DNA from: Rudaea sp. 3F27F6
GTDB lineage: Bacteria; Pseudomonadota; Gammaproteobacteria; Xanthomonadales; Rhodanobacteraceae
DNA: 64,000 nucleotides
NCBI RefSeq assembly: GCF_005503555.1
Contig: NZ_SCNG01000001.1
Coordinates: 434,001-498,000, forward strand
Reading direction: 5' to 3'
Shown: one piece after another, positions 1 to 64,000 of the stretch
Layout of the letters: every line of letters starts with the position of its first letter
Position numbering within the stretch: the stretch's first letter is position 1
Position numbers and translations under genes: made by a program
The notes under the pieces: model-generated
Told to the model about the DNA's origin: nothing
The model's database searches: none
What the model saw: only the letters and a program-made list of their open reading frames with translations

Positions 1-131
1 GCCACCGGCCCGTCAATGCGCAGGGCGGCACCGCGGCCGCCACCGACCAGCATGACGAGTCCGTCCTCGGCGCGCACCGCGGGCAGCGCCACGCGGGTGC
101 CATGGTTGAGTACTTGAACGTTCGCAGACAT
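1..131 (-). CDS. Unidentified protein, N-terminal fragment
   Basis: The reading frame opens with ATG at 131 and runs off the left edge, giving about 43 residues. It begins MSANVQVLNHGTRVALPAV and continues with a Gly-rich stretch (LVGGGRGAALRIDGP). There is no signal peptide or membrane segment in the visible part. I do not recognise the family. A tandem 11-bp repeat lies 66 bp upstream at 197-218 and might belong to its promoter. The N-terminus is likely because this frame is open to the window edge and its codon composition matches the neighbours, but too little is visible for a function. Confidence 0.4.
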   Translation of the reverse strand, partial: MSANVQVLNHGTRVALPAVRAEDGLVMLVGGGRGAALRIDGPV

Positions 132-196
132 GAGACGCCCTCCGGCTGGGGAATGGACGTCTATTTACTTAGCCTGCCGCGCGGGTGTACGGAAAT

Positions 197-218
197 TGCG
201 CTGAAATCGCGCTGAAAT
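197..218. repeat. Tandem 11-bp direct repeat (GCGCTGAAAT)
   Basis: Two adjacent copies of GCGCTGAAAT, 11 bp apart, lie upstream of the minus-strand gene that starts at 131. One-turn spacing puts both copies on the same DNA face, as in an activator or repressor site. The function is inference. Confidence 0.35.
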
Positions 219-283
219 TTTGCGGTGTGTCTCGTGAAGTCCAGTGAAAACAGCGACTTGTCTTTAGCCGTCGCGACGCGCAA

Positions 284-320
284 ATAAAAACGGCCATCGG
301 GGTCCCGGTCCCGATGGCCG
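284..320 (-). terminator. Intrinsic terminator downstream of the CadC-like gene
   Basis: A perfect 11-bp stem (CGGCCATCGGG with its complement) has an 8-nt loop and, on the minus strand, is followed by TTTTTATTT. It lies about 130 nt past the stop codon at 448 and is the only terminator between that gene and the left-edge gene. Confidence 0.8.
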
Positions 321-447
321 CGTAACGCTTCCACTGCCCGTTGGAGGGGCAAGTAAATTCTGCGCCCACAGGCCGCGTCGCGGGTTGCTGAAACCCGCGC
401 ATCGCGTGTCGAAAATTGCCGGGTTTCGCCGGTGTCCGCGCGGCGGC

Positions 448-2724
448 TCAGTGCGCGGCGTCGCGCTCGAGATCGAATGCGCCGACGTCGGTGTCCTGGT
501 TCGAGACCTGATCCAGATACAGGCGCCGGTGCGCCGCGTCGGCACTGAAACTCACCGCACCGACGGTGATCGGCAGCTCGGCGATCACACGATCGGCTTT
601 GGTCAGCGGATCGAACTCGTGCACGATCGCCATGCGCACGTCGATCGGCACCAGATACCAGATTTTGCCGTCGACGACGTGCCAGCCGTCGAGCATCAGC
701 GCGTTGATCTTGTCGCTGACCGCCTGCTCCGCGCCCGCGGGCAGGCTGCGCCGGAACAGGCCGGCCGTGCCGATGCGCGTGTAGTAGATCTGGCCGTGCG
801 CCACGTCGGTCTCGGCGTGCTGCACGCCGATCGCGACCTCTTCGTCTTTCTGTCCGGGCCCGCCCGCGTTTTCGCGCTGAACAAGGCGCGCACCGTTACT
901 GGTCGCACCGATCGCGAGCAGGAAACTGCCGGGCTTGGTCCCGTAGTCGCCGAACAGCACGTTCTCGTCCTTCGCCGAAATGTCGCGCGCACGGCGCGAG
1001 GCCAGATCGATTTCGACCAGACGCGAGGTCGACGGCTCCTGGCGCACGTTGATCAACACGGCCGCCGCATCGGCGCGCCAGACCGGATTGGACAGCACGG
1101 CGTCGCGATACTCGGTCAGCGCTTCGGCGCTGCCCGTGGCGCGGTCGTACAGCCAGAGTTGGCTGGAGCCGCTGCGGTCGGAAATGAAGGCGACGCGGCC
1201 GCCGTCGGCCGACACCGCGGGCGCCGAATCGCTGCCGGACGAGGCCGCGGCGAGTTTGCGCACCGCGCCGCCCGGCACGCTCAAGTCGACTTCGGCGAGC
1301 GCACTCGTCGTGCGCTGAATCTGATAGACCACGATCTTGCCGCCACGCGCTGCGTCGGGAAACACCGCGGGCTCGACACCGAGACGCTGCAGGACGCCGG
1401 TGCCTTCGATGCCGACCGCGAACAACTCGAACTTGCCGTGCAAATTGGACGAGAACACCAGCCCGAGCGAATCCGCGGTCCAGGTGAAACCGCGCAGATT
1501 GCCGGAGAGACGAGTCAGCCGGCGCACGCCGCCGCCGTCGGCGCGCATCAAGTAAAGATCGCTGTAGGGCGAGAGGCCGCGGCGGAATGCGATCCAGCGT
1601 CCGTCCGGCGAATAACGCGGTTCGAGATCCTGATCGCCGCGCGCACTCTCGTAGTTCAACGCCTGCTTGGCGCCGCTGGTGATGTTCAAACGCGTGATGC
1701 GCAGGTCGGACTGCGTGCCGCCGCCACGCAGACCGACAACGAGTTCCTGCCCGTCCGGGGCGAAGTCGAAATACGCGGTCCCGAAGTCTTCGCAATCGCC
1801 GACCTCGCGCTCGCTGCCGCCGAGGCCGGCGACGATGTACAGCGTGCACTTGTCGTGGGTGATGCGCTCGTAGGCGATGCGGCTGCCGTCGGGCGACCAG
1901 ACCGGGCGGATGTCGTGCGAGTGTTCGGTATTCGGTGCGAGTGCGACGAGCTGCGAGGGTTCGACCGCACGGATGAACAGGCGATCCAATCCCGTCTCTT
2001 CGATCAGTTTGCCGTAGGCCACGCGCGTGCCGTCGGGCGAGACGTGCGGCAACAGCTCGGCGCCGGGATCGGAGGTGAGCGCACGCAGATTGGATATGCG
2101 CCACGGCGGCAACGATGACAATCCGGCGCGGACGAAATACAGGCCGGCAACGGCCGCGATCACCAGCAAAGCGGCAAGCGGCAGCGCCCAGGCTCGCCGC
2201 TTCGCAGGCGGCGCCATGGCCGGCACGGCCTGTGCGGGAATCGACGCGAGCCGTACGTCGGCGTCTTCGTCGGGCTGGGTATCGACCCAGGATTCGTTCT
2301 CCGCGCGCAGCGACATCGGCCCGAGCTGACCGATCGGAATCTCGTCCGCCTCGATCACCGACACCTCGGCGAGCAGGCGGTAGCCGACCTTCGGTATGGT
2401 TTCGATGTACGCCGAGGCCTTGTCGCCGTCGGCGAACGCGCGGCGTAGTTCCTTGATCGCCTGGGTGAGCACGTCGGGCGTGGTGACGCGGTCTTTCCAC
2501 ACCGTTTCGAGCAGATCTTCGCGGCTGACCGTGTTGCCGGCGTGGCGCACCAGTTCGAGCAGCACGGCGACCGCTTTGCCGGTCACGCGCGCGGTGCCGC
2601 CATCGCCGATCACGCGCAGCGCGCCGACGTCGACGGCATGCTCGCCGACGCGCAGGCGCAGATTCTGTAGCTTGAGCTGCTCGGCCGAAGGCGAGCGGCG
2701 CAGCATTTGCAAGTTTGCATTCAT
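448..2724 (-). CDS. CadC-type membrane regulator: winged helix plus TolB-like propeller
   Basis: This 758-residue protein has an OmpR/PhoB-type winged-helix DNA-binding domain (about residues 19-118, ending in the typical IETIPKVGYRLLAEV), a single membrane segment (about 178-200) and a long periplasmic region of TolB/WD40-like propeller repeats with motifs such as SPDGTRVAYG, SPDGRWIAFRR and SADGGRVAFISD. The layout is that of one-component membrane regulators of the CadC/ToxR class, where the periplasmic part senses a signal and the cytoplasmic part binds DNA directly. Proteins of this layout are abundant in Lysobacterales. Its target and ligand cannot be read from the sequence. It is a single gene with its own terminator at 284-320, and the clpB terminator isolates it upstream. 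No clear ribosome-binding site precedes the ATG. Confidence 0.85.
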   Translation of the reverse strand: MNANLQMLRRSPSAEQLKLQNLRLRVGEHAVDVGALRVIGDGGTARVTGKAVAVLLELVRHAGNTVSREDLLETVWKDRVTTPDVLTQAIKELRRAFADGDKASAYIETIPKVGYRLLAEVSVIEADEIPIGQLGPMSLRAENESWVDTQPDEDADVRLASIPAQAVPAMAPPAKRRAWALPLAALLVIAAVAGLYFVRAGLSSLPPWRISNLRALTSDPGAELLPHVSPDGTRVAYGKLIEETGLDRLFIRAVEPSQLVALAPNTEHSHDIRPVWSPDGSRIAYERITHDKCTLYIVAGLGGSEREVGDCEDFGTAYFDFAPDGQELVVGLRGGGTQSDLRITRLNITSGAKQALNYESARGDQDLEPRYSPDGRWIAFRRGLSPYSDLYLMRADGGGVRRLTRLSGNLRGFTWTADSLGLVFSSNLHGKFELFAVGIEGTGVLQRLGVEPAVFPDAARGGKIVVYQIQRTTSALAEVDLSVPGGAVRKLAAASSGSDSAPAVSADGGRVAFISDRSGSSQLWLYDRATGSAEALTEYRDAVLSNPVWRADAAAVLINVRQEPSTSRLVEIDLASRRARDISAKDENVLFGDYGTKPGSFLLAIGATSNGARLVQRENAGGPGQKDEEVAIGVQHAETDVAHGQIYYTRIGTAGLFRRSLPAGAEQAVSDKINALMLDGWHVVDGKIWYLVPIDVRMAIVHEFDPLTKADRVIAELPITVGAVSFSADAAHRRLYLDQVSNQDTDVGAFDLERDAAH

Positions 2725-2830
2725 CGCTGGGAGTCGGAACGGAACCTTGCGAAAGCCAATCTTCCCGGGACGCGATGGGGGGCAGTTTGGTCGGAAACCT
2801 GAGCGATTTCAACCAAACGCAGAGCACTTG

Positions 2831-2854
2831 CAAAAAGCCCGGCGTGATGCCGGG
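2831..2854 (-). terminator. Intrinsic terminator of clpB
   Basis: On the minus strand the stem CCCGGC/GCCGGG with a 5-nt loop is followed by CTTTTTG. It begins 24 nt after the clpB stop codon, the expected place for a Rho-independent terminator. Confidence 0.8.
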
Positions 2855-2878
2855 CGGTTTTGTTGTGACGCGGTGCGC

Positions 2879-5461
<2,583 letters not shown>

Positions 5462-5728
5462 GAAAGACACCTACGGAAACGGAGGATGGAGGGATACGGC
5501 CGCAAAGGCCGCCGTCCGGCTTGCGCGACCGACCCCGATCGCAAAGCCGACACCACGAGATGGCGAAGATATGCGGCAAACGGCGGCGGAATTCAACCGA
5601 CATCTGCGCACTATTGCGCTGCAATACGGCCGACCTCAAGGCTGCGCTATGCTCGCTGCCGGCTGGCTCGCAAGGGGCACGGCCTGCTCGCGAACGGCCA
5701 CACCTTCACTCAACGAGAGGGATGTCAT

Positions 5729-6781
5729 ATGTTCGACGCAATCATTCGGGAAATCTCGCAGCGCTTCGGCCTCGGCGACAAGGGACAGGCGCTGATCGCT
5801 TCGTTGCTCGCGCTCGTCTTCGATCCGAACTCCGGCGGCATCGCCGGCCTGCTCGAAAAATTCAAGCAGCAGGGTCTCGGCGATATCTTCTCTTCGTGGC
5901 TCGGCGGCGCCTCGGGCACGCCCGCAGCGATCAGCACGCAGCAGGTCGAGAACGTGTTCGGCTCCTCTGCCTTGAACGGCATCGCCAAGAAGCTCGGCAT
6001 CGCGCCCGGCACGGTGCTCGCCGCCGCGTCGGCCGCACTGCCGAAGATCGTCGGCGCGGTCACGCCGAACGGCCAGCTACCGAGCGGTATTCCGGCTGGC
6101 GTCGGCGGTCTGCTCAGCAGCCTCGGCGGTGGTATCGGCGGCATCGGCGCTGCCGCAGCGGCCAGCGCCGCCGCAGCCACGACGCGCGTGACCAATGCCG
6201 CCGAAGGCGCGGCCGCGGGCGGGCTCGGCTGGCTCAAATGGCTGGTGCTCGCCGCGATCATCCTCGCCCTGGCCTACTGCGTGATGACGCGCACCGCGAC
6301 CGCGCCTGCTCCGTCCTCGGCGACGACGAGCGCGCCGGTCAAACCGGCCGTACCGGCTGTCGTGCAGAACGCCGCCGCCGACGCCAAGGCCGCACTGCTC
6401 GCACTCGTGCCGGGCAAGTACACGGCCGCCGATCTGGTCAACGCGCTCAACCAGATGGCGATCCATTTCGACACGGGTGCGGCCAACGTCAGCGCCGACA
6501 GTCTCGACGTGCTGACCGCGGCGGCCGCTGCGATCAAGGCCGCGCCGGCCGGCACCAAGGTCGAGATCGGCGGACACACCGACAACACTGGCGATCCCGC
6601 GAGCAACCTGCAGCTCAGCGAAGCGCGCGCGAATGCCGTCCGCGCCAAGTTGATCGAGCTCGGCGTGGCGGCCGATTCGCTGACCGCGAAGGGCTACGGC
6701 GACACCAAGCCGGTCGCCGACAACGGCACCGAGGAAGGCAAGGCAAAGAACCGCCGCATGGAGTTCACCGTGCTGCCGTGA
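5729..6781 (+). CDS. YidB/DUF937-like domain fused to OmpA-type peptidoglycan-binding domain
   Basis: A 350-residue inner-membrane protein. Residues 1-100 resemble the YidB/DUF937 family ([19 protein letters not shown], then [20 protein letters not shown]). An Ala/Gly-rich linker follows, then one membrane segment (about residues 170-190, [15 protein letters not shown]), a Pro/Ala linker, and a C-terminal OmpA-like domain (about 235-350) with [27 protein letters not shown] and NRRMEF. That domain normally binds the diaminopimelate residue of peptidoglycan. The start is the ATG at 5729 with GAGAGG upstream; the longer upstream frame is a shadow over clpB. The layout would place the N-domain in the cytoplasm and tether the protein to the cell wall. 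The job of the N-domain is not known. Confidence 0.8.
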
Positions 6782-6794
6782 TCGCCTGTACCGC

Positions 6795-6821
6795 GACGGC
6801 ACTCGCGCAGCGAGTGCCGTC
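6795..6821. terminator. Hairpin between convergent genes
   Basis: Perfect 11-bp stem (GACGGCACTCG with its complement) and a 5-nt loop, placed between two convergent stop codons (6781 and 6823). There is no T-run, so termination by this hairpin alone is uncertain. Confidence 0.5.
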
Positions 6822-6822
6822 G

Positions 6823-7230
6823 TCAGGGCAGGAAACGCCCAGCGTCGCGCGGATCGGGCAGCCAGCAGACTTCGCGGCGGCCGAACCAGCGGTAGCGGTG
6901 CCGCGCGACGTAGCGGTAGGCGTGGTCGCGAATCGCCGTGGGAACGAGGTGCAGCGTGGCGGCCGCTATCCGCCAGCCGCCGCCGAAGCCGGCAAGCACG
7001 CGCACGACCGCGGCACTCTCGACATGAGCGCGACCGTCCTCGACCAATAGCACCGAAACCGGCGCGGCCGGGTCGAGACCGTGACGGATCATAAGCGCGC
7101 GTCCGCTCGCCGATTCGTTCGTGGCAAAACGGAATCGCCGCGCGCGGTCGTGGCGCAGCACGAACTGCACACTGCGGTTGCAGAGGACACAAACGCCGTC
7201 GAATACGAGAACCGGGTCGTCAGAGGACAT
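6823..7230 (-). CDS. DCC-family thiol-disulfide oxidoreductase-like protein (DUF393)
   Basis: A 135-residue protein of the DCC/DUF393 family. The N-terminus VLVFDGVCVLCNRSVQFVL carries the defining DG-x-C-x-x-C motif (here CVLC), followed by the RFRFAT and W-F-G-R-R-E segments typical of the family. The family is predicted to have a thioredoxin-like fold with redox-active cysteines; substrates are generally unknown. Its start overlaps the end of the upstream gene by 11 bp, so translation is probably coupled. Confidence 0.85.
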   Translation of the reverse strand: MSSDDPVLVFDGVCVLCNRSVQFVLRHDRARRFRFATNESASGRALMIRHGLDPAAPVSVLLVEDGRAHVESAAVVRVLAGFGGGWRIAAATLHLVPTAIRDHAYRYVARHRYRWFGRREVCWLPDPRDAGRFLP

Positions 7231-7738
7231 CGAGCGATCCGCGGTAGTGCACGATCGTACCGACGCCCGGCAACGCGGCGCGCACGTCGAAGCGATAGCG
7301 ATCGCCGTCCGCCGACTCCACCGCGCACACCCCGGCGAACCAGGACGCCGGCAGCGGCAGGCCGCAGACGCTTAAGCGTGCGACGCGCCAGTGAATCGCC
7401 GCATCGTCGGCCGCAAGCGCGAAAGTGAAACGTACCGGACCCAGGCGCTCGTACAAATAGCCGTCGTGGGCGCGCAGACGCGAACGCATCACGTGCGCGC
7501 CGAATCGGCGCGTCCATTGTTCCGCACCGTCGGCGGCAACGATTTCGACTTCGATCGGGCCACGATAAGCCGACGGCAGATCCGCGACACGCGCGCACAG
7601 ACGCGCAAACAGGGCCGTAGCGCCACGCACTTCGACGTCGCCGCGGTACGTCGCCGTGCCCAAGCGCGCATGAATCGCACGCAGCGGCGCCGGCAAGCGC
7701 GCCAGGTCTTCGCCAAGCAGTTCGGCGTAGAGGGTCAT
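7220..7738 (-). CDS. DUF4166-like protein
   Basis: A 172-residue soluble protein that looks like the DUF4166 domain, often found alone or fused to the end of SDR/saccharopine-dehydrogenase-like proteins. Recognisable parts are LPAPLRAIHARLGTATYRGD near the N-terminus, WTRRFG in the middle and IVHYRGSLDV at the end. The frame is open to 7792; I chose ATG 7738 (MTLYAELLGEDL) because family similarity begins there and the longer version would overlap the HxlR gene. The stop overlaps the start of the DCC-family gene by 11 bp, so the two probably form an operon. The molecular function is unknown. Confidence 0.65.
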   Translation of the reverse strand: MTLYAELLGEDLARLPAPLRAIHARLGTATYRGDVEVRGATALFARLCARVADLPSAYRGPIEVEIVAADGAEQWTRRFGAHVMRSRLRAHDGYLYERLGPVRFTFALAADDAAIHWRVARLSVCGLPLPASWFAGVCAVESADGDRYRFDVRAALPGVGTIVHYRGSLDVL

Positions 7739-7769
7739 GCCGCAACCGAAATGGGCGTACTGGTCGGCT

Positions 7770-8177
7770 TCACTGCGCGGGCCTTTTCGCATCGTGTTCG
7801 GCGCGCGCCAGCAGCACGCGGTCCATATGCGTCTCGGCCCACGACTTGATCTTCGCCACCACCGGCAGCAGCGAACGGCCGAGCGGCGTCAGCGCGTAGT
7901 CCACGCGCACCGGCACCGCGGCGGTCACCTTGCGCCGGACCAGGCCGTCGCGTTCGAGCACGCGCAGCGTCTGCGTCAGCATCTTCTGACTGACGCCGGC
8001 GATATGCCGGGCAAGGTCGGCGTAGCGCGCACCGCCGGAGCCGAGCGCAACGAGCACGAGAGCGACCCACTTGTCGCCGAGAGTCGCCAGCAACTGGCGG
8101 CTCGGACAGGCGGCGATGTAGGCGTTGTAGGCCTGCTTGGCGGCCGCGCGGCGCTGCGCCGCGGTCTGGGTCGGCAT
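7770..8177 (-). CDS. HxlR-family transcriptional regulator
   Basis: A 135-residue winged-helix regulator of the HxlR family. The core runs CPSRQLLATLGDKWVALVLVAL, then YADLARHIAGVSQKMLTQTLRVLERDGLVRR and DYALTPLGRSL, which are the family hallmarks. The conserved N-terminal Cys (CPSRQ), redox- or aldehyde-sensing in characterised members such as YodB and HypR, is present. The gene is divergent from the oxidoreductase at 8282, with a 104-bp shared promoter region, the usual arrangement for an HxlR protein controlling its neighbour. Autoregulation and control of the oxidoreductase are inferred. Confidence 0.9.
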   Translation of the reverse strand: MPTQTAAQRRAAAKQAYNAYIAACPSRQLLATLGDKWVALVLVALGSGGARYADLARHIAGVSQKMLTQTLRVLERDGLVRRKVTAAVPVRVDYALTPLGRSLLPVVAKIKSWAETHMDRVLLARAEHDAKRPAQ

Positions 8178-8201
8178 CGGACTCTCCTCGATATCGGTTA
8201 C

Positions 8202-8215
8202 GCACTTTTAGGTGC
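8202..8215. promoter_or_regulatory. Candidate HxlR operator between divergent genes
   Basis: Inverted repeat GCAC-N6-GTGC in the HxlR/oxidoreductase intergenic region, flanked by outward TTA/TAA-like bases. HxlR dimers bind short dyads near their own promoter; assignment to this protein is by position only. Confidence 0.35.
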
Positions 8216-8281
8216 CTTCTTACCAAAAGAGAGTACGGCAACTAGATTGTGGACTCCAACCTTTCTCTCGATGGAGTCTGT

Positions 8282-9193
8282 ATGCGCAGCATCGTCGTAT
8301 CCGAGCCCGGCGGCCCCGAGGCCTTGCAGCTCGTCCATGTTCCAGCGTCCGAACCCGCGCCCGGCGAGGTGCGCATCCGTATCGCCGCGGCCGGCGTCAA
8401 TCCGGTCGACGTCGTTACGCGCCGCGGCGTGTTCCACGATCTCGGCTGGCTGCCGCGCGATCGCCCGGTCGGCATCGGCTGGGATCTCGCCGGACAGATC
8501 GACGCGGTCGGACCCGGCGTGGACGGATTCGCCGTCGGCACGCCCGTCGCGGCGCTGCGTGGCCGGCTCGACGCCGGCATCGGCGCTTATGCCGATCAGC
8601 TGACCCTGCCCGCGGCCGCGGTCGCCGCACTGCCGGCCTCGCTCGACACTCACGGCGCAGCGACTCTGCCGCTCAACGCGCTGACTGCGGATCAGGCGCT
8701 CGACATGCTCGGCCTGCCGGCGGGCGCCGAGTTGCTCGTCACCGGCGCGGCCGGCGGTGTCGGTGGATTTGCCGTACCCCTCGCCGTCCGCCGCGGCTGG
8801 CGCGTGACCGCGCTGGCACGCGCAAGCGACCGGGCCTTTCTCGATGCGGCCGGCGCGCATCGCGTCATACAGGATCTTTCCGGCAGCGCCGCGCGGTTCG
8901 ACGGCGTATTCGACACGGCCACATTGGGCGCAGCCGCGCTCGCGGCCGTTCGCGACGGCGGCGTCTATATCGGCGTGACGCCTTACGACGTGCCGCCTGC
9001 GCAGCGCGGCGTCCGCAGCGAGGCGGTCAAGGTCCAGCCCGACGGCGAGCGCCTCGCGCGACTGCTGCGGCTCGCCGCGGACGGCGTCCTTGCCGTGCGC
9101 ATCGCCGGCACCCTGCCGCTGGAGCAGGCAGCCGAAGCACACCGCCGTTTCGAACAGGGCAGCCATCGCGGACGCTGGCTGTTGACGATCTGA
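8282..9193 (+). CDS. Zinc-independent MDR-family NADP-dependent oxidoreductase (quinone reductase-like)
   Basis: A 303-residue medium-chain dehydrogenase/reductase. The N-terminal GroES-like domain (VRIRIAAAGVNPVDVVTRRG, GWDLAGQIDAVGPGVDGF) lacks the catalytic zinc cysteine/histidine set of alcohol dehydrogenases. The Rossmann domain has the AGGVGGFAVPLA nucleotide-binding loop (about residue 155), and the end HRRFEQGSHRGRWLL is typical of QOR-like enzymes. These reduce quinones or activated alkenes with NADPH. The start is ATG 8282 with GGAG 6 nt upstream; the frame extends further but that part reads through the promoter. It is divergent from the HxlR gene, consistent with induction by electrophiles or quinones (inference). 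Confidence 0.85.
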   Translation: MRSIVVSEPGGPEALQLVHVPASEPAPGEVRIRIAAAGVNPVDVVTRRGVFHDLGWLPRDRPVGIGWDLAGQIDAVGPGVDGFAVGTPVAALRGRLDAGIGAYADQLTLPAAAVAALPASLDTHGAATLPLNALTADQALDMLGLPAGAELLVTGAAGGVGGFAVPLAVRRGWRVTALARASDRAFLDAAGAHRVIQDLSGSAARFDGVFDTATLGAAALAAVRDGGVYIGVTPYDVPPAQRGVRSEAVKVQPDGERLARLLRLAADGVLAVRIAGTLPLEQAAEAHRRFEQGSHRGRWLLTI

Positions 9194-9330
9194 GGCAATG
9201 CGCGTCGGGGGCGCGGTGGATCGGCAATCCATGCGCCGCACCCGACGCTGCTTCGAGTCTGCGGCGGATTCGACATATCGATGAATCCGCCGCTTATCGA
9301 TGCGCAGGTGCGGGGGGCTTTCGCGCGCGC

Positions 9331-9342
9331 CATAATCGCGCC
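9331..9342 (+). promoter_or_regulatory. -10 element 6 nt before a start codon
   Basis: CATAAT at 9331-9336 is followed by exactly six bases and then the ATG at 9343, with no ribosome-binding site. This is the geometry of a leaderless transcript. No good -35 was found. Confidence 0.45.
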
Positions 9343-10476
9343 ATGCCGCTACCTCGCAAGATCGCTGTCGCGTTGATCGCCTTCGGGCTGGTTCTGCTTG
9401 CGATCAGTCACTACTACTACGGCCTCGCCGCGCAGTCGGGTTTGCTGCTCAGCGTGCTGCCGCTGCTGTTCGCCGGCCTGCTGCTCGGCCGCACCGGCTT
9501 GTGGCTGACCGCGGCTGCGTACTTCGCCATCCTCGTGCTCGGCAGTTGGATGGATGTGCGCCACGGCGTCGCCGGTGCGTCGACCGTGGGCGATGCCTTG
9601 TCGAGCCTGCTCCAGCCGGTCATGGGCTGCGCCATCGTTGCCCTGATCCTCGATCGATTGATTCTGAAATCCGATATCAACCGGCGGCGCAGCGACGATC
9701 TCGCCCTACTCTGCCGCCAGCTCGAAATCGAGATGCAGGAAAAGGAACGCTCGCAGGCGCAGCTGACCCATTCGCAGCGCATGGACTCGCTCGGCAAACT
9801 CGCCGGCAACGTCGCGCACGATTTCAACAACCTGCTCAACATCATTCTCGGCTATGCGACGCAACGCATGGCGCCCGCGCACGACGACGGCGCGCAGCAG
9901 CGCATGAGCAAAATCGTCGACGCCACGCGGCGCGGCAAGCAACTGACCGACCGCCTGCTGACCCTGGCGCGCGCCGACCCGCCGACGCGCGAGGTGTTCG
10001 ATGCGAACAGCGCCTTGATCGATCTGCTGCCGATGATCCGTTCGATGCTCGGCGAGCGCATCCGCGTCGAATCGATGCTCTGCGAAGCGGCCGCCTGGAT
10101 TCGCATGGACTATGCCGAATTCGAAGCCGGCGTCCTCAACATGGCGAAGAACGCCGGCGATGCGATGCCGCAGAACGGTACCTTCCGCGTGGAAAGCGCG
10201 ATCATCGGCGACGAGGTCCGCCTGAGCTTCAGCGACGACGGCCACGGCATGAAGCCCGAGATCGCCGCGCGTGTGTTCGAGCCGTTCTTCACCACCAAGC
10301 CGCGCACGCAGGGCACCGGCATCGGCCTCGCCGTGGTCTACCGCACCGTGGTCGAGTCGAACGGGCACATCGAAGTGCGCACGGCGCCGGGCCGCGGCGC
10401 CTGCTTCATCCTGCGCCTGCCGCTGCGCGACGCGCCGGCCTACGCGGCGGACGCGCAAACGGCCTCAACGGTCTGA
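9343..10476 (+). CDS. Membrane sensor histidine kinase
   Basis: A 377-residue kinase. Four or so membrane segments occupy residues 1-105 with no extracytoplasmic sensor domain, followed by a short coiled linker and then a kinase core. The phosphoacceptor helix reads AGNVAHDFNNLLNIILGY with His159. The ATPase domain has the N box (MAKNAGDAM), G1 (DDGHGMKPE), F box (FEPFFTTKP) and G2 (GTGIGLAVVY). The HDFNNLL form of the H box is typical of HisKA kinases of hybrid or NtrB-like type. No receiver domain or adjacent response-regulator gene is visible, so the partner is unknown. The gene is convergent with, and overlaps by 12 bp, a propeller protein that looks like a sensor without an output domain. 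Confidence 0.9.
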   Translation: MPLPRKIAVALIAFGLVLLAISHYYYGLAAQSGLLLSVLPLLFAGLLLGRTGLWLTAAAYFAILVLGSWMDVRHGVAGASTVGDALSSLLQPVMGCAIVALILDRLILKSDINRRRSDDLALLCRQLEIEMQEKERSQAQLTHSQRMDSLGKLAGNVAHDFNNLLNIILGYATQRMAPAHDDGAQQRMSKIVDATRRGKQLTDRLLTLARADPPTREVFDANSALIDLLPMIRSMLGERIRVESMLCEAAAWIRMDYAEFEAGVLNMAKNAGDAMPQNGTFRVESAIIGDEVRLSFSDDGHGMKPEIAARVFEPFFTTKPRTQGTGIGLAVVYRTVVESNGHIEVRTAPGRGACFILRLPLRDAPAYAADAQTASTV

Positions 10477-12867
10477 TTCCGTTTCCGGCCGGCGCAGGCG
10501 CGCGAGCAACGCATCGTCGCGATCGGACACGCGACGCTCGCGCGTGATCCACAACAAGGTCAGCAAGCTCGCCAGACTGGCCGCGAGCCAGATCCAGTGA
10601 TACTTGTACCAGGGCCGCGGACGGTTCAAATGCAAGGTCGCCGACGGCGACCAGGCGCCGCCGAGTTCGCGCGCCTGTACCTCGAAAACCAGCCGTCCCC
10701 ACGGCACCACCGGCAACAGCACGCTGCGGTTGCTGCCCGCGTCGATCCAGTCGCTCTCGCCATGATCGACGCGATAGCGATAACGCACTTTGTCCGGATT
10801 GAGCAGATCGATCGCGCCGTAGCGGATTTCCAGATTCGACGCGTTGACGCCGAGATCGGCCGGCGCGTGCACGTCGAGACTCTGCTGCGACACCGCCGCA
10901 TGATCGATGTAGACCGGCGGCGTGTAGCTCGCCGCCCAGCCGCGCAAGGCCATGGGATCGACGCGCGCGAAACCGACCATCATCGCGAACCACAGATGCC
11001 CCGCGCCGTCGTCTGCGCACGGCGGCGCGGTGCCGCCGTTGAACTCCGACGGATCAAGTCCGTCGCTCGCGGTCAGGGTGAGCACATCCGGCCCGTCTGC
11101 GCCGATATGCCGGTCGAGCAGCAGACTGATGCCGCGATTGCCCGCCATCCACAGACGGCCGTCGGCGTTCGGCAGGATGCACGACACGGTGTCGTCGAAC
11201 AGTCCGTTTGCCTCGGTGTATTGGCGCACGACGCCGCGCTCGATGCGCACCAGGCCACTGCCGTAGGTGCCGATCCAGAGCACGCCGTCCGCGTCTTCGT
11301 AGAGGGCGCGGAAATAGCGTCCGCGGATGCCCTGCGCCGAGGTCCAGCGCTCCACGACCGCATCGCCGACAACGCGGAACGCGCCGCGGTCGCCGACCAC
11401 CCACACGCCGCCCGCACGCGCGTCGACGATTTTCTTCACGTCCATGCCGGCGAGTTCGGCGATCGCCTCGACCTCGGCGAACGCGCCTTCGCCCGACAGG
11501 CGAAGGCGGCCGACGAAATGTCCGTTCGCCAGCCACAGGCGCCCGTCCTTCGCCTTCCACACGCCGACCTGACTCGACTGCGGCCAGCCGGCGACGCGCT
11601 CGGTGCGGCCGTCGACGATGCGCGCGAGCGAGCCGCCCGTGGTGCCGAGCCAGAGCGTGCCGGAAGCCTCGTCGCGCAGCAGACTGTGCACGCAGTCTTC
11701 GCCGATCGCCGCCGTCAGCGGCCATGCCGCGCGGCTGCCGTCGGCGTTTAGATGCCACAGGCGCGCGCAGCCGAGCACGAGCCATACGCCGCCCGCGCCG
11801 TCGGCGATGACGACACGCCCCGGCGAATCGGGCCCCGTGGTCGAGCGCAGCAGGCTGAGCCGCGAAGGCCGCAGGCGCCATAACCCCTTGCCGGTAGTGC
11901 CGAGCCAGAGCGCGCCGTCGTCGTCGACCCAGGCCGCGCCCGCGTGCAGCCGCGCCGCGCCTTCGATCGGGCTCTCGCCGCCGTCGCGCGCCAGATGGCG
12001 CACGCCCGAAGTTTCGTCGGAGATGTAGATGCCGCCGCTGCGATCGGACATCAGATGCGTTTCCGGCGGCAGGCGGTCGCGAACCGAGGTCCAGCGGTCG
12101 TTTGCTGCGTCGTAGCGATACAGGGCGCCGTCCTCGAAGACGGTCCAGACCACCGCGCCGTCAGCGGCCATCATGCGTATCTGCTTGTGCCCGTCGGGCA
12201 GCGGCATGATCTCGACGCCGGCCGCCGAAAGACGCGCGAATCCGGCCACGCCGCCAACGAACGCGCGCGCGCCGATCTGCGCATGGTAGGCGTAGCCGTT
12301 GTACGCCGTACCGTAGCCGGTCGCCTCCAAGGTGTCCGGGTCGAGATGGAATACTTTGTTTGCGGTCAGCACCCACAGATCGCCGCCTTGCATGGAGAAC
12401 GTACTGTTGACCGTGCACGTACCGCCGCAGATCGGCAGATGGCGGAAGCGGCCGTTTTCGTAGACGTTGATGCCGGCGTCTTCGGTGCCGATCCACAGGC
12501 GGCGGCGCTCGTCTTCGAACAGGGACAGGACACGCCGGCTCGCCGGACCTTCGCCGTCGTTGGCCGAGCGGAACGTGCGGAATTCGCGACCGTCGAAACG
12601 CACCAGGCCGCCGAACGTGCCGAGCCAGAGAAACCCGTCGCGGGTGCGCAGGATCGTATTCACGCTCGCCTGCGGCAGGCCCTCTTCGTAGCCGTAGCGG
12701 CGCAGCGAGCCGGGCGTGCGCAGTTCGAGCGATTCGTTGACCGCGCGTACGCCATCGGCAGCCGCGGCGGACGACAGGGCAAACACGCAGGCGAGCAGCG
12801 CCGCGGCGCGCGCAAACCAACGCGCCGCAATCTTCGCCGCCGGAATCCCGCACGCCTGACTGCGCAT
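10465..12867 (-). CDS. Two-component-type propeller sensor with Y_Y_Y domain but no output domain
   Basis: An 800-residue exported protein. It has a signal peptide (residues 1-37), a long run of Reg_prop repeats in the style of hybrid two-component sensors (DGFLWLGTFGGLVRFDG, RRLWIGTEDAGINVY, GVLWIGTYGSGLVRIE, DGRLWMAGNRGIS), a Y_Y_Y-type beta domain (about 665-740, LEIRYGAIDLLNPDKVRYRY) and one membrane segment (about 752-772). Only about 25 cytoplasmic residues follow. Relatives normally continue into a histidine kinase, GGDEF or LuxR domain; here the frame ends cleanly. It could be a real stand-alone sensor subunit or a truncated one. The convergent kinase gene next door is a candidate partner, but opposite orientation and lack of coupling make this speculative. 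Confidence 0.85.
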   Translation of the reverse strand: MRSQACGIPAAKIAARWFARAAALLACVFALSSAAAADGVRAVNESLELRTPGSLRRYGYEEGLPQASVNTILRTRDGFLWLGTFGGLVRFDGREFRTFRSANDGEGPASRRVLSLFEDERRRLWIGTEDAGINVYENGRFRHLPICGGTCTVNSTFSMQGGDLWVLTANKVFHLDPDTLEATGYGTAYNGYAYHAQIGARAFVGGVAGFARLSAAGVEIMPLPDGHKQIRMMAADGAVVWTVFEDGALYRYDAANDRWTSVRDRLPPETHLMSDRSGGIYISDETSGVRHLARDGGESPIEGAARLHAGAAWVDDDGALWLGTTGKGLWRLRPSRLSLLRSTTGPDSPGRVVIADGAGGVWLVLGCARLWHLNADGSRAAWPLTAAIGEDCVHSLLRDEASGTLWLGTTGGSLARIVDGRTERVAGWPQSSQVGVWKAKDGRLWLANGHFVGRLRLSGEGAFAEVEAIAELAGMDVKKIVDARAGGVWVVGDRGAFRVVGDAVVERWTSAQGIRGRYFRALYEDADGVLWIGTYGSGLVRIERGVVRQYTEANGLFDDTVSCILPNADGRLWMAGNRGISLLLDRHIGADGPDVLTLTASDGLDPSEFNGGTAPPCADDGAGHLWFAMMVGFARVDPMALRGWAASYTPPVYIDHAAVSQQSLDVHAPADLGVNASNLEIRYGAIDLLNPDKVRYRYRVDHGESDWIDAGSNRSVLLPVVPWGRLVFEVQARELGGAWSPSATLHLNRPRPWYKYHWIWLAASLASLLTLLWITRERRVSDRDDALLARLRRPETESDR

Positions 12868-13065
12868 CAGCCCTCCTTTTCCGATCCATGCGCTTCGACA
12901 GCACGCGCGCGTCGATCAACAAACTTCAGAGCAAGCGTCGCGGGCAAAGGCAACGTGCTGGTTCGGATCGGCGCGACGCCGGAGCGCAGGCAACGGAGTT
13001 TACCGGGTTGCGAACGCGGATTTCGCCCGGCGCCGGCGCATCAGCCGCCACGCTTCGCGGCTCGT

Positions 13066-13848
13066 TCAGCGCAACGCCGGGGCACCCGCAGCGACGCCAT
13101 CGATCCAGATCAGGCTGGCGAAACGGCCTGTGCGCGCCTCGCGCCGATAGGAATAAAAGCGCGCGTCGGCGAGCGTATCGAAACCGCCGCCGTACACGCG
13201 CACGACGCCGAACGCGGCGAGACGCCGGCGCGCGAGCGCGTACAGATCGCAGTGCCAATGCCCGGGCCGCGTCGGCGTGAACGCCGCGGCGTTGTGCGCC
13301 GATTGCGCGACGAAGGTATCGCGCACCTCGGCGCCGACTTCGTACGAGTCCGCACCGATCGCGGGTCCGAGCCAGACCAGCAGCTTCTCGCGCGGTGCGT
13401 GCAAACTTTCGATGCCGCGCTCGATCACGCCCGCGGCGAGTCCGCGCCAGCCCGCGTGGATCGCGGCGATCTCGCTGCCGTCTTCGGCGCAGACCAGAAG
13501 CGGCAGGCAGTCGGCGGTCAGCACGGCAAGCACGGTGTCGGGTTCGTGCGCGACGGCAGCATCGGCCTCGGGCGGCTCTGCATTCGTCGCCGCTGCGCCG
13601 AACTGCGCCACGCCAGTGCCGTGCACCTGACGCAGCCAGCGCGGCGCGGCCGGCAGCGCGAGCAGCGACGACAACGCCGAGCGGTTCGCCGCGACCGCGG
13701 CGGCATCGTCGCCGCAATGCGCTCCGAGATTGAACGTATCGAACGGCGCCGCCGAGGCGCCGGCGATGCTTCGCGTGGTCACGGCCGCACGCACGCACGC
13801 AGGCGCAGGCCAGTCCGGAACGATCGGCAACGCCACGGAATCAGACAT
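13066..13848 (-). CDS. pgeF: Purine nucleoside phosphorylase / laccase-domain protein PgeF (YfiH)
   Basis: A 260-residue DUF152/YfiH-type protein. Family marks are TTRSIAGASAAPFDTFNLG near the N-terminus, LRQVHGTGV, VLTADCLPLLV, IAAIHAGWRGLAAGVIE, and the C-terminal FYSYRREARTGRFAS, with the metal/catalytic His and Cys residues all in place (QVHG, ADCLP, HAGWRG). Members are described as phosphorylases/deaminases of purine nucleosides and, in E. coli, as peptidoglycan amino-acid editing factor. Start ATG 13848 overlaps the stop of the VOC gene by 8 bp, so the two are translationally coupled. In related genomes this gene often follows rluD; here rluD lies two genes upstream on the same strand. 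Confidence 0.93.
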   Translation of the reverse strand: MSDSVALPIVPDWPAPACVRAAVTTRSIAGASAAPFDTFNLGAHCGDDAAAVAANRSALSSLLALPAAPRWLRQVHGTGVAQFGAAATNAEPPEADAAVAHEPDTVLAVLTADCLPLLVCAEDGSEIAAIHAGWRGLAAGVIERGIESLHAPREKLLVWLGPAIGADSYEVGAEVRDTFVAQSAHNAAAFTPTRPGHWHCDLYALARRRLAAFGVVRVYGGGFDTLADARFYSYRREARTGRFASLIWIDGVAAGAPALR

Positions 13849-14191
13849 GCGCGAGCACGTTGACCAGCTTGCCGAACGGATCGCGCACGTAGAAACGGCG
13901 CACGCCCCAGGGCTCGGTCGCCGGGCCGTATTCGATCGCGAAGCCTCCCGCATGCAGACGCGCGAGCGCCGCATCAAGGTCGTCGACTTCGATCGACAGA
14001 TCCGGCACCGGCGTGCCGGAGCCGCCTTCTGTGGCGACGCTGAGCTGGACCGACATCTTCGCATCGGAACCGTAGGTCGCGATCCAGCCGTGATCCATCA
14101 GCAGATCGAGGCCGAGCGCTTTGCCATAGAAACGTTCGGCCTGCGCCGGATCGGTCACCGCGAGATTGGCGACGATGCGCTTGACCTTCAT
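13841..14191 (-). CDS. VOC-superfamily (glyoxalase/bleomycin-resistance-like) protein
   Basis: A 116-residue single vicinal-oxygen-chelate module pair: VKRIVANLAVTDPAQAERFYGKALGLDL at the start and GVRRFYVRDPFGKLVNVLAHV at the end, with the usual DLSIEVDDLDAALARL segment. Proteins of this size act as dimers and include glyoxalases, dioxygenases and antibiotic-binding proteins; the substrate cannot be told. It lies 13 bp after the M20-fold gene and overlaps pgeF, so these three minus-strand genes probably share a transcript. Confidence 0.85.
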   Translation of the reverse strand: MKVKRIVANLAVTDPAQAERFYGKALGLDLLMDHGWIATYGSDAKMSVQLSVATEGGSGTPVPDLSIEVDDLDAALARLHAGGFAIEYGPATEPWGVRRFYVRDPFGKLVNVLAHV

Positions 14192-14204
14192 CCGCAGCTC
14201 ACCG

Positions 14205-15722
14205 TCATTTGCCGAGCTCGTACAGATAGTCGACGAAGGACATCACCGCGCCATCGAAGCCCTGCACCTTCGGATTGCTCGACTCGATGACGTAGTACTC
14301 GTCGGGCGCATGCGCGCCGCTGCCGTGACCGAGGCCGAAGTGACCCGAGGCGAGCTTCAAAGGCGCACCGGTGAACACGTATCCCGGATAAGAGCCGGCA
14401 TTGCGCAGCCACATCACCGGGTCGATGCCGGCGCGCTTGAGCACCGCGATCTGCGCCTGGATCAACGGCGCATCGGCGGCGGTGCTGGTCGAATCGTAGC
14501 CGCCGGAAACGTTGACCTCGATGTCGCCGAAGCCGCGCTTGGCCAGATGCGCCTTGAGCGCGGTGACCGCATCTTTCAGGGTCATGTCGGGCACGAGGCG
14601 CATGTCGATCTTCGCCACGGCCTTGTGCGGCAGCACGGTCTTGCCGCCGGGGCCGGTGTATCCGGCGACCAGGCCTTCGATGTTCACGGTCGGCTGCGAC
14701 ACCAAGCGCTCGTTCGCCTGCAGCCACGGCAGATCGTCGATCCAGTGCTGGATACCGAAGCGCTGCTTGGTCTGCGCTTCGTCGCCGTGCTGCGCGGCCT
14801 TGGCGATCATCGCTTTCTCGTCCGCGGTCAGAGGCCGCGGCTTCGGGTAGTTGTCGATCGTGATCGTGTTGCCGTCGGCGGAGACGAGCGTGTCGAGCGC
14901 CTTGACCAGATGCCACGCCGGACTGTCAACCATGGCCTTGAGCGAAGAGTGCACGTCTTTCACCGGCCCGCGTCCCCACTTCTCGCCGCTGGAGACGAGT
15001 TCGAGTTCAACCACGCCCTTCGCGCCGAGGCTCACGGTAACGACGCCGTCGGGCTCCTGTTCCGCCGAAGGCATGAATACGCCCACGGTTTTCGCCAGCG
15101 CTTTCTGCACTTCGGGCTTGAGCGCGATCTGGCCGATGTGCGGCGAGCCGATCTCTTCTTCGCCTTCGGCAACGAGGACGAGATTGACCGGCAGCTTCTT
15201 GCCCGCGCCTTTGATCGCATGCAGGGCGGCGAGGAATGCGGCCTCGGGGCCTTTCTGATTGACCGCGCCGCGGCCGACGACGACTTTGCCGAAGCCCGGC
15301 TTGTCGACGAGCTTGGCTTCGAGCGGCGGCGAAGACCATTCGGCCGGATCGAACTGTTTGACGTCGTACATGAAGTAGAGGCCGACGGTCTTCTTCGCGC
15401 CCGCGTCGAGCGTGGCGAACACCCCGGGCTTGCCTTCGGTTTCGATCACCGTGGCCTTCTGGAAACCGGCGTCGCGCGCGAGCTTGGCCATGTACTCGGC
15501 GCCCTCTTTCGCGTTGCGGTTTTCCGCGGCGATCGAAGGCAGCGCGATCCAGTCCTGCAGGCGCTTGAGCGATTCGTCGTGGCGCTTGACGACTTCGGCG
15601 TCGATCGACTTGCGATCGGCCGCATCGAACGCCTGTGCGGCGCCCGCGGCGAGCAGCATCGCGCAGGCAGCGACCGCAGTGGTCAACGAACTTTTTTCGA
15701 ACGCAGAAAATACACGGCGCAT
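14205..15722 (-). CDS. Exported M20-fold hydrolase with altered metal site
   Basis: A 505-residue protein with a Sec signal peptide (residues 1-31, ending AQA) and the M20/ArgE-like fold. The family motifs are recognisable, but two metal ligands differ. The usual His-x-Asp strand reads LYFMYDV, with Met118 in place of His; the GRG-x-x-Asp-x-KG motif reads GRGAVNQKGP, with Asn155 instead of the bridging Asp. The catalytic Glu pair (EGEEEIGSP, about 186-193) and the C-terminal His (HAPDEYY) are kept. Family knowledge says M20 peptidases need both changed residues for a di-zinc centre. It may be a single-metal enzyme, a binding protein, or a subfamily with different chemistry. Overall length and the rest of the domain look intact, so it does not look like a pseudogene. 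Confidence 0.85.
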   Translation of the reverse strand: MRRVFSAFEKSSLTTAVAACAMLLAAGAAQAFDAADRKSIDAEVVKRHDESLKRLQDWIALPSIAAENRNAKEGAEYMAKLARDAGFQKATVIETEGKPGVFATLDAGAKKTVGLYFMYDVKQFDPAEWSSPPLEAKLVDKPGFGKVVVGRGAVNQKGPEAAFLAALHAIKGAGKKLPVNLVLVAEGEEEIGSPHIGQIALKPEVQKALAKTVGVFMPSAEQEPDGVVTVSLGAKGVVELELVSSGEKWGRGPVKDVHSSLKAMVDSPAWHLVKALDTLVSADGNTITIDNYPKPRPLTADEKAMIAKAAQHGDEAQTKQRFGIQHWIDDLPWLQANERLVSQPTVNIEGLVAGYTGPGGKTVLPHKAVAKIDMRLVPDMTLKDAVTALKAHLAKRGFGDIEVNVSGGYDSTSTAADAPLIQAQIAVLKRAGIDPVMWLRNAGSYPGYVFTGAPLKLASGHFGLGHGSGAHAPDEYYVIESSNPKVQGFDGAVMSFVDYLYELGK

Positions 15723-15770
15723 ATTCCCTCCACCTTATTAGTGTTGACGAATGTCGCCGCGGATATTACG

Positions 15771-16739
15771 TCATCGTGCGACCTTCGTATCTTCGCGCAG
15801 CGCCTGTACCAGCGCGGCGAAGTCGGCGGGCGCGTCGACCGTGACGCTGACGAGTTTTTCCGTGACCGGATGCTCGAATTCGAGCTTCTCCGCATGCAGC
15901 GCCTGACGCCTGAAGCCGCGCAAGGCCTCGACCAGTTCCGTCGTTGCACCCTTCGGCAGCTTCAGGCCGCCGCCATACTGCGCATCGCCGACGAGCGGAT
16001 GCTTGACGTGAGCCATGTGCACGCGGATCTGATGGGTGCGCCCGGTCTCCAGCCGGCATTCGATCAGCGTGTGTCCGCGGAAACGCTCGCGCACGCGGTA
16101 GTGCGTCAGCGCGGGCTTGCCCGCGGGCTCGTCGACGACGGCCTGCTTGAGCCGGTCGCGCGGATGCCGGCCGATCGGCGCATCGACGCTGCCGCCGGCG
16201 ATCATCGCGCCGAGCGCGACGGCGAGGTACTGGCGGTGCACGTCGCGTTCCTGCAGCGCCTCGACCAGGCGCGTATGCGCGCGCAGCGAGCGCGCCACGA
16301 CCATCACGCCCGACGTGTCCTTGTCGAGCCGGTGCACGATGCCCGCGCGCGGGATCTCGACGAGCTTCGCGTCGAAATACAGCAGCGCGTTCTGCAGGGT
16401 TCCGGCCGGCTGGCCCGCGCCCGGATGGACGACGAGGCCGGCCGGCTTGTTGATCACGAGCAGATCGGCGTCCTCGTAGCGGATGTCGAGCGCGATCTCC
16501 TCAGGCTGCAGCGGCACTTCCTGGCCCGGCCGCGCGTTCAGGGTCACGATCTCGCCGCCATGCACGAGCTGGCGCGGCGCCACCTGCGCGCCGTCGAGCA
16601 GCAGATCGCCGGCCTTGATCCACTGGGTCAGGCGCGAACGCGAGTAGTCGGGAAACATCTCGGCTGCCGCCTGGTCGAAACGCAGGCCCGCGGCGCTCGC
16701 GGGAATCGGCAGGGTGGTCGGGTTGGTTTGGTCGTTCAT
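15771..16739 (-). CDS. rluD: 23S rRNA pseudouridine synthase RluD
   Basis: A 322-residue enzyme that makes pseudouridines in helix 69 of 23S rRNA (positions 1911/1915/1917 in E. coli). An S4-type RNA-binding domain (residues 15-75, [18 protein letters not shown]) precedes the RluA-family catalytic domain with the catalytic motif [17 protein letters not shown], the [10 protein letters not shown] motif, and the conserved [22 protein letters not shown]. The start is ATG 16739 ([11 protein letters not shown]); the frame continues upstream but that part lies over the divergent bamD promoter. Divergence from bamD is a common gammaproteobacterial arrangement. Confidence 0.96.
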
Positions 16740-16774
16740 TCTGAATGCAATCTGGCCGGAAAGGCCCGCGAAAG

Positions 16775-16804
16775 TTACGGGCTCGCGAGGGTTTGGGCTA
16801 TTAT
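16775..16804 (+). promoter_or_regulatory. Putative bamD promoter
   Basis: TTACGG and TATTAT separated by 18 bp lie upstream of bamD in the rluD/bamD divergent region, giving a short leader of about 40 nt before ATG 16852. Confidence 0.5.
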
Positions 16805-16851
16805 CGCCTCCTTTCCGGCCGTCCGTCGGCCGATTCATGCGGATCCATTCG

Positions 16852-17667
16852 ATGCGACTTTCCCCGTTGGTCAAGCTCTTCGTGCTTCTGCTGCTCGCCG
16901 TCTTCGCCGTCGGCTGCCACCGCGACAAGAAGCAGGACGAAACCGAAACCCTGCCGGTCGAACAGTTGTACCAGGGCGCGAAAGACGCTTTGATGCAGGG
17001 TAACGAGACCAAGGCGATCCGCTACTACCAGCGCCTGATCGCGCGCTTCCCGTTCGGCCCGTACACCGAGCAGTCGCAGATGGAGCTTGCGTTCGCCCAG
17101 TACAAGGACGGCAAGAACGACGAGGCGCTGTCGACGATCAACCGCTTCATCAAGACCTACCCGACGCAGAAGAACGTGGCCTACGCCTACTATCTGCGCG
17201 GCATCATCAATTTCGACCGCGACCGCGGCTTCCTCGCCAACTGGGCGAACCAGGACCCGACCAAGCGCGAAATGGCCAGCACCCTGCAGTCGTTCGAGGA
17301 TTTCAGCGAGCTCGTCACCAAGTATCCCGACAGCCGCTACACCCCCGATGCGCGCCTGCGCATGATCTACTTGCGCGACAACATGTCGCGCGCGCAGATC
17401 TACGTCGCCAAGTTCTATTACAAGCGCGGCGCCTACGTCGCCGCGATCAACCGCTGCAAGGACATCCTCGAACGCTTCGACCGCACGCCCGCCGCGGGCG
17501 ACGCGCTCGCGGTCATGGTCCTGTCCTACAAGGCGCTCGGCCAGGACAAACTCGCCGGCGACAGCGAGCGCGTGCTCAAGCTCAACTACCCCGACCACCC
17601 GTACTTCGCCGGCAATTGGCCGAGTTACGGCCACTGGTGGGCGCGTCTGGTGCCGTTCCACGGCTGA
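16852..17667 (+). CDS. bamD: Outer membrane assembly lipoprotein BamD
   Basis: A 271-residue lipoprotein of the BAM complex, which folds beta-barrel proteins into the outer membrane. The N-terminus [22 protein letters not shown] is a lipoprotein signal with Cys22 as lipidation site. Five tetratricopeptide-like repeats follow ([31 protein letters not shown], then [21 protein letters not shown]), with the conserved [11 protein letters not shown] segment and the family end [15 protein letters not shown]. An in-frame ATG at 16837 would add five residues; 16852 was chosen because the signal peptide then has normal spacing. Confidence 0.96.
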
Positions 17668-17834
17668 GAAAGCCCGCAACGGCGGTCTGACGGCCAGAAA
17701 ATTCTGCGATTTACCGACAGCCGGCGTTTTTCCGCCGGCATCGGACCGGAGCGCCGCAACGGCACTCCGAGCGGGCCAGGCCCGCGGCGACCGGCACTTG
17801 CGACCGTTTGCCGTTTCGGCGCATCTATAGCGTC

Positions 17835-18515
17835 GTGACCGGATCCTCTTTCGAGTTCGACATCCCCCAGTCGCTCATTCAGCGTGCGCGCAGCGGCGAG
17901 GCGGCGGCGTTCGAGCAAATTTATCGGCGCTTCGAGCGGCCGGTGTTCAATCTCGCCCAGCGCATGCTCGGCGACGCCGAAGCCGCGCGCGAAATCCTCC
18001 AGGACGCGATGCTCAAGGTCTTCCAGCGCATCGGCCAGTACCGCAGCGATGCGCCGTTCTGGGCCTGGCTGCGGCAGATCGCCACGAACGAGGCGCTGAT
18101 GCGCCTGCGCCGCGACAAACACCTCGACGACCGCGCCGAAGTTCCCGACGTGATCGACGAAGCCGCGCCGCCGTGGGTGCGCGCCGACTCGGCTGCGCTC
18201 GAGCGTGCGCTCGACCGCCTCTCCGCGCTGACCCGCAGCGTGCTCTGGCTCTATCACGTCGAGGGCTACGCACACAGCGAAATCGCCGAGCAGCTCGGCA
18301 AGACGATCAGTTTTTCCAAGTCTCAGGTCGCGCGCGGCACCGCGCGCCTGCGCGAACTGCTCGACGGCGGTCCGACCGAGCCGATCCAGGCCACGGCGGA
18401 AGCACAAAGATCCACCGCAACACCGGGCACAGCCACGCCGCCACAGACGCTCGCGCGTTTGCTCCACGGAGAGCCTTCCATGCCCCCAACCACCTTTGTC
18501 GAAAATCCTTTGTAG
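17835..18515 (+). CDS. ECF-type RNA polymerase sigma factor
   Basis: A sigma-70 family protein of about 226 residues. Region 2 spans roughly residues 15-95 (FEQIYRRFERPVFNLAQRML, DAMLKVFQRIGQYR, FWAWLRQIATNEALMRLRR) and region 4 about 130-190 (LSALTRSVLWLYHVEGYAHSEIAEQLG, FSKSQVARGTARLREL). A tail of about 45 residues rich in Thr/Pro follows. The frame also allows a TTG start at 17808; GTG 17835 is preferred on family alignment, though no clear ribosome-binding site is seen. The next gene, 11 bp downstream, codes for a single-pass membrane protein in the position normally held by the anti-sigma factor, and a PDZ protein follows. Confidence 0.88.
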   Translation: MTGSSFEFDIPQSLIQRARSGEAAAFEQIYRRFERPVFNLAQRMLGDAEAAREILQDAMLKVFQRIGQYRSDAPFWAWLRQIATNEALMRLRRDKHLDDRAEVPDVIDEAAPPWVRADSAALERALDRLSALTRSVLWLYHVEGYAHSEIAEQLGKTISFSKSQVARGTARLRELLDGGPTEPIQATAEAQRSTATPGTATPPQTLARLLHGEPSMPPTTFVENPL

Positions 18516-18526
18516 GACGCAAGATC

Positions 18527-19216
18527 ATGTCCGACCTGACGCAAACAGACCCCACCCGCGCCGTCGCGCCGGTTCCGCTCGGCGAGGCGCTGCGCGCGCT
18601 GCCGCAGTTGGCGCCGCCCGCGGACGCATGGGCGGAAATGGCCGCGCGGCTCGCGCGCGAACCGATGACCGCATCGCGCGCAGCGAACGCCCGCACTCGT
18701 CACCGCGCCTACTGGCCGATCGGCATCGCCGCAGCGCTCGTGCTCGCGGTCTCGGCGACAGCGTTCTTCCGCCTGCACCCGGCGCCGAATTCCATCGACA
18801 CGACGAAGACGCAGATCGCCGCGACCGAAACGCCCGCCGACGCATCTTCTGTACACAATGTCGCAAATTCCACAAATTCACATGATGCCATCCCAACCAA
18901 CCGCACCCAACTCGCCACGCTGCAGGCCCGCTCGCGCGCGCTCGAGCAGTGGCTGCGCGACACGCGCCGCGCGTCGACTCCGCAGTCGGCGCAGGATCTC
19001 GCCGCCAGCACGGAGATCGAAGACATGATCGGCTTCGTCGACGTGCAGCTCGGCGCCGCTGACCCTGCCGATGCGAATGCGACCTTGCCGCTTTGGCAAC
19101 GCCGCGTCTCCCTGCTCGAGGATCTGTCCACTCTGCGCTACAGCGCAAACCTGATGAACTTCCGCGACGGCCTCGCCACCACCGGCAACGGGGCGGCTGC
19201 CGGCTGGAAGAACTAG
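18527..19216 (+). CDS. Single-pass membrane protein, candidate anti-sigma factor
   Basis: A 229-residue protein with a cytoplasmic N-terminal part of about 60 residues, one membrane segment (about 62-82, YWPIGIAAALVLAVSATAFF) and a periplasmic part that contains a predicted helical stretch (LATLQARSRALEQWLRDTR). The zinc motif HxxxCxxC of ZAS anti-sigma factors is absent. Position right after the sigma gene (11 bp gap) and topology make an anti-sigma role likely, but this is inference. ATG 18527 has AGGA 8 nt upstream. A short AT-richer stretch around 18850-18900 encodes a Ser/Asn-rich linker. Confidence 0.7.
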   Translation: MSDLTQTDPTRAVAPVPLGEALRALPQLAPPADAWAEMAARLAREPMTASRAANARTRHRAYWPIGIAAALVLAVSATAFFRLHPAPNSIDTTKTQIAATETPADASSVHNVANSTNSHDAIPTNRTQLATLQARSRALEQWLRDTRRASTPQSAQDLAASTEIEDMIGFVDVQLGAADPADANATLPLWQRRVSLLEDLSTLRYSANLMNFRDGLATTGNGAAAGWKN

Positions 19217-19225
19217 AGAATCGCC

Positions 19226-20653
19226 ATGAAATCGATTTTGTACACAATTCCACTTTTCTGCATCGCATTCGGCGGCGGCAACGCGCAGGCGGCCGATCCG
19301 CCTCCTGCGGCTGCGGCGGCGGCCACGCCGCGTCCCGATCCGCATCCGAACCCGCAACCCAATCCCCAGCCGAACCCGCAACCGAATCTCGCGCAAACGC
19401 GGCAGGAACTCGATCAGGTGCGCGATCAGATACGCGATCTGTCGAAACGAATGGGCGAACTCTCGCTGCGCCTCGGCGACTCGGGGCCACGCAGCTATGC
19501 CTATCGCTACATCGGCGATCCCGAGAAAGGCATGATCGGCATCGTTCTCGCCGACGACGAGAACTACACGCGCATCAACGCCATCACCCCGGGCGGCCCG
19601 GCCGACAAGGCCGGTCTGCGCAACGACGACATCGTCACAGGCGTGCACGGCAACGGAGTCGATGCGCGCACGAACGAGGCGGCGAAAGCCGCTCTGCGCA
19701 ATCTCAAGGTTGACCAGGAAATCACGTTGAACGTCCGTCGCGACGGCAAAACCTTCGACGTGAAGCTCAAGGCCGAGCGGCGCGAACCGTTCAATTTGAT
19801 CTATTCGACCGACAACGTCGACAGCGGTCAGATTCGGCTGAACGTCGAACGCGCCGTGAAAGACGGGTTCCTTACCCAGGGACAGGCCATGCAGATCGAG
19901 CAGGCCGACGAGGCCGGCAGAATTGCCGCCCAGCAGGCGAACGAGACCGCGGATCAAGCGCGGCAGCAAGCGCGCGAAGCCGAGATTCAAGCACGGCAGC
20001 AGGCACGCGAAGCCGAGATTCAAGCGAAGCAGCAAGCGCGTGAAGCGGCGAATCAGGCACGGCAGGTGACGCGCGAGGCGGAGAACCAGGCACGCCAGAT
20101 AGCGCGCGAAGCGGCGAATCAGGCGCGGCAGGAAGCGCATGCCGCCGAGAATGAAGCGAGGAAGGAGGCACGCAAAGCGGAGATTGCGTCGGGGCAGATG
20201 CGCTATTCGACGCCGTGGTGGGGACTCAACTTGACCAACCTCAATCCCGATCTCGGCGCCTACTTCGGCACCAACCATGGCGCGCTCGTGCTCTCCGCCG
20301 ATGCGGAGACCGCGAAGACGCTCAAGTCGGGCGACGTGGTTCTCGCGATCAACGGCAAGAAGGTCGAGCGGCCCGAGGATGCGATGCGGCTGTTGCGCGA
20401 AGCCGGCACGGACAAAGAGGTCAAGGTCGACGTGCTACGTCAGCGCAAAAACCAGACGCTGAGCATGAAGTCGCCGCAGTTCAAGGGGCTGTTCGCAATG
20501 CCGACGCCACCGACGCCTCCTACTCCGCCCACGCCGCTGACGCCACCTACTCCGCTGACGCCGCCCACGCCCCTGACTCCGCTGACACCTCCCACGCCGC
20601 CGACTCCTCCCACGCCGCCGACGCCTCCAACTCCTCCGAGCGCCGGCGCATAA
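19226..20653 (+). CDS. Periplasmic double-PDZ protein with hendecad coiled coil
   Basis: A 475-residue exported protein with a signal peptide (1-22), a Pro/Asn/Gln repeat (PNPQ, about 38-52), a short coiled coil, PDZ 1 (about 95-190, KGMIGIVLADDE, GGPADKAGLRNDDIV), seven 11-residue repeats (244-320), PDZ 2 (about 330-415, WWGLNLTNLNPDLGAYFG, LKSGDVVLAINGKKVERPEDAM) and a C-terminal tail of TPP/TPL repeats (426-470). PDZ 2 has the bifurcated GLxLTNLNPDLGxYFG start seen in regulatory-protease PDZ domains. No protease domain is present. The gene lies 9 bp after the membrane protein, so it belongs to the sigma operon and may bind unfolded C-termini or present a ligand to the anti-sigma factor (inference). 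Confidence 0.85.
   Translation: MKSILYTIPLFCIAFGGGNAQAADPPPAAAAAATPRPDPHPNPQPNPQPNPQPNLAQTRQELDQVRDQIRDLSKRMGELSLRLGDSGPRSYAYRYIGDPEKGMIGIVLADDENYTRINAITPGGPADKAGLRNDDIVTGVHGNGVDARTNEAAKAALRNLKVDQEITLNVRRDGKTFDVKLKAERREPFNLIYSTDNVDSGQIRLNVERAVKDGFLTQGQAMQIEQADEAGRIAAQQANETADQARQQAREAEIQARQQAREAEIQAKQQAREAANQARQVTREAENQARQIAREAANQARQEAHAAENEARKEARKAEIASGQMRYSTPWWGLNLTNLNPDLGAYFGTNHGALVLSADAETAKTLKSGDVVLAINGKKVERPEDAMRLLREAGTDKEVKVDVLRQRKNQTLSMKSPQFKGLFAMPTPPTPPTPPTPLTPPTPLTPPTPLTPLTPPTPPTPPTPPTPPTPPSAGA
19955..20185 (+). repeat. Seven tandem 33-bp units coding for an 11-residue coiled-coil repeat
   Basis: The units encode variants of QARQQAREAEI seven times in register (residues 244-320). An 11-residue period corresponds to a hendecad coiled coil, which is nearly straight or slightly right-handed. 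The copies differ at a few positions, so the array is not a recent expansion throughout. Confidence 0.85.
20501..20640 (+). repeat. TPP/TPL tripeptide repeat region at C-terminus
   Basis: Low-complexity DNA of period 9 bp encoding about 15 Thr-Pro-Pro or Thr-Pro-Leu units, a polyproline-like extended tail of the double-PDZ protein. Slippage-prone sequence, so length may vary between strains. Confidence 0.8.
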
Positions 20654-20685
20654 AAGCCTGGCGGAGTTCCATTCCGCCAGGTTTG
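20651..20685. terminator. Bidirectional terminator-like hairpin
   Basis: Stem CCTGGCGGA/TCCGCCAGG with a 7-nt loop sits between convergent genes. A-run on the left and T-run on the right (TTTG, minus side CTTTTA) fit a terminator for both, with the minus-strand side stronger. Confidence 0.7.
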
Positions 20686-20710
20686 AAACCGGTTTGGATT
20701 TGACGCGGCT

Positions 20711-21769
20711 TTACCGGTCGGCGACGCGCACGTAGCGGGCCAACACCGCGTCGATCGTCGCCGCATCGATCTTCTCGCCTTTCCCGGCGCGCTCGGCAAG
20801 ATTGAAAAATTCGTCGATGCGCGCTTCGCCGTCCGGCTCGGGGCTGGTGACGAAACGCGGCGATTTGGCTTCAAGGCGCTGCCACGCGGCGCGGACCTGA
20901 CTCCAGTAGTCCTGCGTGCCCTTCCAATAGTCGCGGCCCGCGGAAAAATCGTAGTCGCCGATATGCGTATAGCTGTTCGTGCCGGTTTCACGCGCGAGCG
21001 CATGCACCGCGCCGTTCGCGTCGACGGCGAGCTTGGTGTTGTCCTGCTCGTGCACCCAGCCGCCCGGCGTCAGCGTATGCCGGTTCATCACTTCGAGCGC
21101 CTGATAGTCCTTGCGCTTGGTGTATTCGCGCCGCGGCAGCGGCCGCCAGGTGCGATCCGACTGCCACGCATCGACGCCGTTCGCGTGCGTCCAGCGGCCG
21201 ATGCCGGCGTAGCGCGGCGCATCGTCCACTTCGTACACGGTCTGCGACCACGCGCCCGCGCGCGCATCGACGGCGAGCGTCTCCGTCTCGAACTTGCCGT
21301 TGCCGCGGAAGCGCAACACTGCGGCCGGCTGGTACTGCCAATCCTGGCGCCAATGCTTGACGACGGTATGCTTCTCACCGAGCACGAGGATGTGCTGCAG
21401 CGAAATGTGCTCGCCGCTGTCGGCGATCACGAGCACGAGTTCGGTGCCGCCGCTGCGCTGCGCGGCATGCGGTGCATACGCGGGCGCAAGCGCGGCGGTT
21501 TCATCGAAGGCAAAGCGCACGCGGTATTCGCCGGCCATCGCGAGAATGCTGCGCCGATCGCATTCGAACGCGGCCAGTCCGGGCTGCGCACACGGCGGCG
21601 CGTAGTTGGCCGGAGCCGGCGCGGCAAGCGGTGCCGGGGCGGCAGCCGGCTTCGTCTCTGCAACCGGCTTTTTCTGCGGCGTGGCACAGGCGCTCAACAG
21701 CAGCACGGCAATCACACTGCCGGACACGGCCGCGCGGCGGAATCGCGTACTCGGTGAATCTTTATACAT
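20711..21769 (-). CDS. Lipoprotein of heme locus, resembles DUF6607 family
   Basis: A 352-residue lipoprotein. Signal and lipobox are in the first 28 residues (SVIAVLLLSAC), followed by an Ala/Pro linker and a globular domain with IADSGEHISLQHILVLGEKHTVVKHWRQDWQYQP, several Trp-rich segments and LEVMNRHTLTPGGWVHEQDN. I believe this corresponds to DUF6607, seen next to heme receptors in other gammaproteobacteria, but the match is from memory. ATG 21769 has GGAG 7 nt upstream; a longer frame exists. The gap to the upstream gene is 147 bp, so it may have its own promoter. It probably acts at the envelope in heme use; the exact role is not known. Confidence 0.7.
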   Translation of the reverse strand: MYKDSPSTRFRRAAVSGSVIAVLLLSACATPQKKPVAETKPAAAPAPLAAPAPANYAPPCAQPGLAAFECDRRSILAMAGEYRVRFAFDETAALAPAYAPHAAQRSGGTELVLVIADSGEHISLQHILVLGEKHTVVKHWRQDWQYQPAAVLRFRGNGKFETETLAVDARAGAWSQTVYEVDDAPRYAGIGRWTHANGVDAWQSDRTWRPLPRREYTKRKDYQALEVMNRHTLTPGGWVHEQDNTKLAVDANGAVHALARETGTNSYTHIGDYDFSAGRDYWKGTQDYWSQVRAAWQRLEAKSPRFVTSPEPDGEARIDEFFNLAERAGKGEKIDAATIDAVLARYVRVADR

Positions 21770-21916
21770 TGCATCACTCCTCAAAACTATCGTTCGCAAA
21801 GCAGCGAGCGTCCTTGCTCGCCATCCCGCATAAACAAAGCTCTCAACAACCGAAACGCCGGCCGTTCGTTTTCCCAAGCTGTGCAAACAGCGAAACCGCG
21901 TGCGCGGCAGGTTCGC

Positions 21917-22573
21917 TCAAAAGGCGTTCAACGACGCGCGCTCGTCGTCGGCGATCGCCAGAGCAAGCTGGCGCCCGAGTTCCGACAACGCCGTCGGCGC
22001 GCGCATGCCGAGTACGTGCAGGCACGGCAGGCGCAGCAGCGGGAAGCGCACCGCACGTGCCTGCCAGGAACTGCGCAGACGCCGCAGCGCGCAGCGCATG
22101 AACGCCGCGTGCGCGCGCCAGCGCGACGGTGCCTGCGGTGCGGCGCGCGCAATGCCGCAGTCGCTCAACATCGCATCCCAGGCGAGATAGTCCGCATCGG
22201 GCAGCAGGTACAGGCGCGCGATGCAGACCGACTGCGAATCGAGAAACTCGAGCCATTCGCGCGGTCCGTGCGCGGTGATCGCGCTGTGCGCTTCGACTTG
22301 CACGCTGCCCGAAAACGCCGCGAGCGCCGGATGATCGAGCAGGAGCACGCCGCGCTGCAGAAGGCGCGCGCGCGGGAACACGCCGTCGCCGCTACCCACA
22401 CGGAACAACCACAGCACTGTACCGAGACGCGACAACGAGTCGGCGAAACGACCCCAGTCGACCTGCATCGCCGCGGGCGCAGACGGCAACGCAGGCTGTC
22501 GATAATCGAATCCCGATCCGCCGCCCGGCTCGGAATAACCGTACCTGCCGTCGTCGTGGAAGCCGTCGCTCAT
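21917..22573 (-). CDS. Hypothetical protein in heme-uptake operon
   Basis: A 218-residue protein with no signal peptide or membrane segment. It begins with a Gly/Tyr-rich stretch (GYSEPGGGSGFDYRQP), then LGTVLWLFRVGSGDGVFPRARLLQRGVLLLDHPALAAF and a Cys/Arg-rich C-terminal half. I do not recognise the family. It starts 52 bp after the TonB-dependent receptor on the same strand, with AGGAG 7 nt before ATG 22573, so it belongs to the heme operon. A cytoplasmic heme-handling role is possible from position only. Confidence 0.65.
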   Translation of the reverse strand: MSDGFHDDGRYGYSEPGGGSGFDYRQPALPSAPAAMQVDWGRFADSLSRLGTVLWLFRVGSGDGVFPRARLLQRGVLLLDHPALAAFSGSVQVEAHSAITAHGPREWLEFLDSQSVCIARLYLLPDADYLAWDAMLSDCGIARAAPQAPSRWRAHAAFMRCALRRLRSSWQARAVRFPLLRLPCLHVLGMRAPTALSELGRQLALAIADDERASLNAF

Positions 22574-22625
22574 CGTCGTACTCCTCTCGCAGTGGGCCGC
22601 GTGGGCGGCATTCGTACATTCCGAG

Positions 22626-24947
22626 CTATAGGCTGACCTTGACGCCGACGCTGACCGCGCGTCCCGCCGCGGAATAGCGATCGATCGTCGCCGGCGCATA
22701 AGCCGCGCCGCGCACGTCGCCCCAGCGCCAGTAGCGCTTGTCGGCGAGATTGGTCAGGCCCAGATAAAGCTGCGCTTGCTCGACGACCTGCCAGTGCGCG
22801 TAGGCGTCGAGCGTCGCCCAGCCCGGAGCGTGGAACAGCGCCGTGGTGCCTGAGTTGCCCTGCCCCGAGGACGATGTCGCGGCGGCCAAGCGGTCCTTCG
22901 CGGCAGTGAAGGTGCCGAACAGTTCGACGCCCCAATTGTCGCGGTCGTAGGCGAGGCCGAGCACGGCGCGCGCCGGATCGATGCTGGCCAATGGCTGATG
23001 CGCCGATTGATCATCGCCGCGCGCGTAGGCGAGGCTCGCTTTGAGCGTGAATCCTTCGAGCGCCGGCGTGAACGCGCCGAGCTTCAGGCCCGCGCGCGCC
23101 TCCGCACCGCGAATGCGCACGCGAGTGAGATTGCGCGACTGGAACAGCATCAGCCCACTGGTCGGATCGATGCCGACGAATTCCAGCTCGTCGATGAAGT
23201 CGCGGTAGCGATTGTCGTAGGCGGCGACGCTGAAGTAGCCGATCTCCGCGGAGCCGCGCAGGCCGACTTCGACACCGTTGCTGGTCTCCGGCTTGAGGTT
23301 CGGGTTCGGCAGCGCCGTGTAGCCGAACTGCAGATTGGTGAAGCCGACGTTGACGTCGTTGTACGGCGGCGCGCGGAAGCCGTGCGCGTACTGCAGGTAG
23401 GTACTGAGATTCTCGTTGAAGCGCCAGATCGCGCCGAACTTCGGCGACCAGCTCGTGCGCGTAAGGCTCACCGGCACCACGCCGGGATTGGCCTTGATAA
23501 ACATCGCGTCGTCTTTGTCCGGATCGAGATCGTAGTAATCCACGCGCAGGCCGGGAATCAGGCTCAAGCGGCCGTCGGCGAGAGTGATCTCGTCCTGGGC
23601 GAACAGCGCGGCGGTCGTCGTGTTCGTGGTCGGAAAGTCGCGCGTCGGGAAAGTGTCGGGCGAGACGACGTTGGTTTTCACGCCCGTGGTCAGATTGATC
23701 TGATAGCCGTTGCGTTCCTCTTCGGTGCGCGTGCGCGACGCGTCGACACCCCAGGTCAGTTCGTGCTGCCAATCGCCGGTGGCGAATTTCTTGCGTATCG
23801 TCGCGTTGACGCCGGCGATGTTCTGCTCGAAGTCAAAACGGCGGAAACGCAGCAGCGGATTGACCAGATTGCCGGCGCTGACGGTCGCGCGGTTTTCCCA
23901 GCTGTCCTGCTGGGTGCGGCTGTTCTGCACGTAGGCGCGCCACTCGACGCTGTCGGCGAAATTCCAGCTTAGCGGGACGTCCTGTCCGACCGAAACGCGC
24001 AAACGCCGGCGCATATCGTCGCCGCGCAAATTGGTGGTCTGCGCACGCGTCAGCGCGTTGTAGCCGCGCCCGCTCAACACTTCGGTGCGGTCGACGCCCT
24101 GATCGCCGTCGAGGGTGATGCGGTCGATGCGCCCGCCCGGATTGTCGCGCACGTATTTCGCCAGCAGCGCGGTGCTCGAAGAATCCTGCGGATTGGGACG
24201 CGTGCGCGTGGCATCGGCGCTGTCCACCGTGCCCATATTGTCGAACTGCGAACCTTCGCGATGCGTGGCGACGAGGGCGATGCCGTTGGTGCCGTCGCCC
24301 GCCGCATAGGTGCCGGTCGCCGTCGTACCGCGGTTGACCGAGGCATACGCTGTGCGCAGCGATGCGTACTGACCTTTGCCGTCGGCGAGATAGTCGGACG
24401 GATCCTTGGTCACATAGCTGACCACGCCGCCGAGCGCGTCCGATCCGTACAGCGACGATGCCGCGCCGCGCACGATCTCGACACGCTTCAGGCTGTCGAT
24501 GTCGACGCTGTCGCGGCCCGCGTTCGAGTAGCTGCCGATCGCGAACGCGTCGGGCACGGCGATGCCGTCGACGAGAATGCGCACGCGATTGCCGTCGAGT
24601 CCGCGGATCGTGAAGCCGTTGAAGCCGAAGCGCGTACCGTCACCGTTGACCGAAACGCCGGGCTCGTAGCGCACGAGGTCGCGAATGTCCTGCGCAAGCC
24701 GGCGCTCGATCTCGGCCGCATCGATCACGCTGGTTTCGCCGGCGATGTCCTTTTGCTGGCGCTCGTTCAGCGTCGCGCTGACCACCACCGTGTCGAGCAC
24801 GTCGAACAGCGTGGGCTTGTCCCGCGCGGCATCGGTGTCGGGAGTCTCGGCCGCATCGGCCGCTCCCGCCGCACCGAGCGCGATCGCAATCGCCGCGCTC
24901 AGGCTGCGGGCGCAGATTTTTTTATAGAAAGAATGACGGCGGCGCAT
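22626..24947 (-). CDS. TonB-dependent heme/hemoglobin receptor
   Basis: A 773-residue outer-membrane receptor that imports heme using energy from TonB. There is a signal peptide (about 1-33), a TonB box (DTVVVSAT, about 52-59), a plug domain with IRGLDGNRVRILVDGIAVPD and VEIVRGAASSLYGSDALGGVV, and a 22-strand barrel ending in a C-terminal aromatic/hydrophobic strand (VSVGVKVSL). Heme-receptor FRAP (HGFRAPPYND) and NPNL (PNPNLKPETS) boxes are present. The His usually found between these two boxes is missing; His just before FRAP is present. Gene order hemP-receptor, with a Fur box in front of hemP, supports a heme substrate. Confidence 0.92.
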   Translation of the reverse strand: MRRRHSFYKKICARSLSAAIAIALGAAGAADAAETPDTDAARDKPTLFDVLDTVVVSATLNERQQKDIAGETSVIDAAEIERRLAQDIRDLVRYEPGVSVNGDGTRFGFNGFTIRGLDGNRVRILVDGIAVPDAFAIGSYSNAGRDSVDIDSLKRVEIVRGAASSLYGSDALGGVVSYVTKDPSDYLADGKGQYASLRTAYASVNRGTTATGTYAAGDGTNGIALVATHREGSQFDNMGTVDSADATRTRPNPQDSSSTALLAKYVRDNPGGRIDRITLDGDQGVDRTEVLSGRGYNALTRAQTTNLRGDDMRRRLRVSVGQDVPLSWNFADSVEWRAYVQNSRTQQDSWENRATVSAGNLVNPLLRFRRFDFEQNIAGVNATIRKKFATGDWQHELTWGVDASRTRTEEERNGYQINLTTGVKTNVVSPDTFPTRDFPTTNTTTAALFAQDEITLADGRLSLIPGLRVDYYDLDPDKDDAMFIKANPGVVPVSLTRTSWSPKFGAIWRFNENLSTYLQYAHGFRAPPYNDVNVGFTNLQFGYTALPNPNLKPETSNGVEVGLRGSAEIGYFSVAAYDNRYRDFIDELEFVGIDPTSGLMLFQSRNLTRVRIRGAEARAGLKLGAFTPALEGFTLKASLAYARGDDQSAHQPLASIDPARAVLGLAYDRDNWGVELFGTFTAAKDRLAAATSSSGQGNSGTTALFHAPGWATLDAYAHWQVVEQAQLYLGLTNLADKRYWRWGDVRGAAYAPATIDRYSAAGRAVSVGVKVSL

Positions 24948-25033
24948 GTTTCCAGCAGATTCCTAAGAAGGAACGGCGTGCTGGCGTGCAACCCGATGCG
25001 GGCCGCGCGAGGCTGGCTACCGTGATTGATGAC

Positions 25034-25055
25034 GCTGCCCGCGAACGCGGGCAGC
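25034..25055 (-). promoter_or_regulatory. Hairpin in hemP-receptor intergenic region
   Basis: Perfect 9-bp stem (GCTGCCCGC with its complement) and GAAC-type loop between hemP and the receptor gene. There is no T-run. Such a stem could protect the hemP message or lower read-through into the receptor gene; the effect is inferred. Confidence 0.5.
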
Positions 25056-25093
25056 GAGGCTTGCGGATCGGCGGCCTGACGGCCGCGCGAAGG

Positions 25094-25300
25094 CTATTTG
25101 GTCAGAATCAATTTGCCGTTGCGCGTCTGGCGCAGACGATATTCCTGGCCGAAATGTTCGATGCGCACTTCCTGCGCGCCGCCGAACAAGGTGCGGCTGT
25201 CGAACTGGCGCTGGACCTGCGCCGCATGCGGGCGCGGTGCCGGAGCAGCTGTGCGGAAAGAAACGTCGCCCGAATTCAGCGGCAGGGTTGCGGTGTGCAT
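25094..25300 (-). CDS. hemP: Hemin uptake protein HemP
   Basis: A 68-residue cytoplasmic protein of the HemP/HmuP family. The C-terminal signature reads [20 protein letters not shown] followed by [11 protein letters not shown], matching the family pattern. HmuP-type proteins act as activators or translation-linked factors for expression of the heme receptor downstream. ATG 25300 has GGAG 7 nt upstream. It is the first gene of the heme operon and is separated from the receptor by 146 bp holding a stable hairpin. Confidence 0.93.
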
Positions 25301-25328
25301 GACGCGACTCCGTTGTGGGGTTCGGTCA

Positions 25329-25357
25329 AATGATAATAATTCTCATTTGCGTGTCAA
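25329..25357 (-). promoter_or_regulatory. hemP promoter with Fur box
   Basis: A 19-bp dyad AATGATAATAATTCTCATT (25329-25347) matches the Fur consensus closely, with one mismatch between arms. On the minus strand a consensus -35 TTGACA (25352-25357), 16-bp spacer and -10 TATCAT (25330-25335) are overlapped by it. Binding of Fe-Fur would block polymerase, so hemP and the receptor should be iron-repressed. Confidence 0.88.
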
Positions 25358-25529
25358 GCGATTTCTCGAACCCGCTTCTATCTATGCATATTCCTCCGTG
25401 CGGAAGTGCTGCAAAACATCGCGCAGGAAATGTGCAGGCGACTTTTCAATTCTTAACCCATCTTGCTTCGACAACGCGTCCACGGCTGAGCAAAAATGCG
25501 TGGTCTTGTTGCGAAGATGTGGAGTTCGT

Positions 25530-26564
25530 GTGTCGCGCTTTTCTTTTCCGATAGTTCTCGGTGTCATTGCCATCGCCGCGATCGCCTTCTACAGCGGCCG
25601 CCACAGCGCCCCCGTCGCGGCGGAAGGCGCGGAAACCGAAGCGAAGCAAAAAGTGGAAAATGCGGCAATTTCCACAAAGGGCAAAAGCGTCTCTCCCGCC
25701 ACACAGCCCAAACATGCCCTCGTCCGCGCACCCGGCAGCCATATGCTCGACAGCGCCGTATCGAACGCGAGTCAGCGAGCGCCGCTGCCGCCGGCGAACA
25801 CGCCGCTCAAGTCGATCCTCGCCGACCTCAAGGCGCGCGCCGATGCCGGCGACGCCGATGCTGCGTCACGCCTGTTCAAGGACATGCAGACATGTACTCA
25901 GGTGCAGCGCCTTAGCCAGACCATGCCCGGCCTCGCCAATCGCGTGCTCGGCGACGCCTCGGCGATGGATGCGCAGCGACAGAACCGCATGCTCGACTTC
26001 GTTCAGCGCAATCTGGACTACACCAAGAACAACGCGGCGATGTGCGCGGATCTCAGCGCCGACGACATGGCCTCGCTCGTGCCCGCCACCCTGCAGGCCG
26101 CGCAGCTAGGCGATCCGGAGGCGGCGAACTGCTACGTCGGCGCCAATCTGAACAACTGGCCCGGCCTGCTCGACAATCCGCAGTGGGTGCAGGACTACAA
26201 GAGCAATGCGCTCAATCTCGCCAACGGCGCCCTGCAGCAAGGCGACTGGGCGATGGCGACGCTGATGGCGCAGGCCTACGGCGGCAGTACGCGTCAGAGC
26301 AATATGCTCGGCCAATTGACCGGCGCCAATCCAGCCCAGGCCTATACCTACGCCAAGCTGATGAGCCTCGGCCAGCCCTCCGGCTCGCAACCTTCGACGC
26401 GCTCGACCAATGCGCTGACCAATCTCTCGAGCCAGCTCACTCCCGACCAGATCCAGGCGGCCGACGCACAAGCGCAGCAGATGTACCAGCAGTACTTCAA
26501 CAGCACCCCGCGCCAGACCGGCGACGTCGCCAACGCGATGCGCTCGTGCCAGGGCGGCCCGTAA
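25530..26564 (+). CDS. Unknown exported protein, paralogue A
   Basis: A 344-residue protein with an N-terminal hydrophobic anchor or signal (residues 3-20, FSFPIVLGVIAIAAIAFY) and a linker, then a helical domain opening with PLPPANTPLKSILADLKARADAGDADAASRLFKDMQTC, followed by SLVPATLQAAQLGDPEAANCYV and two more helix-rich parts. The first motif resembles Sel1/TPR-type helix pairs. GTG 25530 has GGAG 5 nt upstream, and the first codons follow the ribosome-binding site well. It is followed 67 bp later by a paralogue with the same domain order. No family function is known to me; proteins of this kind occur in expanded sets in Lysobacterales (recollection). Confidence 0.8.
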   Translation: MSRFSFPIVLGVIAIAAIAFYSGRHSAPVAAEGAETEAKQKVENAAISTKGKSVSPATQPKHALVRAPGSHMLDSAVSNASQRAPLPPANTPLKSILADLKARADAGDADAASRLFKDMQTCTQVQRLSQTMPGLANRVLGDASAMDAQRQNRMLDFVQRNLDYTKNNAAMCADLSADDMASLVPATLQAAQLGDPEAANCYVGANLNNWPGLLDNPQWVQDYKSNALNLANGALQQGDWAMATLMAQAYGGSTRQSNMLGQLTGANPAQAYTYAKLMSLGQPSGSQPSTRSTNALTNLSSQLTPDQIQAADAQAQQMYQQYFNSTPRQTGDVANAMRSCQGGP

Positions 26565-26631
26565 ATCTCGCTCTGGACGCACCAAAACCGAGACGGCACA
26601 CTTCGCCTCTGCTGGGCCGGAGGAAGAGTTC

Positions 26632-27627
26632 GTGCTGCGCAAATATGGATGGATCGCCTTGGTTTTGTGCGCAGCCCTCGCATGCGGCTGGCTCTACTGG
26701 CCCGATGCCTTATCCCACAATGATGTTTCGGCCTCAGCGGACCCGCACAAGGGCAACTCCGCCGCAGCCGCTTCAGTCGTTGCGCCGACGACGCTGTCGA
26801 CTGCAGCGAAATCCGCCGCGCTCCCCGCACGCGTCAGTTCGGGTTCCGCACCGCCGCTGCCGCCGTCCGGCACCCCACTCAAGCAGATTTTCGACGAATT
26901 GAAGGCACGCGCGGATGCGGGCGATGTCACTGCGGCTTCACGCCTGTATCGCGACCTGAGCACCTGCTTTGCCGCAGAAGCGACGATGCGCAGCAATACG
27001 CTAAACGCGAGTGCGCTGCTCGAACACCCGGACAACTCGGCTCCGGCTGCGATCCAACAGCAACAACTGGACCGGGCGCAGGAATTGCTCAAGGGCACGG
27101 ACCGGCTGAAAACATTGTGCGCCGGCGTCGATCAGGGCCTGCTCGGCTCGCTCGCCACGACAACCCTGCAGGCCGCGCAGCTCGGCGACGCCTCTGCGCG
27201 CGACTGCTACGTCCACCGCGGGCCCTTCGTCAATCCGCGCGGCATGGTCGACGATCCCGCATCGGTCGGCGCCTATCGGCAGCAGGCGCCAGCGTTGATC
27301 GACTCGTCGATCGCGTCGGGAGACTGGAAGATGGTCGATATGCTTCAGTACGCCTACGGCCCCTCCGGCACCAATCTGATTGCCGGCCTCGTCGGTCCCG
27401 ATCCCGTTCAGCACTATCGCTATTTGAAACTGTATCGCCTTGGCGCCAGCGGCACTCGCATTCCGGCTTTGGACAGGCAGTTGGCTTACGCTGCCAATCA
27501 ACTCGACGCCCAGCAACGCGCCGACGCGGACGCCTGGGCGGCGACGACCCAGCAATCCTATTTCCACGGCAGCTCGACCGATGCGACGCCGCAGAACTGG
27601 AACGCCTGCGCAGTACCCAACGAATAA
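26632..27627 (+). CDS. Unknown exported protein, paralogue B
   Basis: A 331-residue paralogue of the preceding gene. An N-terminal hydrophobic segment (GWIALVLCAALACGWLYW) is followed by the same motif: PPSGTPLKQIFDELKARADAGDVTAASRLYRDLSTC, then LLGSLATTTLQAAQLGDASARDCYV. The central AQLGD-xxA-x-xCYV and the C-terminal third align by eye with paralogue A while the linkers differ. GTG 26632 follows a GGAGGAAG ribosome-binding site. The pair probably arose by duplication and may be co-transcribed. Likely an anchored periplasmic protein of unknown role. Confidence 0.8.
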   Translation: MLRKYGWIALVLCAALACGWLYWPDALSHNDVSASADPHKGNSAAAASVVAPTTLSTAAKSAALPARVSSGSAPPLPPSGTPLKQIFDELKARADAGDVTAASRLYRDLSTCFAAEATMRSNTLNASALLEHPDNSAPAAIQQQQLDRAQELLKGTDRLKTLCAGVDQGLLGSLATTTLQAAQLGDASARDCYVHRGPFVNPRGMVDDPASVGAYRQQAPALIDSSIASGDWKMVDMLQYAYGPSGTNLIAGLVGPDPVQHYRYLKLYRLGASGTRIPALDRQLAYAANQLDAQQRADADAWAATTQQSYFHGSSTDATPQNWNACAVPNE

Positions 27628-27708
27628 CGCACTGCACATACCGCAGGGCTCAACCCGAATTCCGCACGCGCAAATACGCGCAAGTGCGTATCGCACATCC
27701 GCTGCCTG

Positions 27709-27738
27709 TTGCGATCCGCGCGGCCCAGTCGTTACACT
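27709..27738 (+). promoter_or_regulatory. Putative promoter of riboswitch and TMEM165-family gene
   Basis: TTGCGA and TACACT separated by 18 bp lie just upstream of the riboswitch-like leader, leaving a leader of about 190 nt before the GTG start at 27937. Confidence 0.5.
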
Positions 27739-27744
27739 GCGCGC

Positions 27745-27930
27745 ACTCCATCGGGGAGTAGTCGGCCGGATCGATCCATCGATTGGGCGTCGCGCGTCAA
27801 CACACTCGGGCAGCAGCCTGTGGCGCGCAAAGCGGAATCTTCCGCTCGACGAGACCTTTGGTTCGCTCGTGTCGCACCCAAGCCGGGGCCGCGCGGGAGA
27901 ATCATTGCGTCCATCGCCCCGGCTTCGGAG
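27745..27930 (+). ncRNA. yybP-ykoY-type (manganese) riboswitch leader
   Basis: The leader contains the family hallmark GGGGAGTAG (27753-27761), a central stem region (GCGTCAACACACTCGG around 27794) and the GACGAGACCTTTGG element (27848-27861). yybP-ykoY riboswitches sense Mn2+ and commonly control TMEM165/UPF0016 and MntP exporters; X. oryzae has one in front of a TMEM165-type gene. Downstream, GCCGGGGC (27882) can pair with GCCCCGGC (27915) just before GGAG/TTTTT, a possible expression platform acting on the ribosome-binding site or as a terminator. Not folded by program; a covariance-model search would decide. Confidence 0.85.
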
Positions 27931-27936
27931 TTTTTC

Positions 27937-28497
27937 GTGGAAACACTTTTCATCTCGACGCTGACCGTCACCCTTGGCGAGATCGGCGACAAGACCCAGT
28001 TGCTGGCGCTGATCCTGGCGGCCAAGTACCGCCGGCCATGGCTGATCTGCCTCGGCATCCTTATCGCCACGCTGGTCAATCACGCGCTCGCCGGCGCGTT
28101 CGGCGCCCTCATCAGCCAATGGCTGTCGCCGCAGACGCTGCGCTGGATCGTGGCGATCAGCTTTCTCCTCATCGCGGTGTGGACGCTCAAACCGGACAAG
28201 GCCGACGAAAGCGAAGCCGCCCATGGCAGCGGCTACGGCGTGCTGATCGCGACGGTATTCAGTTTCTTTCTCGCCGAAATGGGTGACAAGACGCAGATCG
28301 CCACGGCCGTGCTCGCCGCGCAATATCACCCGCTCTGGCAGGTGGTCAGCGGCACCACGCTCGGCATGCTGATCGCCGACGTGCCCGTGGTCTGGCTCGG
28401 CGCGCGCTTCGCCCATCGCCTGCCGCTGCGCGCGGCGCGCATCGGTGCGGCGCTATTGTTCGCTGCGCTCGGGCTTTGGATTATTTTCGGCAGCTGA
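27937..28497 (+). CDS. TMEM165/GDT1-family manganese exporter (UPF0016)
   Basis: A 186-residue inner-membrane protein with six membrane segments in two repeats. Each repeat has the family E-x-G-D-K-[ST] motif: LGEIGDKTQ (about residues 13-21) and LAEMGDKTQ (about 108-116), whose acidic residues line the cation pathway. Bacterial homologues such as MneA export Mn2+ and the family also exchanges Ca2+/H+. The GTG start at 27937 has CGGAG 7 nt upstream. The Mn-riboswitch-type leader in front strongly supports manganese as substrate. Confidence 0.92.
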   Translation: METLFISTLTVTLGEIGDKTQLLALILAAKYRRPWLICLGILIATLVNHALAGAFGALISQWLSPQTLRWIVAISFLLIAVWTLKPDKADESEAAHGSGYGVLIATVFSFFLAEMGDKTQIATAVLAAQYHPLWQVVSGTTLGMLIADVPVVWLGARFAHRLPLRAARIGAALLFAALGLWIIFGS

Positions 28498-28520
28498 TTC
28501 GCTCCGATTCCAACGAGCAA

Positions 28521-28540
28521 GCTCCCGCTTCGGCGGGAGC
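28521..28540. terminator. Bidirectional hairpin with TTCG tetraloop
   Basis: Perfect 8-bp stem GCTCCCGC/GCGGGAGC closed by a TTCG tetraloop (a very stable RNA loop) in the gap between the exporter and the convergent GFA-family gene. T-runs are lacking. Confidence 0.6.
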
Positions 28541-28553
28541 GGCAAGAAAGCGT

Positions 28554-28901
28554 CTAGCGCGAACGTCCGTCGAAGTGGTTGACGGACAACGCGGCGAGAT
28601 CGACGTCGTCCAGACAGCGCGCATTGATCGCAGCCATCGCGTTGCCCGAAGCGTCGACGCCTTCGCCGAACGGATGGATGCCGCAAGTCGGACAGAACTT
28701 GTGCTGGATGACGTGCTTGTTGAAGGTGTAGCTCGACAGCGCGCGATCACCGCGCAGCATATGCAGGTTTGCGCGCGGGACGAACCACATCAGCGAGCCC
28801 TTGCGCTGGCACATCGAGCAATTGCAACTCATCACGCTGTTGAGATCACCCTCGACCTCGAACGCCACCTGTCCGCAATGACAACTACCCTGGTACTTCA
28901 T
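28554..28901 (-). CDS. GFA/CENP-V family zinc protein
   Basis: A 115-residue protein of the glutathione-dependent formaldehyde-activating (GFA/CENP-V) fold. Zinc-binding motifs are complete: CHCG near the start, CNCSMCQRKG, and FCPTCGIHPFG. Members bind zinc and small thiol adducts; only a few are proven to act on S-hydroxymethylglutathione, so the substrate is open. The N-terminus is ambiguous: ATG 28901 (MKYQGSCHCG) fits family length; a GTG just before it has AGGAG 6 nt upstream. Confidence 0.85.
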   Translation of the reverse strand: MKYQGSCHCGQVAFEVEGDLNSVMSCNCSMCQRKGSLMWFVPRANLHMLRGDRALSSYTFNKHVIQHKFCPTCGIHPFGEGVDASGNAMAAINARCLDDVDLAALSVNHFDGRSR

Positions 28902-28958
28902 CACGCCGCGCTCCTGCATGCCGGAAGACATGCAGGGTAACGCAGCAATCGGGCAAAG

Positions 28959-29954
28959 TCAGGCGACCTTCGCGACGAGTTTTCTCTGCAACTCGCCCCA
29001 GTATGGCGGCAGCGGCCATTCCGCGGGCTCCTCGCCGGCGAGCGCACGCTGCAGGTCGCGCTGGTCGATCTGCGGCGCAATCAGCTCGGCGAGCGTTGCT
29101 GCATAGGCGCGCAGCACGCGATCGCGGCGCAGGACCAGCCAGGTCGTGCATTCGGGAAACAATCCCGTCGCATCGATCTGGTGCAGGTCGCGTGCGTCCT
29201 CGGCGGTGAACGCCATGTCGGCGAAGATGCCGACGCCGAGGCCGGCGCGCACGTAGGTCTTGATCAGGTCGGCGTCGCGCGAGGTGCACGAGAAGCGCGG
29301 TGTGATTCCTGCCGCGGCGAACGCGCGGCGCAGCGACGATTCCGGGCGCAGCGAAGATTCGTAGCTGACCAGCGGCTCGCCGTCGAGATCGGAGAGCTTG
29401 AGCGGACGCTTGAGCTGGGCTAACGCATGTCCGTTCGGCACGACCACCGCGCGGCGCCAGCGGAACAGCGGCACGGCGAGGCCGTCGCTCGGCGACGCGC
29501 CCGTCGTCGAGATGATCGCGAGATCGGCTTGGCCGCGCTCGAACAGGCCCATAACCTGCGCATCGCCGAGCGGTTTCAGATGGACGTTGACCGCCGGATA
29601 GCGCAGCTTGAGCGTGGCGATCGCATGCGGCAGCACGAAACGCGCCTGCGTATGCGTGGTCGTGATGGTCAGCTCGCCCTTGTCGTCGCCGCGCAGATTC
29701 GCGGCAAGCGCACGGATGTTGCGCGCTTCGGCAAGGATAATGCGTGCACGGTCGATGACCTGCTGGCCGGCCGGCGTGATCGCGGAAAGACTTTTGCCCT
29801 TGCGGGCAAAGAGTTGGAAGCCGAGCTCGTCTTCGAGCTGCTTGAGCTGCTTGGACAGGCCCGGCTGGGTGGCGTGGACCTGATCGGCGGCCTGGGTGAT
29901 GTTGAGGCCGGCGTCGGAAATGGCAACGAGATAGCGGAGCTGGGTCAGGGTCAT
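28959..29954 (-). CDS. cysB: LysR-type regulator CysB
   Basis: A 331-residue LysR-family activator of sulfate assimilation, responding to N-acetylserine/O-acetylserine. The N-terminal helix-turn-helix (MTLTQLRYLVAISDAGLNIT, QPGLSKQLKQLEDELGFQLF) carries the CysB/Cbl-type wording. The inducer domain has TTTHTQARFVLP (Thr residues that bind sulfate/inducer in CysB), VHLKPLGDAQVMGLFERGQADLAI and the C-terminal tail long for LysR proteins. ATG 29954 is chosen by family; upstream frame extends into the promoter. It is divergent from cysK and lies next to a sulfate ABC transporter. Two T-N11-A boxes lie between it and cysK. Confidence 0.93.
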   Translation of the reverse strand: MTLTQLRYLVAISDAGLNITQAADQVHATQPGLSKQLKQLEDELGFQLFARKGKSLSAITPAGQQVIDRARIILAEARNIRALAANLRGDDKGELTITTTHTQARFVLPHAIATLKLRYPAVNVHLKPLGDAQVMGLFERGQADLAIISTTGASPSDGLAVPLFRWRRAVVVPNGHALAQLKRPLKLSDLDGEPLVSYESSLRPESSLRRAFAAAGITPRFSCTSRDADLIKTYVRAGLGVGIFADMAFTAEDARDLHQIDATGLFPECTTWLVLRRDRVLRAYAATLAELIAPQIDQRDLQRALAGEEPAEWPLPPYWGELQRKLVAKVA

Positions 29955-30077
29955 AACGGTGTACTCAAAGGCGGTCGCAATCGGGATTCGACAAGACGGG
30001 AAACGGCGGATTGGCGACAACAACAGCGAGCCTTATGCAAAAACGTCATGGATTTCTCCCGATTGATGCCACGCAGC

Positions 30078-30092
30078 ATAACCGTTCGTTAT
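30078..30092. promoter_or_regulatory. LysR-type T-N11-A box 1
   Basis: ATAAC-CGTTC-GTTAT: a perfect dyad with T-N11-A, the LysR-family core site. An identical-arm copy lies 73 bp further on. CysB is the adjacent LysR gene, so it is the likely binder. Confidence 0.7.
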
Positions 30093-30150
30093 TTGGGGGT
30101 CCAGACGTCTAGACGGCCAAATGCGCCATTTTGGCCGCACTTTATGCTTA

Positions 30151-30165
30151 ATAACCCGAAGTTAT
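30151..30165. promoter_or_regulatory. LysR-type T-N11-A box 2
   Basis: ATAAC-CCGAA-GTTAT, same arms as box 1 and centred 73 bp away (about seven helical turns), so both boxes face the same side of the helix. It lies about 100 bp before cysK. Confidence 0.7.
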
Positions 30166-30263
30166 ATATCAAGCCGGGTACGATCTGAACGAGAAAACGG
30201 TCGCCCTTTGACTTTTTCCCTTCGACCTTCGACCCTTTGCCACCCGCCTCCCACCTTCCGGTC

Positions 30264-31280
30264 ATGGACATTCGCCAAGATTTCGCCGACGCGGTCGGCC
30301 GTACGCCGCTGATCCGCCTGCGCCGCGCCTCCGAACTGACCGGCTGCGACGTGTTCGCCAAATGCGAATTCGCCAATCCGGGCGGCTCGATCAAGGACCG
30401 CACCGCCCTGGGCCTGCTGCTCGACGCCGAGAAGGCCGGCGCGCTCCGCCCAGGCGGCACGATCGTCGAAGGCACCGCGGGCAATACCGGCATCGGTCTC
30501 GCCCTGCTCGGCGCGAGCCGCGGCTATCGCACGATCATCACCATGCCGAACACTCAGAGCCGCGAGAAGATCGACGCCCTGCGCGTCACCGGCGCCGAGG
30601 TGCATCTCGTTCCGGCCGTGCCCTACGCCAATCCTGGCCACTACGCTCACGTCGCGCGGCGCATGACCGAGGAACTCAACGAACGCACACCCGGCAGCGC
30701 CTGGTTCGCCAACCAATTCGACAACACCGCCAATCGCGACTTCCACGAAGCCACGACCGGGCCGGAAATCTTCGTGCAGACGGCCGGCCGCATCGACGGC
30801 TTCGTCTGTTCGACCGGCACGGGTGGAACGCTCGCCGGCGTCGGCCGCTATCTCAAGGCGAACAAGCCCGGCGTCTGCGTCGCCTTGGCCGATCCCGCGG
30901 GCTCCGCGCTCGCTAACTACGTCAATACCGGAGAACTGAAAGCCGAGGGCGGTTCGATCACCGAAGGCATCGGCTCGAGCCGCGTCACGGCGAATTTCAA
31001 GGATGCGCCGATCAATCTCGCCTGGTCGATTGCCGACGCGGAATCGCTGCCTCTGGTACACGCACTGCTCGCCGAGGAAGGCCTCAACGTCGGCGGATCG
31101 AGCGGCGTCAACGTTGCCGGCGCGATCCGGCTCGCGCGCGAACTCGGCAAGGGGCACACGATCGTCACCTTGCTCGCCGACGCGGGCACGCGCTATCAGG
31201 CAAAGCTCTTCAATCCGGAGTTCCTGCGGTCTAAGGATTTGCCGGTGCCGGAGTGGCTCGCGCGCGCATTCCCTCAATAA
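30264..31280 (+). CDS. cysK: PLP-dependent cysteine synthase
   Basis: A 338-residue O-acetylserine sulfhydrylase-type enzyme (cysteine from O-acetylserine and sulfide). PLP binds Lys44 in NPGGSIKDR; the phosphate loop is GTGGTLAG and the substrate loop EGTAGNTGIGLA. The acetylserine motif reads TAGNTG rather than TSGNTG, as in some CysK-like and cystathionine-synthase-like proteins, so use of another acceptor cannot be excluded. ATG 30264 is chosen by family. Divergent from cysB, with two CysB-like boxes in between, which fits a cysteine-biosynthetic role. Confidence 0.85.
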   Translation: MDIRQDFADAVGRTPLIRLRRASELTGCDVFAKCEFANPGGSIKDRTALGLLLDAEKAGALRPGGTIVEGTAGNTGIGLALLGASRGYRTIITMPNTQSREKIDALRVTGAEVHLVPAVPYANPGHYAHVARRMTEELNERTPGSAWFANQFDNTANRDFHEATTGPEIFVQTAGRIDGFVCSTGTGGTLAGVGRYLKANKPGVCVALADPAGSALANYVNTGELKAEGGSITEGIGSSRVTANFKDAPINLAWSIADAESLPLVHALLAEEGLNVGGSSGVNVAGAIRLARELGKGHTIVTLLADAGTRYQAKLFNPEFLRSKDLPVPEWLARAFPQ

Positions 31281-31313
31281 CGATCCCCTTCTCCCCTCGA
31301 GAGAAGGGGATCG
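31281..31313. terminator. Long hairpin after cysK
   Basis: Perfect 13-bp stem (CGATCCCCTTCTC with its complement) and 7-nt loop begin immediately after the cysK stop codon. No T-run. It resembles the CCCTTCTCCC-type palindromes scattered in Lysobacterales genomes, so it may be a repeat element used as a terminator or mRNA cap. Confidence 0.6.
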
Positions 31314-31415
31314 AATGACGGATCAAGGGGAAGAACCCGTCACATAACGGCACTGAAATCGTGAAGTGCCCGTTCACTCGGCGCTTCGCACAACTGCACG
31401 CAGCGGTAACCAAGG

Positions 31416-32354
31416 CTAGAACCGGGCGCGCAATCGCGGCCACAACGTAATCGTCATTAGGCCGAGCAGCACCAGCGCGCCGGCTTCGAGCTTCCACACC
31501 GGCAACGGTTCGCCGAACCAAACCGCCGCGCTCGCCATACCGACGACCGGCACGAGCAGCGACAACGGCGACACCGTCGCCGCCGGATAGCGTGCGAGCA
31601 GCCAGTTCCAGGCGCCATAGCCGAACAGCGTATTGGCGATGCCCTGCCATACCGACGCCACCCAGCCGAACCAGGTCGCGTGCGCGAGGCCGTCGGCGAT
31701 GCGCTGTGGCCCCTCGAATATCAGGCTCGCGAGCAACAGAGGCGGCACGGCGAACAGGCTCGACCAGACCATGAAGCCGAGCATGCTGAATTCTCGCGGT
31801 CGGCTCTGACTGTGAGCATCGAGAGATGCTCCCACCTGGGTGTTCCCGACCGCGCCGTTCTGGCTGGCCTTCTTCGCCGCCAGATTCGCTATCGCCCATG
31901 ATAGGCCGCAACCGAGCGTCAATATCAAACCGCGCGTCGTCGTCGTTGCGTCGACGTGCAAAAACAGCATCACGAGTCCGGCAATGCACAGCGCCAGGCC
32001 CCCAGCCTGAAACGCGCGCAGTCGTTCGCCGAGCAGCAGCATCGACAAACCGATCGTGAAGAACGCCTGGGTCTGCACCATGAGCGACGCGATGCCGGGC
32101 GCGATGTCGCTGCGCATCGCGATGAACAGCACTCCGAACAAGCCGAAGCCGAGAAAGAAGCCGTTCGCGATCAGCAGCCACCACGACACGGCCGGGCGCC
32201 GGATAAAGAACAGCCACGGCACGCAGGAGAAGAAAAAGCGCAGCGTCGCGAACAGCAGCGGTGGCAGTTCGCCGAGACCGAGCTTGATGATGACGAAGTT
32301 CGTGCCCCAAACAACGATGACCGCGAGGGCAAGCAAGAGATGGGAAAAAGACAT
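31416..32354 (-). CDS. EamA-type (DMT) exporter with in-frame palindrome insertion
   Basis: A 312-residue inner-membrane protein with ten membrane segments, the drug/metabolite transporter superfamily EamA type (VVWGTNFVIIKLGLGELPP start, two EamA repeats). E. coli EamA exports cysteine pathway metabolites such as O-acetylserine and cysteine, and the neighbours here are cys genes, so a similar cargo is plausible. Between the two halves, after KKASQNGAVGN, an extra stretch (TQVGASLDAHSQSRPRE) is encoded by a small palindrome element at 31814-31831 (see repeat). The frame stays open. ATG start with conventional spacing. Confidence 0.85.
   Translation of the reverse strand: MSFSHLLLALAVIVVWGTNFVIIKLGLGELPPLLFATLRFFFSCVPWLFFIRRPAVSWWLLIANGFFLGFGLFGVLFIAMRSDIAPGIASLMVQTQAFFTIGLSMLLLGERLRAFQAGGLALCIAGLVMLFLHVDATTTTRGLILTLGCGLSWAIANLAAKKASQNGAVGNTQVGASLDAHSQSRPREFSMLGFMVWSSLFAVPPLLLASLIFEGPQRIADGLAHATWFGWVASVWQGIANTLFGYGAWNWLLARYPAATVSPLSLLVPVVGMASAAVWFGEPLPVWKLEAGALVLLGLMTITLWPRLRARF
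31814..31831. repeat. REP-like palindrome inside the EamA coding sequence
   Basis: GAGCATC-GAGA-GATGCTC: perfect 7-bp stem, on the coding strand preceded by GTGGGAGC. This is the form of short REP-type elements (GTGGGAGC stem family) in Lysobacterales and Pseudomonas. It lies in frame in the cytoplasmic loop between the two transporter halves. Confidence 0.6.
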
Positions 32355-32413
32355 GGACTGCAGAATGACGGCGTATGTGCCGCCATTTTAACCGCTCACC
32401 GCACCGATCTTGC

Positions 32414-33211
32414 TCAGCCGACTCGCGAGAAGCGCGCGACCTTCGAATGCACGGTATGGTGCGGCGGCGTGGGAACGAAGCTCTTGCCCGAATCCTGTTC
32501 GATGAATTCGGCGACGAAGCGCGTCGCCGGCCGGCGCAGGATCGCTTCCGGCGTGTCGACCTGTTCGATCGAACCCGCATTCATCACCACAACCCGATCG
32601 GCAAGTTCCAGCGCCTCTTCCTGGTCGTGAGTGACGAAGATCGTCGTATAGCCGGTTTCGTCGTGCAGCTGACGCAGCCAGACGCGCAGTTCCTTGCGCA
32701 CCTTCGCATCGAGCGCGCCGAACGGCTCGTCGAGCAACAGCACACGTGGCTCGATCGCCAGCGCACGCGCGAGCGCGACGCGCTGACGCTGTCCACCGGA
32801 GAGCTGATTCGGATAACGTTCCTCAAGACCGCCGAGTTGAACTAGCTTGAGCAATTCCTCGCCACGACGGAGGATTTCTTCGCGCGTGGGGCGGTATTTG
32901 CGCTTGCGTACGCGCAGACCGAAGGTGATGTTGTCGAGCACGCTCATGTGCTTGAACAGCGCGTAGTGCTGGAAGACGAAACCAACGCGGCGCTCCTGCA
33001 CGGACAACTCGGTCGCATCGATATCACCGAACTGGATGCGGCCGCCGTCGATCGGTTCGAGTCCGGCGATCGCGCGCAGCAGCGTAGTCTTGCCCGAACC
33101 CGACGGACCGAGCAGCGCGAGCAGCTCGCCCGAGGCGATGTCGAGATCGATCGCGTTCAGCGCGGCGACACTGCCGTAGCTCTTGTTCAATTTGCGTATC
33201 GAAATCTGCAT
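32414..33211 (-). CDS. cysA: Sulfate/thiosulfate ABC transporter ATP-binding protein CysA, short form
   Basis: ATPase of the sulfate importer. Walker A is [16 protein letters not shown], signature [16 protein letters not shown], Walker [14 protein letters not shown]-loop [14 protein letters not shown]. At 265 residues it is clearly shorter than usual CysA (about 340-365): the C-terminal TOBE regulatory domain is mostly missing and the tail after EFIEQDSG is unrelated. ATG 33211 ([13 protein letters not shown]) is chosen by family. It is the last gene of the sulfate operon, separated from cysW by a repeat-bearing 229-bp gap, which suggests rearrangement near this spot. Confidence 0.92.
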
Positions 33212-33236
33212 GGATGCCTCATAAAAGAGCTGCTTT

Positions 33237-33430
33237 GACACGGATCAACACGGATGGACACAAAAGACACGGTGACACTTGAAATGAATCAACGGCGTGG
33301 AGATTTCGATTCATCGAATGCTGATTTCAACGCTCGGCGAATCAATTGCAGAGCCGCGGTTTTCGCCCTCTGCTCGCATCCATTTCGCAACGGCTCTCCG
33401 ATCCGTGTTCATCCGTGCCAATCCGTGTCC
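33237..33430. repeat. Inverted pair of ACACGGAT repeats between cysW and cysA
   Basis: The left part (33237-33272) has ACACGGAT units at about 10-bp spacing (GACACGGATCAACACGGATG) and the right part (33401-33430) has the reverse complement (ATCCGTGTTCATCCGTG). They bracket about 130 bp without a gene. The unit resembles an ACACGGAT repeat I recall from several unrelated genomes. In the mRNA the arms could pair into a long stem between the two genes. Confidence 0.6.
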
Positions 33431-33440
33431 AAAAATCCAT

Positions 33441-34313
33441 TTAACGATGGCCTCGCAATGCGGCAAGCTCGTCGCCGTGCCGCCATTCGAGGAAAGTTTT
33501 CAAACCGAGCGTCAACAAGGCTAGCAGGGCGAGCAGCGAAGCTACCGCAAACGCCGCGACCATCTTGTTGTCCTGGTACAGCACTTCGACATGCAGCGGC
33601 ATGGTATTGCTCGCGCCACGAATCTTGCCCGATATCACCGATACCGCGCCGAACTCGCCCATCGCGCGCGCGTTGCACAGCAGGATGCCGTAGAGCAGGC
33701 CCCAGCGTATGTTCGGCAGCGTGACGTTCCAGAACGTCTGCCAGCCACTCGCGCCGAGGCTCAACGCGGCGTATTCCTCGTCGGTGCCCTGCGCCTGCAT
33801 CAGCGGAATCAGTTCGCGCGCGACGAATGGAAATGTGACGAATACCGTCGCGAGCACCAGGCCGGTCTGGGCGAAGATGATGCGGATATCGTGATCGATC
33901 AGCCACGCGCCGAGCCAAGTCTGTGCACCGAAGATCAAGATGAAGACCACACCGGAAATCACCGGCGACACCGAGAACGGCAGATCGATCAAGGTGATCA
34001 GGAAATTCTTTCCGCGGAACTCGAATTTCGCCACGGCCCAGGCCGCGGCGACGCCGAACAGCGTATTGAGCAGCACCGCAATCGCCGCGGTCTTCAGGGT
34101 CAGCACGATCGCGGACAACGAATCCGAATCGGACAGCGCCGCCAGATACGCCTTCACGCCGCCGGCGAATGCCTGCACGAACACGACGATCAGCGGCAGC
34201 AGGAGGAACGCAGCGAGGAATACGAAGGTAAAGCCGATCAGCAGCCAGCGCACGGAGCGCGGCTCGGCGGTGGCCGAACGGAAACGGCGACGTGGGGCGA
34301 GGGTCGCACTCAT
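33441..34313 (-). CDS. cysW: Sulfate ABC transporter permease CysW
   Basis: A 290-residue inner-membrane permease with six predicted membrane segments and the EAA loop (EEYAALSLGASGWQTFWNVTLPNI) that docks on CysA. VISGVVFILIFGAQTWLG and NARAMGEFGAVSVISGKIRG are typical for CysW. It partners with CysT to form the channel. Starting ATG 34313 (MSATLAPRRRF) follows a usual N-terminus; a longer frame exists. It lies 13 bp after a sulfate-binding protein gene and is followed by the repeat gap before cysA. Confidence 0.93.
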   Translation of the reverse strand: MSATLAPRRRFRSATAEPRSVRWLLIGFTFVFLAAFLLLPLIVVFVQAFAGGVKAYLAALSDSDSLSAIVLTLKTAAIAVLLNTLFGVAAAWAVAKFEFRGKNFLITLIDLPFSVSPVISGVVFILIFGAQTWLGAWLIDHDIRIIFAQTGLVLATVFVTFPFVARELIPLMQAQGTDEEYAALSLGASGWQTFWNVTLPNIRWGLLYGILLCNARAMGEFGAVSVISGKIRGASNTMPLHVEVLYQDNKMVAAFAVASLLALLALLTLGLKTFLEWRHGDELAALRGHR

Positions 34314-34326
34314 GCCGTTTGAACCT

Positions 34327-35343
34327 TCATTTCTTCGCCTCGGCGATCGCCTTATCGAACGTCCCGCCCGCGGCGAAGTGCTCCGGCTGCGCCTTGGCCC
34401 AACCACCGAATGCCTCATCGACGGTGAACGTCTTCAGCGCCGGGAAGTCCGCGTGTGCCTTGGTCACGTCGGCGTCGACCACGCGCAGGCCGTTCTTGGC
34501 GAAGATCTCTTGCGCCGGCTTGCCGTAGTGGAATTGCAAATAGGCTTCGGCGAGTTTGCTTGTGCCTTTCTTGTCCGCATTCCTCGCGACGACCGCAACC
34601 GGGTTGTCGGCGCGCACCGTCAACGAGGGATAGACGATCTCGAAACCGCCGTTCGCGAAGGTCGTACGCAGCGCGCGCGCTTCGCTCTCGAAGGTCAGCA
34701 GCACGTCGCCGATGCTGCGCTGGGCGAAGGTCACACTCGCGTCGCGGCCGCCGACGTCGAGTACGGGCACGTTGGCAAGCAGCTTTTTCTCGAATTCAAA
34801 CGCGGCAAGTTCGCGCTGAACGCCGGCATCTGCACTGTTTTGCGTCCGCGCGAACTGCCACGCGGCAAGGTAGCTATAGCGGCCGTTGCCCGAGGTCTTC
34901 GGATTCGGCAGCACGACGGCGGTGTTGGGCTTGACCAGGTCCGGCCAATCCTTGATCGCTTTCGGGTTGCCGCGGCGCACGACGAAAACGATCGCCGACC
35001 ACGACGGGCTCGCCGCATTCGGAAACTTCGCCGCCCAATCGGTCGGCAAAAGTCCCGCCTTCGCGATCACGTCGATGTCGAGCGGGCTGTTCATCGTCAC
35101 CACGTCAGCCGGCAGGCCGTCGATCACCGCGCGCGCCTGTTTGCTCGAACCGGCATGCGACTGGTCGATCGTCAGCGTCTCGCCGGTCTTCGCCTTCCAC
35201 TCGGCGGCGAAAACCGGGTTCAATTCTTCATACAGCGCGCGCGCAACGTCGTAGGAAACGTTGAGAAGCCCTGCCGCCGACGCATCGGCTGCGCCGGCGA
35301 TCAGGGCGAGAACTGCGGCGATGTATTTCGCGATCGTTTTCAT
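34327..35343 (-). CDS. sbp: Periplasmic sulfate-binding protein (copy 2)
   Basis: A 338-residue sulfate/thiosulfate-binding protein with a signal peptide (1-23, ending ASA). Family segments: LLNVSYDVARALYEELNPVF, TIDQSHAGSSKQARAVIDGL, and VLPNPKTSGNGRYSYLAAW, the loops that bind the anion. It pairs with the permeases CysT/CysW. A second homologous binding protein is encoded two genes upstream in the same operon; the two are of similar length but differ at many positions. ATG 35343 is chosen by signal peptide. Confidence 0.92.
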   Translation of the reverse strand: MKTIAKYIAAVLALIAGAADASAAGLLNVSYDVARALYEELNPVFAAEWKAKTGETLTIDQSHAGSSKQARAVIDGLPADVVTMNSPLDIDVIAKAGLLPTDWAAKFPNAASPSWSAIVFVVRRGNPKAIKDWPDLVKPNTAVVLPNPKTSGNGRYSYLAAWQFARTQNSADAGVQRELAAFEFEKKLLANVPVLDVGGRDASVTFAQRSIGDVLLTFESEARALRTTFANGGFEIVYPSLTVRADNPVAVVARNADKKGTSKLAEAYLQFHYGKPAQEIFAKNGLRVVDADVTKAHADFPALKTFTVDEAFGGWAKAQPEHFAAGGTFDKAIAEAKK

Positions 35344-35360
35344 CTTTCTCTTGAGTGGAT

Positions 35361-36215
35361 TCAACTGCCGCTTCGCCGTGCCCAGGCCTGCAGCAGATTG
35401 ATGCAGAACAGGATCGCGAACGAGAGTACGAGCATCGCCGCCGCGATCGCAGTGGCGGCGCCGATTTCATGCTGATCGAGATTGATCGCGATCAGCAGCG
35501 GCGCGATCTGGGTCAGGTTCGGCAGGTTGCCGGCGATGAAAATAATCGAGCCGTACTCGCCGACTGCGCGCGCGAACGCCAGCGCCGTGCCGGTCAGCAG
35601 AGCCGGCGTCATCGCCGGGAAAACGATGCGCGAAACCGCTTGCCAGCGCGTCGCGCCGAGCGTCGCGGCGGCCTCCTCGTACTGTTTGTCGATCTGTTCC
35701 AGCACCGGTTCGAGCGTGCGCACGACGAAAGGCAGGCTGATGAAGGTCATCGCGACGATCACGCCGAGCCGGGTATAGGCGACCTCGATGCCGATCGCTT
35801 CGAGCGGCACGCCGAGCCAGCCGTTCGGCGTCGAATACAGAGCGGTCAGCGCGATGCCGGCGACCGCGGTCGGCAGCGCGAACGGCAGATCGATCATCGC
35901 CTGCAGCGCGCGCTTGCCCGGGAAGTCGTAGCGCACGAAGGTCCAGGCGATCAGACTGCCGAACACGGCATTGATTGCCGCGGCGATCAGCGCGCCGCCG
36001 AAACTGAGCCTCAGCGCACTGAGCACCTGCGAGGAATTGAGCACCTTCCAGATGCCCGCTACACCGAGGCCCGCGGCATTGACCATGAGCGCGGCAAGCG
36101 GAATCAGCACGATCAGCGAGAGATAGCTCAGAGTGAAGCCGAGCGTCAGGCCGAAGCCGGGCATCACGCGCCTGCGCGCGGGCGCGGGGGCCTGCTCGAT
36201 CGCGATCGCACTCAC
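35361..36215 (-). CDS. cysT: Sulfate ABC transporter permease CysT (CysU)
   Basis: A 284-residue permease with six predicted membrane segments. Motifs: RVMPGFGLTLGFTLSYLSLIVLIPL at the start, DLPFALPTAVAGIALTALYS, the EAA loop (EEAAATLGATRWQAVSRIVFPAM) and ARAVGEYGSIIFIAGNLP. It forms the transmembrane channel with CysW. It lies 6 bp after the first binding-protein gene and 17 bp before the second one. Confidence 0.94.
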   Translation of the reverse strand: MSAIAIEQAPAPARRRVMPGFGLTLGFTLSYLSLIVLIPLAALMVNAAGLGVAGIWKVLNSSQVLSALRLSFGGALIAAAINAVFGSLIAWTFVRYDFPGKRALQAMIDLPFALPTAVAGIALTALYSTPNGWLGVPLEAIGIEVAYTRLGVIVAMTFISLPFVVRTLEPVLEQIDKQYEEAAATLGATRWQAVSRIVFPAMTPALLTGTALAFARAVGEYGSIIFIAGNLPNLTQIAPLLIAINLDQHEIGAATAIAAAMLVLSFAILFCINLLQAWARRSGS

Positions 36216-36221
36216 GGCCGG

Positions 36222-37211
36222 CTACTTCTTGTCGTAGATCTGATCGAACACGCCGCCGTCGCCGAAGAATTTCGGCTGGGCGGTCTTCCAGCCGCCGAAT
36301 TGGGCGATCGTGGTCAGATCGATCTTCGGAAAACTCGAAGCGTATTTGGCCGCGACGCCGGAATCGAGCGGACGATAGTGGTTCTTCGCGATGATTTCCT
36401 GCGCCTCGGGCGTGTAGAGAAACTTGAGGTAGGCCTCGGCGAGCTTCTCCGTACCATGCTTCTTCGCGTTCTTGTCGATCACCGCGACCGGCGGCTGGGC
36501 GAGGATCGACGTCGCCGGCACGACGATGTCGAACTTGCCTTCGCCGAATTCGCTGATCGCCAGATAAGCCTCGTTCTCCCAGGCGATCAGCACGTCGCCG
36601 AGGCCGCGCTGGGCGAAGGTGACGGTCGAACCGCGCGCACCGGTGTCGAGCACCGGCACATTCTTGTAAAGCGCGCCGATCCATTCGCGCGCCTTGGCCT
36701 CGTCGCCGCCGTTCTGCTTGAGCGCGTAGGCCCAGGCGGCGAGGAAATTCCAGCGCGCGCCGGCCGAGGTTTTCGGATTCGGCGTGATGACCTTGATGCC
36801 AGACTTGACCAGATCGCCCCAATCCTTGATGCCCTTGGGATTACCCTTGCGCACGAGCAAGACGATGGTCGAGTTATACGGTGTCGAGTCGCCCGGCAGA
36901 CGCCCTTGCCAGTCGGCCGGCAGCAAGCCGGCTTTGTCGGCCAGAATATCGATATCGGAGGCGATGCCCAAGGTGGCGACGTCGGCTTCGAGACCGTCGA
37001 TGATCTTGCGCGACTGCGCGCTGGAACCGCCGTGCGATTGCTTGATCGTTACGGTCTCGCCTGTCTTCGTCTTCCAGTCGGCGATGAACTTTTCGTTGAG
37101 CTGCGTGTACAGTTCGCGCGTCGGATCGTAGGAAACGTTGAGCAACTCGGCCGCCGACGCGCCAGTCGCAAGGGCGCTCAACACGGCAAAAGCCCAAATG
37201 TATCGTTTCAT
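36222..37211 (-). CDS. sbp: Periplasmic sulfate-binding protein (copy 1)
   Basis: A 329-residue sulfate-binding protein and first gene of the operon. Signal peptide is residues 1-20 (ASA). Anion-binding segments: [38 protein letters not shown], and [20 protein letters not shown]. Having a second, more distant binding protein after cysT in the same operon is unusual; the pair may widen the substrate range (sulfate, thiosulfate, molybdate-like anions). ATG 37211 is chosen by signal peptide; the upstream frame runs over the promoter. Confidence 0.94.
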
Positions 37212-37253
37212 ACTTCCCCCGATTATGAACATCCGGTAGACAGGTTAACGGAA

Positions 37254-37277
37254 CTTGGTTGCACCGCAATATGCACG
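37254..37277. repeat. Bipartite direct repeat, copy 1
   Basis: CTTGGTTGC followed after 6 bp by ATATGCACG, about 45 bp upstream of the sulfate operon start. The second half starts the dyad ATATGC-N6-GCATAT. A second copy lies 185 bp away. Confidence 0.6.
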
Positions 37278-37438
37278 AACGCATATCCTTATCGCCATGG
37301 CGACTTTGCGCGTGTCGGCGTTGTCTTTTCGTTAGCGGGAAAACCGGCGGCGCCCGAGTGGGGAATTCATCGCTAAGCGCCCGATAAATCCTCCTTCGCG
37401 GCGGCCTCGCGAGGGCCAAACCGAAAGTCCTCATTCAG

Positions 37439-37464
37439 CTTGGTTGCGCTTAACTATATGCACG
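37439..37464. repeat. Bipartite direct repeat, copy 2
   Basis: CTTGGTTGC followed after 8 bp by ATATGCACG, same halves and order as copy 1 with a 2-bp longer spacer. It lies about 120 bp before the DUF6600-type gene, so the two copies could serve the two divergent genes. Confidence 0.6.
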
Positions 37465-37585
37465 TAAAGTCACGCAATTCGACAGGGGCAGGCGCAGCGC
37501 CATCACCGCATTCGTCGCGCCGTTTCCGCATCGAGATTTCGGACCTTACCCCCACACTTCCGCGTAACGCAAAGGAGCGTTCGCC

Positions 37586-40231
37586 ATGACCATGTTCAAA
37601 CCTGTTGCCGTGCTGCTGGCCGGGCTGCTGTTCGCCGGTACGGGTTTCGCCCAGCCGCCGCCGGATTACTCTTCCGACGACCCCGGTTCCTATAACGACG
37701 CTTCCGGCACCGCCATCGATCCGCCGTCGCGCGTCGCACGCCTGTCGGTGATCCGCGGTGCGGTGAGTTTTGTACCGGCCGGCGAGAACAACTGGGTGCA
37801 GGCCGAGGTCAATCGCCCGCTGATTTCCGGCGACAAACTATGGACCGACCGCGGTGCGCGAGCCGAGCTGCAGATCGGCTCGTCGGCGATCCGCGTCGAC
37901 GAGCAGTCGAACTTCCACTTTCTCAATCTCGACGACAACATGGCGCAGATCGAGCTGACGGAAGGCACGATCAACCTGCGCGTGCGCCGCATCTACGATG
38001 GCCAGACTTATGAGGTCGACACGCCGACACTCGCCTTCGTCATCAACCGCGTCGGCGAATACCGCATCGACGTGGCTCCGGACGGCCGCGGCACCATCGT
38101 CACCGCATTCCGCGGCGGCGGCGACGCCTACGGCGAGGCCGGCGCGCGCTTCCGCATCGAGGAAGGCCAGTCGATCCGCTTCAACGACGCGCAACTGCGC
38201 GATTACGTCAGCAACGGCGTGCCGAGCCCGGACGACTTCGATCGCTTCTGCTTCGATCGCGACGGACGCTGGGACAACTCGCGCTCGCGCCAGTACGTTT
38301 CCGAAGACATCATCGGCTACGACGATCTCGACAGCTATGGCTCCTGGGACTCGACGCCCGACTACGGCAACGTCTGGTATCCGAGCCAGGTGGCGGTCGG
38401 CTGGACACCGTACAGCTACGGCCGCTGGAGCTGGGTTGGCGCCTACGGCTGGACCTGGGTCGACTCTTCGCCTTGGGGCTTCGCGCCGTTCCACTACGGC
38501 CGCTGGGCCTGGGTCAACAACCGCTGGGGCTGGTGCCCGGGCCCGGCCAATGTGCGTCCGTACTACGCCCCTGCCCTCGTCGCCTTCGTCAGCGGCGGCG
38601 GCGCGCGCCTGGCCTTCAACGTCGGTGGACCGGTCGGCTGGTTCCCGCTCGGCCCGCGCGACGTCTACGTGCCGAGCTATCGCGTGAGCCGCAATTACTT
38701 CACCAGCATCAACATCCACAACACGACGATCAACAACGTCACGATCAATAATTTCTACGGCAACTACCAGCGCGGCAACTTCGACTACAGCCGCGTCAAC
38801 TACGCCAACCGCAACGTCACCAATGCGATCACCGCGGTGCGCGGTGACGTTTTCACCGGCTCGCGCGAAGTGCGCGGTTCGGTGGTCGCGGTCAATCGCG
38901 AGACGTTCGCCAATGCACGCGTGTCCGGCTTCGCCGCGATCGCACCGACGCGCCAGAGCTTGGCTTTCGATGCCGGCGGTCGCAGCGCCGCGGCGCCCCC
39001 GCAGGCCGTGCAGTCGCGCAGCATCATCGCGGCGACGCGCCCACCCGCGCCGATGGCTTCGTTCGCGCAGCGTGAGAATGCCCTGCAGCGCGATCCCGGC
39101 CGTGCACTGCCGGTCGCGCAGCTGCGCGCGGCTCCGACCGTGATCGGCAACGGCGAAGCGGCGCAACGCGCCGCGATGACCTCGCGTCCGAACGTGAACG
39201 TGGTCACGCGCGACGGTGCGCCAGCGCGCTCGATCGCACCGTCGATCCAGCCGCGCGGTCCTGCTCAGGCGGACGGTCGTGCGGTCGATATGCGCCAGAG
39301 CAACGACAACGCCCGCGCCGGCGCCGACAACCGCAGCATCGATACGCGCCGAGCGATCGACAACAACAGTCGCGCGCCGAATGATCAGGCGCAGCGCGGC
39401 CAGCAGCCGCAGGGTAATCCAGTCCAAGGCCGCAGCATTACCGTACCGCCGGGCGGCCACCCGCAGCCGGAAGAGCAGCGCGGCCTGCCGTCGAGCCGCT
39501 ACGTGAATCCGAACGCGCCGGACAACAGTGCCCAGCAGCGTTCGCTGCGCGGCAACGACAATGCCGGCCAGCGCGACAACACGCCGCAAAACCGCTCGGT
39601 ACCGATCGAGCGCCAGCCGCAGCAGGACAACCGCTCCGCGGTGCAGATGCAGCAGCGGCAGACGCCGGAGTATCGCTCCGCGCCGGTCGAGCGTGCGCCC
39701 CAGGTCGATATGCAGCAACGCGCCCAGCAGCAACAGGAAATGCAGCAGCGCCGTCAGCAGGAAGTCGATCAGCAGCGTCAGCAGTCGCAGCAGCGCGAGA
39801 TTCAGCAGCGCGCCCAGCAGCAACAGGAATTCCAGCAGCGCCAACAGCAGGAATCTCAGCAGCGCGCTCAGCAACAGCAGGAGATGCAGCAGAGAGCGCA
39901 GCAGCAGCGCGATATGCAGCAGCAACGTGCGCAGCAACAACAGGAAATGCAACAACGCGCCCAGCAGCAACAGGAGGTGCAACAGCGCGCGCAACAGCAG
40001 CGTGAAATGCAGCAACAGCAGATGCAGCAACGCGCCCAGCAACAACAGGAAATGCAACAGCGCGCGCAGCAGCAGCGTGAAGTGCAGCAACAGCAGTTCC
40101 AGCAGCGTGCTCAGCAGCAACAGGAAATGCAGCAGCGCGCGCAGCAACAGCAGCGCTCAGAACCGCAGCAGCGTTCGGAGCAACCACGCAGCCGCGGCGA
40201 TAACAACAACGATCGCAACAATCACCGTTGA
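37586..40231 (+). CDS. DUF6600-type envelope protein with Gln-rich repeat tail
   Basis: An 881-residue secreted protein. After a signal peptide (1-22, FAQPPP) comes a FecR-like beta domain (about 50-200, SVIRGAVSFVPAGENNWVQA, ELQIGSSAIRVDEQSNFHFL), then aromatic repeats (YGRWSWVGAYGWTWVDSSPW, HYGRWAWVNNRWGWCPGP) typical of DUF6600 proteins, an Asn-rich stretch, a disordered mid part, and about 150 residues made of MQQRAQQQQE-type repeats (about 708-862). The Gln-rich part should form long helices. Function unknown; FecR-like plus DUF6600 proteins are commonly large envelope or cell-surface proteins. ATG 37586 follows AAAGGAGC; hydrophilic ending DRNNHR. Terminator at 40259. Confidence 0.85.
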   Translation: MTMFKPVAVLLAGLLFAGTGFAQPPPDYSSDDPGSYNDASGTAIDPPSRVARLSVIRGAVSFVPAGENNWVQAEVNRPLISGDKLWTDRGARAELQIGSSAIRVDEQSNFHFLNLDDNMAQIELTEGTINLRVRRIYDGQTYEVDTPTLAFVINRVGEYRIDVAPDGRGTIVTAFRGGGDAYGEAGARFRIEEGQSIRFNDAQLRDYVSNGVPSPDDFDRFCFDRDGRWDNSRSRQYVSEDIIGYDDLDSYGSWDSTPDYGNVWYPSQVAVGWTPYSYGRWSWVGAYGWTWVDSSPWGFAPFHYGRWAWVNNRWGWCPGPANVRPYYAPALVAFVSGGGARLAFNVGGPVGWFPLGPRDVYVPSYRVSRNYFTSINIHNTTINNVTINNFYGNYQRGNFDYSRVNYANRNVTNAITAVRGDVFTGSREVRGSVVAVNRETFANARVSGFAAIAPTRQSLAFDAGGRSAAAPPQAVQSRSIIAATRPPAPMASFAQRENALQRDPGRALPVAQLRAAPTVIGNGEAAQRAAMTSRPNVNVVTRDGAPARSIAPSIQPRGPAQADGRAVDMRQSNDNARAGADNRSIDTRRAIDNNSRAPNDQAQRGQQPQGNPVQGRSITVPPGGHPQPEEQRGLPSSRYVNPNAPDNSAQQRSLRGNDNAGQRDNTPQNRSVPIERQPQQDNRSAVQMQQRQTPEYRSAPVERAPQVDMQQRAQQQQEMQQRRQQEVDQQRQQSQQREIQQRAQQQQEFQQRQQQESQQRAQQQQEMQQRAQQQRDMQQQRAQQQQEMQQRAQQQQEVQQRAQQQREMQQQQMQQRAQQQQEMQQRAQQQREVQQQQFQQRAQQQQEMQQRAQQQQRSEPQQRSEQPRSRGDNNNDRNNHR

Positions 40232-40258
40232 TCCAAACGGCCTTAGATCCTCTCCGCG

Positions 40259-40290
40259 AACGCCCGGTACATGCCGGGCGTTTCGTTTTG
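40259..40290 (+). terminator. Intrinsic terminator of the DUF6600-type gene
   Basis: Stem AACGCCCGG/CCGGGCGTT with a 6-nt loop is followed by TTTCGTTTTG, 28 nt after the stop codon and ahead of thiS. Confidence 0.85.
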
Positions 40291-40322
40291 CGCACACTGC
40301 GCCGGCACGTAGTGCAAAGCGC

Positions 40323-40334
40323 TACAATGCGCGC
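40323..40334 (+). promoter_or_regulatory. thiS -10 element 6 nt before the start codon
   Basis: TACAAT (40323-40328) is followed by six bases and the thiS ATG at 40335. There is no ribosome-binding site, suggesting a leaderless mRNA. No clear -35 match. Confidence 0.55.
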
Positions 40335-40538
40335 ATGCTTACCATCCAACTCAACGGCGAAACGCGCGAGACCCCCAGCGGAACCAGCGTCGCCAATCTG
40401 CTCGAAGCCAGCGGCTACGCCGACCGAAAAGTCGCCGTGGAGATCAACCGCGAAATCGTGCCGAAAAGCCTGCACGGCGAACGCGTGCTGCGCGAAGGCG
40501 ATCGCGTCGAAATCGTGCACGCGCTCGGCGGCGGCTGA
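40335..40538 (+). CDS. thiS: Sulfur carrier protein ThiS
   Basis: A 67-residue ubiquitin-like sulfur carrier for thiazole synthesis in thiamine biosynthesis. MLTIQLNGETRETPSGTSVANLL is the family start and the C-terminus is ALGGG: the terminal Gly-Gly is adenylated by ThiF and thiocarboxylated, then gives sulfur to ThiG. thiG follows 98 bp downstream. No thiamine (TPP) riboswitch is visible upstream, and the -10 element directly before the ATG suggests a leaderless transcript. Confidence 0.95.
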   Translation: MLTIQLNGETRETPSGTSVANLLEASGYADRKVAVEINREIVPKSLHGERVLREGDRVEIVHALGGG

Positions 40539-40636
40539 TCGACACAGACCTGCCCGGCGACCGGCCTGACTGCGGCCGGCACGGCGAGACCGAACTGCAG
40601 TGTTCCCCATTTTGATTCTGCATACGAACCGCACCG

Positions 40637-41449
40637 ATGAACGCTCAAATCCGCTCCATCCCCGCCGCTGACAACGACACGCTCGTCATCGCCGGCAAGA
40701 CCTATCGTTCGCGTCTGCTCACCGGCACCGGCAAGTTCAAGGATCTCGAAGAGACGCGTCGCGCGACCGAAGCAGCCGGTGCAGAAATCGTGACCGTCGC
40801 GATTCGCCGCACGAATATCGGCCAGGACAAGAACCAGCCCAACCTGCTCGACGTGCTGCCGCCCGATCGCTACACGATCCTGCCGAACACCGCCGGCTGC
40901 TATACGGCCGATGACGCCGTGCGCACCTGCAAGCTCGCGCGCGAGCTGCTCGACGGACACAATCTGGTCAAGCTCGAAGTGCTGGGCGACCAGAAAACGC
41001 TGTTCCCCGACGTCGTGCAGACCTTGAAGGCCGCCGAACAGCTCGTCGCCGACAAATTCGAAGTGATGGTCTATACCAGCGACGATCCGATCCTCGCGCG
41101 CCGGCTCGAAGAAATCGGCTGTGTGGCGGTGATGCCGCTGGCCGCGCCGATCGGTTCGGGCCTCGGCATCCAGAACCGCTGGAACCTGCTCGAAATCGTC
41201 GAAAACGCGAAGGTGCCCGTGCTCGTCGATGCCGGCGTCGGCACGGCGTCCGATGCCGCCATCGCGATGGAACTCGGTTGCGACGGCGTGCTGATGAACA
41301 CCGCGATCGCTGGCGCGAAGAATCCCGTGCTCATGGCGAGCGCGATGAAGAAAGCCGTCGAAGCCGGCCGTGAAGCGTTCCTCGCCGGCCGCATTCCGCG
41401 CAAGCGCTTCGCATCGGCATCGAGTCCCATCGACGGAACGATCGGGTGA
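40637..41449 (+). CDS. thiG: Thiazole synthase ThiG
   Basis: A 270-residue (beta/alpha)8-barrel enzyme that builds the thiazole phosphate moiety of thiamine from DXP, dehydroglycine and the sulfur of ThiS-COSH. Motifs: [53 protein letters not shown] (with the Schiff-base Lys), and [37 protein letters not shown] 40637. The stop codon overlaps the GTG start of trmB (GTGA), so the two are translationally coupled. Confidence 0.97.
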
Positions 41450-42129
41450 ACGAAGCGCAGCACCGTCATATCCGCAGCTTCGTTCTGCGCCAAGGACGTT
41501 TCACCCCAGCACAGCAGCGCGCATTCGAGCAGCACTGGGCGCGGTTCGGCCTCGAGCCCTCGCCGAGCGTGCCCGACTATGCGCAGATTTTCGGGCGCAG
41601 CTCGCCGCTCGTGCTCGAGATCGGCTTCGGCAACGGCGAGCAGTTGCTTCACGCCGGCCTGCACGAGACCGAGAAGAGCTTCATCGGCATCGAAGTGCAC
41701 CGCCCCGGTGTCGGCCGTCTGATGAACGCGCTTGCCGCTCAAGACGTCGCCAATGTGCGTCTCTACAACCACGATGCGGTCGAGATATTGCGCAACGCGA
41801 TCGCGCCGGACTCACTGGCCGAAGTGCGCATCTATTTCCCCGATCCTTGGCCGAAAAAGCGCCAGCAGAAGCGCCGCCTGATCCAGCCCGATCTGCTGCA
41901 TCTGCTCGCGACCCGCACCGAACGCGGCGGCCGCTTGCATTTGGCTACCGACTGGGCCGACTATGCCGAGCATATGCTCGCCGTGCTCGACGCGGCGCCG
42001 GATTGGCGCAACACGGCCGGCGAAGGCCAGAGCGTGCCGCGGCCCGACTGGCGCATCGAGACGCACTTCGAGAAACGTGGTTTACGCCTCGGTCACGGCG
42101 TATGGGATTTCATCTACGAACGGATTTGA
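41446..42129 (+). CDS. trmB: tRNA (guanine-N7)-methyltransferase TrmB
   Basis: A 227-residue SAM-dependent methyltransferase making m7G46 in tRNA. SAM motif [16 protein letters not shown], then [15 protein letters not shown], and [19 protein letters not shown] with the conserved DPWPKKRH-like segment (Gln in place of His). C-terminal TRFEKRG-type end ([16 protein letters not shown]). GTG start overlapping the thiG stop by 4 bp. Confidence 0.95.
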
Positions 42130-42392
42130 AGACGCAAAGAGAACACGGCCTCAGAGCAAAATGTTTTTGATTTGTGCCGCACCACCGAACCCTGCTTGCC
42201 GCGACGAGAATAAGACATAAACGCTTCAAGGGCTGCGTGCGCGAGGCGGGCGAAAAACCGAATCGACGCACCGGCAATCGAGATCGAAAACGAAAGGCAC
42301 TGGATAAGCAGCCCCGCGGCTGTTGAGAGCCCCGCCGAGAACATGCGGGAACGACGAGCGAAACAAGAAAGCACCGAGCCCCGACGGATGAG

Positions 42393-44237
42393 ATGAACCA
42401 AGGCCTGATCCTCACCCACGACATGATGCTCGTGTTCGGCCTTCTCGCCTTCACCGTGCTCATGCTCGTACTCGAATGGATACGCGGGGATCTGATCGCC
42501 CTGCTCGTCATCGTCGTGATCGGCATCACGCGCCTCGTGCCGGTCGAGCAACTGTTCGAAGGCTTCGCCGGCAACGCAGTGATCTCCCTGCTCGGCGTAA
42601 TGATCATGGGCGCCGGGCTTGACCGCACCGGCGTACTCGGCAAGGCCGCTTCGTTCCTTCTGCGCGTATCGCGCGGCGCCGAATCGCGGCTCAGCTTCGC
42701 GATCAATGCAATGGTCGGTAGCCTTTCATCGATCATCCAGAGCCAGGCCCTCGTCACGTTGTTCCTGCCCGTGGTCAGCCGGGTCAGTTCGCGCACCGGC
42801 GTGCCGCTGTCGCGCCTGCTGATGCCGATGGCGTTCTGCATCCTCGCCGGCACGAACATGACCATGATCTCGAACTCACCGCTGATCGTGCTCAACGACC
42901 TGATCGTCAGCGCAAACCGCAACCTGCCGCAGGGCGCGCGCACGATCGAGCCATTCTCGCTGTTCTCGATCGCCCCGGTCGGCATTCCGCTGCTGATCGC
43001 CGGCCTCGCCTACTTCGCCCTGTTCACGCGCCGGTTGCTGCCTTCGGATGCGGAAAGCCAGGGCGTCACGCCGGGCCGCACCGACACTTACTTTGCCGAG
43101 ACCTACGGCATCTCGGGCGAAGTCTTCGAACTGACCGTGACCGCGGAAAGCCCGCTCGTCGGCATGAGCGTGCTCGAAGCCGAGGCGCTGCGCGGCGCGC
43201 CGCTGATCCTCGCGATCAAGAACGGCGACGAGGTGCGTCTGGCGCCCCCCGCCGACACGATGATCTGGGTCGGCACCGTGCTCGGCACGCTCGGCAAGCG
43301 CGCCGACATCGAGCATTTCGCCAACCTCAACCTGCTGCTCGCGCAGACGCGCCTGCGCTGGTTCCGCGACATGTTCAACCCGACGCGCGCCGGCATCGCC
43401 GAGGCGGTGATTCCGCCGAATTCGGAATTCGTCAAACAGAACGTCGGCGCCCTGCACCTGCGCAAGCGCTACGGCATCAGCGTGCTCGCGGTCAATCGCG
43501 GCGAGGAGATTTTCCGCGAGGACGTGCGCGGTATCGCCCTGCGCGCGGGTGACACCCTGGTCCTGCACGGGCTCTGGCGCGATCTCGCCGTCGCCGCCGA
43601 GGATCACGACTTCGTCGTCGTCACCGATTATCCGAAGGACGAAGGCCGCCCGGCCAAGATCTGGCACGCGGTCGGCTTCTTCGCCCTCGCCATGGGCCTC
43701 GGCCTGTTCACCGACCTCAAACTCTCGATCGCGATGCTGACCGGAGCGGTCGGCATGCTGCTCGCCGGCGTGCTCAAGATGGAAGAGGCCTACAGCGCGA
43801 TCAACTGGAAGACGATCTTCACTCTCGCCTGCCTGATCCCGCTCGGCTGGGCGATGGACGCAACCGGCGCCGCAGCCTGGCTCGCACAAGAGGTGCTGCG
43901 TTATCTCGGCGCGTGGCCGCAATGGGCACTGCAGGCGGTGATCGCGGTGCTGACGCTGTTTTTCGCCCAGATCGTCTCCAACGTCGGCGCGACGGTCATG
44001 ATGGTGCCGATGGCCATCAATACCGCGCTCGCCTCGAACGGCAACCCGGCGATCTACGCGCTGATCGTCGCGATCTCCACCTCGAACAGTTTCCTGATCG
44101 CAAGCGCGAACCCGGTGCTGACCCTCGTCGCTGGCCCCGGCGGCTATCGCGCGCGCGATTTCCTGCGTGTCGGCCTGCCGTTGACGGTGCTGATGCTCGT
44201 GGTGATGCTCGTCGCGGTGAACCTGGTTTTCCGCTGA
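42393..44237 (+). CDS. SLC13-family transporter with two TrkA-C (RCK_C) domains
   Basis: A 614-residue inner-membrane transporter. The N-terminal half has several membrane segments with ISLLGVMIMGAGLDRTG and SLSSIIQSQALVTLFLPVV, then two cytoplasmic TrkA-C domains (about 230-310 and 330-410; GEVFELTVTAESPLVGMSV, GAGDTLVLHGLWRDL), then the second set of membrane segments with NVGATVMMVPMAINTA and STSNSFLIASANPVLTLVAGPGGY, the SLC13/ArsB-type substrate loop. Proteins of this layout move sulfate or other anions or dicarboxylates; substrate cannot be assigned. The 263-bp region upstream holds no clear gene. Confidence 0.88.
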   Translation: MNQGLILTHDMMLVFGLLAFTVLMLVLEWIRGDLIALLVIVVIGITRLVPVEQLFEGFAGNAVISLLGVMIMGAGLDRTGVLGKAASFLLRVSRGAESRLSFAINAMVGSLSSIIQSQALVTLFLPVVSRVSSRTGVPLSRLLMPMAFCILAGTNMTMISNSPLIVLNDLIVSANRNLPQGARTIEPFSLFSIAPVGIPLLIAGLAYFALFTRRLLPSDAESQGVTPGRTDTYFAETYGISGEVFELTVTAESPLVGMSVLEAEALRGAPLILAIKNGDEVRLAPPADTMIWVGTVLGTLGKRADIEHFANLNLLLAQTRLRWFRDMFNPTRAGIAEAVIPPNSEFVKQNVGALHLRKRYGISVLAVNRGEEIFREDVRGIALRAGDTLVLHGLWRDLAVAAEDHDFVVVTDYPKDEGRPAKIWHAVGFFALAMGLGLFTDLKLSIAMLTGAVGMLLAGVLKMEEAYSAINWKTIFTLACLIPLGWAMDATGAAAWLAQEVLRYLGAWPQWALQAVIAVLTLFFAQIVSNVGATVMMVPMAINTALASNGNPAIYALIVAISTSNSFLIASANPVLTLVAGPGGYRARDFLRVGLPLTVLMLVVMLVAVNLVFR

Positions 44238-44254
44238 GCGGGATTCTCCCCGAT

Positions 44255-44288
44255 CCGCGGCAAACACACCGCGGTGTCTTTGCCGCGG
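44255..44288. terminator. 34-bp palindrome between convergent genes
   Basis: CCGCGGCAAA ... TTTGCCGCGG with an ACACCGCGGTGT centre: every base pairs except one central C-C pair at positions 65 and 78 of the local numbering (44265/44278). It lies between the SLC13 gene and the convergent Rieske gene, so it probably ends both transcripts. No T-run. Confidence 0.7.
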
Positions 44289-44314
44289 CGCAGACGAAAA
44301 ACTATCGACTCGGC

Positions 44315-44662
44315 TTATTCGCCGCTTTCGAGGACCACTTCATCCCCGCGCGATTCGACCGCCACCGACGCCAGATGCGCGCCGCGGCACGGTCCCGATA
44401 CGCACTCGCCGGACTCAAGCCGGAACATCGCCCCGTGCGCCGTGCAGATCACGAACCCGTCCTCGATCAGGAACTGTCCCGGCGACCAGTCGAGCGGCCG
44501 CCCGGCGTGCGGACAAATGTTGCGATAAGCGCGCACCGCGACGCCGCTGCGCGTCAACATCAGCGAGTCGCGAATTGAGTCGCGCTCCGAAACGACGCCC
44601 ACTTCGATCGCACCGCCATCGGGGATGTCATTGATTCTGCATAACGTTTTCGTAACGGCCAT
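44315..44662 (-). CDS. Rieske [2Fe-2S] ferredoxin-like protein
   Basis: A 115-residue Rieske protein. Cluster ligands are in CPHAGRPLD (Cys-x-His) and CTAHGAMF (Cys-x-x-His), spaced as in NirD/dioxygenase-type ferredoxins. There is no signal peptide, so it is a soluble electron carrier or small regulatory subunit. No oxygenase gene lies nearby. It is convergent with the SLC13-type gene. ATG 44662 is conventional, but no ribosome-binding site is seen. Confidence 0.9.
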   Translation of the reverse strand: MAVTKTLCRINDIPDGGAIEVGVVSERDSIRDSLMLTRSGVAVRAYRNICPHAGRPLDWSPGQFLIEDGFVICTAHGAMFRLESGECVSGPCRGAHLASVAVESRGDEVVLESGE

Positions 44663-44737
44663 CGGTGTATTTAGTTGCCTTGCTCAACGGTATGCGGGGG
44701 TACCGTCCTGTCCATTTTGCCACGGAGCGTCGCCGAC

Positions 44738-45001
44738 ATGTTTTATTGGCGCTGGTTCAACCGCCCTCGTCACCCGCTAATGCGCATCCTCATCGGCGCC
44801 CTCGGTCTCATTCTACTTGGGGGCGTACTGGCCCTCGGCTTGGTGGCGCTCGTCGCATTTGCCGTGATCGGCACGATTATCGCGATCGTGCGTGCGGTCG
44901 GCCGCTCGAATGCACCGAAAAGTACCGCACCGCGCCATCCCGACGTGATCGAAGGCGAGTTCGTCGTACTGCCGAACCGCACCGCGCCGATCAAACACTG
45001 A
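44738..45001 (+). CDS. Small single-pass/hairpin membrane protein
   Basis: An 87-residue protein with a charged start (MFYWRWFNRPRHPLM), two merging hydrophobic stretches (about residues 16-50, ILIGALGLILLGGVLALGLV) and a C-terminus with DVIEGEFVVLP. GGAG is 10 nt before ATG 44738. I recall small Lysobacterales proteins ending in a similar xVIEGEFxVL motif, but know no function. Neighbours are unrelated. Confidence 0.65.
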   Translation: MFYWRWFNRPRHPLMRILIGALGLILLGGVLALGLVALVAFAVIGTIIAIVRAVGRSNAPKSTAPRHPDVIEGEFVVLPNRTAPIKH

Positions 45002-45067
45002 ACGCAAGCATCACCGGCACCTGACGGCGCTGCGCAAGCGGCGCTGTTGCATTGCCACACCGGCCAG

Positions 45068-45079
45068 TAAAATCTGCCG
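45068..45079 (+). promoter_or_regulatory. -10 element 6 nt before a start codon
   Basis: TAAAAT (45068-45073) followed by CTGCCG and the ATG at 45080, with a possible TTGCAT -35 15 bp upstream. No ribosome-binding site. Leaderless-mRNA geometry. Confidence 0.6.
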
Positions 45080-45985
45080 ATGAACGATGCTGCGCGTGCC
45101 GAATCCGCCTCCCCTTCACGCCTGAATTCTCGCGCGCTGGTTCCGCTCGCGCTGATCGGCGTCTACCTGATCTGGGGTTCGACCTACTACGGTCTGCGCG
45201 TGGCGCTGACCGGCTTCCCGCCGTTCGCGCTTGCCGGGATTCGTTTCTTCATCGCCGGCGGCCTGTTGTTCGCGCTGCTGCTCTGGCGCGGCGGCAAGGC
45301 ACCGACGGCGCGGCAGTGGTTCAACTGCCTGATCACCGGCACCTTGCTACTCGGCATCGGCAACGGCGGGGTCTGCTACGCCGAGCAGACCGTCGCCTCG
45401 GGCATCGCCGCCGTGGCCGTCGCGAGCGCCGCGCTGTTCATCGCGATCTTCGCCGGCCTCTACGGGCACTGGCCGAACCGCATAGAATGGATCGGCCTCG
45501 GCATCGGCTTCGTCGGCATCATCGTCCTCAATCTCGGCGGCGAACTGCGCGGTTCGCCGGCCGGCGCGATCGCGCTCGTCGCTTCGCCGATCGCCTGGGC
45601 ATTCGGCTCGGTGTGGAGCAAGCACCACGATATGCCCGAGCCGATGATGAGCGCCGCAGCGCAGATGCTCGCCGGCAGCCTCCCGCTCGCCCTCGCTTCG
45701 TTCGTCAGCGGTGAACACTTTGCCGCGGCGCCAAGTCCGACCGCGCTGGCCGCAATGGGTTACCTGATCGTGTTCGGCTCCCTGCTCGGTTTCAGTTCGT
45801 ACATCTATCTGCTGCACCATACGCGGCCGGTGCTGGCATCGAGCTATGCCTACGTCAATCCGCCGGTCGCCGTGTTGATCGGCGTGCTGCTTGGTGGCGA
45901 GGCGGTTTCGCGCCTCGATATCGTCGGCACGGTGATCATCGTTGCCGGTGTTGCCGCGATTACGCTGGCGAAGGCGAAGTCCTGA
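45080..45985 (+). CDS. yedA: YedA-type DMT transporter
   Basis: A 301-residue EamA-superfamily exporter with ten membrane segments. It begins LIGVYLIWGSTYYGLRVAL and has the two EamA repeats with IAGIRFFIAGGLL-type, SAALFIAIFAGLYGHWP and the loop KHHDMPEPMMSAA that marks the YedA subgroup. Substrate unknown; drug or metabolite export is likely by family. The start is taken at ATG 45080, six bases after a -10 element. A terminator follows at 45990-46015. Confidence 0.88.
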   Translation: MNDAARAESASPSRLNSRALVPLALIGVYLIWGSTYYGLRVALTGFPPFALAGIRFFIAGGLLFALLLWRGGKAPTARQWFNCLITGTLLLGIGNGGVCYAEQTVASGIAAVAVASAALFIAIFAGLYGHWPNRIEWIGLGIGFVGIIVLNLGGELRGSPAGAIALVASPIAWAFGSVWSKHHDMPEPMMSAAAQMLAGSLPLALASFVSGEHFAAAPSPTALAAMGYLIVFGSLLGFSSYIYLLHHTRPVLASSYAYVNPPVAVLIGVLLGGEAVSRLDIVGTVIIVAGVAAITLAKAKS

Positions 45986-45989
45986 GGAA

Positions 45990-46015
45990 GCCGGGCGAAC
46001 TGCCCGTTGTTTTTC
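45990..46015 (+). terminator. Intrinsic terminator of yedA
   Basis: Stem CGGGC/GCCCG (5-nt loop) followed by TTGTTTTTC just after the yedA stop codon. Confidence 0.75.
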
Positions 46016-46109
46016 TGAACGTTGTTTGCCGAACGACGCTCGCTAAAATCGACCCGAAGCCGCGGCTCTCGAATTCTTCGGCTGCGCGAACCGAACTCTT
46101 TTCACCGAT

Positions 46110-46535
46110 TCACCAGCACGAGCCGTTCGCCGTCAGGCCCGCAGGCGCTTTGTTCAAGGCATTGTCTACGCTCAGGGTCGGACAAGCGGTGTCGCCCGTC
46201 TGCGCCCCTTGCGGTCTGGCCAGAATCGTATAGCCGGTCGCGCTCGCGACGACATCGGCAGGCAGCACGCGGTAATAGCCGCTCGAGGAAGTGCTGTTCA
46301 TGGCTAGCCCCCCTGGCGCGGAGCCGGTAATGTCCGCGGTGTATTTGTTGAAATTCGTGTAGTAGCGCTCCTGCGCCGCCGCGATTCGCATGAGCAAATC
46401 CTGGCCGTCGGCGCGGCGCGCGCGGTAGACGTATCTCGTATAAGAGGGGTACGCGATCGCCGCCAGAATCGCGATCACCGCGACGACGATCATCAGCTCG
46501 ATCAGAGTGAATCCTTTTTTTGCGCTGCTCCGCAT
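46110..46535 (-). CDS. pilE: Type IV minor pilin PilE
   Basis: A 141-residue type IV prepilin-like protein. [27 protein letters not shown] is the prepilin leader and hydrophobic helix, with Glu at +5 of the mature protein and cleavage after the Gly. Two Cys near the end ([11 protein letters not shown] ... GSCW) form the usual D-loop disulfide. It is the last gene of the minor pilin/PilY1 operon and corresponds to PilE/minor pilin of Pseudomonas. ATG 46535 ([10 protein letters not shown]) is preceded by GGAG 7 nt upstream; the longer frame starts at 46550. Confidence 0.93.
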
Positions 46536-46559
46536 CTTATCGCTCCGCACCCTTCGTTC

Positions 46560-49500
46560 TTATTGCATTTCGAGCAGCTGGCGCCACGCTCCGCGATGCG
46601 GAGTCTGCGCGCCGTCGATCGGGAAAACGCCGCCGCCGAACAAGACCCGATATTGGCCGCCGCCCGGCGGCACGAGCACTGAAATGCCGTCGCTCTTGGT
46701 CGGAATGGCGTTGTCGTTGCGCCGTACCTTTCCGGTCACCCGCGAGGTCGATGTATTCGCGCCGCCGAACGACCCGGTCAGGTCTTGGATCGGCGCTCCG
46801 CCGGTCGCACCGTTGAGCATCATCAAGGCGCCGCTCAAACCCGGCCGGCAGGGATCGCCACCCGGGATCAGCGTGGACGCAATGAAGTTGTTGCTGTCGA
46901 ACAAGGGGCTGATCGTGGTGACGACACGCTCGCCCGCATCGATGCCGCCCAGATTGAGTCTGATTTGCCAGCCGCCATTCGCACTCGCGGAAACCGGCGT
47001 GTTGGTGACCGAGCGTACATCGGCAGCCTCGGACATTTTCTGCTGCACGAGCACGCCACCGCTGGCACGCGGGCCATTCTTGTTCACCGGATAATTGCCC
47101 GACTTCGTGCCGTAATCGAAGATGCCGTAGAACGACTGGATCGCCGCGCTCGAATCCGGGCCGCAGTTGCTCTGCCCCGACGTCGCCGTGCTCGTGGTCG
47201 TATCGCACTTGCCGAGATACTTGCCGGTGCCGAAGATCCACACGGGCATCATTCCCGTGGCATCGCGCAGCGCAATCGGCTCAGTCGATATCGGCTGCGT
47301 GCCGATCGTATTCGCGGTCGTCGGATCGTAGGTCTGGAACAGCAGGTCGACACTCCACTTGTTCGGATTCGCATCGGAAATATCGAAGCGCCAGACATTG
47401 CCGGCCAGATCGCCGGCGACGGCGACGTCGGTAGCCTGGTCGTTGCCGACGTCGTACGCGGCCGGCGTCGACAAACCGTAGCTCGTGACGGTCATGTTCT
47501 GGTTGTTCGTCGCGGTCGGAATCTCACGGATCAGTTTGCCGCTCGCGAGATCGATCACGAACAGCGAGGTCTGCGATGCTCCGGCTTCGGAACTCGCGGG
47601 ATCGCCGCTGTCGGCATTCGGGAAATAGCCGCTCGAGGCAAGCACGGCCCAGGTGCCTCCCGTTCCGGAACAGGCTGCGTTCGTCGCGCTGTTGCAATTG
47701 ATGCGCACGATGTTCTGCGACGCATAGGTGTAGCCGAGATTCTTGAACGGCGTCGTCGCGAGGCTCCCGCTGCCGACCGACGTCGTGTTGTCGATGTCCC
47801 AGAGCACCTTGGCTTGCAAGTCGCTCTCGCTCTTGATCGACGCGGGATCGGTGATGTCGAGCGCGAACAGGCCGCGGCCGCCGAGGCGCAGGCCGCCGAC
47901 GAGAATCGTGCGCCAGCGGTTGTTGAAAAACACATCCGCGACGACCGGCGTATCGTCGACGCCCGGCGGCGGCGTGACTCCGTTGGTGATGCCCGCAATC
48001 GCCGAGTTTTTCACCAGCTTGCCGGTCGTATCGATCGCGCGGTTGTACTGCACCGCAGGCAGATAAGCGAAACGCTCCTTGCCGCTGACAGTGTCGAAGG
48101 CGTGCAGCATGCCGTCGGCCGCACCGACGTAGAGCGTGGCCGGACGCGAACGCTGATCGACCGCGAATTGTTGATAGGTATTGCCCGCGGCCGCCGCCGT
48201 GGCTTCGCCCGAACCGGACGGGAACGCGTCGGCCCAGCCGCTGGTCGCGGACGACACGTAGACCGGCGACGAATTCATGATCGCACCGAGCATCGAGGCG
48301 CGGACGCGGAACTTCGCCTGCGCGGCAGCGCCCTCCTGACCGTGATCGCCGCGCAGATAGTCGATGCGCGCATTGGCAAAGCCGTCGCAGCCCGCGGGCG
48401 CGGACTGCTGGCCGAGCAGCGAAGTGAGGATGCCGTTGACCAGCGGCGCAAGCAGGCCGCTCTGGCAGGCGACACCGCCGCTCGGCGCCTGATTGAGCGC
48501 GGAGAATTTCGTTACGCCAAGCACCTGCCCGAGCGTGCTCGTCAGGCCGTCGATCAAATTGCCGAGCAGGTTGGTCACTCCGCAGAGCAGGCCGCCGAGC
48601 AGCCCTCCCGATGAACACGATTTCGTCGGAATTCCGCGCAACGGCGATTGGCCGCTGACGATGATGCGCGCCGCCGCGCGCGTGGCGCTGTCGCTGCCGA
48701 TCTGCGTGCACTTGGGCGAGGAACCGCTCTTGTCGAGCGTGCCGCCGTCGAGCACGCAGCCGGCTTCCCAAACCGATTGCGACAACGGCTTGGCCGCGCC
48801 GTAGTTCGGGTCCGTGGGATCGGAGATCAGCGGCACCTTGTACAGGGTGCCCGCCCAGGTCGTGCTGTTGTAGCCGGGGACGAAACCCTGCGAGGCCCCG
48901 GTGAGGATGTTCATCGTCGTCGATGCCGCCGCCGGCTGCGCGCCGCGGCCGACGACGTTGTTCAAGATGTTGTTGAGCTGGGTGGTCATCGCCTCGGGAT
49001 CGGTCGCGAGGAAGAACGAACCGCGGCTGTTGATCGCCGCATGCCAGGTATCGTCGATGTTCTGCGGGATGCCGCCGCCGGTTCCGTTCGGCTGCGGCCA
49101 GCCGATGCTGCCGGTGGAATTCTTCTGTCCCTTGCGCAGCGCGCAGGCATCGTTGGCCGAGCCCGCGGTGCAGTCGAGATCGTTCGGCGAGCTGCTCAGC
49201 GCACCGCCCGCGCCGAGCGAGATGGCGAACTGCACCATGTGCGGCCAGGTGGCGGGGTCGTTGTTCGGATTGAAGTAGACCTCGGCCGGGAAATTGCTGT
49301 CGCTCGGATCGAGCCAGAGCCTCGAAGGATCGGTGACGGCCGCCCCGGTGACGCCGGTCATCGTGTCGGCGATGTAGGCCGGCACCTTGACGCCCGGAAA
49401 CTTGGTCGCGAAGTCCGGGCGCAAATTCTTCGCCCAGTAGTGGAAGGCGATGTTCGACAAGGTCGCGTTGCCGGCGGTGTCCGTACCGAAGCCGTTGTAG

Positions 49501-50813
49501 ATCAGCGAGGTCGCGTCCGCGGGGCTGTAGGTTTTTCCGTCGGGCAGCGCGGTCGAAGTCGACGTTTTCAGATACGACGCCGCACTCGGCGTATCGACGT
49601 TCCAGTAACCGTCGGTCACGAGCAGATTGAAGTTCTGCCGGCAGGCCAGTTCCTGGCCGCCGTTGGCGCTCGAGTCGGGCTGCCAGTACGGATTGGTCAA
49701 GCCGGTGCCGCTGCGCATGAAGAACTGGCCGGCCGCGTCGATCGCGGTGCGCGTCGGCGTGCCGTTGTAGCTGCCGATCTGATAGAGCCAGTTGAAGAAC
49801 CGCGTGCGATAGCCGGTGATGCCGGCCACCGTCGCGTCGGTGAACGTAGTGATGATCGAACTGCTCTGCAGCAGACCCGGACTGTTCGCGCCGAGGTTCT
49901 GCCACGCCACGCGGATGTTCGCCGCGGTGAGGCTGCCGAAGGCGCGCGACAGTGAGGTGCGCGCCATCTGGCTGCGCGTGCGGTAGTAGGCGTACCAATT
50001 GGCGAAATTCTTGCGTTCGTTCGCGTCGGTGATCTGCACCGCCTCCCAGTTCGCCGCGTTGTAGAGCACGCTCGGATCGGGCACGCCGTTGACCGCGGTC
50101 AGAGTCACGCCGGACTTCAGGCGATAGTAGTAAGGGCCGCCGCCGCTGTTGGCGAAAGGATTCGCGTCGGTGAAATTTTCGGGAGTGCGATAACTGTCGT
50201 AGCCGTCGTTCAGGTTCGCCGTCACTCCGCACTTCCAGGCGCTCGTGCCGGTGCCGGTCAGGTTGGTACTGCCGGTGTCCATCGCCGCGAGATTGCCGTT
50301 CACCTTCAGATTGGCGGTCAAGTCGCGATTGTTGTTGAACCCGACCGGGCTGGCCGACACCGCGTTGACCGGTCGATACACCGCAATACCGTCGATCGGC
50401 GCATTGGCGATGCCGAAATCGCCGTTCTGCGCGTCGGGGAACGGCGTGCCGTCCGGCTTCAGTGGCGGCCGATAGGTCACGCGCGGGTTGTAGTAAACCG
50501 CATTCATCGGCAACTGGCGCAACGCGGCGTCGCTGGCGTTGGCCGGCGGGATCGCATCGATCACCGCGGCGCAGCGCCACGGGCCGTTCCAATGCTTGCC
50601 CGACGTGTAAGGCGGGTAATCGCCCATCCGCGCCCACGTCATCGATCCGGAATCGTCGAAGGTGATGACGAAATTCGGCAGCACCGACGAATTCACCTGC
50701 GGCGGAATCGCACTGAGGTCCACGGCCTGCGCGCCGGAAGCGCAGACCAGTCCGAGCACGAACGCGGCGAGCGCGGTGCGCAGGCGCGGTTTGTTGGCGG
50801 CTGACATCATCAT
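46560..50813 (-). CDS. pilY1: Type IV pilus tip adhesin/assembly protein PilY1
   Basis: A very large secreted protein (1417 residues), tip-associated and needed for pilus extension and surface sensing. After a signal peptide (about 1-28), a von Willebrand A-type start with the metal-site motif DDSGSM (about 55) is followed by a long N-domain, then the C-terminal beta-propeller (PATLYVGAADGMLHAFDTVS, AYLPAVQYNRA). A Ca2+ loop Asp-Val-Gly-Asn-Asp-Gln-Ala-Thr-Asp (1121-1129) keeps Asp residues of the PilY1 calcium site. A Leu/Gly/Cys-rich insertion (about 722-813, GGLLGGLLCGVTNLLGN) is unusual. ATG 50813 is preferred; two further in-frame ATGs follow directly. Confidence 0.92.
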   Translation of the reverse strand: MMMSAANKPRLRTALAAFVLGLVCASGAQAVDLSAIPPQVNSSVLPNFVITFDDSGSMTWARMGDYPPYTSGKHWNGPWRCAAVIDAIPPANASDAALRQLPMNAVYYNPRVTYRPPLKPDGTPFPDAQNGDFGIANAPIDGIAVYRPVNAVSASPVGFNNNRDLTANLKVNGNLAAMDTGSTNLTGTGTSAWKCGVTANLNDGYDSYRTPENFTDANPFANSGGGPYYYRLKSGVTLTAVNGVPDPSVLYNAANWEAVQITDANERKNFANWYAYYRTRSQMARTSLSRAFGSLTAANIRVAWQNLGANSPGLLQSSSIITTFTDATVAGITGYRTRFFNWLYQIGSYNGTPTRTAIDAAGQFFMRSGTGLTNPYWQPDSSANGGQELACRQNFNLLVTDGYWNVDTPSAASYLKTSTSTALPDGKTYSPADATSLIYNGFGTDTAGNATLSNIAFHYWAKNLRPDFATKFPGVKVPAYIADTMTGVTGAAVTDPSRLWLDPSDSNFPAEVYFNPNNDPATWPHMVQFAISLGAGGALSSSPNDLDCTAGSANDACALRKGQKNSTGSIGWPQPNGTGGGIPQNIDDTWHAAINSRGSFFLATDPEAMTTQLNNILNNVVGRGAQPAAASTTMNILTGASQGFVPGYNSTTWAGTLYKVPLISDPTDPNYGAAKPLSQSVWEAGCVLDGGTLDKSGSSPKCTQIGSDSATRAAARIIVSGQSPLRGIPTKSCSSGGLLGGLLCGVTNLLGNLIDGLTSTLGQVLGVTKFSALNQAPSGGVACQSGLLAPLVNGILTSLLGQQSAPAGCDGFANARIDYLRGDHGQEGAAAQAKFRVRASMLGAIMNSSPVYVSSATSGWADAFPSGSGEATAAAAGNTYQQFAVDQRSRPATLYVGAADGMLHAFDTVSGKERFAYLPAVQYNRAIDTTGKLVKNSAIAGITNGVTPPPGVDDTPVVADVFFNNRWRTILVGGLRLGGRGLFALDITDPASIKSESDLQAKVLWDIDNTTSVGSGSLATTPFKNLGYTYASQNIVRINCNSATNAACSGTGGTWAVLASSGYFPNADSGDPASSEAGASQTSLFVIDLASGKLIREIPTATNNQNMTVTSYGLSTPAAYDVGNDQATDVAVAGDLAGNVWRFDISDANPNKWSVDLLFQTYDPTTANTIGTQPISTEPIALRDATGMMPVWIFGTGKYLGKCDTTTSTATSGQSNCGPDSSAAIQSFYGIFDYGTKSGNYPVNKNGPRASGGVLVQQKMSEAADVRSVTNTPVSASANGGWQIRLNLGGIDAGERVVTTISPLFDSNNFIASTLIPGGDPCRPGLSGALMMLNGATGGAPIQDLTGSFGGANTSTSRVTGKVRRNDNAIPTKSDGISVLVPPGGGQYRVLFGGGVFPIDGAQTPHRGAWRQLLEMQ

Positions 50814-50865
50814 GACTCTTCCCTTTCCCATTCCGATGCGATCGCGCGGAGATCCTTCCGCACGC

Positions 50866-51558
50866 TCACGAGTTGTACGCACAGGTGACGTAGGCACTGA
50901 ACACGCTCTCGGCGACGCGCACGGTCGAAGCATTGCCTCCCGAGCTGCGCGCGGTGACGCGGAACAAACCCATCTTCGGCGTGCTGCCGTCGCAGACCTG
51001 CTGCGAGCCGCGCTGCGCCGTGCCGCTCATCACGCCGCGCTGCTGGGTCGCGTCGGACGAGTAACCGAGCCACTCGATCACATATGTCGGCTGGCTCAGC
51101 AGCGGACCGCCCGGCGCCGTCAGCGCGACCGAAGCGATCGGCGTGGCGATCGCGCAGACCGCCGGCTTCGCATCGCAGGAATCGGGCGAGACCTTGAACG
51201 TCGCCACGGCAGCGTCGATGACGCCGCCGTCGGCGCGATACACGCAAGGCCGCGGCGTACCCGCGCCGAGACAGAACGTCAGCGCCGCCGAACCGATCGA
51301 GCGCTCCGCCAGCGTGCGCGCGGAACGCTCGCCTTCGCGCAACGCCGTCTCCGCGCCCATCAGCGCGAGCTGGCCGTTGCGCAAGCCGCCGGTCATGCGC
51401 TCCTGCAGCACTGACGAACTCGACGCGGTGACCGCGAGGACCGTGATCAGCAGCAGGAACACGAGCGCGACGAACAGCACCGCGCCGTGCTGGCGTGTCC
51501 GCGCAGAATGGCCGCGGCAGCACATTGCGAAGCGTGGCGGAAAGTCAGCGATTGCCAT
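50866..51558 (-). CDS. pilX: Type IV pilus assembly protein PilX
   Basis: A 230-residue pseudopilin. The N-terminal segment GAVLFVALVFLLLITVLAVTAS follows a Gly as in PilX proteins, which are cleaved atypically (GAVL rather than FTLIE). Then QERMTGGLRNGQLALMGAETALREGE, typical for the family, and a Cys-bearing beta domain. It partners with FimT, PilV, PilW and PilE in the tip complex that primes pilus assembly. It overlaps the end of pilW by 14 bp. Confidence 0.9.
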   Translation of the reverse strand: MAIADFPPRFAMCCRGHSARTRQHGAVLFVALVFLLLITVLAVTASSSSVLQERMTGGLRNGQLALMGAETALREGERSARTLAERSIGSAALTFCLGAGTPRPCVYRADGGVIDAAVATFKVSPDSCDAKPAVCAIATPIASVALTAPGGPLLSQPTYVIEWLGYSSDATQQRGVMSGTAQRGSQQVCDGSTPKMGLFRVTARSSGGNASTVRVAESVFSAYVTCAYNS

Positions 51559-53029
51559 TGCGCACCGCCACCATCGAAATGAACTCGCGGCGCATCAAGC
51601 GGCCGGCCTTCGATCCATTGGTTACCTTGGCGCCGCCGACGCAGTATGTCATGTTGTCGGCCGCCGAACTCGGCGGCGTGCACGACGTTCCGCCGTCGAC
51701 GCTGTAGCTGTAGACGGTCTCGGCATCGCTCAGCGGCAGATTGCCGACCGAGTTGAGCAGCATATTGACCTGCACCGACCTCACCGAGCCCCATAGGCAA
51801 CCAGTCGGGTCGGTCACACCAGCCGGTACGGCACAGTTGACCAGGTTGCTGTTCGCCGTGACTTCGGCCGCGGTGAGGTAATGGAACCCGCCGTCGCTCT
51901 TGTATTGCACGCCGTAGAGAAAATCGAGCCGCTCGACGCCCTGCACGACCTCGTCGCCCTGATTGGCAACGCCCTGATTGGCACCACCGTTGACCTTGCG
52001 CATCAGCGTCGGGACCACGCGCCCGGCCGTCGCCGGATCGGCCTGATAGCTCAGGTAGTAGGTGACGGTGACGAAGTTCTTGGTGAAATTGAACACGCGC
52101 GCATCGAAGGTCGTGGCGTGACCGACGCTCGGATCGTCGACTTTGAATGTGCTCGAGATCGGCACCGTCGGATCGGGCGACAGCGTCGGCGTCGTTCCTG
52201 TGCCGGCGACGCTGACCTGGAAAATCTGTCCTCCGGAACACTTCGTCACCAGGGCGCGATCGCCGGTGGTGAAGGAATAGCGCGGATCCGTCGGATCGTC
52301 GTCGAAGTAGCGGTTGGGTACGGCGGGCGGCGCGTACTGAGGATTCTGCTGGGGATTGAGAATGAACGTCGCGTTGTTTCCGCTGCCGACGCCGGTCAGC
52401 GTATACGCCCAGCCCGTGCCCGATTGATAGCGGATCGTCAGCACGTCGGCGCCCTGCACGCGATTGCCGACTGCGGTCCCGATCGGCGGCAGACCGTCCG
52501 CCGCATTGGCCGAGCCGCTGGGAACGGCCCCGCACGTGGCATCACTGAGGCCGCAGTCGTAGCCCTGCGCCGAAATGGCCGGACTCAGTGCATACGGCGC
52601 CATGGTGAGATCGGTTCCGCTCGGCACCGCGCCAGCGATGCCCCCGCCGTCCGGCAGCGCATTGGCCGTCGTACCCAACGAAGCCGCGCCCGCGCCGGGC
52701 GCCCAGGACAGAATCGCATTGTTCGGATACACCACCCCATTCACGGGTGTCGCGTTCGCATCGGCGGCCGACGCGGTCGAGCAATACTGGCCGCCGAGCA
52801 TGCGCAGGTCGGCCGCCATTCGAATCGAAGCGTAGCGGCCGTTCTCCTGCAGACGCGCGAGCGCGTCCTCCACGCGATTGGTCGCGCCGACCGCGCTGAA
52901 CACTGTGACGATGCCGAGACTCAGCAACAGGCCCAGCGCCATTGCGATCATCACTTCGAGCAGGCCGAAACCTCTCGCCCGGTTCCGCACGCCGCAACGT
53001 TCGGGTGATGTCGAGGTCGAGCGGCTCAT
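51545..53029 (-). CDS. pilW: Type IV pilus assembly protein PilW
   Basis: A 494-residue minor pseudopilin. RGFGLLEVMIAMALGLLLSLGIVTVFSAVGAT is the leader and N-helix with Glu at +5. The large soluble domain includes LQENGRYASIRMAADLRMLGG, a common PilW segment, and long Ser/Thr/Asn-rich loops. ATG 53029 (MSRSTSTSPERC) lies four bases inside the pilV stop (ATGA overlap); the upstream part of the frame runs through pilV and is a shadow. Confidence 0.92.
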   Translation of the reverse strand: MSRSTSTSPERCGVRNRARGFGLLEVMIAMALGLLLSLGIVTVFSAVGATNRVEDALARLQENGRYASIRMAADLRMLGGQYCSTASAADANATPVNGVVYPNNAILSWAPGAGAASLGTTANALPDGGGIAGAVPSGTDLTMAPYALSPAISAQGYDCGLSDATCGAVPSGSANAADGLPPIGTAVGNRVQGADVLTIRYQSGTGWAYTLTGVGSGNNATFILNPQQNPQYAPPAVPNRYFDDDPTDPRYSFTTGDRALVTKCSGGQIFQVSVAGTGTTPTLSPDPTVPISSTFKVDDPSVGHATTFDARVFNFTKNFVTVTYYLSYQADPATAGRVVPTLMRKVNGGANQGVANQGDEVVQGVERLDFLYGVQYKSDGGFHYLTAAEVTANSNLVNCAVPAGVTDPTGCLWGSVRSVQVNMLLNSVGNLPLSDAETVYSYSVDGGTSCTPPSSAADNMTYCVGGAKVTNGSKAGRLMRREFISMVAVRNGNR

Positions 53030-53604
53030 GGGGTAAACACCCAGTTGAAAGTTTGCGGCGGCTGCGCAGAGGTGTCCGCCACTGCCGTACTGCCCTGTGT
53101 CGCGCGGTTGAGCGACAACTCGGTCCATCTCAGCGTGATCGCGCACGTGCCGCTATAGGGTGCGCCGTTCGCTATTTCCGCTGCCAACGGGGCATAGTTC
53201 GGGTCCGTCACCTGGGTGCATAGGATGACCGCGCTCGTTTGCGCCGGCATCAAGGTCTGCACTTGCGTCCGCCATTGATAGAGATCGCGGCTGGCGACCT
53301 GGGCGCGGCTGCAGCTCGTGCTGCCGCTCGCGCAGGGATCGCTGCCGGGCACCGGCGTCGCCGCGGAAACGTAGGAATCGTTGTAACTGCCCGCCCACAC
53401 CATCGGCACGTTTGCGCGCATGCGGTCGGCCATGGACTGGGCGAGGAAATTCGCCTGGGTGCGGATGTAAGCGCCCTGCGTGGTGCGCACCGACATGACG
53501 AGACTGGCGGCCAGTCCCATGAGCCCGAGGCTGAAGACGAGCAGCGCAATCAGCACTTCGATCAGGGAAAAGCCGGCAACGCGGTCCGGCGGCAGCGACG
53601 TCAT
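53026..53604 (-). CDS. pilV: Type IV pilus modification protein PilV
   Basis: A 192-residue minor pseudopilin. RVAGFSLIEVLIALLVFSLGLMGLAASL is the prepilin leader and helix; the body has TQANFLAQSMADRMRANVP, a PilV signature. The start ATG 53604 (MTSLPPDRVAG) overlaps the fimT stop as ATGA; an alternative start is 53613. Its stop TGA overlaps the pilW start. Translation of fimT-pilV-pilW is coupled. Confidence 0.93.
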   Translation of the reverse strand: MTSLPPDRVAGFSLIEVLIALLVFSLGLMGLAASLVMSVRTTQGAYIRTQANFLAQSMADRMRANVPMVWAGSYNDSYVSAATPVPGSDPCASGSTSCSRAQVASRDLYQWRTQVQTLMPAQTSAVILCTQVTDPNYAPLAAEIANGAPYSGTCAITLRWTELSLNRATQGSTAVADTSAQPPQTFNWVFTP

Positions 53605-54146
53605 GACCCGCATCCCGTCGCCGAAGTTGCGGCGTTCTGCAGCGCGAATGCGAGAACGCCTCCCGACGAGCGCACGAGAATCTGCTGTCGCGCCGAGGAG
53701 CTGCTGCTTCGTTCGCAGGCCGTAAAGGTTTGTGTCGCCGCGCCCACGAGGTTGCCCATCGGCTGAAATACAACGGAACCGGCCGCCGCGGAGGGCGGCG
53801 TGCCGCTGCCGGCGAGATTGGCCGAGACGAGATAACGCGGATCCGGGGCATCGCGGTTCACGATCGCCCCCCCGCCGGACGGATCGGCCACGTACCAACC
53901 GCCGCTCCAGTCCGACGCGGTACCGCCGTTGGCGTAGACGCCGATCGGCTTGCCGCGGCGGATCGCCTCGGCCTGCGCGAGTTTCAGGTCGCGATACAGC
54001 ATCGTCGCCAGGCTGTTGACCTGGGTCGAACTTATCGTCGAGCGGAAATTCGGCAGCGCGATCGCGGCGAGGATGGCGACGATGGCGATCGTCACGAGCA
54101 ACTCGACCAGCGAAAATCCCCGCGCTACGGCGTAAACTTTGACCAT
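53601..54146 (-). CDS. fimT: Type IV minor pilin FimT/GspH-type
   Basis: A 181-residue pseudopilin, first gene of the operon. ARGFSLVELLVTIAIVAILAAIALPNFRST is the leader and N-helix, with Glu5. The GspH/FimT domain follows (LYRDLKLAQAEAIRRGKPIGVYANGG, WSGGWYVADP). FimT-type pilins start the pilus tip complex; some bind DNA for uptake. ATG 54146 has GGAGG 6 nt upstream. A promoter is seen at 54210-54240. Confidence 0.93.
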   Translation of the reverse strand: MVKVYAVARGFSLVELLVTIAIVAILAAIALPNFRSTISSTQVNSLATMLYRDLKLAQAEAIRRGKPIGVYANGGTASDWSGGWYVADPSGGGAIVNRDAPDPRYLVSANLAGSGTPPSAAAGSVVFQPMGNLVGAATQTFTACERSSSSSARQQILVRSSGGVLAFALQNAATSATGCGS

Positions 54147-54511
54147 CCAGGTCCTCCCCCATCCGCCGGCACGGCAGATCGCGCAAGAGATTAATGTGAT
54201 CTCCGCCTCACTATAGAGCAAAACCGCTGAGCGGTATCAATTTACCGATAAAAGGTAGTTTTGAATCTGCCCCCACGCCGACGGCCAGACGAGCCGAAGG
54301 GATCGGGCTCCGGCTCGGGGAATTTTAAACGGCGCTATGAGGACTGCGACACAGAATCCGCCGCTCGGGAGCACGTCCACAGACGGACCTGCCGGCTCCG
54401 GTGCAGCACGAACCGGCTATTTTCGGCGCAATGTTTCGCCCGATGTCGATTTGGCGCTCGGCCCTTCGTCGTGGTGAATGAGCCCCTTCCTTACCGACCT
54501 GTGAGCCGCCC
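54147..54511. other. Intergenic region between fimT and the reductase-like gene, 365 bp
   Basis: It contains the fimT promoter (54210-54240) and an adjacent dyad TACC-N7-GGTA (54244-54258). No gene is recognised in the rest. Confidence 0.6.
54210..54240 (-). promoter_or_regulatory. Promoter of fimT pilus operon
   Basis: On the minus strand, TTGATA (54235-54240) and TATAGT (54210-54215) are separated by 19 bp. The spacer holds the perfect dyad CCGCT-G-AGCGG (54224-54234), a place where a regulator would block or remodel the promoter. Confidence 0.55.
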
Positions 54512-55165
54512 ATGTCCAAACTCTGCGTGAAATGTTTCTCGTTGTCCCTCGACGGCTACGGCGCCGGGCCGGACCAAAGCCTCGACTATCCGCTCGGCAA
54601 GCGCGGCCCCGAACTGATGGAATGGTTTTTCGCCACGCGCGCCTGGTGCTCGACGCACGGCCTCGGAGACGGCGAAACCGGCATCGACAATGGCATCGCC
54701 GAGGCCGGCATGAAAAATAATGGCGCGTGGATACTCGGCCGCAACATGTTCGGCCCCGTGCGCGGGCCGTGGCCGGACGAAAACTGGAAAGGCTGGTGGG
54801 GCGAGGAACCGCCGTATCATGTGCCCGTGTTCGTGCTGACCCACCACGCGCGCAAGCCTCTCGAAATGAAGGGCGGCAACACGTTCTTCTTCGTCACCGA
54901 CGGCATCGAGTCCGCGCTGAAGCAGGCGCGCGCCGCGGCGGGCGACAAAGACATTCGCCTCGGCGGCGGCGTGGCGACGGTGCGCGAATACTTGCACGCC
55001 GGCCTGATCGACGAACTGCACCTCGCTGTGCGCCCCATTCTGCTCGGTCGCGGCGAGAACCTGTTCGCCGGCATCGACATGGACGCGCTCGGCTACGAAG
55101 GCGTGAAATCCGTGGCCGGCGAGCGCGCGACGCATATGTATCTGCGCAAGCGCGCCGCTGCGTAA
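54512..55165 (+). CDS. Dihydrofolate reductase-fold protein (RibD C-terminal type)
   Basis: A 217-residue reductase-like protein of the DHFR/RibD-C superfamily. Family marks are SLSLDGYGAGPDQSLDYPLG, GAWILGRNMFGPVRGPW, PVFVLTHH, GGGVATVREYLHAGLIDELHLAVRP and GLxYEGV-type end. Such proteins use NADPH; typical substrates are folates or pteridine-like compounds but most are unassigned. The ATG at 54512 (MSKLCVKCFSL) has no clear ribosome-binding site. Neighbours give no hint. Confidence 0.85.
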   Translation: MSKLCVKCFSLSLDGYGAGPDQSLDYPLGKRGPELMEWFFATRAWCSTHGLGDGETGIDNGIAEAGMKNNGAWILGRNMFGPVRGPWPDENWKGWWGEEPPYHVPVFVLTHHARKPLEMKGGNTFFFVTDGIESALKQARAAAGDKDIRLGGGVATVREYLHAGLIDELHLAVRPILLGRGENLFAGIDMDALGYEGVKSVAGERATHMYLRKRAAA

Positions 55166-55303
55166 AGGAAGCCACTACGGCCGGCGAATCCAAAAGCAGG
55201 TTGCGCCTACGGCAGACGATTTGCCGGCAACGCAGTCGCCATCAGCAGCAAGCGGACGCGATCGCCGATCCTCGTCCGCCATGCTCCGGCAACTCGACCG
55301 ACG

Positions 55304-56818
55304 TCAGGCGACCACCACCGGAATCTTGCCGATCTTCGCCTGCCATTCGCGCGGGCCGGTCTGGTGCACCGAGGTGCCTGCGGAATCGACCGCGACGGTG
55401 ACCGGCATGTCCTTCACGTCGAATTCGTAGATCGCTTCCATGCCGAGGTCGGCGAAGCCGACGACGCGCGATGCGCGGATCGCCTTGGACACGAGATACG
55501 CGGCGCCGCCGACCGCCATCAGGTACACCGAGTTGTGCTTCTTGATCGCTTCGATCGCGGTCGGGCCGCGCTCAGCCTTGCCGACCATGCCGAGCAGGCC
55601 GGTCGAGGCGAGCACCTGCTCTGTGAACTTGTCCATGCGCGTCGCCGTGGTCGGGCCGGCCGGGCCGACGACTTCGTCGCGCACCGGATCGACCGGGCCG
55701 ACGTAGTAGATAAAGCGTCCCTTGAAATCCACCGGTAGGGTTTCGCCCTTGTTGAGCATGTCGACGATGCGTTTGTGCGCGGCGTCGCGGCCGGTCAGCA
55801 GCTTGCCGTTGAGCAAGAGCACTTCGCCGGGCTTGAACGTGGCGACGAGTTCGGGCGTAACCGTATCGAGATCGACGCGGCGCGCACCGGTCGGGCTGTA
55901 GGTCAGTTTCGGCCAGTCTTCGAGCGAGGGCGGCTCAAGCGCAACCGGGCCCGAGCCGTCGAGGACGAAATGTGCGTGGCGCGTCGCCGCGCAGTTCGGG
56001 ATCATCGCGATCGGCAGGTTCGCCGCATGGGTCGGATAATCGCGCACCTTGATGTCGAGCACCGTGGTCAGGCCGCCGAGCCCCTGCGCGCCGATGCCGA
56101 GCGCGTTGACCTTTTCGTATAGTTCCAGGCGCAGTTCCTCGGCGCGGTTCGACGGCCCGCGCGCCTGCAGGTCAGTAATGTCGATCGGCTCCATGAGCGA
56201 TTCCTTCGCCAGCAGCATCGCCTTCTCCGCGGTGCCGCCGATGCCGATGCCGAGCATGCCGGGCGGGCACCAGCCGGCACCCATCGTGGGCACGGTCTTG
56301 AGCACCCAGTCGACGATCGAGTCCGACGGATTGAGCATGGCGAACTTCGATTTCGCTTCCGAGCCGCCGCCTTTTGCCGCAACGATCACGTCAACCTTAT
56401 CGCCCGGCACAATGCGCACGTTGATCACCGCCGGCGTGTTGTCCTTGGTGTTCGTGCGCTTGCCGGCGGGATCGGCGAGGATCGAGGCGCGCAGCTTGTT
56501 GTCCGGATCGTTGTAAGCGCGGCGCACGCCTTCGTTGACCATGTCCTCGACGCTCAAGGTCGCGTCCCACTGCACGTTCATGCCGACCTTGAGAAAGACG
56601 GTGACGATGCCGGTGTCCTGGCAGATCGGCCGATGGCCCTCGGCGCACAGGCGCGAATTGATCAGGATCTGCGCGATCGCATCCTTGGCCGCGGGCGACT
56701 CCTCGCGCTCGTAGGCGCTCGCGAGATTCTTGATGTAGTCGACCGGATGGTAGTAGCTGATGTACTGCAGCGCGTCGGCGACGCTCTGGATAAAGTCGGC
56801 TTGCTTGATGGCTGGCAT
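55304..56818 (-). CDS. fumA: Fumarate hydratase, class I (iron-sulfur)
   Basis: A 504-residue class I fumarase interconverting fumarate and malate in the citric acid cycle with an oxygen-sensitive [4Fe-4S] cluster. Cluster cysteines are in CQDTG (Cys66), CPPGMLG and NCAATRHAHF, with ETGRxx-type CPPG context. The beta/C-terminal domain (GEVLLLNGKLLTGRDAAHKRI, GPTTATRMDKF) completes the single-chain FumA/FumB type. ATG 56818 is taken by family (MPAIKQADFIQ); the longer frame runs upstream. No operon partner. Confidence 0.95.
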   Translation of the reverse strand: MPAIKQADFIQSVADALQYISYYHPVDYIKNLASAYEREESPAAKDAIAQILINSRLCAEGHRPICQDTGIVTVFLKVGMNVQWDATLSVEDMVNEGVRRAYNDPDNKLRASILADPAGKRTNTKDNTPAVINVRIVPGDKVDVIVAAKGGGSEAKSKFAMLNPSDSIVDWVLKTVPTMGAGWCPPGMLGIGIGGTAEKAMLLAKESLMEPIDITDLQARGPSNRAEELRLELYEKVNALGIGAQGLGGLTTVLDIKVRDYPTHAANLPIAMIPNCAATRHAHFVLDGSGPVALEPPSLEDWPKLTYSPTGARRVDLDTVTPELVATFKPGEVLLLNGKLLTGRDAAHKRIVDMLNKGETLPVDFKGRFIYYVGPVDPVRDEVVGPAGPTTATRMDKFTEQVLASTGLLGMVGKAERGPTAIEAIKKHNSVYLMAVGGAAYLVSKAIRASRVVGFADLGMEAIYEFDVKDMPVTVAVDSAGTSVHQTGPREWQAKIGKIPVVVA

Positions 56819-57106
56819 GGGAAGGATTGAAAACCTGGGGCTGAGGACTGCCCGCCTATTTTCGCACCGCTGGCGCTGCGGCGCACCATGCGTCCGGATT
56901 GCGCTCCCGTGCCGCGCGAATCGATCGCACGCCAATCCGCCCCGCTTTGCCTGGGGGCACGATTTATCGCGCCCGACTCTTTATTTTTCCGCGCCGTAAA
57001 GAGCCGCACGTGACAAATCGCGCCCCTAAACATCCCGTTTCCACAGGCCGGTCTCGCTGCCGCGGCAGCCCGTGCGCGGCCCTCGCGAGGCCGCTATGCT
57101 TGGCCC

Positions 57107-60100
57107 ATGTTGAGCGCCGCTCTCGTCATCGCTTCGGGCATTGTCTGGCTCGGCGTACTGTTCGCCGTCGCGGTCTACGGCGAGCGCCACCCGCGCGTGC
57201 TCGAACGGCGCTGGGCGATCGTCTACGCGCTTTCGCTCGCCGTGCACTGCACGTCGTGGACCTTCCTCGGCAACACGACGCAGGCGAGCCGCTCGGGCTG
57301 GTGGGTACCGCCGAATTTCGTCGGCGCGATCGCGATGTATATTTTTGGCATTACGATACTTTTTCGCCTCGTGCGCCTCGCGCGCGAACACAACTCCAGC
57401 TCACTCGCCGACCTGATCTCGACGCGGCTCGGGCGCAGCCCGGCGCTCAGCGCGCTGATCACTGCGGTCATGCTGCTCGGCATCCTGCCCTACATCGCGC
57501 TGCAGCTCAAAGCCGTCGCGATGAGTTTCACCACCATTCTTGGCGACCCGCGCGGTCTGACCGCCTGGCGCGACGGCGCGCTCTGGGTCGCGCTGTCGAT
57601 GGCACTGTTCGCGATCGCGTTCGGCACGCGGCGGTCGTCCGCCGTCGCGCACAACCGCGGCCTCGTTCTTGCGATCGCGTTCGAGTCGCTGTTCAAGCTC
57701 TTCGCGATGCTGGCGCTGACCAGCCTGCTGCTGACCGTGCCACTGCCGGACGCTGCCGCGGCGCCACCGCCGACGCACGATCTGACCGGATTCCCAAGCC
57801 TGATCGTGCTCGGCGCGCTCGCGATGTTCACCCTGCCGCACCAGTTCCATACCGGCGTGGTCGAATGCCGCGACGAGCGCCATCTGAATACCGCGCGCTG
57901 GCTGTTCCCGCTCTACATGGTGCTGATCTCGGTGCCGGCGCTGCCGCTCGCGCGGCTCGGCGACGCGCAGCTCGCCGCACGCGGAATACCGTCCGACCTC
58001 TACCTGCTCGCCCTGCCGCTCGCCCACGGCGAGCATGCGCTCGCCCTCACCGCCTTTCTCGGCGCACTGTCGGCCTCGACCTGCATGGTCGTCGTTGCCA
58101 CGCTCGCGCTGAGCCTGATGGTCGCGAATCATTTCATCGCGCCGTTGCGCCTGCGCGCGGGCTGGGGCCAGAACGAAGAGAACGACCTGCGCGGCGAAGT
58201 ACTCTGGCAGCGCCGCGTCGCCATCGTCGCGATCATCGCGCTTGCCTGGGCCTACAGCCGCATGATCTTCGACGACGCAGCGCTCGCCGACATCGGCGCG
58301 CTGTCGTTCTCCGCGCTCGCCGGCCTCGCGCCGGCGACCTGGGCGGCGCTGTACCGCCCACAGCTCGGCGCGCGCGCGGTGTTCGCCGGCCTAGCCGCCG
58401 GCACGCTCGTGTGGATGTATACCTTGCTGCCCAAGGTGCTCTTTCCACATCAGGCCTGGCTCGCACAGGGGCCGTTCGGCATCGAGCCGCTTGCGCCGAA
58501 CGCGTTGCTCGGCCTCGGCGGCTTCGGCGCGCTGACGCGCGCGGTGATCCTCGGCACGGCGACCAATATCCTGGTCATGGCGTCCGTCGCCCTGTTCGGC
58601 CGGCGGCCCGCGGCGATGCCGGAAGCGCATCCACTCGAATACCGCGAACTGCGCGCACTGGCGACGCGCTTTCTTTCCGACGAACGCGCACAAGGACTGA
58701 TCGGCAGCGCGCCCGCGGCCAAACCCGCCGACGCGGCAACGCTCGCCTCGGTCGAGCACGAACTCTCCGCCGTGATCGGCGCGTCGAGCGCACGCCTGCT
58801 GCTCGACGTCGCGCGCCGCGACCGGCGCCTGCAGCTCGATACCGTCGCAGCGATCGTCGACGAAGCGTCGGCCGATCTGCGCTTCAATCAACGCGTGCTG
58901 CTCGCCGCGCTCGAAAACATGAGCCAGGGCATTTGCGTGGTCGACGCCAAACTGCAGGTCGTCGCCTGGAACCGGCGCTACGCCGAACTGTTTCCCTATC
59001 CGCCCGGCCTGCTGCGCGTCGGCCGACCCGTCGAAGAATTGGCGCGCCACGCGATCGCCGCGGGCCTGAGCGGCGGCGTCGCGCTCGATCCCGTGCAGTT
59101 GGAGGCCGCGGTGCAACGCCGCCTCATGCACATGCGCCGCGGCACCGCGCATCTGTCCGAGCGCCGCTTTCCCGACGGCAGCGTGGTCGAGATCCGCGGC
59201 AATCCGATGCCGGGCGGCGGCTTCGTCGCCACCTTCACCGACGTCACCGAATTCCGCCGCGCCGCGCTCGCGCTCGAACGCGTCAATGAGACGCTCGAAG
59301 CGCGCGTCGCCGAGCGCACCGCCGAGCTCGAACGGGCCAGACATGCCGCAGAAGCCGCGAACGAAACCAAGACGCGCTTCCTCGCCGCGGTCAGCCACGA
59401 TCTGATGCAACCGCTGCACGCCGCGCAGTTGTTCGCCCACAGCCTCGCCGCGCGCGCCGACGACGACGGCCGCGTCACCGCGCGGCATCTTCATTCGTCG
59501 CTTGCCGCGACCGAGTCCCTGCTCGGCGGCCTGCTCGACATGGCGCGGCTCGACGCCGGCAAACTCGTTGCGCGCCCGCGCGCGTTCGCGCTCAACGAAC
59601 TGCTCGGCGCGCTCGCCGCCGAGTTCGGCGCACTCGCAAGCGAAAAGGGTCTCAAGCTGTGCCACGTGCCGACGCGCGCATGGGTGCGTTCGGACCCGCA
59701 CCTGCTGCGCCGCGTGCTGCAGAACTTTCTTTCCAATGCGTTGCGCCACGTCGAATCGGGACGCATCCTGCTCGGCTGCCGGCGCGCGGGCTCGAAGCTG
59801 CGCATCGAAGTCTGGGACACCGGCCCCGGTATCGCCGAAACCGAGACGGCATCGATCTTCGAGGAATTCCGCCGTGGCAGCCGCGCAAGCAACCAGGGCC
59901 TCGGACTCGGCCTCGCGATCGCCCAGCGCATGGCACGCCTGCTCGAACATAACTTGACCCTGCGTTCGCGCCTCGGCCGCGGCAGCGTGTTCGCCGTCAG
60001 CGTGCCGCGCAGCGCAGCGGCCTACGCCGCGGTCGCAAGCGCCGTGCCCGCAGCGGAAGGCGCATCGCCCTCCGACATGCCGAAAGGCACCGCGCTGATC

Positions 60101-60481
60101 GTCGACAACGAACCGCAAGCGCTTACCGCGCTGCGTACTCTGCTCGAACAATGGGGCTGGCGCGTACTCGCCGCGCCCGACACGCCACGTGCACTCGAAC
60201 TCGCGCGCGGCGAACGCGCCGACATCGCCATCCTCGATTACCACCTCGCCGGCGGCGACAACGGACTGGATTTGTACGCCAAGCTGCAAGACATGCTCGG
60301 GGACATTCCCGCCGCGATCCTCACCGCGGACCGCGATGCCGCACTGCGCCAGCGCGCGCTCGAACTCGGTCTGATGTTGCTCTACAAACCGTTGAAGCCG
60401 CTGGCGCTCAAGCAAGTGCTGAGACGGAGCGAAAGCGCGGGGGTGCGCTTTGTCGCGTCGGTGTTGACGCCGCAGGGGTAA
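57107..60481 (+). CDS. crbS: CrbS/MxtR-like hybrid histidine kinase with sodium-symporter (SSF) sensor
   Basis: An 1124-residue hybrid kinase. Residues 1-490 form an SSF (PutP-like) membrane domain of 12-13 segments, then a PAS-like domain (about 600-720, LAALENMSQGICVVD), a coiled linker, HisKA with His764 (LAAVSHDLMQPLHAA), HATPase (DTGPGIAETE, GLGLGLAIAQ) and a C-terminal receiver with Asp1044 (AILDYHLAGG). This is the CrbS/MxtR layout, which with LuxR-type CrbR/ErdR controls acetyl-CoA synthetase and acetate use. A matching LuxR-type regulator is convergent across the 692-bp repeat. The start ATG follows TATGCT by six bases. No acs gene is in the window. Confidence 0.9.
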   Translation: MLSAALVIASGIVWLGVLFAVAVYGERHPRVLERRWAIVYALSLAVHCTSWTFLGNTTQASRSGWWVPPNFVGAIAMYIFGITILFRLVRLAREHNSSSLADLISTRLGRSPALSALITAVMLLGILPYIALQLKAVAMSFTTILGDPRGLTAWRDGALWVALSMALFAIAFGTRRSSAVAHNRGLVLAIAFESLFKLFAMLALTSLLLTVPLPDAAAAPPPTHDLTGFPSLIVLGALAMFTLPHQFHTGVVECRDERHLNTARWLFPLYMVLISVPALPLARLGDAQLAARGIPSDLYLLALPLAHGEHALALTAFLGALSASTCMVVVATLALSLMVANHFIAPLRLRAGWGQNEENDLRGEVLWQRRVAIVAIIALAWAYSRMIFDDAALADIGALSFSALAGLAPATWAALYRPQLGARAVFAGLAAGTLVWMYTLLPKVLFPHQAWLAQGPFGIEPLAPNALLGLGGFGALTRAVILGTATNILVMASVALFGRRPAAMPEAHPLEYRELRALATRFLSDERAQGLIGSAPAAKPADAATLASVEHELSAVIGASSARLLLDVARRDRRLQLDTVAAIVDEASADLRFNQRVLLAALENMSQGICVVDAKLQVVAWNRRYAELFPYPPGLLRVGRPVEELARHAIAAGLSGGVALDPVQLEAAVQRRLMHMRRGTAHLSERRFPDGSVVEIRGNPMPGGGFVATFTDVTEFRRAALALERVNETLEARVAERTAELERARHAAEAANETKTRFLAAVSHDLMQPLHAAQLFAHSLAARADDDGRVTARHLHSSLAATESLLGGLLDMARLDAGKLVARPRAFALNELLGALAAEFGALASEKGLKLCHVPTRAWVRSDPHLLRRVLQNFLSNALRHVESGRILLGCRRAGSKLRIEVWDTGPGIAETETASIFEEFRRGSRASNQGLGLGLAIAQRMARLLEHNLTLRSRLGRGSVFAVSVPRSAAAYAAVASAVPAAEGASPSDMPKGTALIVDNEPQALTALRTLLEQWGWRVLAAPDTPRALELARGERADIAILDYHLAGGDNGLDLYAKLQDMLGDIPAAILTADRDAALRQRALELGLMLLYKPLKPLALKQVLRRSESAGVRFVASVLTPQG

Positions 60482-60499
60482 CTCGTACGCTTTTTTTCT

Positions 60500-61191
60500 C
60501 GTCATTCCCGCATGCTCTTAGCGGGAATCCAGCGACTTTGCTTTGGTTCTTTCTTGCCTTTAAGAGCAGAGCTTCCACTCGTCCTGCGGACGAGCGGGTC
60601 ACTTTCTTGTCACCAGCGACAAGAAAGTAACCAAAGAAACGCCGCCCCGGGAGCCGCGCTCGCAGCTTCGCTGCGAGTTCGCAAGGTCATGCCGGGGTTC
60701 GCTCGATGGACATCCCTGTCCATTCGCGAACTCGCGCGCATCCTGCGCGCGACCCTAAAGGGCGATTCCGTCATGCCCCCGCCGCGGCTGACGGGGACCC
60801 GAGATCAAGAGCAAAAAGAGCAAGAGCCAAGCGCGGGATGCCTAGCTCTCGCTCTGTCTTCGGCGCGCACGATGCGCGCTGCTTCGGCTTCTCCGGGTCC
60901 CCATTACATTGCGGCGGCAGCGGACGAAAAGGCCCGCAGGGTCGGCGCGATGGATCGCGCCGATTCCGCTATTGCACACGGATGTGCAATTAGCGGAACC
61001 CGGCCGTTGGCGCGGACCCGGAGCGCAGGATGCGCGTAGGGCGCAATGTTCTGGGGCGGCGTCTTTTGGTTACTTTTCTTCGCTGCTGAAGAAAAGTGAC
61101 CCGCTCGCCCAAAGGGCGAGTGGAAGCCTTTGCTCTTAAACCAAAAAAAGCAAAGTCGCTGGATTCCCGCTAAGAGCACGCGGGAATGACG
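60500..61191. repeat. 692-bp compound inverted repeat element
   Basis: Ends are exact complements (CGTCATTCCCGC ... GCGGGAATGACG). Arms of about 150 and 140 bp (60500-60649, 61052-61191) match with some gaps: ATTCCCGC-N9-GCGGGAAT hairpin, CAGCGACTTTGC, GCTTCCACTCG hairpin, GTCACTT stem, AGTAACCAAA and CGCCGCCCC, in mirror order. Between them are further palindromes, e.g. TTGCACA-N4-TGTGCAA, ATGGACA-N4-TGTCCAT, GCGCGCA-N3-TGCGCGC. No transposase or gene inside. It looks like a nested-hairpin non-coding element, perhaps a MITE-like or structured-RNA repeat. Whether other copies exist must be checked. Confidence 0.85.
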
Positions 61192-61269
61192 CGCATAAGC
61201 ATGAGCGGAATTTCCGCTTGACCGGCCCTCCGGCCGTAGAGAGTCACGGAAATAACCAGCTTAAAGAGC

Positions 61270-61291
61270 AAAAAAAGCGGCCGCAGGCCGC
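61270..61291 (-). terminator. Intrinsic terminator of the LuxR-type regulator gene
   Basis: On the minus strand stem GCGGCC/GGCCGC with a 3-nt loop is followed by TTTTTTT, 15 nt after the stop codon at 61306. Confidence 0.85.
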
Positions 61292-61305
61292 CCCACCCAC
61301 CAGAG

Positions 61306-61956
61306 TTATTTCTGTTGCAACCTGAGCCGTTGCAACACGACGCTCGCCTGCGTGCGATTGCGTACGCCGAGTTTCTCGAAGATCGCACTGACGTGTGCCT
61401 TGACCGTGCGCTCCTGGATGCCGAGCGAGTCGGCGATCTGTTTGTTGAGGCGGCCTTCGCCGATCTGCGCTAGCACGCGGAATTGTTGGCCTGTGAGGCG
61501 CGCAAGGCGCGCGGCGAGTTGCGTGTCGGCCGGGTCGCTCACGGTTTCGTCGAGCGTGTCGGCGAGTGCGGGCGGCAGCCAGCGGCCGCCGTCGAGGACG
61601 GTGCGGATCGCGCCGACGATTTCCGCCGGCGGTGTGCTTTTCGGTACGAAGCCGACCGCGCCGTGATCGAGCGCGCGGCGCACGACGCCGCCTTCTTCGG
61701 AACCGGAGACGACGAGGGTCGCCGCGGCGGGAAACTGCACGCGCAGCGCGGCGAGTCCGGTCAGTCCGTGGCTGTCGCGCATATGCAGGTCGAGCAGGAC
61801 GAGATCGGTCTCCGGTTCGGCGTCGAGCCGGGCGAAAACGCCGGCGAGATCGTCGGCTTCGGCGATCAGCGCATCGGGCTCTGCCTGCGCGACTGCGCTG
61901 CGCAGCGCGGCACGAAATAACGGATGGTCGTCGGCTATGAGGACACGCGTGCTCAT
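61306..61956 (-). CDS. crbR: CrbR/ErdR-like LuxR-family response regulator
   Basis: A 216-residue NarL/FixJ-type regulator. The receiver domain (residues 1-125, VLIADDHPLFRAAL, LLDLHMRD with phospho-acceptor Asp56, and VPKSTPPAEI with the conserved Lys) is followed by a LuxR-type HTH (about 150-212, LTGQQFRVLAQIGEGRLNKQIADSLGIQERTVKAHVSAIFEKLG). This matches AgmR/ErdR/CrbR proteins which pair with SSF-domain kinases such as the one convergent to it. ATG 61956 is used; TAGAGT lies 7 nt before it, suggesting a leaderless mRNA. Expected targets are acetate-use genes such as acs (not in the window). Confidence 0.9.
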   Translation of the reverse strand: MSTRVLIADDHPLFRAALRSAVAQAEPDALIAEADDLAGVFARLDAEPETDLVLLDLHMRDSHGLTGLAALRVQFPAAATLVVSGSEEGGVVRRALDHGAVGFVPKSTPPAEIVGAIRTVLDGGRWLPPALADTLDETVSDPADTQLAARLARLTGQQFRVLAQIGEGRLNKQIADSLGIQERTVKAHVSAIFEKLGVRNRTQASVVLQRLRLQQK

Positions 61957-62019
61957 CGCCCGCACTCTAGCAGTTCAGTGCAGGTCCGGGTTTAACGAAG
62001 CGCATGTTATCGTCGGCCG

Positions 62020-63918
62020 ATGAACGTTTTTCCCCGCCTATTCTTGCCCGTCGTTGCCGCCGCGCTGGTTCTCGGCGCGTGCAGCCACAACCCGCCGCCC
62101 AAGGAGCGCCCGATGGAGATCAGTTTTCCGCTCGGCACGATTCGCGAAACCGCCCATCGCGGCAGCGACGATCTGCTCAGCGCCGGCCTCGGCCTCGCGG
62201 GGTTGCGTGCGACGCCCGCTGCGTTCGCCGATCCCGCGGCACCGAATCCGGTCGAACTGCGCCGGCGCGCGATCCAGACTGCGTGGCTCGGCATCGCCGA
62301 CCTCGGCGCGCTCGGCGGGTTCGGCACGGTCTACGGCGCCGTGCCGAACGTGCCGGGCCGCGAATTCCAGGCGTTCGCGCATGCGCTCGGCGCGACTCAG
62401 CCACATCGCGTGCTCGCGCAGATTCCGGACTCGTTCGACACGAAGACACGCTGCCTGATCGTCACCGCTTCGTCGGGCTCGCGCGGCATCTACGGCAGCA
62501 TCGCGTTTGCCGGCGCGTGGGGCCTGCCCAAAGGTTGCGCGGTCGCCTACACCGACAAGGGCGCCGGTTCGGGCTATTTCGACACCGCGTCGAACACCGG
62601 CGTCGCGCTCGACGGCACGCGCGCCGAGCGCGGCAAGACCGAACTCGAATTCGCCCCGAGCGGCTACGCCAGCGATGCGGGTGTAGCGGTCAAGCACGCG
62701 CATTCGACCGACAACCCCGAGGCGCATTGGGGCGCACATGTGATGCAGGCGGCGCAGTTCGGCCTCGCGATGCTCGACCGCGCGTTCCCCGACGCGGCGC
62801 CGTTCACACCGCACAACACCAAGATCATTGCGGTCGGACTGTCGAACGGCGGCGGCGCAGTGCTGCAAGCAGCGGGCATCGACGACGCGGGATGGCTGGC
62901 CGGCGTCGTCGCCGTCGAGCCGAACGTCTATGCGCCGCATGTCGACGCGAAGAAGAAAGATTATTCGGTGAAGACCGAGGTCAAGGGCAATAACGCGCGT
63001 GCGCTCTACGACTATGCAAGCGAGGCCGCCCTGCTCGCGCCGTGCGCGCTGCTCGACGCGCATTTCAGCGACGTCGTCGCAACCTTGGCCAAGCTGCCGG
63101 GGAATACGATTGCAAGCTGGTCGACGCGCTGCGCGACGCTGCACAGCGCCGGCGTGATCAAGGCCGGCGATGCCAAGGCGCAGTCCGCGGAAGCGCTTGC
63201 GCGCATGCGCGCCGATGGCTGGGAAGACGGCGCGCTCGCCACGGCGGCGAGCATCACCGCCTACGACATGTGGCGAGCGTTCGGCGTCACCTATGCGAGC
63301 ACCTACACGCGCAGCGGCGTCGGCTCGATGCCGTGCGGCTTCCGCTTCGACGCGATTGGGGCCGACCGCAAGCCGCGCGCAGCGACGCCGGCCGAGCGCG
63401 CCGCATGGTGGAGCGACGCGAGCGGCATTCCGCCGGGCAACGGCGTCTTCGTCAGCGAATCCGCGCCGGGACAAGGCCCGGACCCGAGCTGGAAAGGCAT
63501 TTCCTGCCTGCGCGAGCTGTGGACCGGGAAGAGCGACGCGGCAACGCGCCTGCATGAGTCGGTGCAGGCCACCCAGGTGCGGCTGCCGCGCAAGGATCTA
63601 CCGATCTTCCTCGTCCACGGCGCCGAGGACGGTCTGATCCCGGCCATGTTCACCTCGGACGCTTATGTCGCCTGGCTGCGCGCGAACAAGCAGGACGCGA
63701 GTTACTGGCGCGTGCCGCATGCGCAACACTTCGATGCCTTCCTCGCCTGGCCCGGCTTCGGCGATCGCTACGTGCCGATGTTGCCCTACGCTTACGCGGC
63801 GCTCGACCGCGTGTATGCGCATGCGATCGAAGGCAAGCCGCTCGTCGCGGGCGAAGCGCCGGCAGCGGCACCGCGCGGACCCGGCGCGCTCGAAGCGAAG
63901 CACATCGCTTTGCCTTAG
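62020..63918 (+). CDS. D-(-)-3-hydroxybutyrate oligomer hydrolase
   Basis: A 632-residue lipoprotein-type enzyme (signal VVAAALVLGAC) of the 3HB-oligomer hydrolase family, which cleaves short 3-hydroxybutyrate oligomers released from PHB to monomers. Catalytic parts: nucleophile Ser275 in VGLSNGGGAVLQA, an Asp in the HGAEDG loop (about 535) and a His late in WRVPHAQHFDAF. Family segments GSRGIYGSIAFAGAWGLPKGCAVAYTDKGAG are well kept. It is divergent from the CrbR-like gene. ATG 62020 follows TATCGT by six bases. Product 3-hydroxybutyrate feeds acetyl-CoA, fitting with the acetate-sensing neighbours. Confidence 0.9.
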   Translation: MNVFPRLFLPVVAAALVLGACSHNPPPKERPMEISFPLGTIRETAHRGSDDLLSAGLGLAGLRATPAAFADPAAPNPVELRRRAIQTAWLGIADLGALGGFGTVYGAVPNVPGREFQAFAHALGATQPHRVLAQIPDSFDTKTRCLIVTASSGSRGIYGSIAFAGAWGLPKGCAVAYTDKGAGSGYFDTASNTGVALDGTRAERGKTELEFAPSGYASDAGVAVKHAHSTDNPEAHWGAHVMQAAQFGLAMLDRAFPDAAPFTPHNTKIIAVGLSNGGGAVLQAAGIDDAGWLAGVVAVEPNVYAPHVDAKKKDYSVKTEVKGNNARALYDYASEAALLAPCALLDAHFSDVVATLAKLPGNTIASWSTRCATLHSAGVIKAGDAKAQSAEALARMRADGWEDGALATAASITAYDMWRAFGVTYASTYTRSGVGSMPCGFRFDAIGADRKPRAATPAERAAWWSDASGIPPGNGVFVSESAPGQGPDPSWKGISCLRELWTGKSDAATRLHESVQATQVRLPRKDLPIFLVHGAEDGLIPAMFTSDAYVAWLRANKQDASYWRVPHAQHFDAFLAWPGFGDRYVPMLPYAYAALDRVYAHAIEGKPLVAGEAPAAAPRGPGALEAKHIALP

Positions 63919-64000
63919 AGGACGTACGGCCTGGGTGATTTGGCTGGTCTGCCCCCCAAAGGCGACCTCAAACACCCATTTGAAAACTGTATTTGAAATC

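Follow-up and report, generated by a model that had tools for sequence, protein, structure and literature searches.

The window analysed here, a 64,000-nucleotide stretch of the genome of Rudaea sp. 3F27F6, contains a 706-base quasi-palindrome at 60493-61198, sited between two convergent genes. As a preliminary description of this DNA had it, the element is bordered by the end of a kinase gene at 60481 and the end of a response-regulator gene at 61306 (Table 1). The same description called the outer ends exact complements; they are nearly so, with one base in 33 differing, and its inverted-repeat arms and short local palindromes are present where it placed them. Three pairs of arms are 75-92% complementary, at 60493-60544/61147-61198 (52 nt, 92%), 60571-60605/61093-61127 (35 nt, 89%) and 60621-60648/61053-61080 (28 nt, 75%). 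Against its own minus strand, the element aligns from position 8 to 699 of its 706 bases with 70% identity, and the mirror therefore passes through the element's centre, beyond the arms alone. The outer ends (60500-60532 and 61159-61191) follow one 32-letter pattern, which matches the window twice, both times within the element, and has no match in 100 shuffles. Open frames on both strands contain the peptide MLLAGIQRLCF, as previously noticed, and we agree that the element is noncoding. None of the four frames tried matched Pfam, and their single NCBIfam match scored far under the threshold; a protein-coding origin was accordingly rejected.

Table 1. Features of the element and its flanks (positions in the window)
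Feature	Position	Strand	Remarks
Hybrid histidine kinase gene (flanking)	57107..60481	+	CrbS-like in the preliminary description
Left outer CGTC-tagged REP	60500..60532	+	CGTC head, ATTCCCGC...GCGGGAAT stem, CCA tail; as defined in passages of PMC3733652
L module, outward strand	60573..60800	-	fold z -6.84
L module hairpin H1	60576..60597	-	edges by eye
L module hairpin H2	60597..60632	-	inverted-repeat search and fold
L module multibranched core	60643..60800	-	covariance model R1, 135.7 bits
ACANGGATGT, CsrA-consensus-like loop, helix P6, L module	60710..60719	-	
Variable central spacer	60801..60894	no strand	
Terminator-like hairpin in central spacer	60855-60817	-	
Further hairpin in central spacer	about 60863-60879		
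R module, outward strand	60895..61125	+	fold z -7.27
R module multibranched core	60895..61057	+	covariance model R1, 160 bits
ACANGGATGT, CsrA-consensus-like loop, helix P6, R module	60976..60985	+	
R module hairpin H2	61068..61101	+	inverted-repeat search and fold
R module hairpin H1	61100..61122	+	edges by eye
Right outer CGTC-tagged REP	61159..61191	-	
Terminator-like site between regulator gene and element	61274..61294	-	
LuxR-type response regulator gene (flanking)	61306..61965	-	CrbR-like in the preliminary description

The unit is a pair of structured modules, and its nearly exact outer ends are CGTC-tagged REPs. From the centre outward, each module starts with GGGTCCCC, continues with a core whose closing stem is long, and finishes with two plain hairpins, H2 and then H1; the core comprises the inner hairpins P4, P5 and P6 and a side hairpin, P7. 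The L module and the reverse-complemented R module differ in their letters and fold alike. The central spacer varies among copies in both length and letters, and in one copy (L029) it carries eight tandem GAGCAAAAA units, possibly a strain-variable repeat. In the window's own genome (G000), the 33-bp REPs lie outside the H1 hairpins. At four of its loci (L022, L027, L030 and L066) a short hairpin-like unit (AACAGCC...GGGCTGGT) was seen by eye inside the CGTC REP, and the same unit recurs, also by eye, in other REP-like flanks.

Soil bacteria related to Xanthomonas carry dozens of copies of this repeat of about 700 bases, scattered downstream of their genes. The own genome contains at least 71 modules, arranged as 31 inverted pairs and 9 singles, a lower bound because 40 of 164 candidates were scored and one further half appeared later. 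Thirty near full-length copies, including the window's, are 80-90% identical to the window copy; to these are added one gene-split copy (L058) and nine half copies. Of 200 genomes searched from the order, which represent 69 genera, 37 genomes in 18 genera contain the core according to covariance model R1, the own genome counted. A phylum-wide sample returned it in 5 of 398 genomes, all five from the same order, under stricter filters and with few candidates scored per genome, so that absence there is no proof and copies were left uncounted. A pattern scan matched at least 80 stretches in Rudaea cellulosilytica and many Rhodanobacteraceae or Lysobacterales bins; among the matches listed, a few bins are labelled otherwise, such as Granulicella and Rhodospirillaceae (labels as given).

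Modules less than 400 bp apart face outward in 38 of 39 cases, across four genomes of four genera, and the gaps of close pairs are uniform (65-96 bp in R. cellulosilytica, G008; 103-139 bp in 17 of the 18 pairs of G170). Outward pairing is not a universal rule, since all three pairs seen in G047 face inward (C8:1201567/1201915, C1:2449330/2449727 and C1:402964/403416) and 10 of 10 modules examined in the congener G011 are without a close partner. In a tree of 97 cores (alignment A3, with 94 distinct rows, as some loci overlap), partner modules form two old types, and one clade unites 14 second halves from nine genomes and four genera with an SH-aLRT of 100. Left out of the 100 halves from which the fold alignment below was drawn were L038, L041-L043 and L052, which share only the outer hairpins, L051, which overlaps L036, and halves below 50 bits. 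In L041, L042, L043 and L052, all from bins of the own genus, the H2/H1 hairpins are common and the inner part differs, which suggests another repeat family that shares this outer part.

We quantified the fold using 38 cores from 12 genomes, aligned by MAFFT and not fitted to structure; alignment A1 holds 38 of 100 halves, nine from the own genome and all 29 from relatives. The consensus core has 39 pairs, 30 of which show double-sided changes. Its pairing is realised in 96% of cells, compared to 33-44% after sliding one side, a figure favoured by deriving the consensus from the same alignment; the covariation score is 0.50 versus 0.05-0.10 when slid, and the low slid values leave little room for such an effect. 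None of 500 shuffles reached any of five fold measures. Whichever strand is taken, both modules also fold better than every one of the 200 shuffled sequences tried (z from -6.84 to -7.32). The earlier suggestion of a structured RNA is supported in part, as to a covarying fold in each half, and the dispersed copies, together with the covariation, set aside its fallback of a purely local sequence whose stems do not covary. Template switching between hairpin arms, which would keep the stems complementary with no selection at all, would also generate double-sided changes, and the element is quasi-palindromic at two scales. Such a self-maintained quasi-palindrome is nevertheless very improbable: it leaves unexplained the conserved loops, the multibranch closing stems, the strand-biased G.U pairs and the recurrence of one architecture across several families of the order.

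Because the z-scores are similar on both strands, they cannot by themselves tell the strands apart. According to RNAalifold, the outward strand folds better than the opposite strand in both module types (-114 versus -100 for 30 L halves; -131 versus -114 for 27 R halves, with L003, L011 and L026 left out). When helices are scored as Watson-Crick-only, the single mismatches on the outward strand of the 71 own modules are 95 G.U, 9 A.C and 114 others, and those in 89 rows of other genomes are 119 G.U, 15 A.C and 262 others; the pattern is mirrored when the opposite strand is folded. The excess of G.U over A.C fits RNA and also single-stranded DNA. G.T pairs are tolerated in single-stranded DNA too, and consequently the mismatch test does not separate the two; a mutational strand bias could add to the excess. 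When the whole element (690-713 nt) is folded as its plus strand, a long hairpin between the halves is predicted to be preferred over the local folds in 9 of 10 copies tried, and folding during transcription could differ from this prediction. Rfam gave no match at E<=1 at the window locus and a best E of 0.05 at eight loci of other genomes, all below the gathering score, so that a known RNA family was rejected for the nine loci scanned.

While the stems covary, the apical loops stay conserved. Across 97 rows (94 distinct), the apical loop contains GGA in 93 rows for P6, in 80 for P5 (missing from 17) and in 50 for P7 (missing from 47). Counting P5 to P7 together, 43 rows have three GGA loops, 43 have two, 8 have one and 3 have none, which amounts to two or three loops in 86 of 97 rows. 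Typically the loop reads C[ANGGAT]G or C[AGGAT]G. Among 280 module hairpins of five or more pairs, 208 are capped by A(N)GGA loops; in the window as a whole, which includes the element itself, the two strands give 6 of 425 and 17 of 464, a background of 23 of 889. The 71 own modules (16.2 kb) contain ACANGGATGT 51 times on the outward strand and never on the opposite strand; the 234 kb of flank strands contain it a single time, and its only two occurrences in the window are one per module of the element.

According to passages of PMC4347634, the CsrA SELEX consensus is RUACARGGAUGU, in which ACA and GGA are invariant and GGA is preferred in hairpin loops. By sequence, the module loops resemble this CsrA/RsmA site, and each module typically offers several GGA hairpin loops that fit the consensus, as a CsrA-sequestering RNA does. 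The own genome has one csrA gene; csrA is widespread, and its presence therefore tests little. Nor are GGA loops a full proxy for binding, since the part of PMC7694677 that deals with RsmU, a Xanthomonas RsmA-binding 3'-UTR RNA, reports that it still bound RsmA with four predicted GGA motifs changed.

Placement was assigned at 40 loci by a purpose-made gene caller: 17 are flanked by convergent genes, 21 by tandem genes and 1 by divergent genes, with 1 untyped; the 42 gene pairs of the window divide into 7 convergent, 27 tandem and 8 divergent. Almost every typed locus (38 of 39) adjoins the 3' end of a gene, and where a full pair lies between tandem genes, it is closer to the 3' end of the upstream one at 14 of 15 loci. 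Single modules in tandem settings have no clear sense bias (12 sense to 9 antisense) by a crude purpose-made gene caller, which typed L218 as tandem though the regulator there is convergent; without L218 the count is 12 to 8. Between 60480 and 61310 we found no sigma-70-type promoter (0.1 expected) and six terminator-like sites (1.4 expected), the longest of which, with 16 pairs, is in the centre. One such site separates the regulator gene from the element, making read-through from that side doubtful; on the kinase side none was found ahead of the element, and for the window copy transcription should enter more easily from there.

These terminator-like sites argue partly against read-through and for a different role, in which the repeat is a REP/BIME-like 3'-end element that stabilises mRNA 3' ends or terminates transcription in both directions, with no part for CsrA. 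REPs are likewise found downstream of genes, as passages of PMC3733652 describe, the element's hairpins are stable on both strands, and in the own genome its ends are CGTC REPs. A 3'-end element, however, needs neither a strand preference nor a conserved GGA loop on two or three hairpins with covarying stems, and we consider this explanation quite unlikely.

The earlier notion of a MITE-like mobile unit has gained in two respects: the repeat is multicopy, and its presence varies at one orthologous site in the genus. At that site, R. cellulosilytica has no module and the stop codons of the kinase and regulator genes are 23 bp apart, G011 has one L-type module, and the window genome has a pair; the element has been gained or lost within the genus at this one site. 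The regulators of G008 and G011 are 84% identical to the window's and that of G002 85%, with no kinase found beside the G002 homologue; other regulator homologues are 48-65% identical and may not mark the same site. The 1.5-kb flanks of the regulator homologues in G001, G002, G003, G004, G012 and G013, and of the second G011 homologue, contain no module (best 17.2 bits).

The repeat is multicopy and noncoding and has inverted ends, as a MITE does, and the main rival to an RNA-based explanation is a non-autonomous transposon, a long MITE, whose modules would be distinct left and right ends that are folded as single-stranded DNA for some transposase. The GGA loops would then be transposase recognition sites, and their likeness to CsrA sites convergent. 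Such a transposon accounts for inverted pairs of two types kept across genera, including the 14-row clade from nine genomes, and for variable presence at the orthologous site; the mismatch bias is compatible with it as well, given the tolerance of G.T in single-stranded DNA. In L058 (G000:C8:1323300-1327700), moreover, a COQ7-family gene occupies the centre (1850-2470) between the L and R modules, and another COQ7 gene of the genome is at C8:1016467. Outward pairs with genes between them also occur three times in G026 and once in G049. The intervening genes of L090-L093 (G026 and G049), where outward modules are 1.7-3.6 kb apart, look ordinary, and that of L093 resembles by eye an S41 peptidase. 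Cargo between modules was rejected as a rule: only 4 of 8 neighbour pairs 400-5000 bp apart face outward, and all three gene-spanning pairs of G026 have both halves in one clade, so that chance or decay may explain gene-spanning pairs.

Several findings count against the transposon. Unpaired modules are frequent (9 of the 71 in G000, besides the partnerless modules of G011), the pairs of G047 face inward, no target-site duplication was evident by eye in 30 flanks, and the loop match to the CsrA site is left unexplained. A search of the own genome for Y1 transposases found one gene, whose surroundings to 1.5 kb contain neither a module nor a REP of this kind, and mobilisation by a RAYT was rejected on this ground. 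Phages gave no match and plasmids a single 53-nt match over the H2 hairpin, and both origins were set aside. That match, in plasmid NZ_AP023416.1 of the unrelated Vescimonas fastidiosa (743283-743332, 90.6%), is perhaps a generic hairpin. Overall, we judge a transposon of this kind somewhat unlikely.

We tentatively prefer another explanation, as possible rather than probable: the element would be a mobile intergenic repeat of the Lysobacterales whose outward module, when copied into read-through RNA, folds and presents loops that bind CsrA/RsmA, and whose copies together titrate this regulator. Two homologous, diverged modules of about 230 nt, usually an inverted and outward-facing pair, would have settled behind genes. 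Read-through from a flanking gene would copy one module as its functional, outward strand, and because the pair is inverted, a transcript from either side would hold one module as the folding strand. The resulting RNA would form the multibranched core with H2 and H1 after it, and CsrA/RsmA is predicted to bind its apical loops, which are ANGGAN or AGGAU with a closing C-G pair. Each copy would then be a 3'-UTR binding site that locally marks or stabilises the mRNA 3' end, and dozens of copies together would titrate CsrA/RsmA as a sponge. A broader proposal, which we regard as unlikely, is that these repeats are mobile decoy RNAs throughout the order, tens of 3'-UTR copies titrating CsrA/RsmA instead of a dedicated CsrB-type sRNA. 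Passages of PMC7694677 state that no CsrB, CsrC or RsmV/W/X/Y/Z homologue exists in any sequenced Xanthomonas genome.

Repeats between genes tend to be dismissed as clutter, and here one combines a covarying multibranched fold with the loop signature of a global regulator. If CsrA/RsmA binds these loops, mobile DNA has rewired a global post-transcriptional network, and a dispersed RsmA antagonist becomes testable; if it does not, a large family of structured nucleic acids still needs a partner.

We found no description of the element in open-licence PMC text, and its relation to known systems differs from part to part. The outer ends, and only these, have the CGTC head, short palindrome, CCA-type tail and multiple copies that passages of PMC3733652 give for the CGTC-tagged REP family, and both are found downstream of genes; the pattern matches the own genome 63 times, versus 0 for a reversed control. 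Within the own genus such REPs lie close to 15 of 35 modules, and in other genera to 2 of 62; they form only the outer edge of an element whose conserved unit is the module of about 230 nt. BIMEs and REPINs, as portrayed in parts of PMC2817692 and PMC3116915, are also intergenic inverted pairs in many copies; they are built from a 20-40-bp REP, whereas the module is several times longer, multibranched and not a REP, and the Y1 gene of G000 is unlinked to it, unlike the RAYT-linked units of REPINs.

In Neisseria, the dRS3/NIME mosaics consist of short ATTCCC...GGGAAT repeats bounding longer intergenic units, and the element may be likened to them, in that short repeats bound a longer unit. The sRNAs of the CsrB/RsmX/Y/Z type sequester CsrA through repeated hairpins with A(N)GGA loops. 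The modules share such hairpins with these sRNAs as presented in passages of PMC7694677, but the element occurs in tens of dispersed copies, with no promoter found and no Rfam match at the nine loci scanned. RsmU of Xanthomonas campestris, an RsmA-binding 3'-UTR RNA from the same order, is 117 nt long and confined to one locus according to the same passages, in contrast to the dispersed element; identity with RsmU is not supported, because around comEA R1 scored no more than 11.1 bits in any of seven carriers from two genera, the comEA site being assumed to be that of RsmU. From its sequence, we would file the element as a paired, structured and partly REP-bounded repeat with putative CsrA-type loops.
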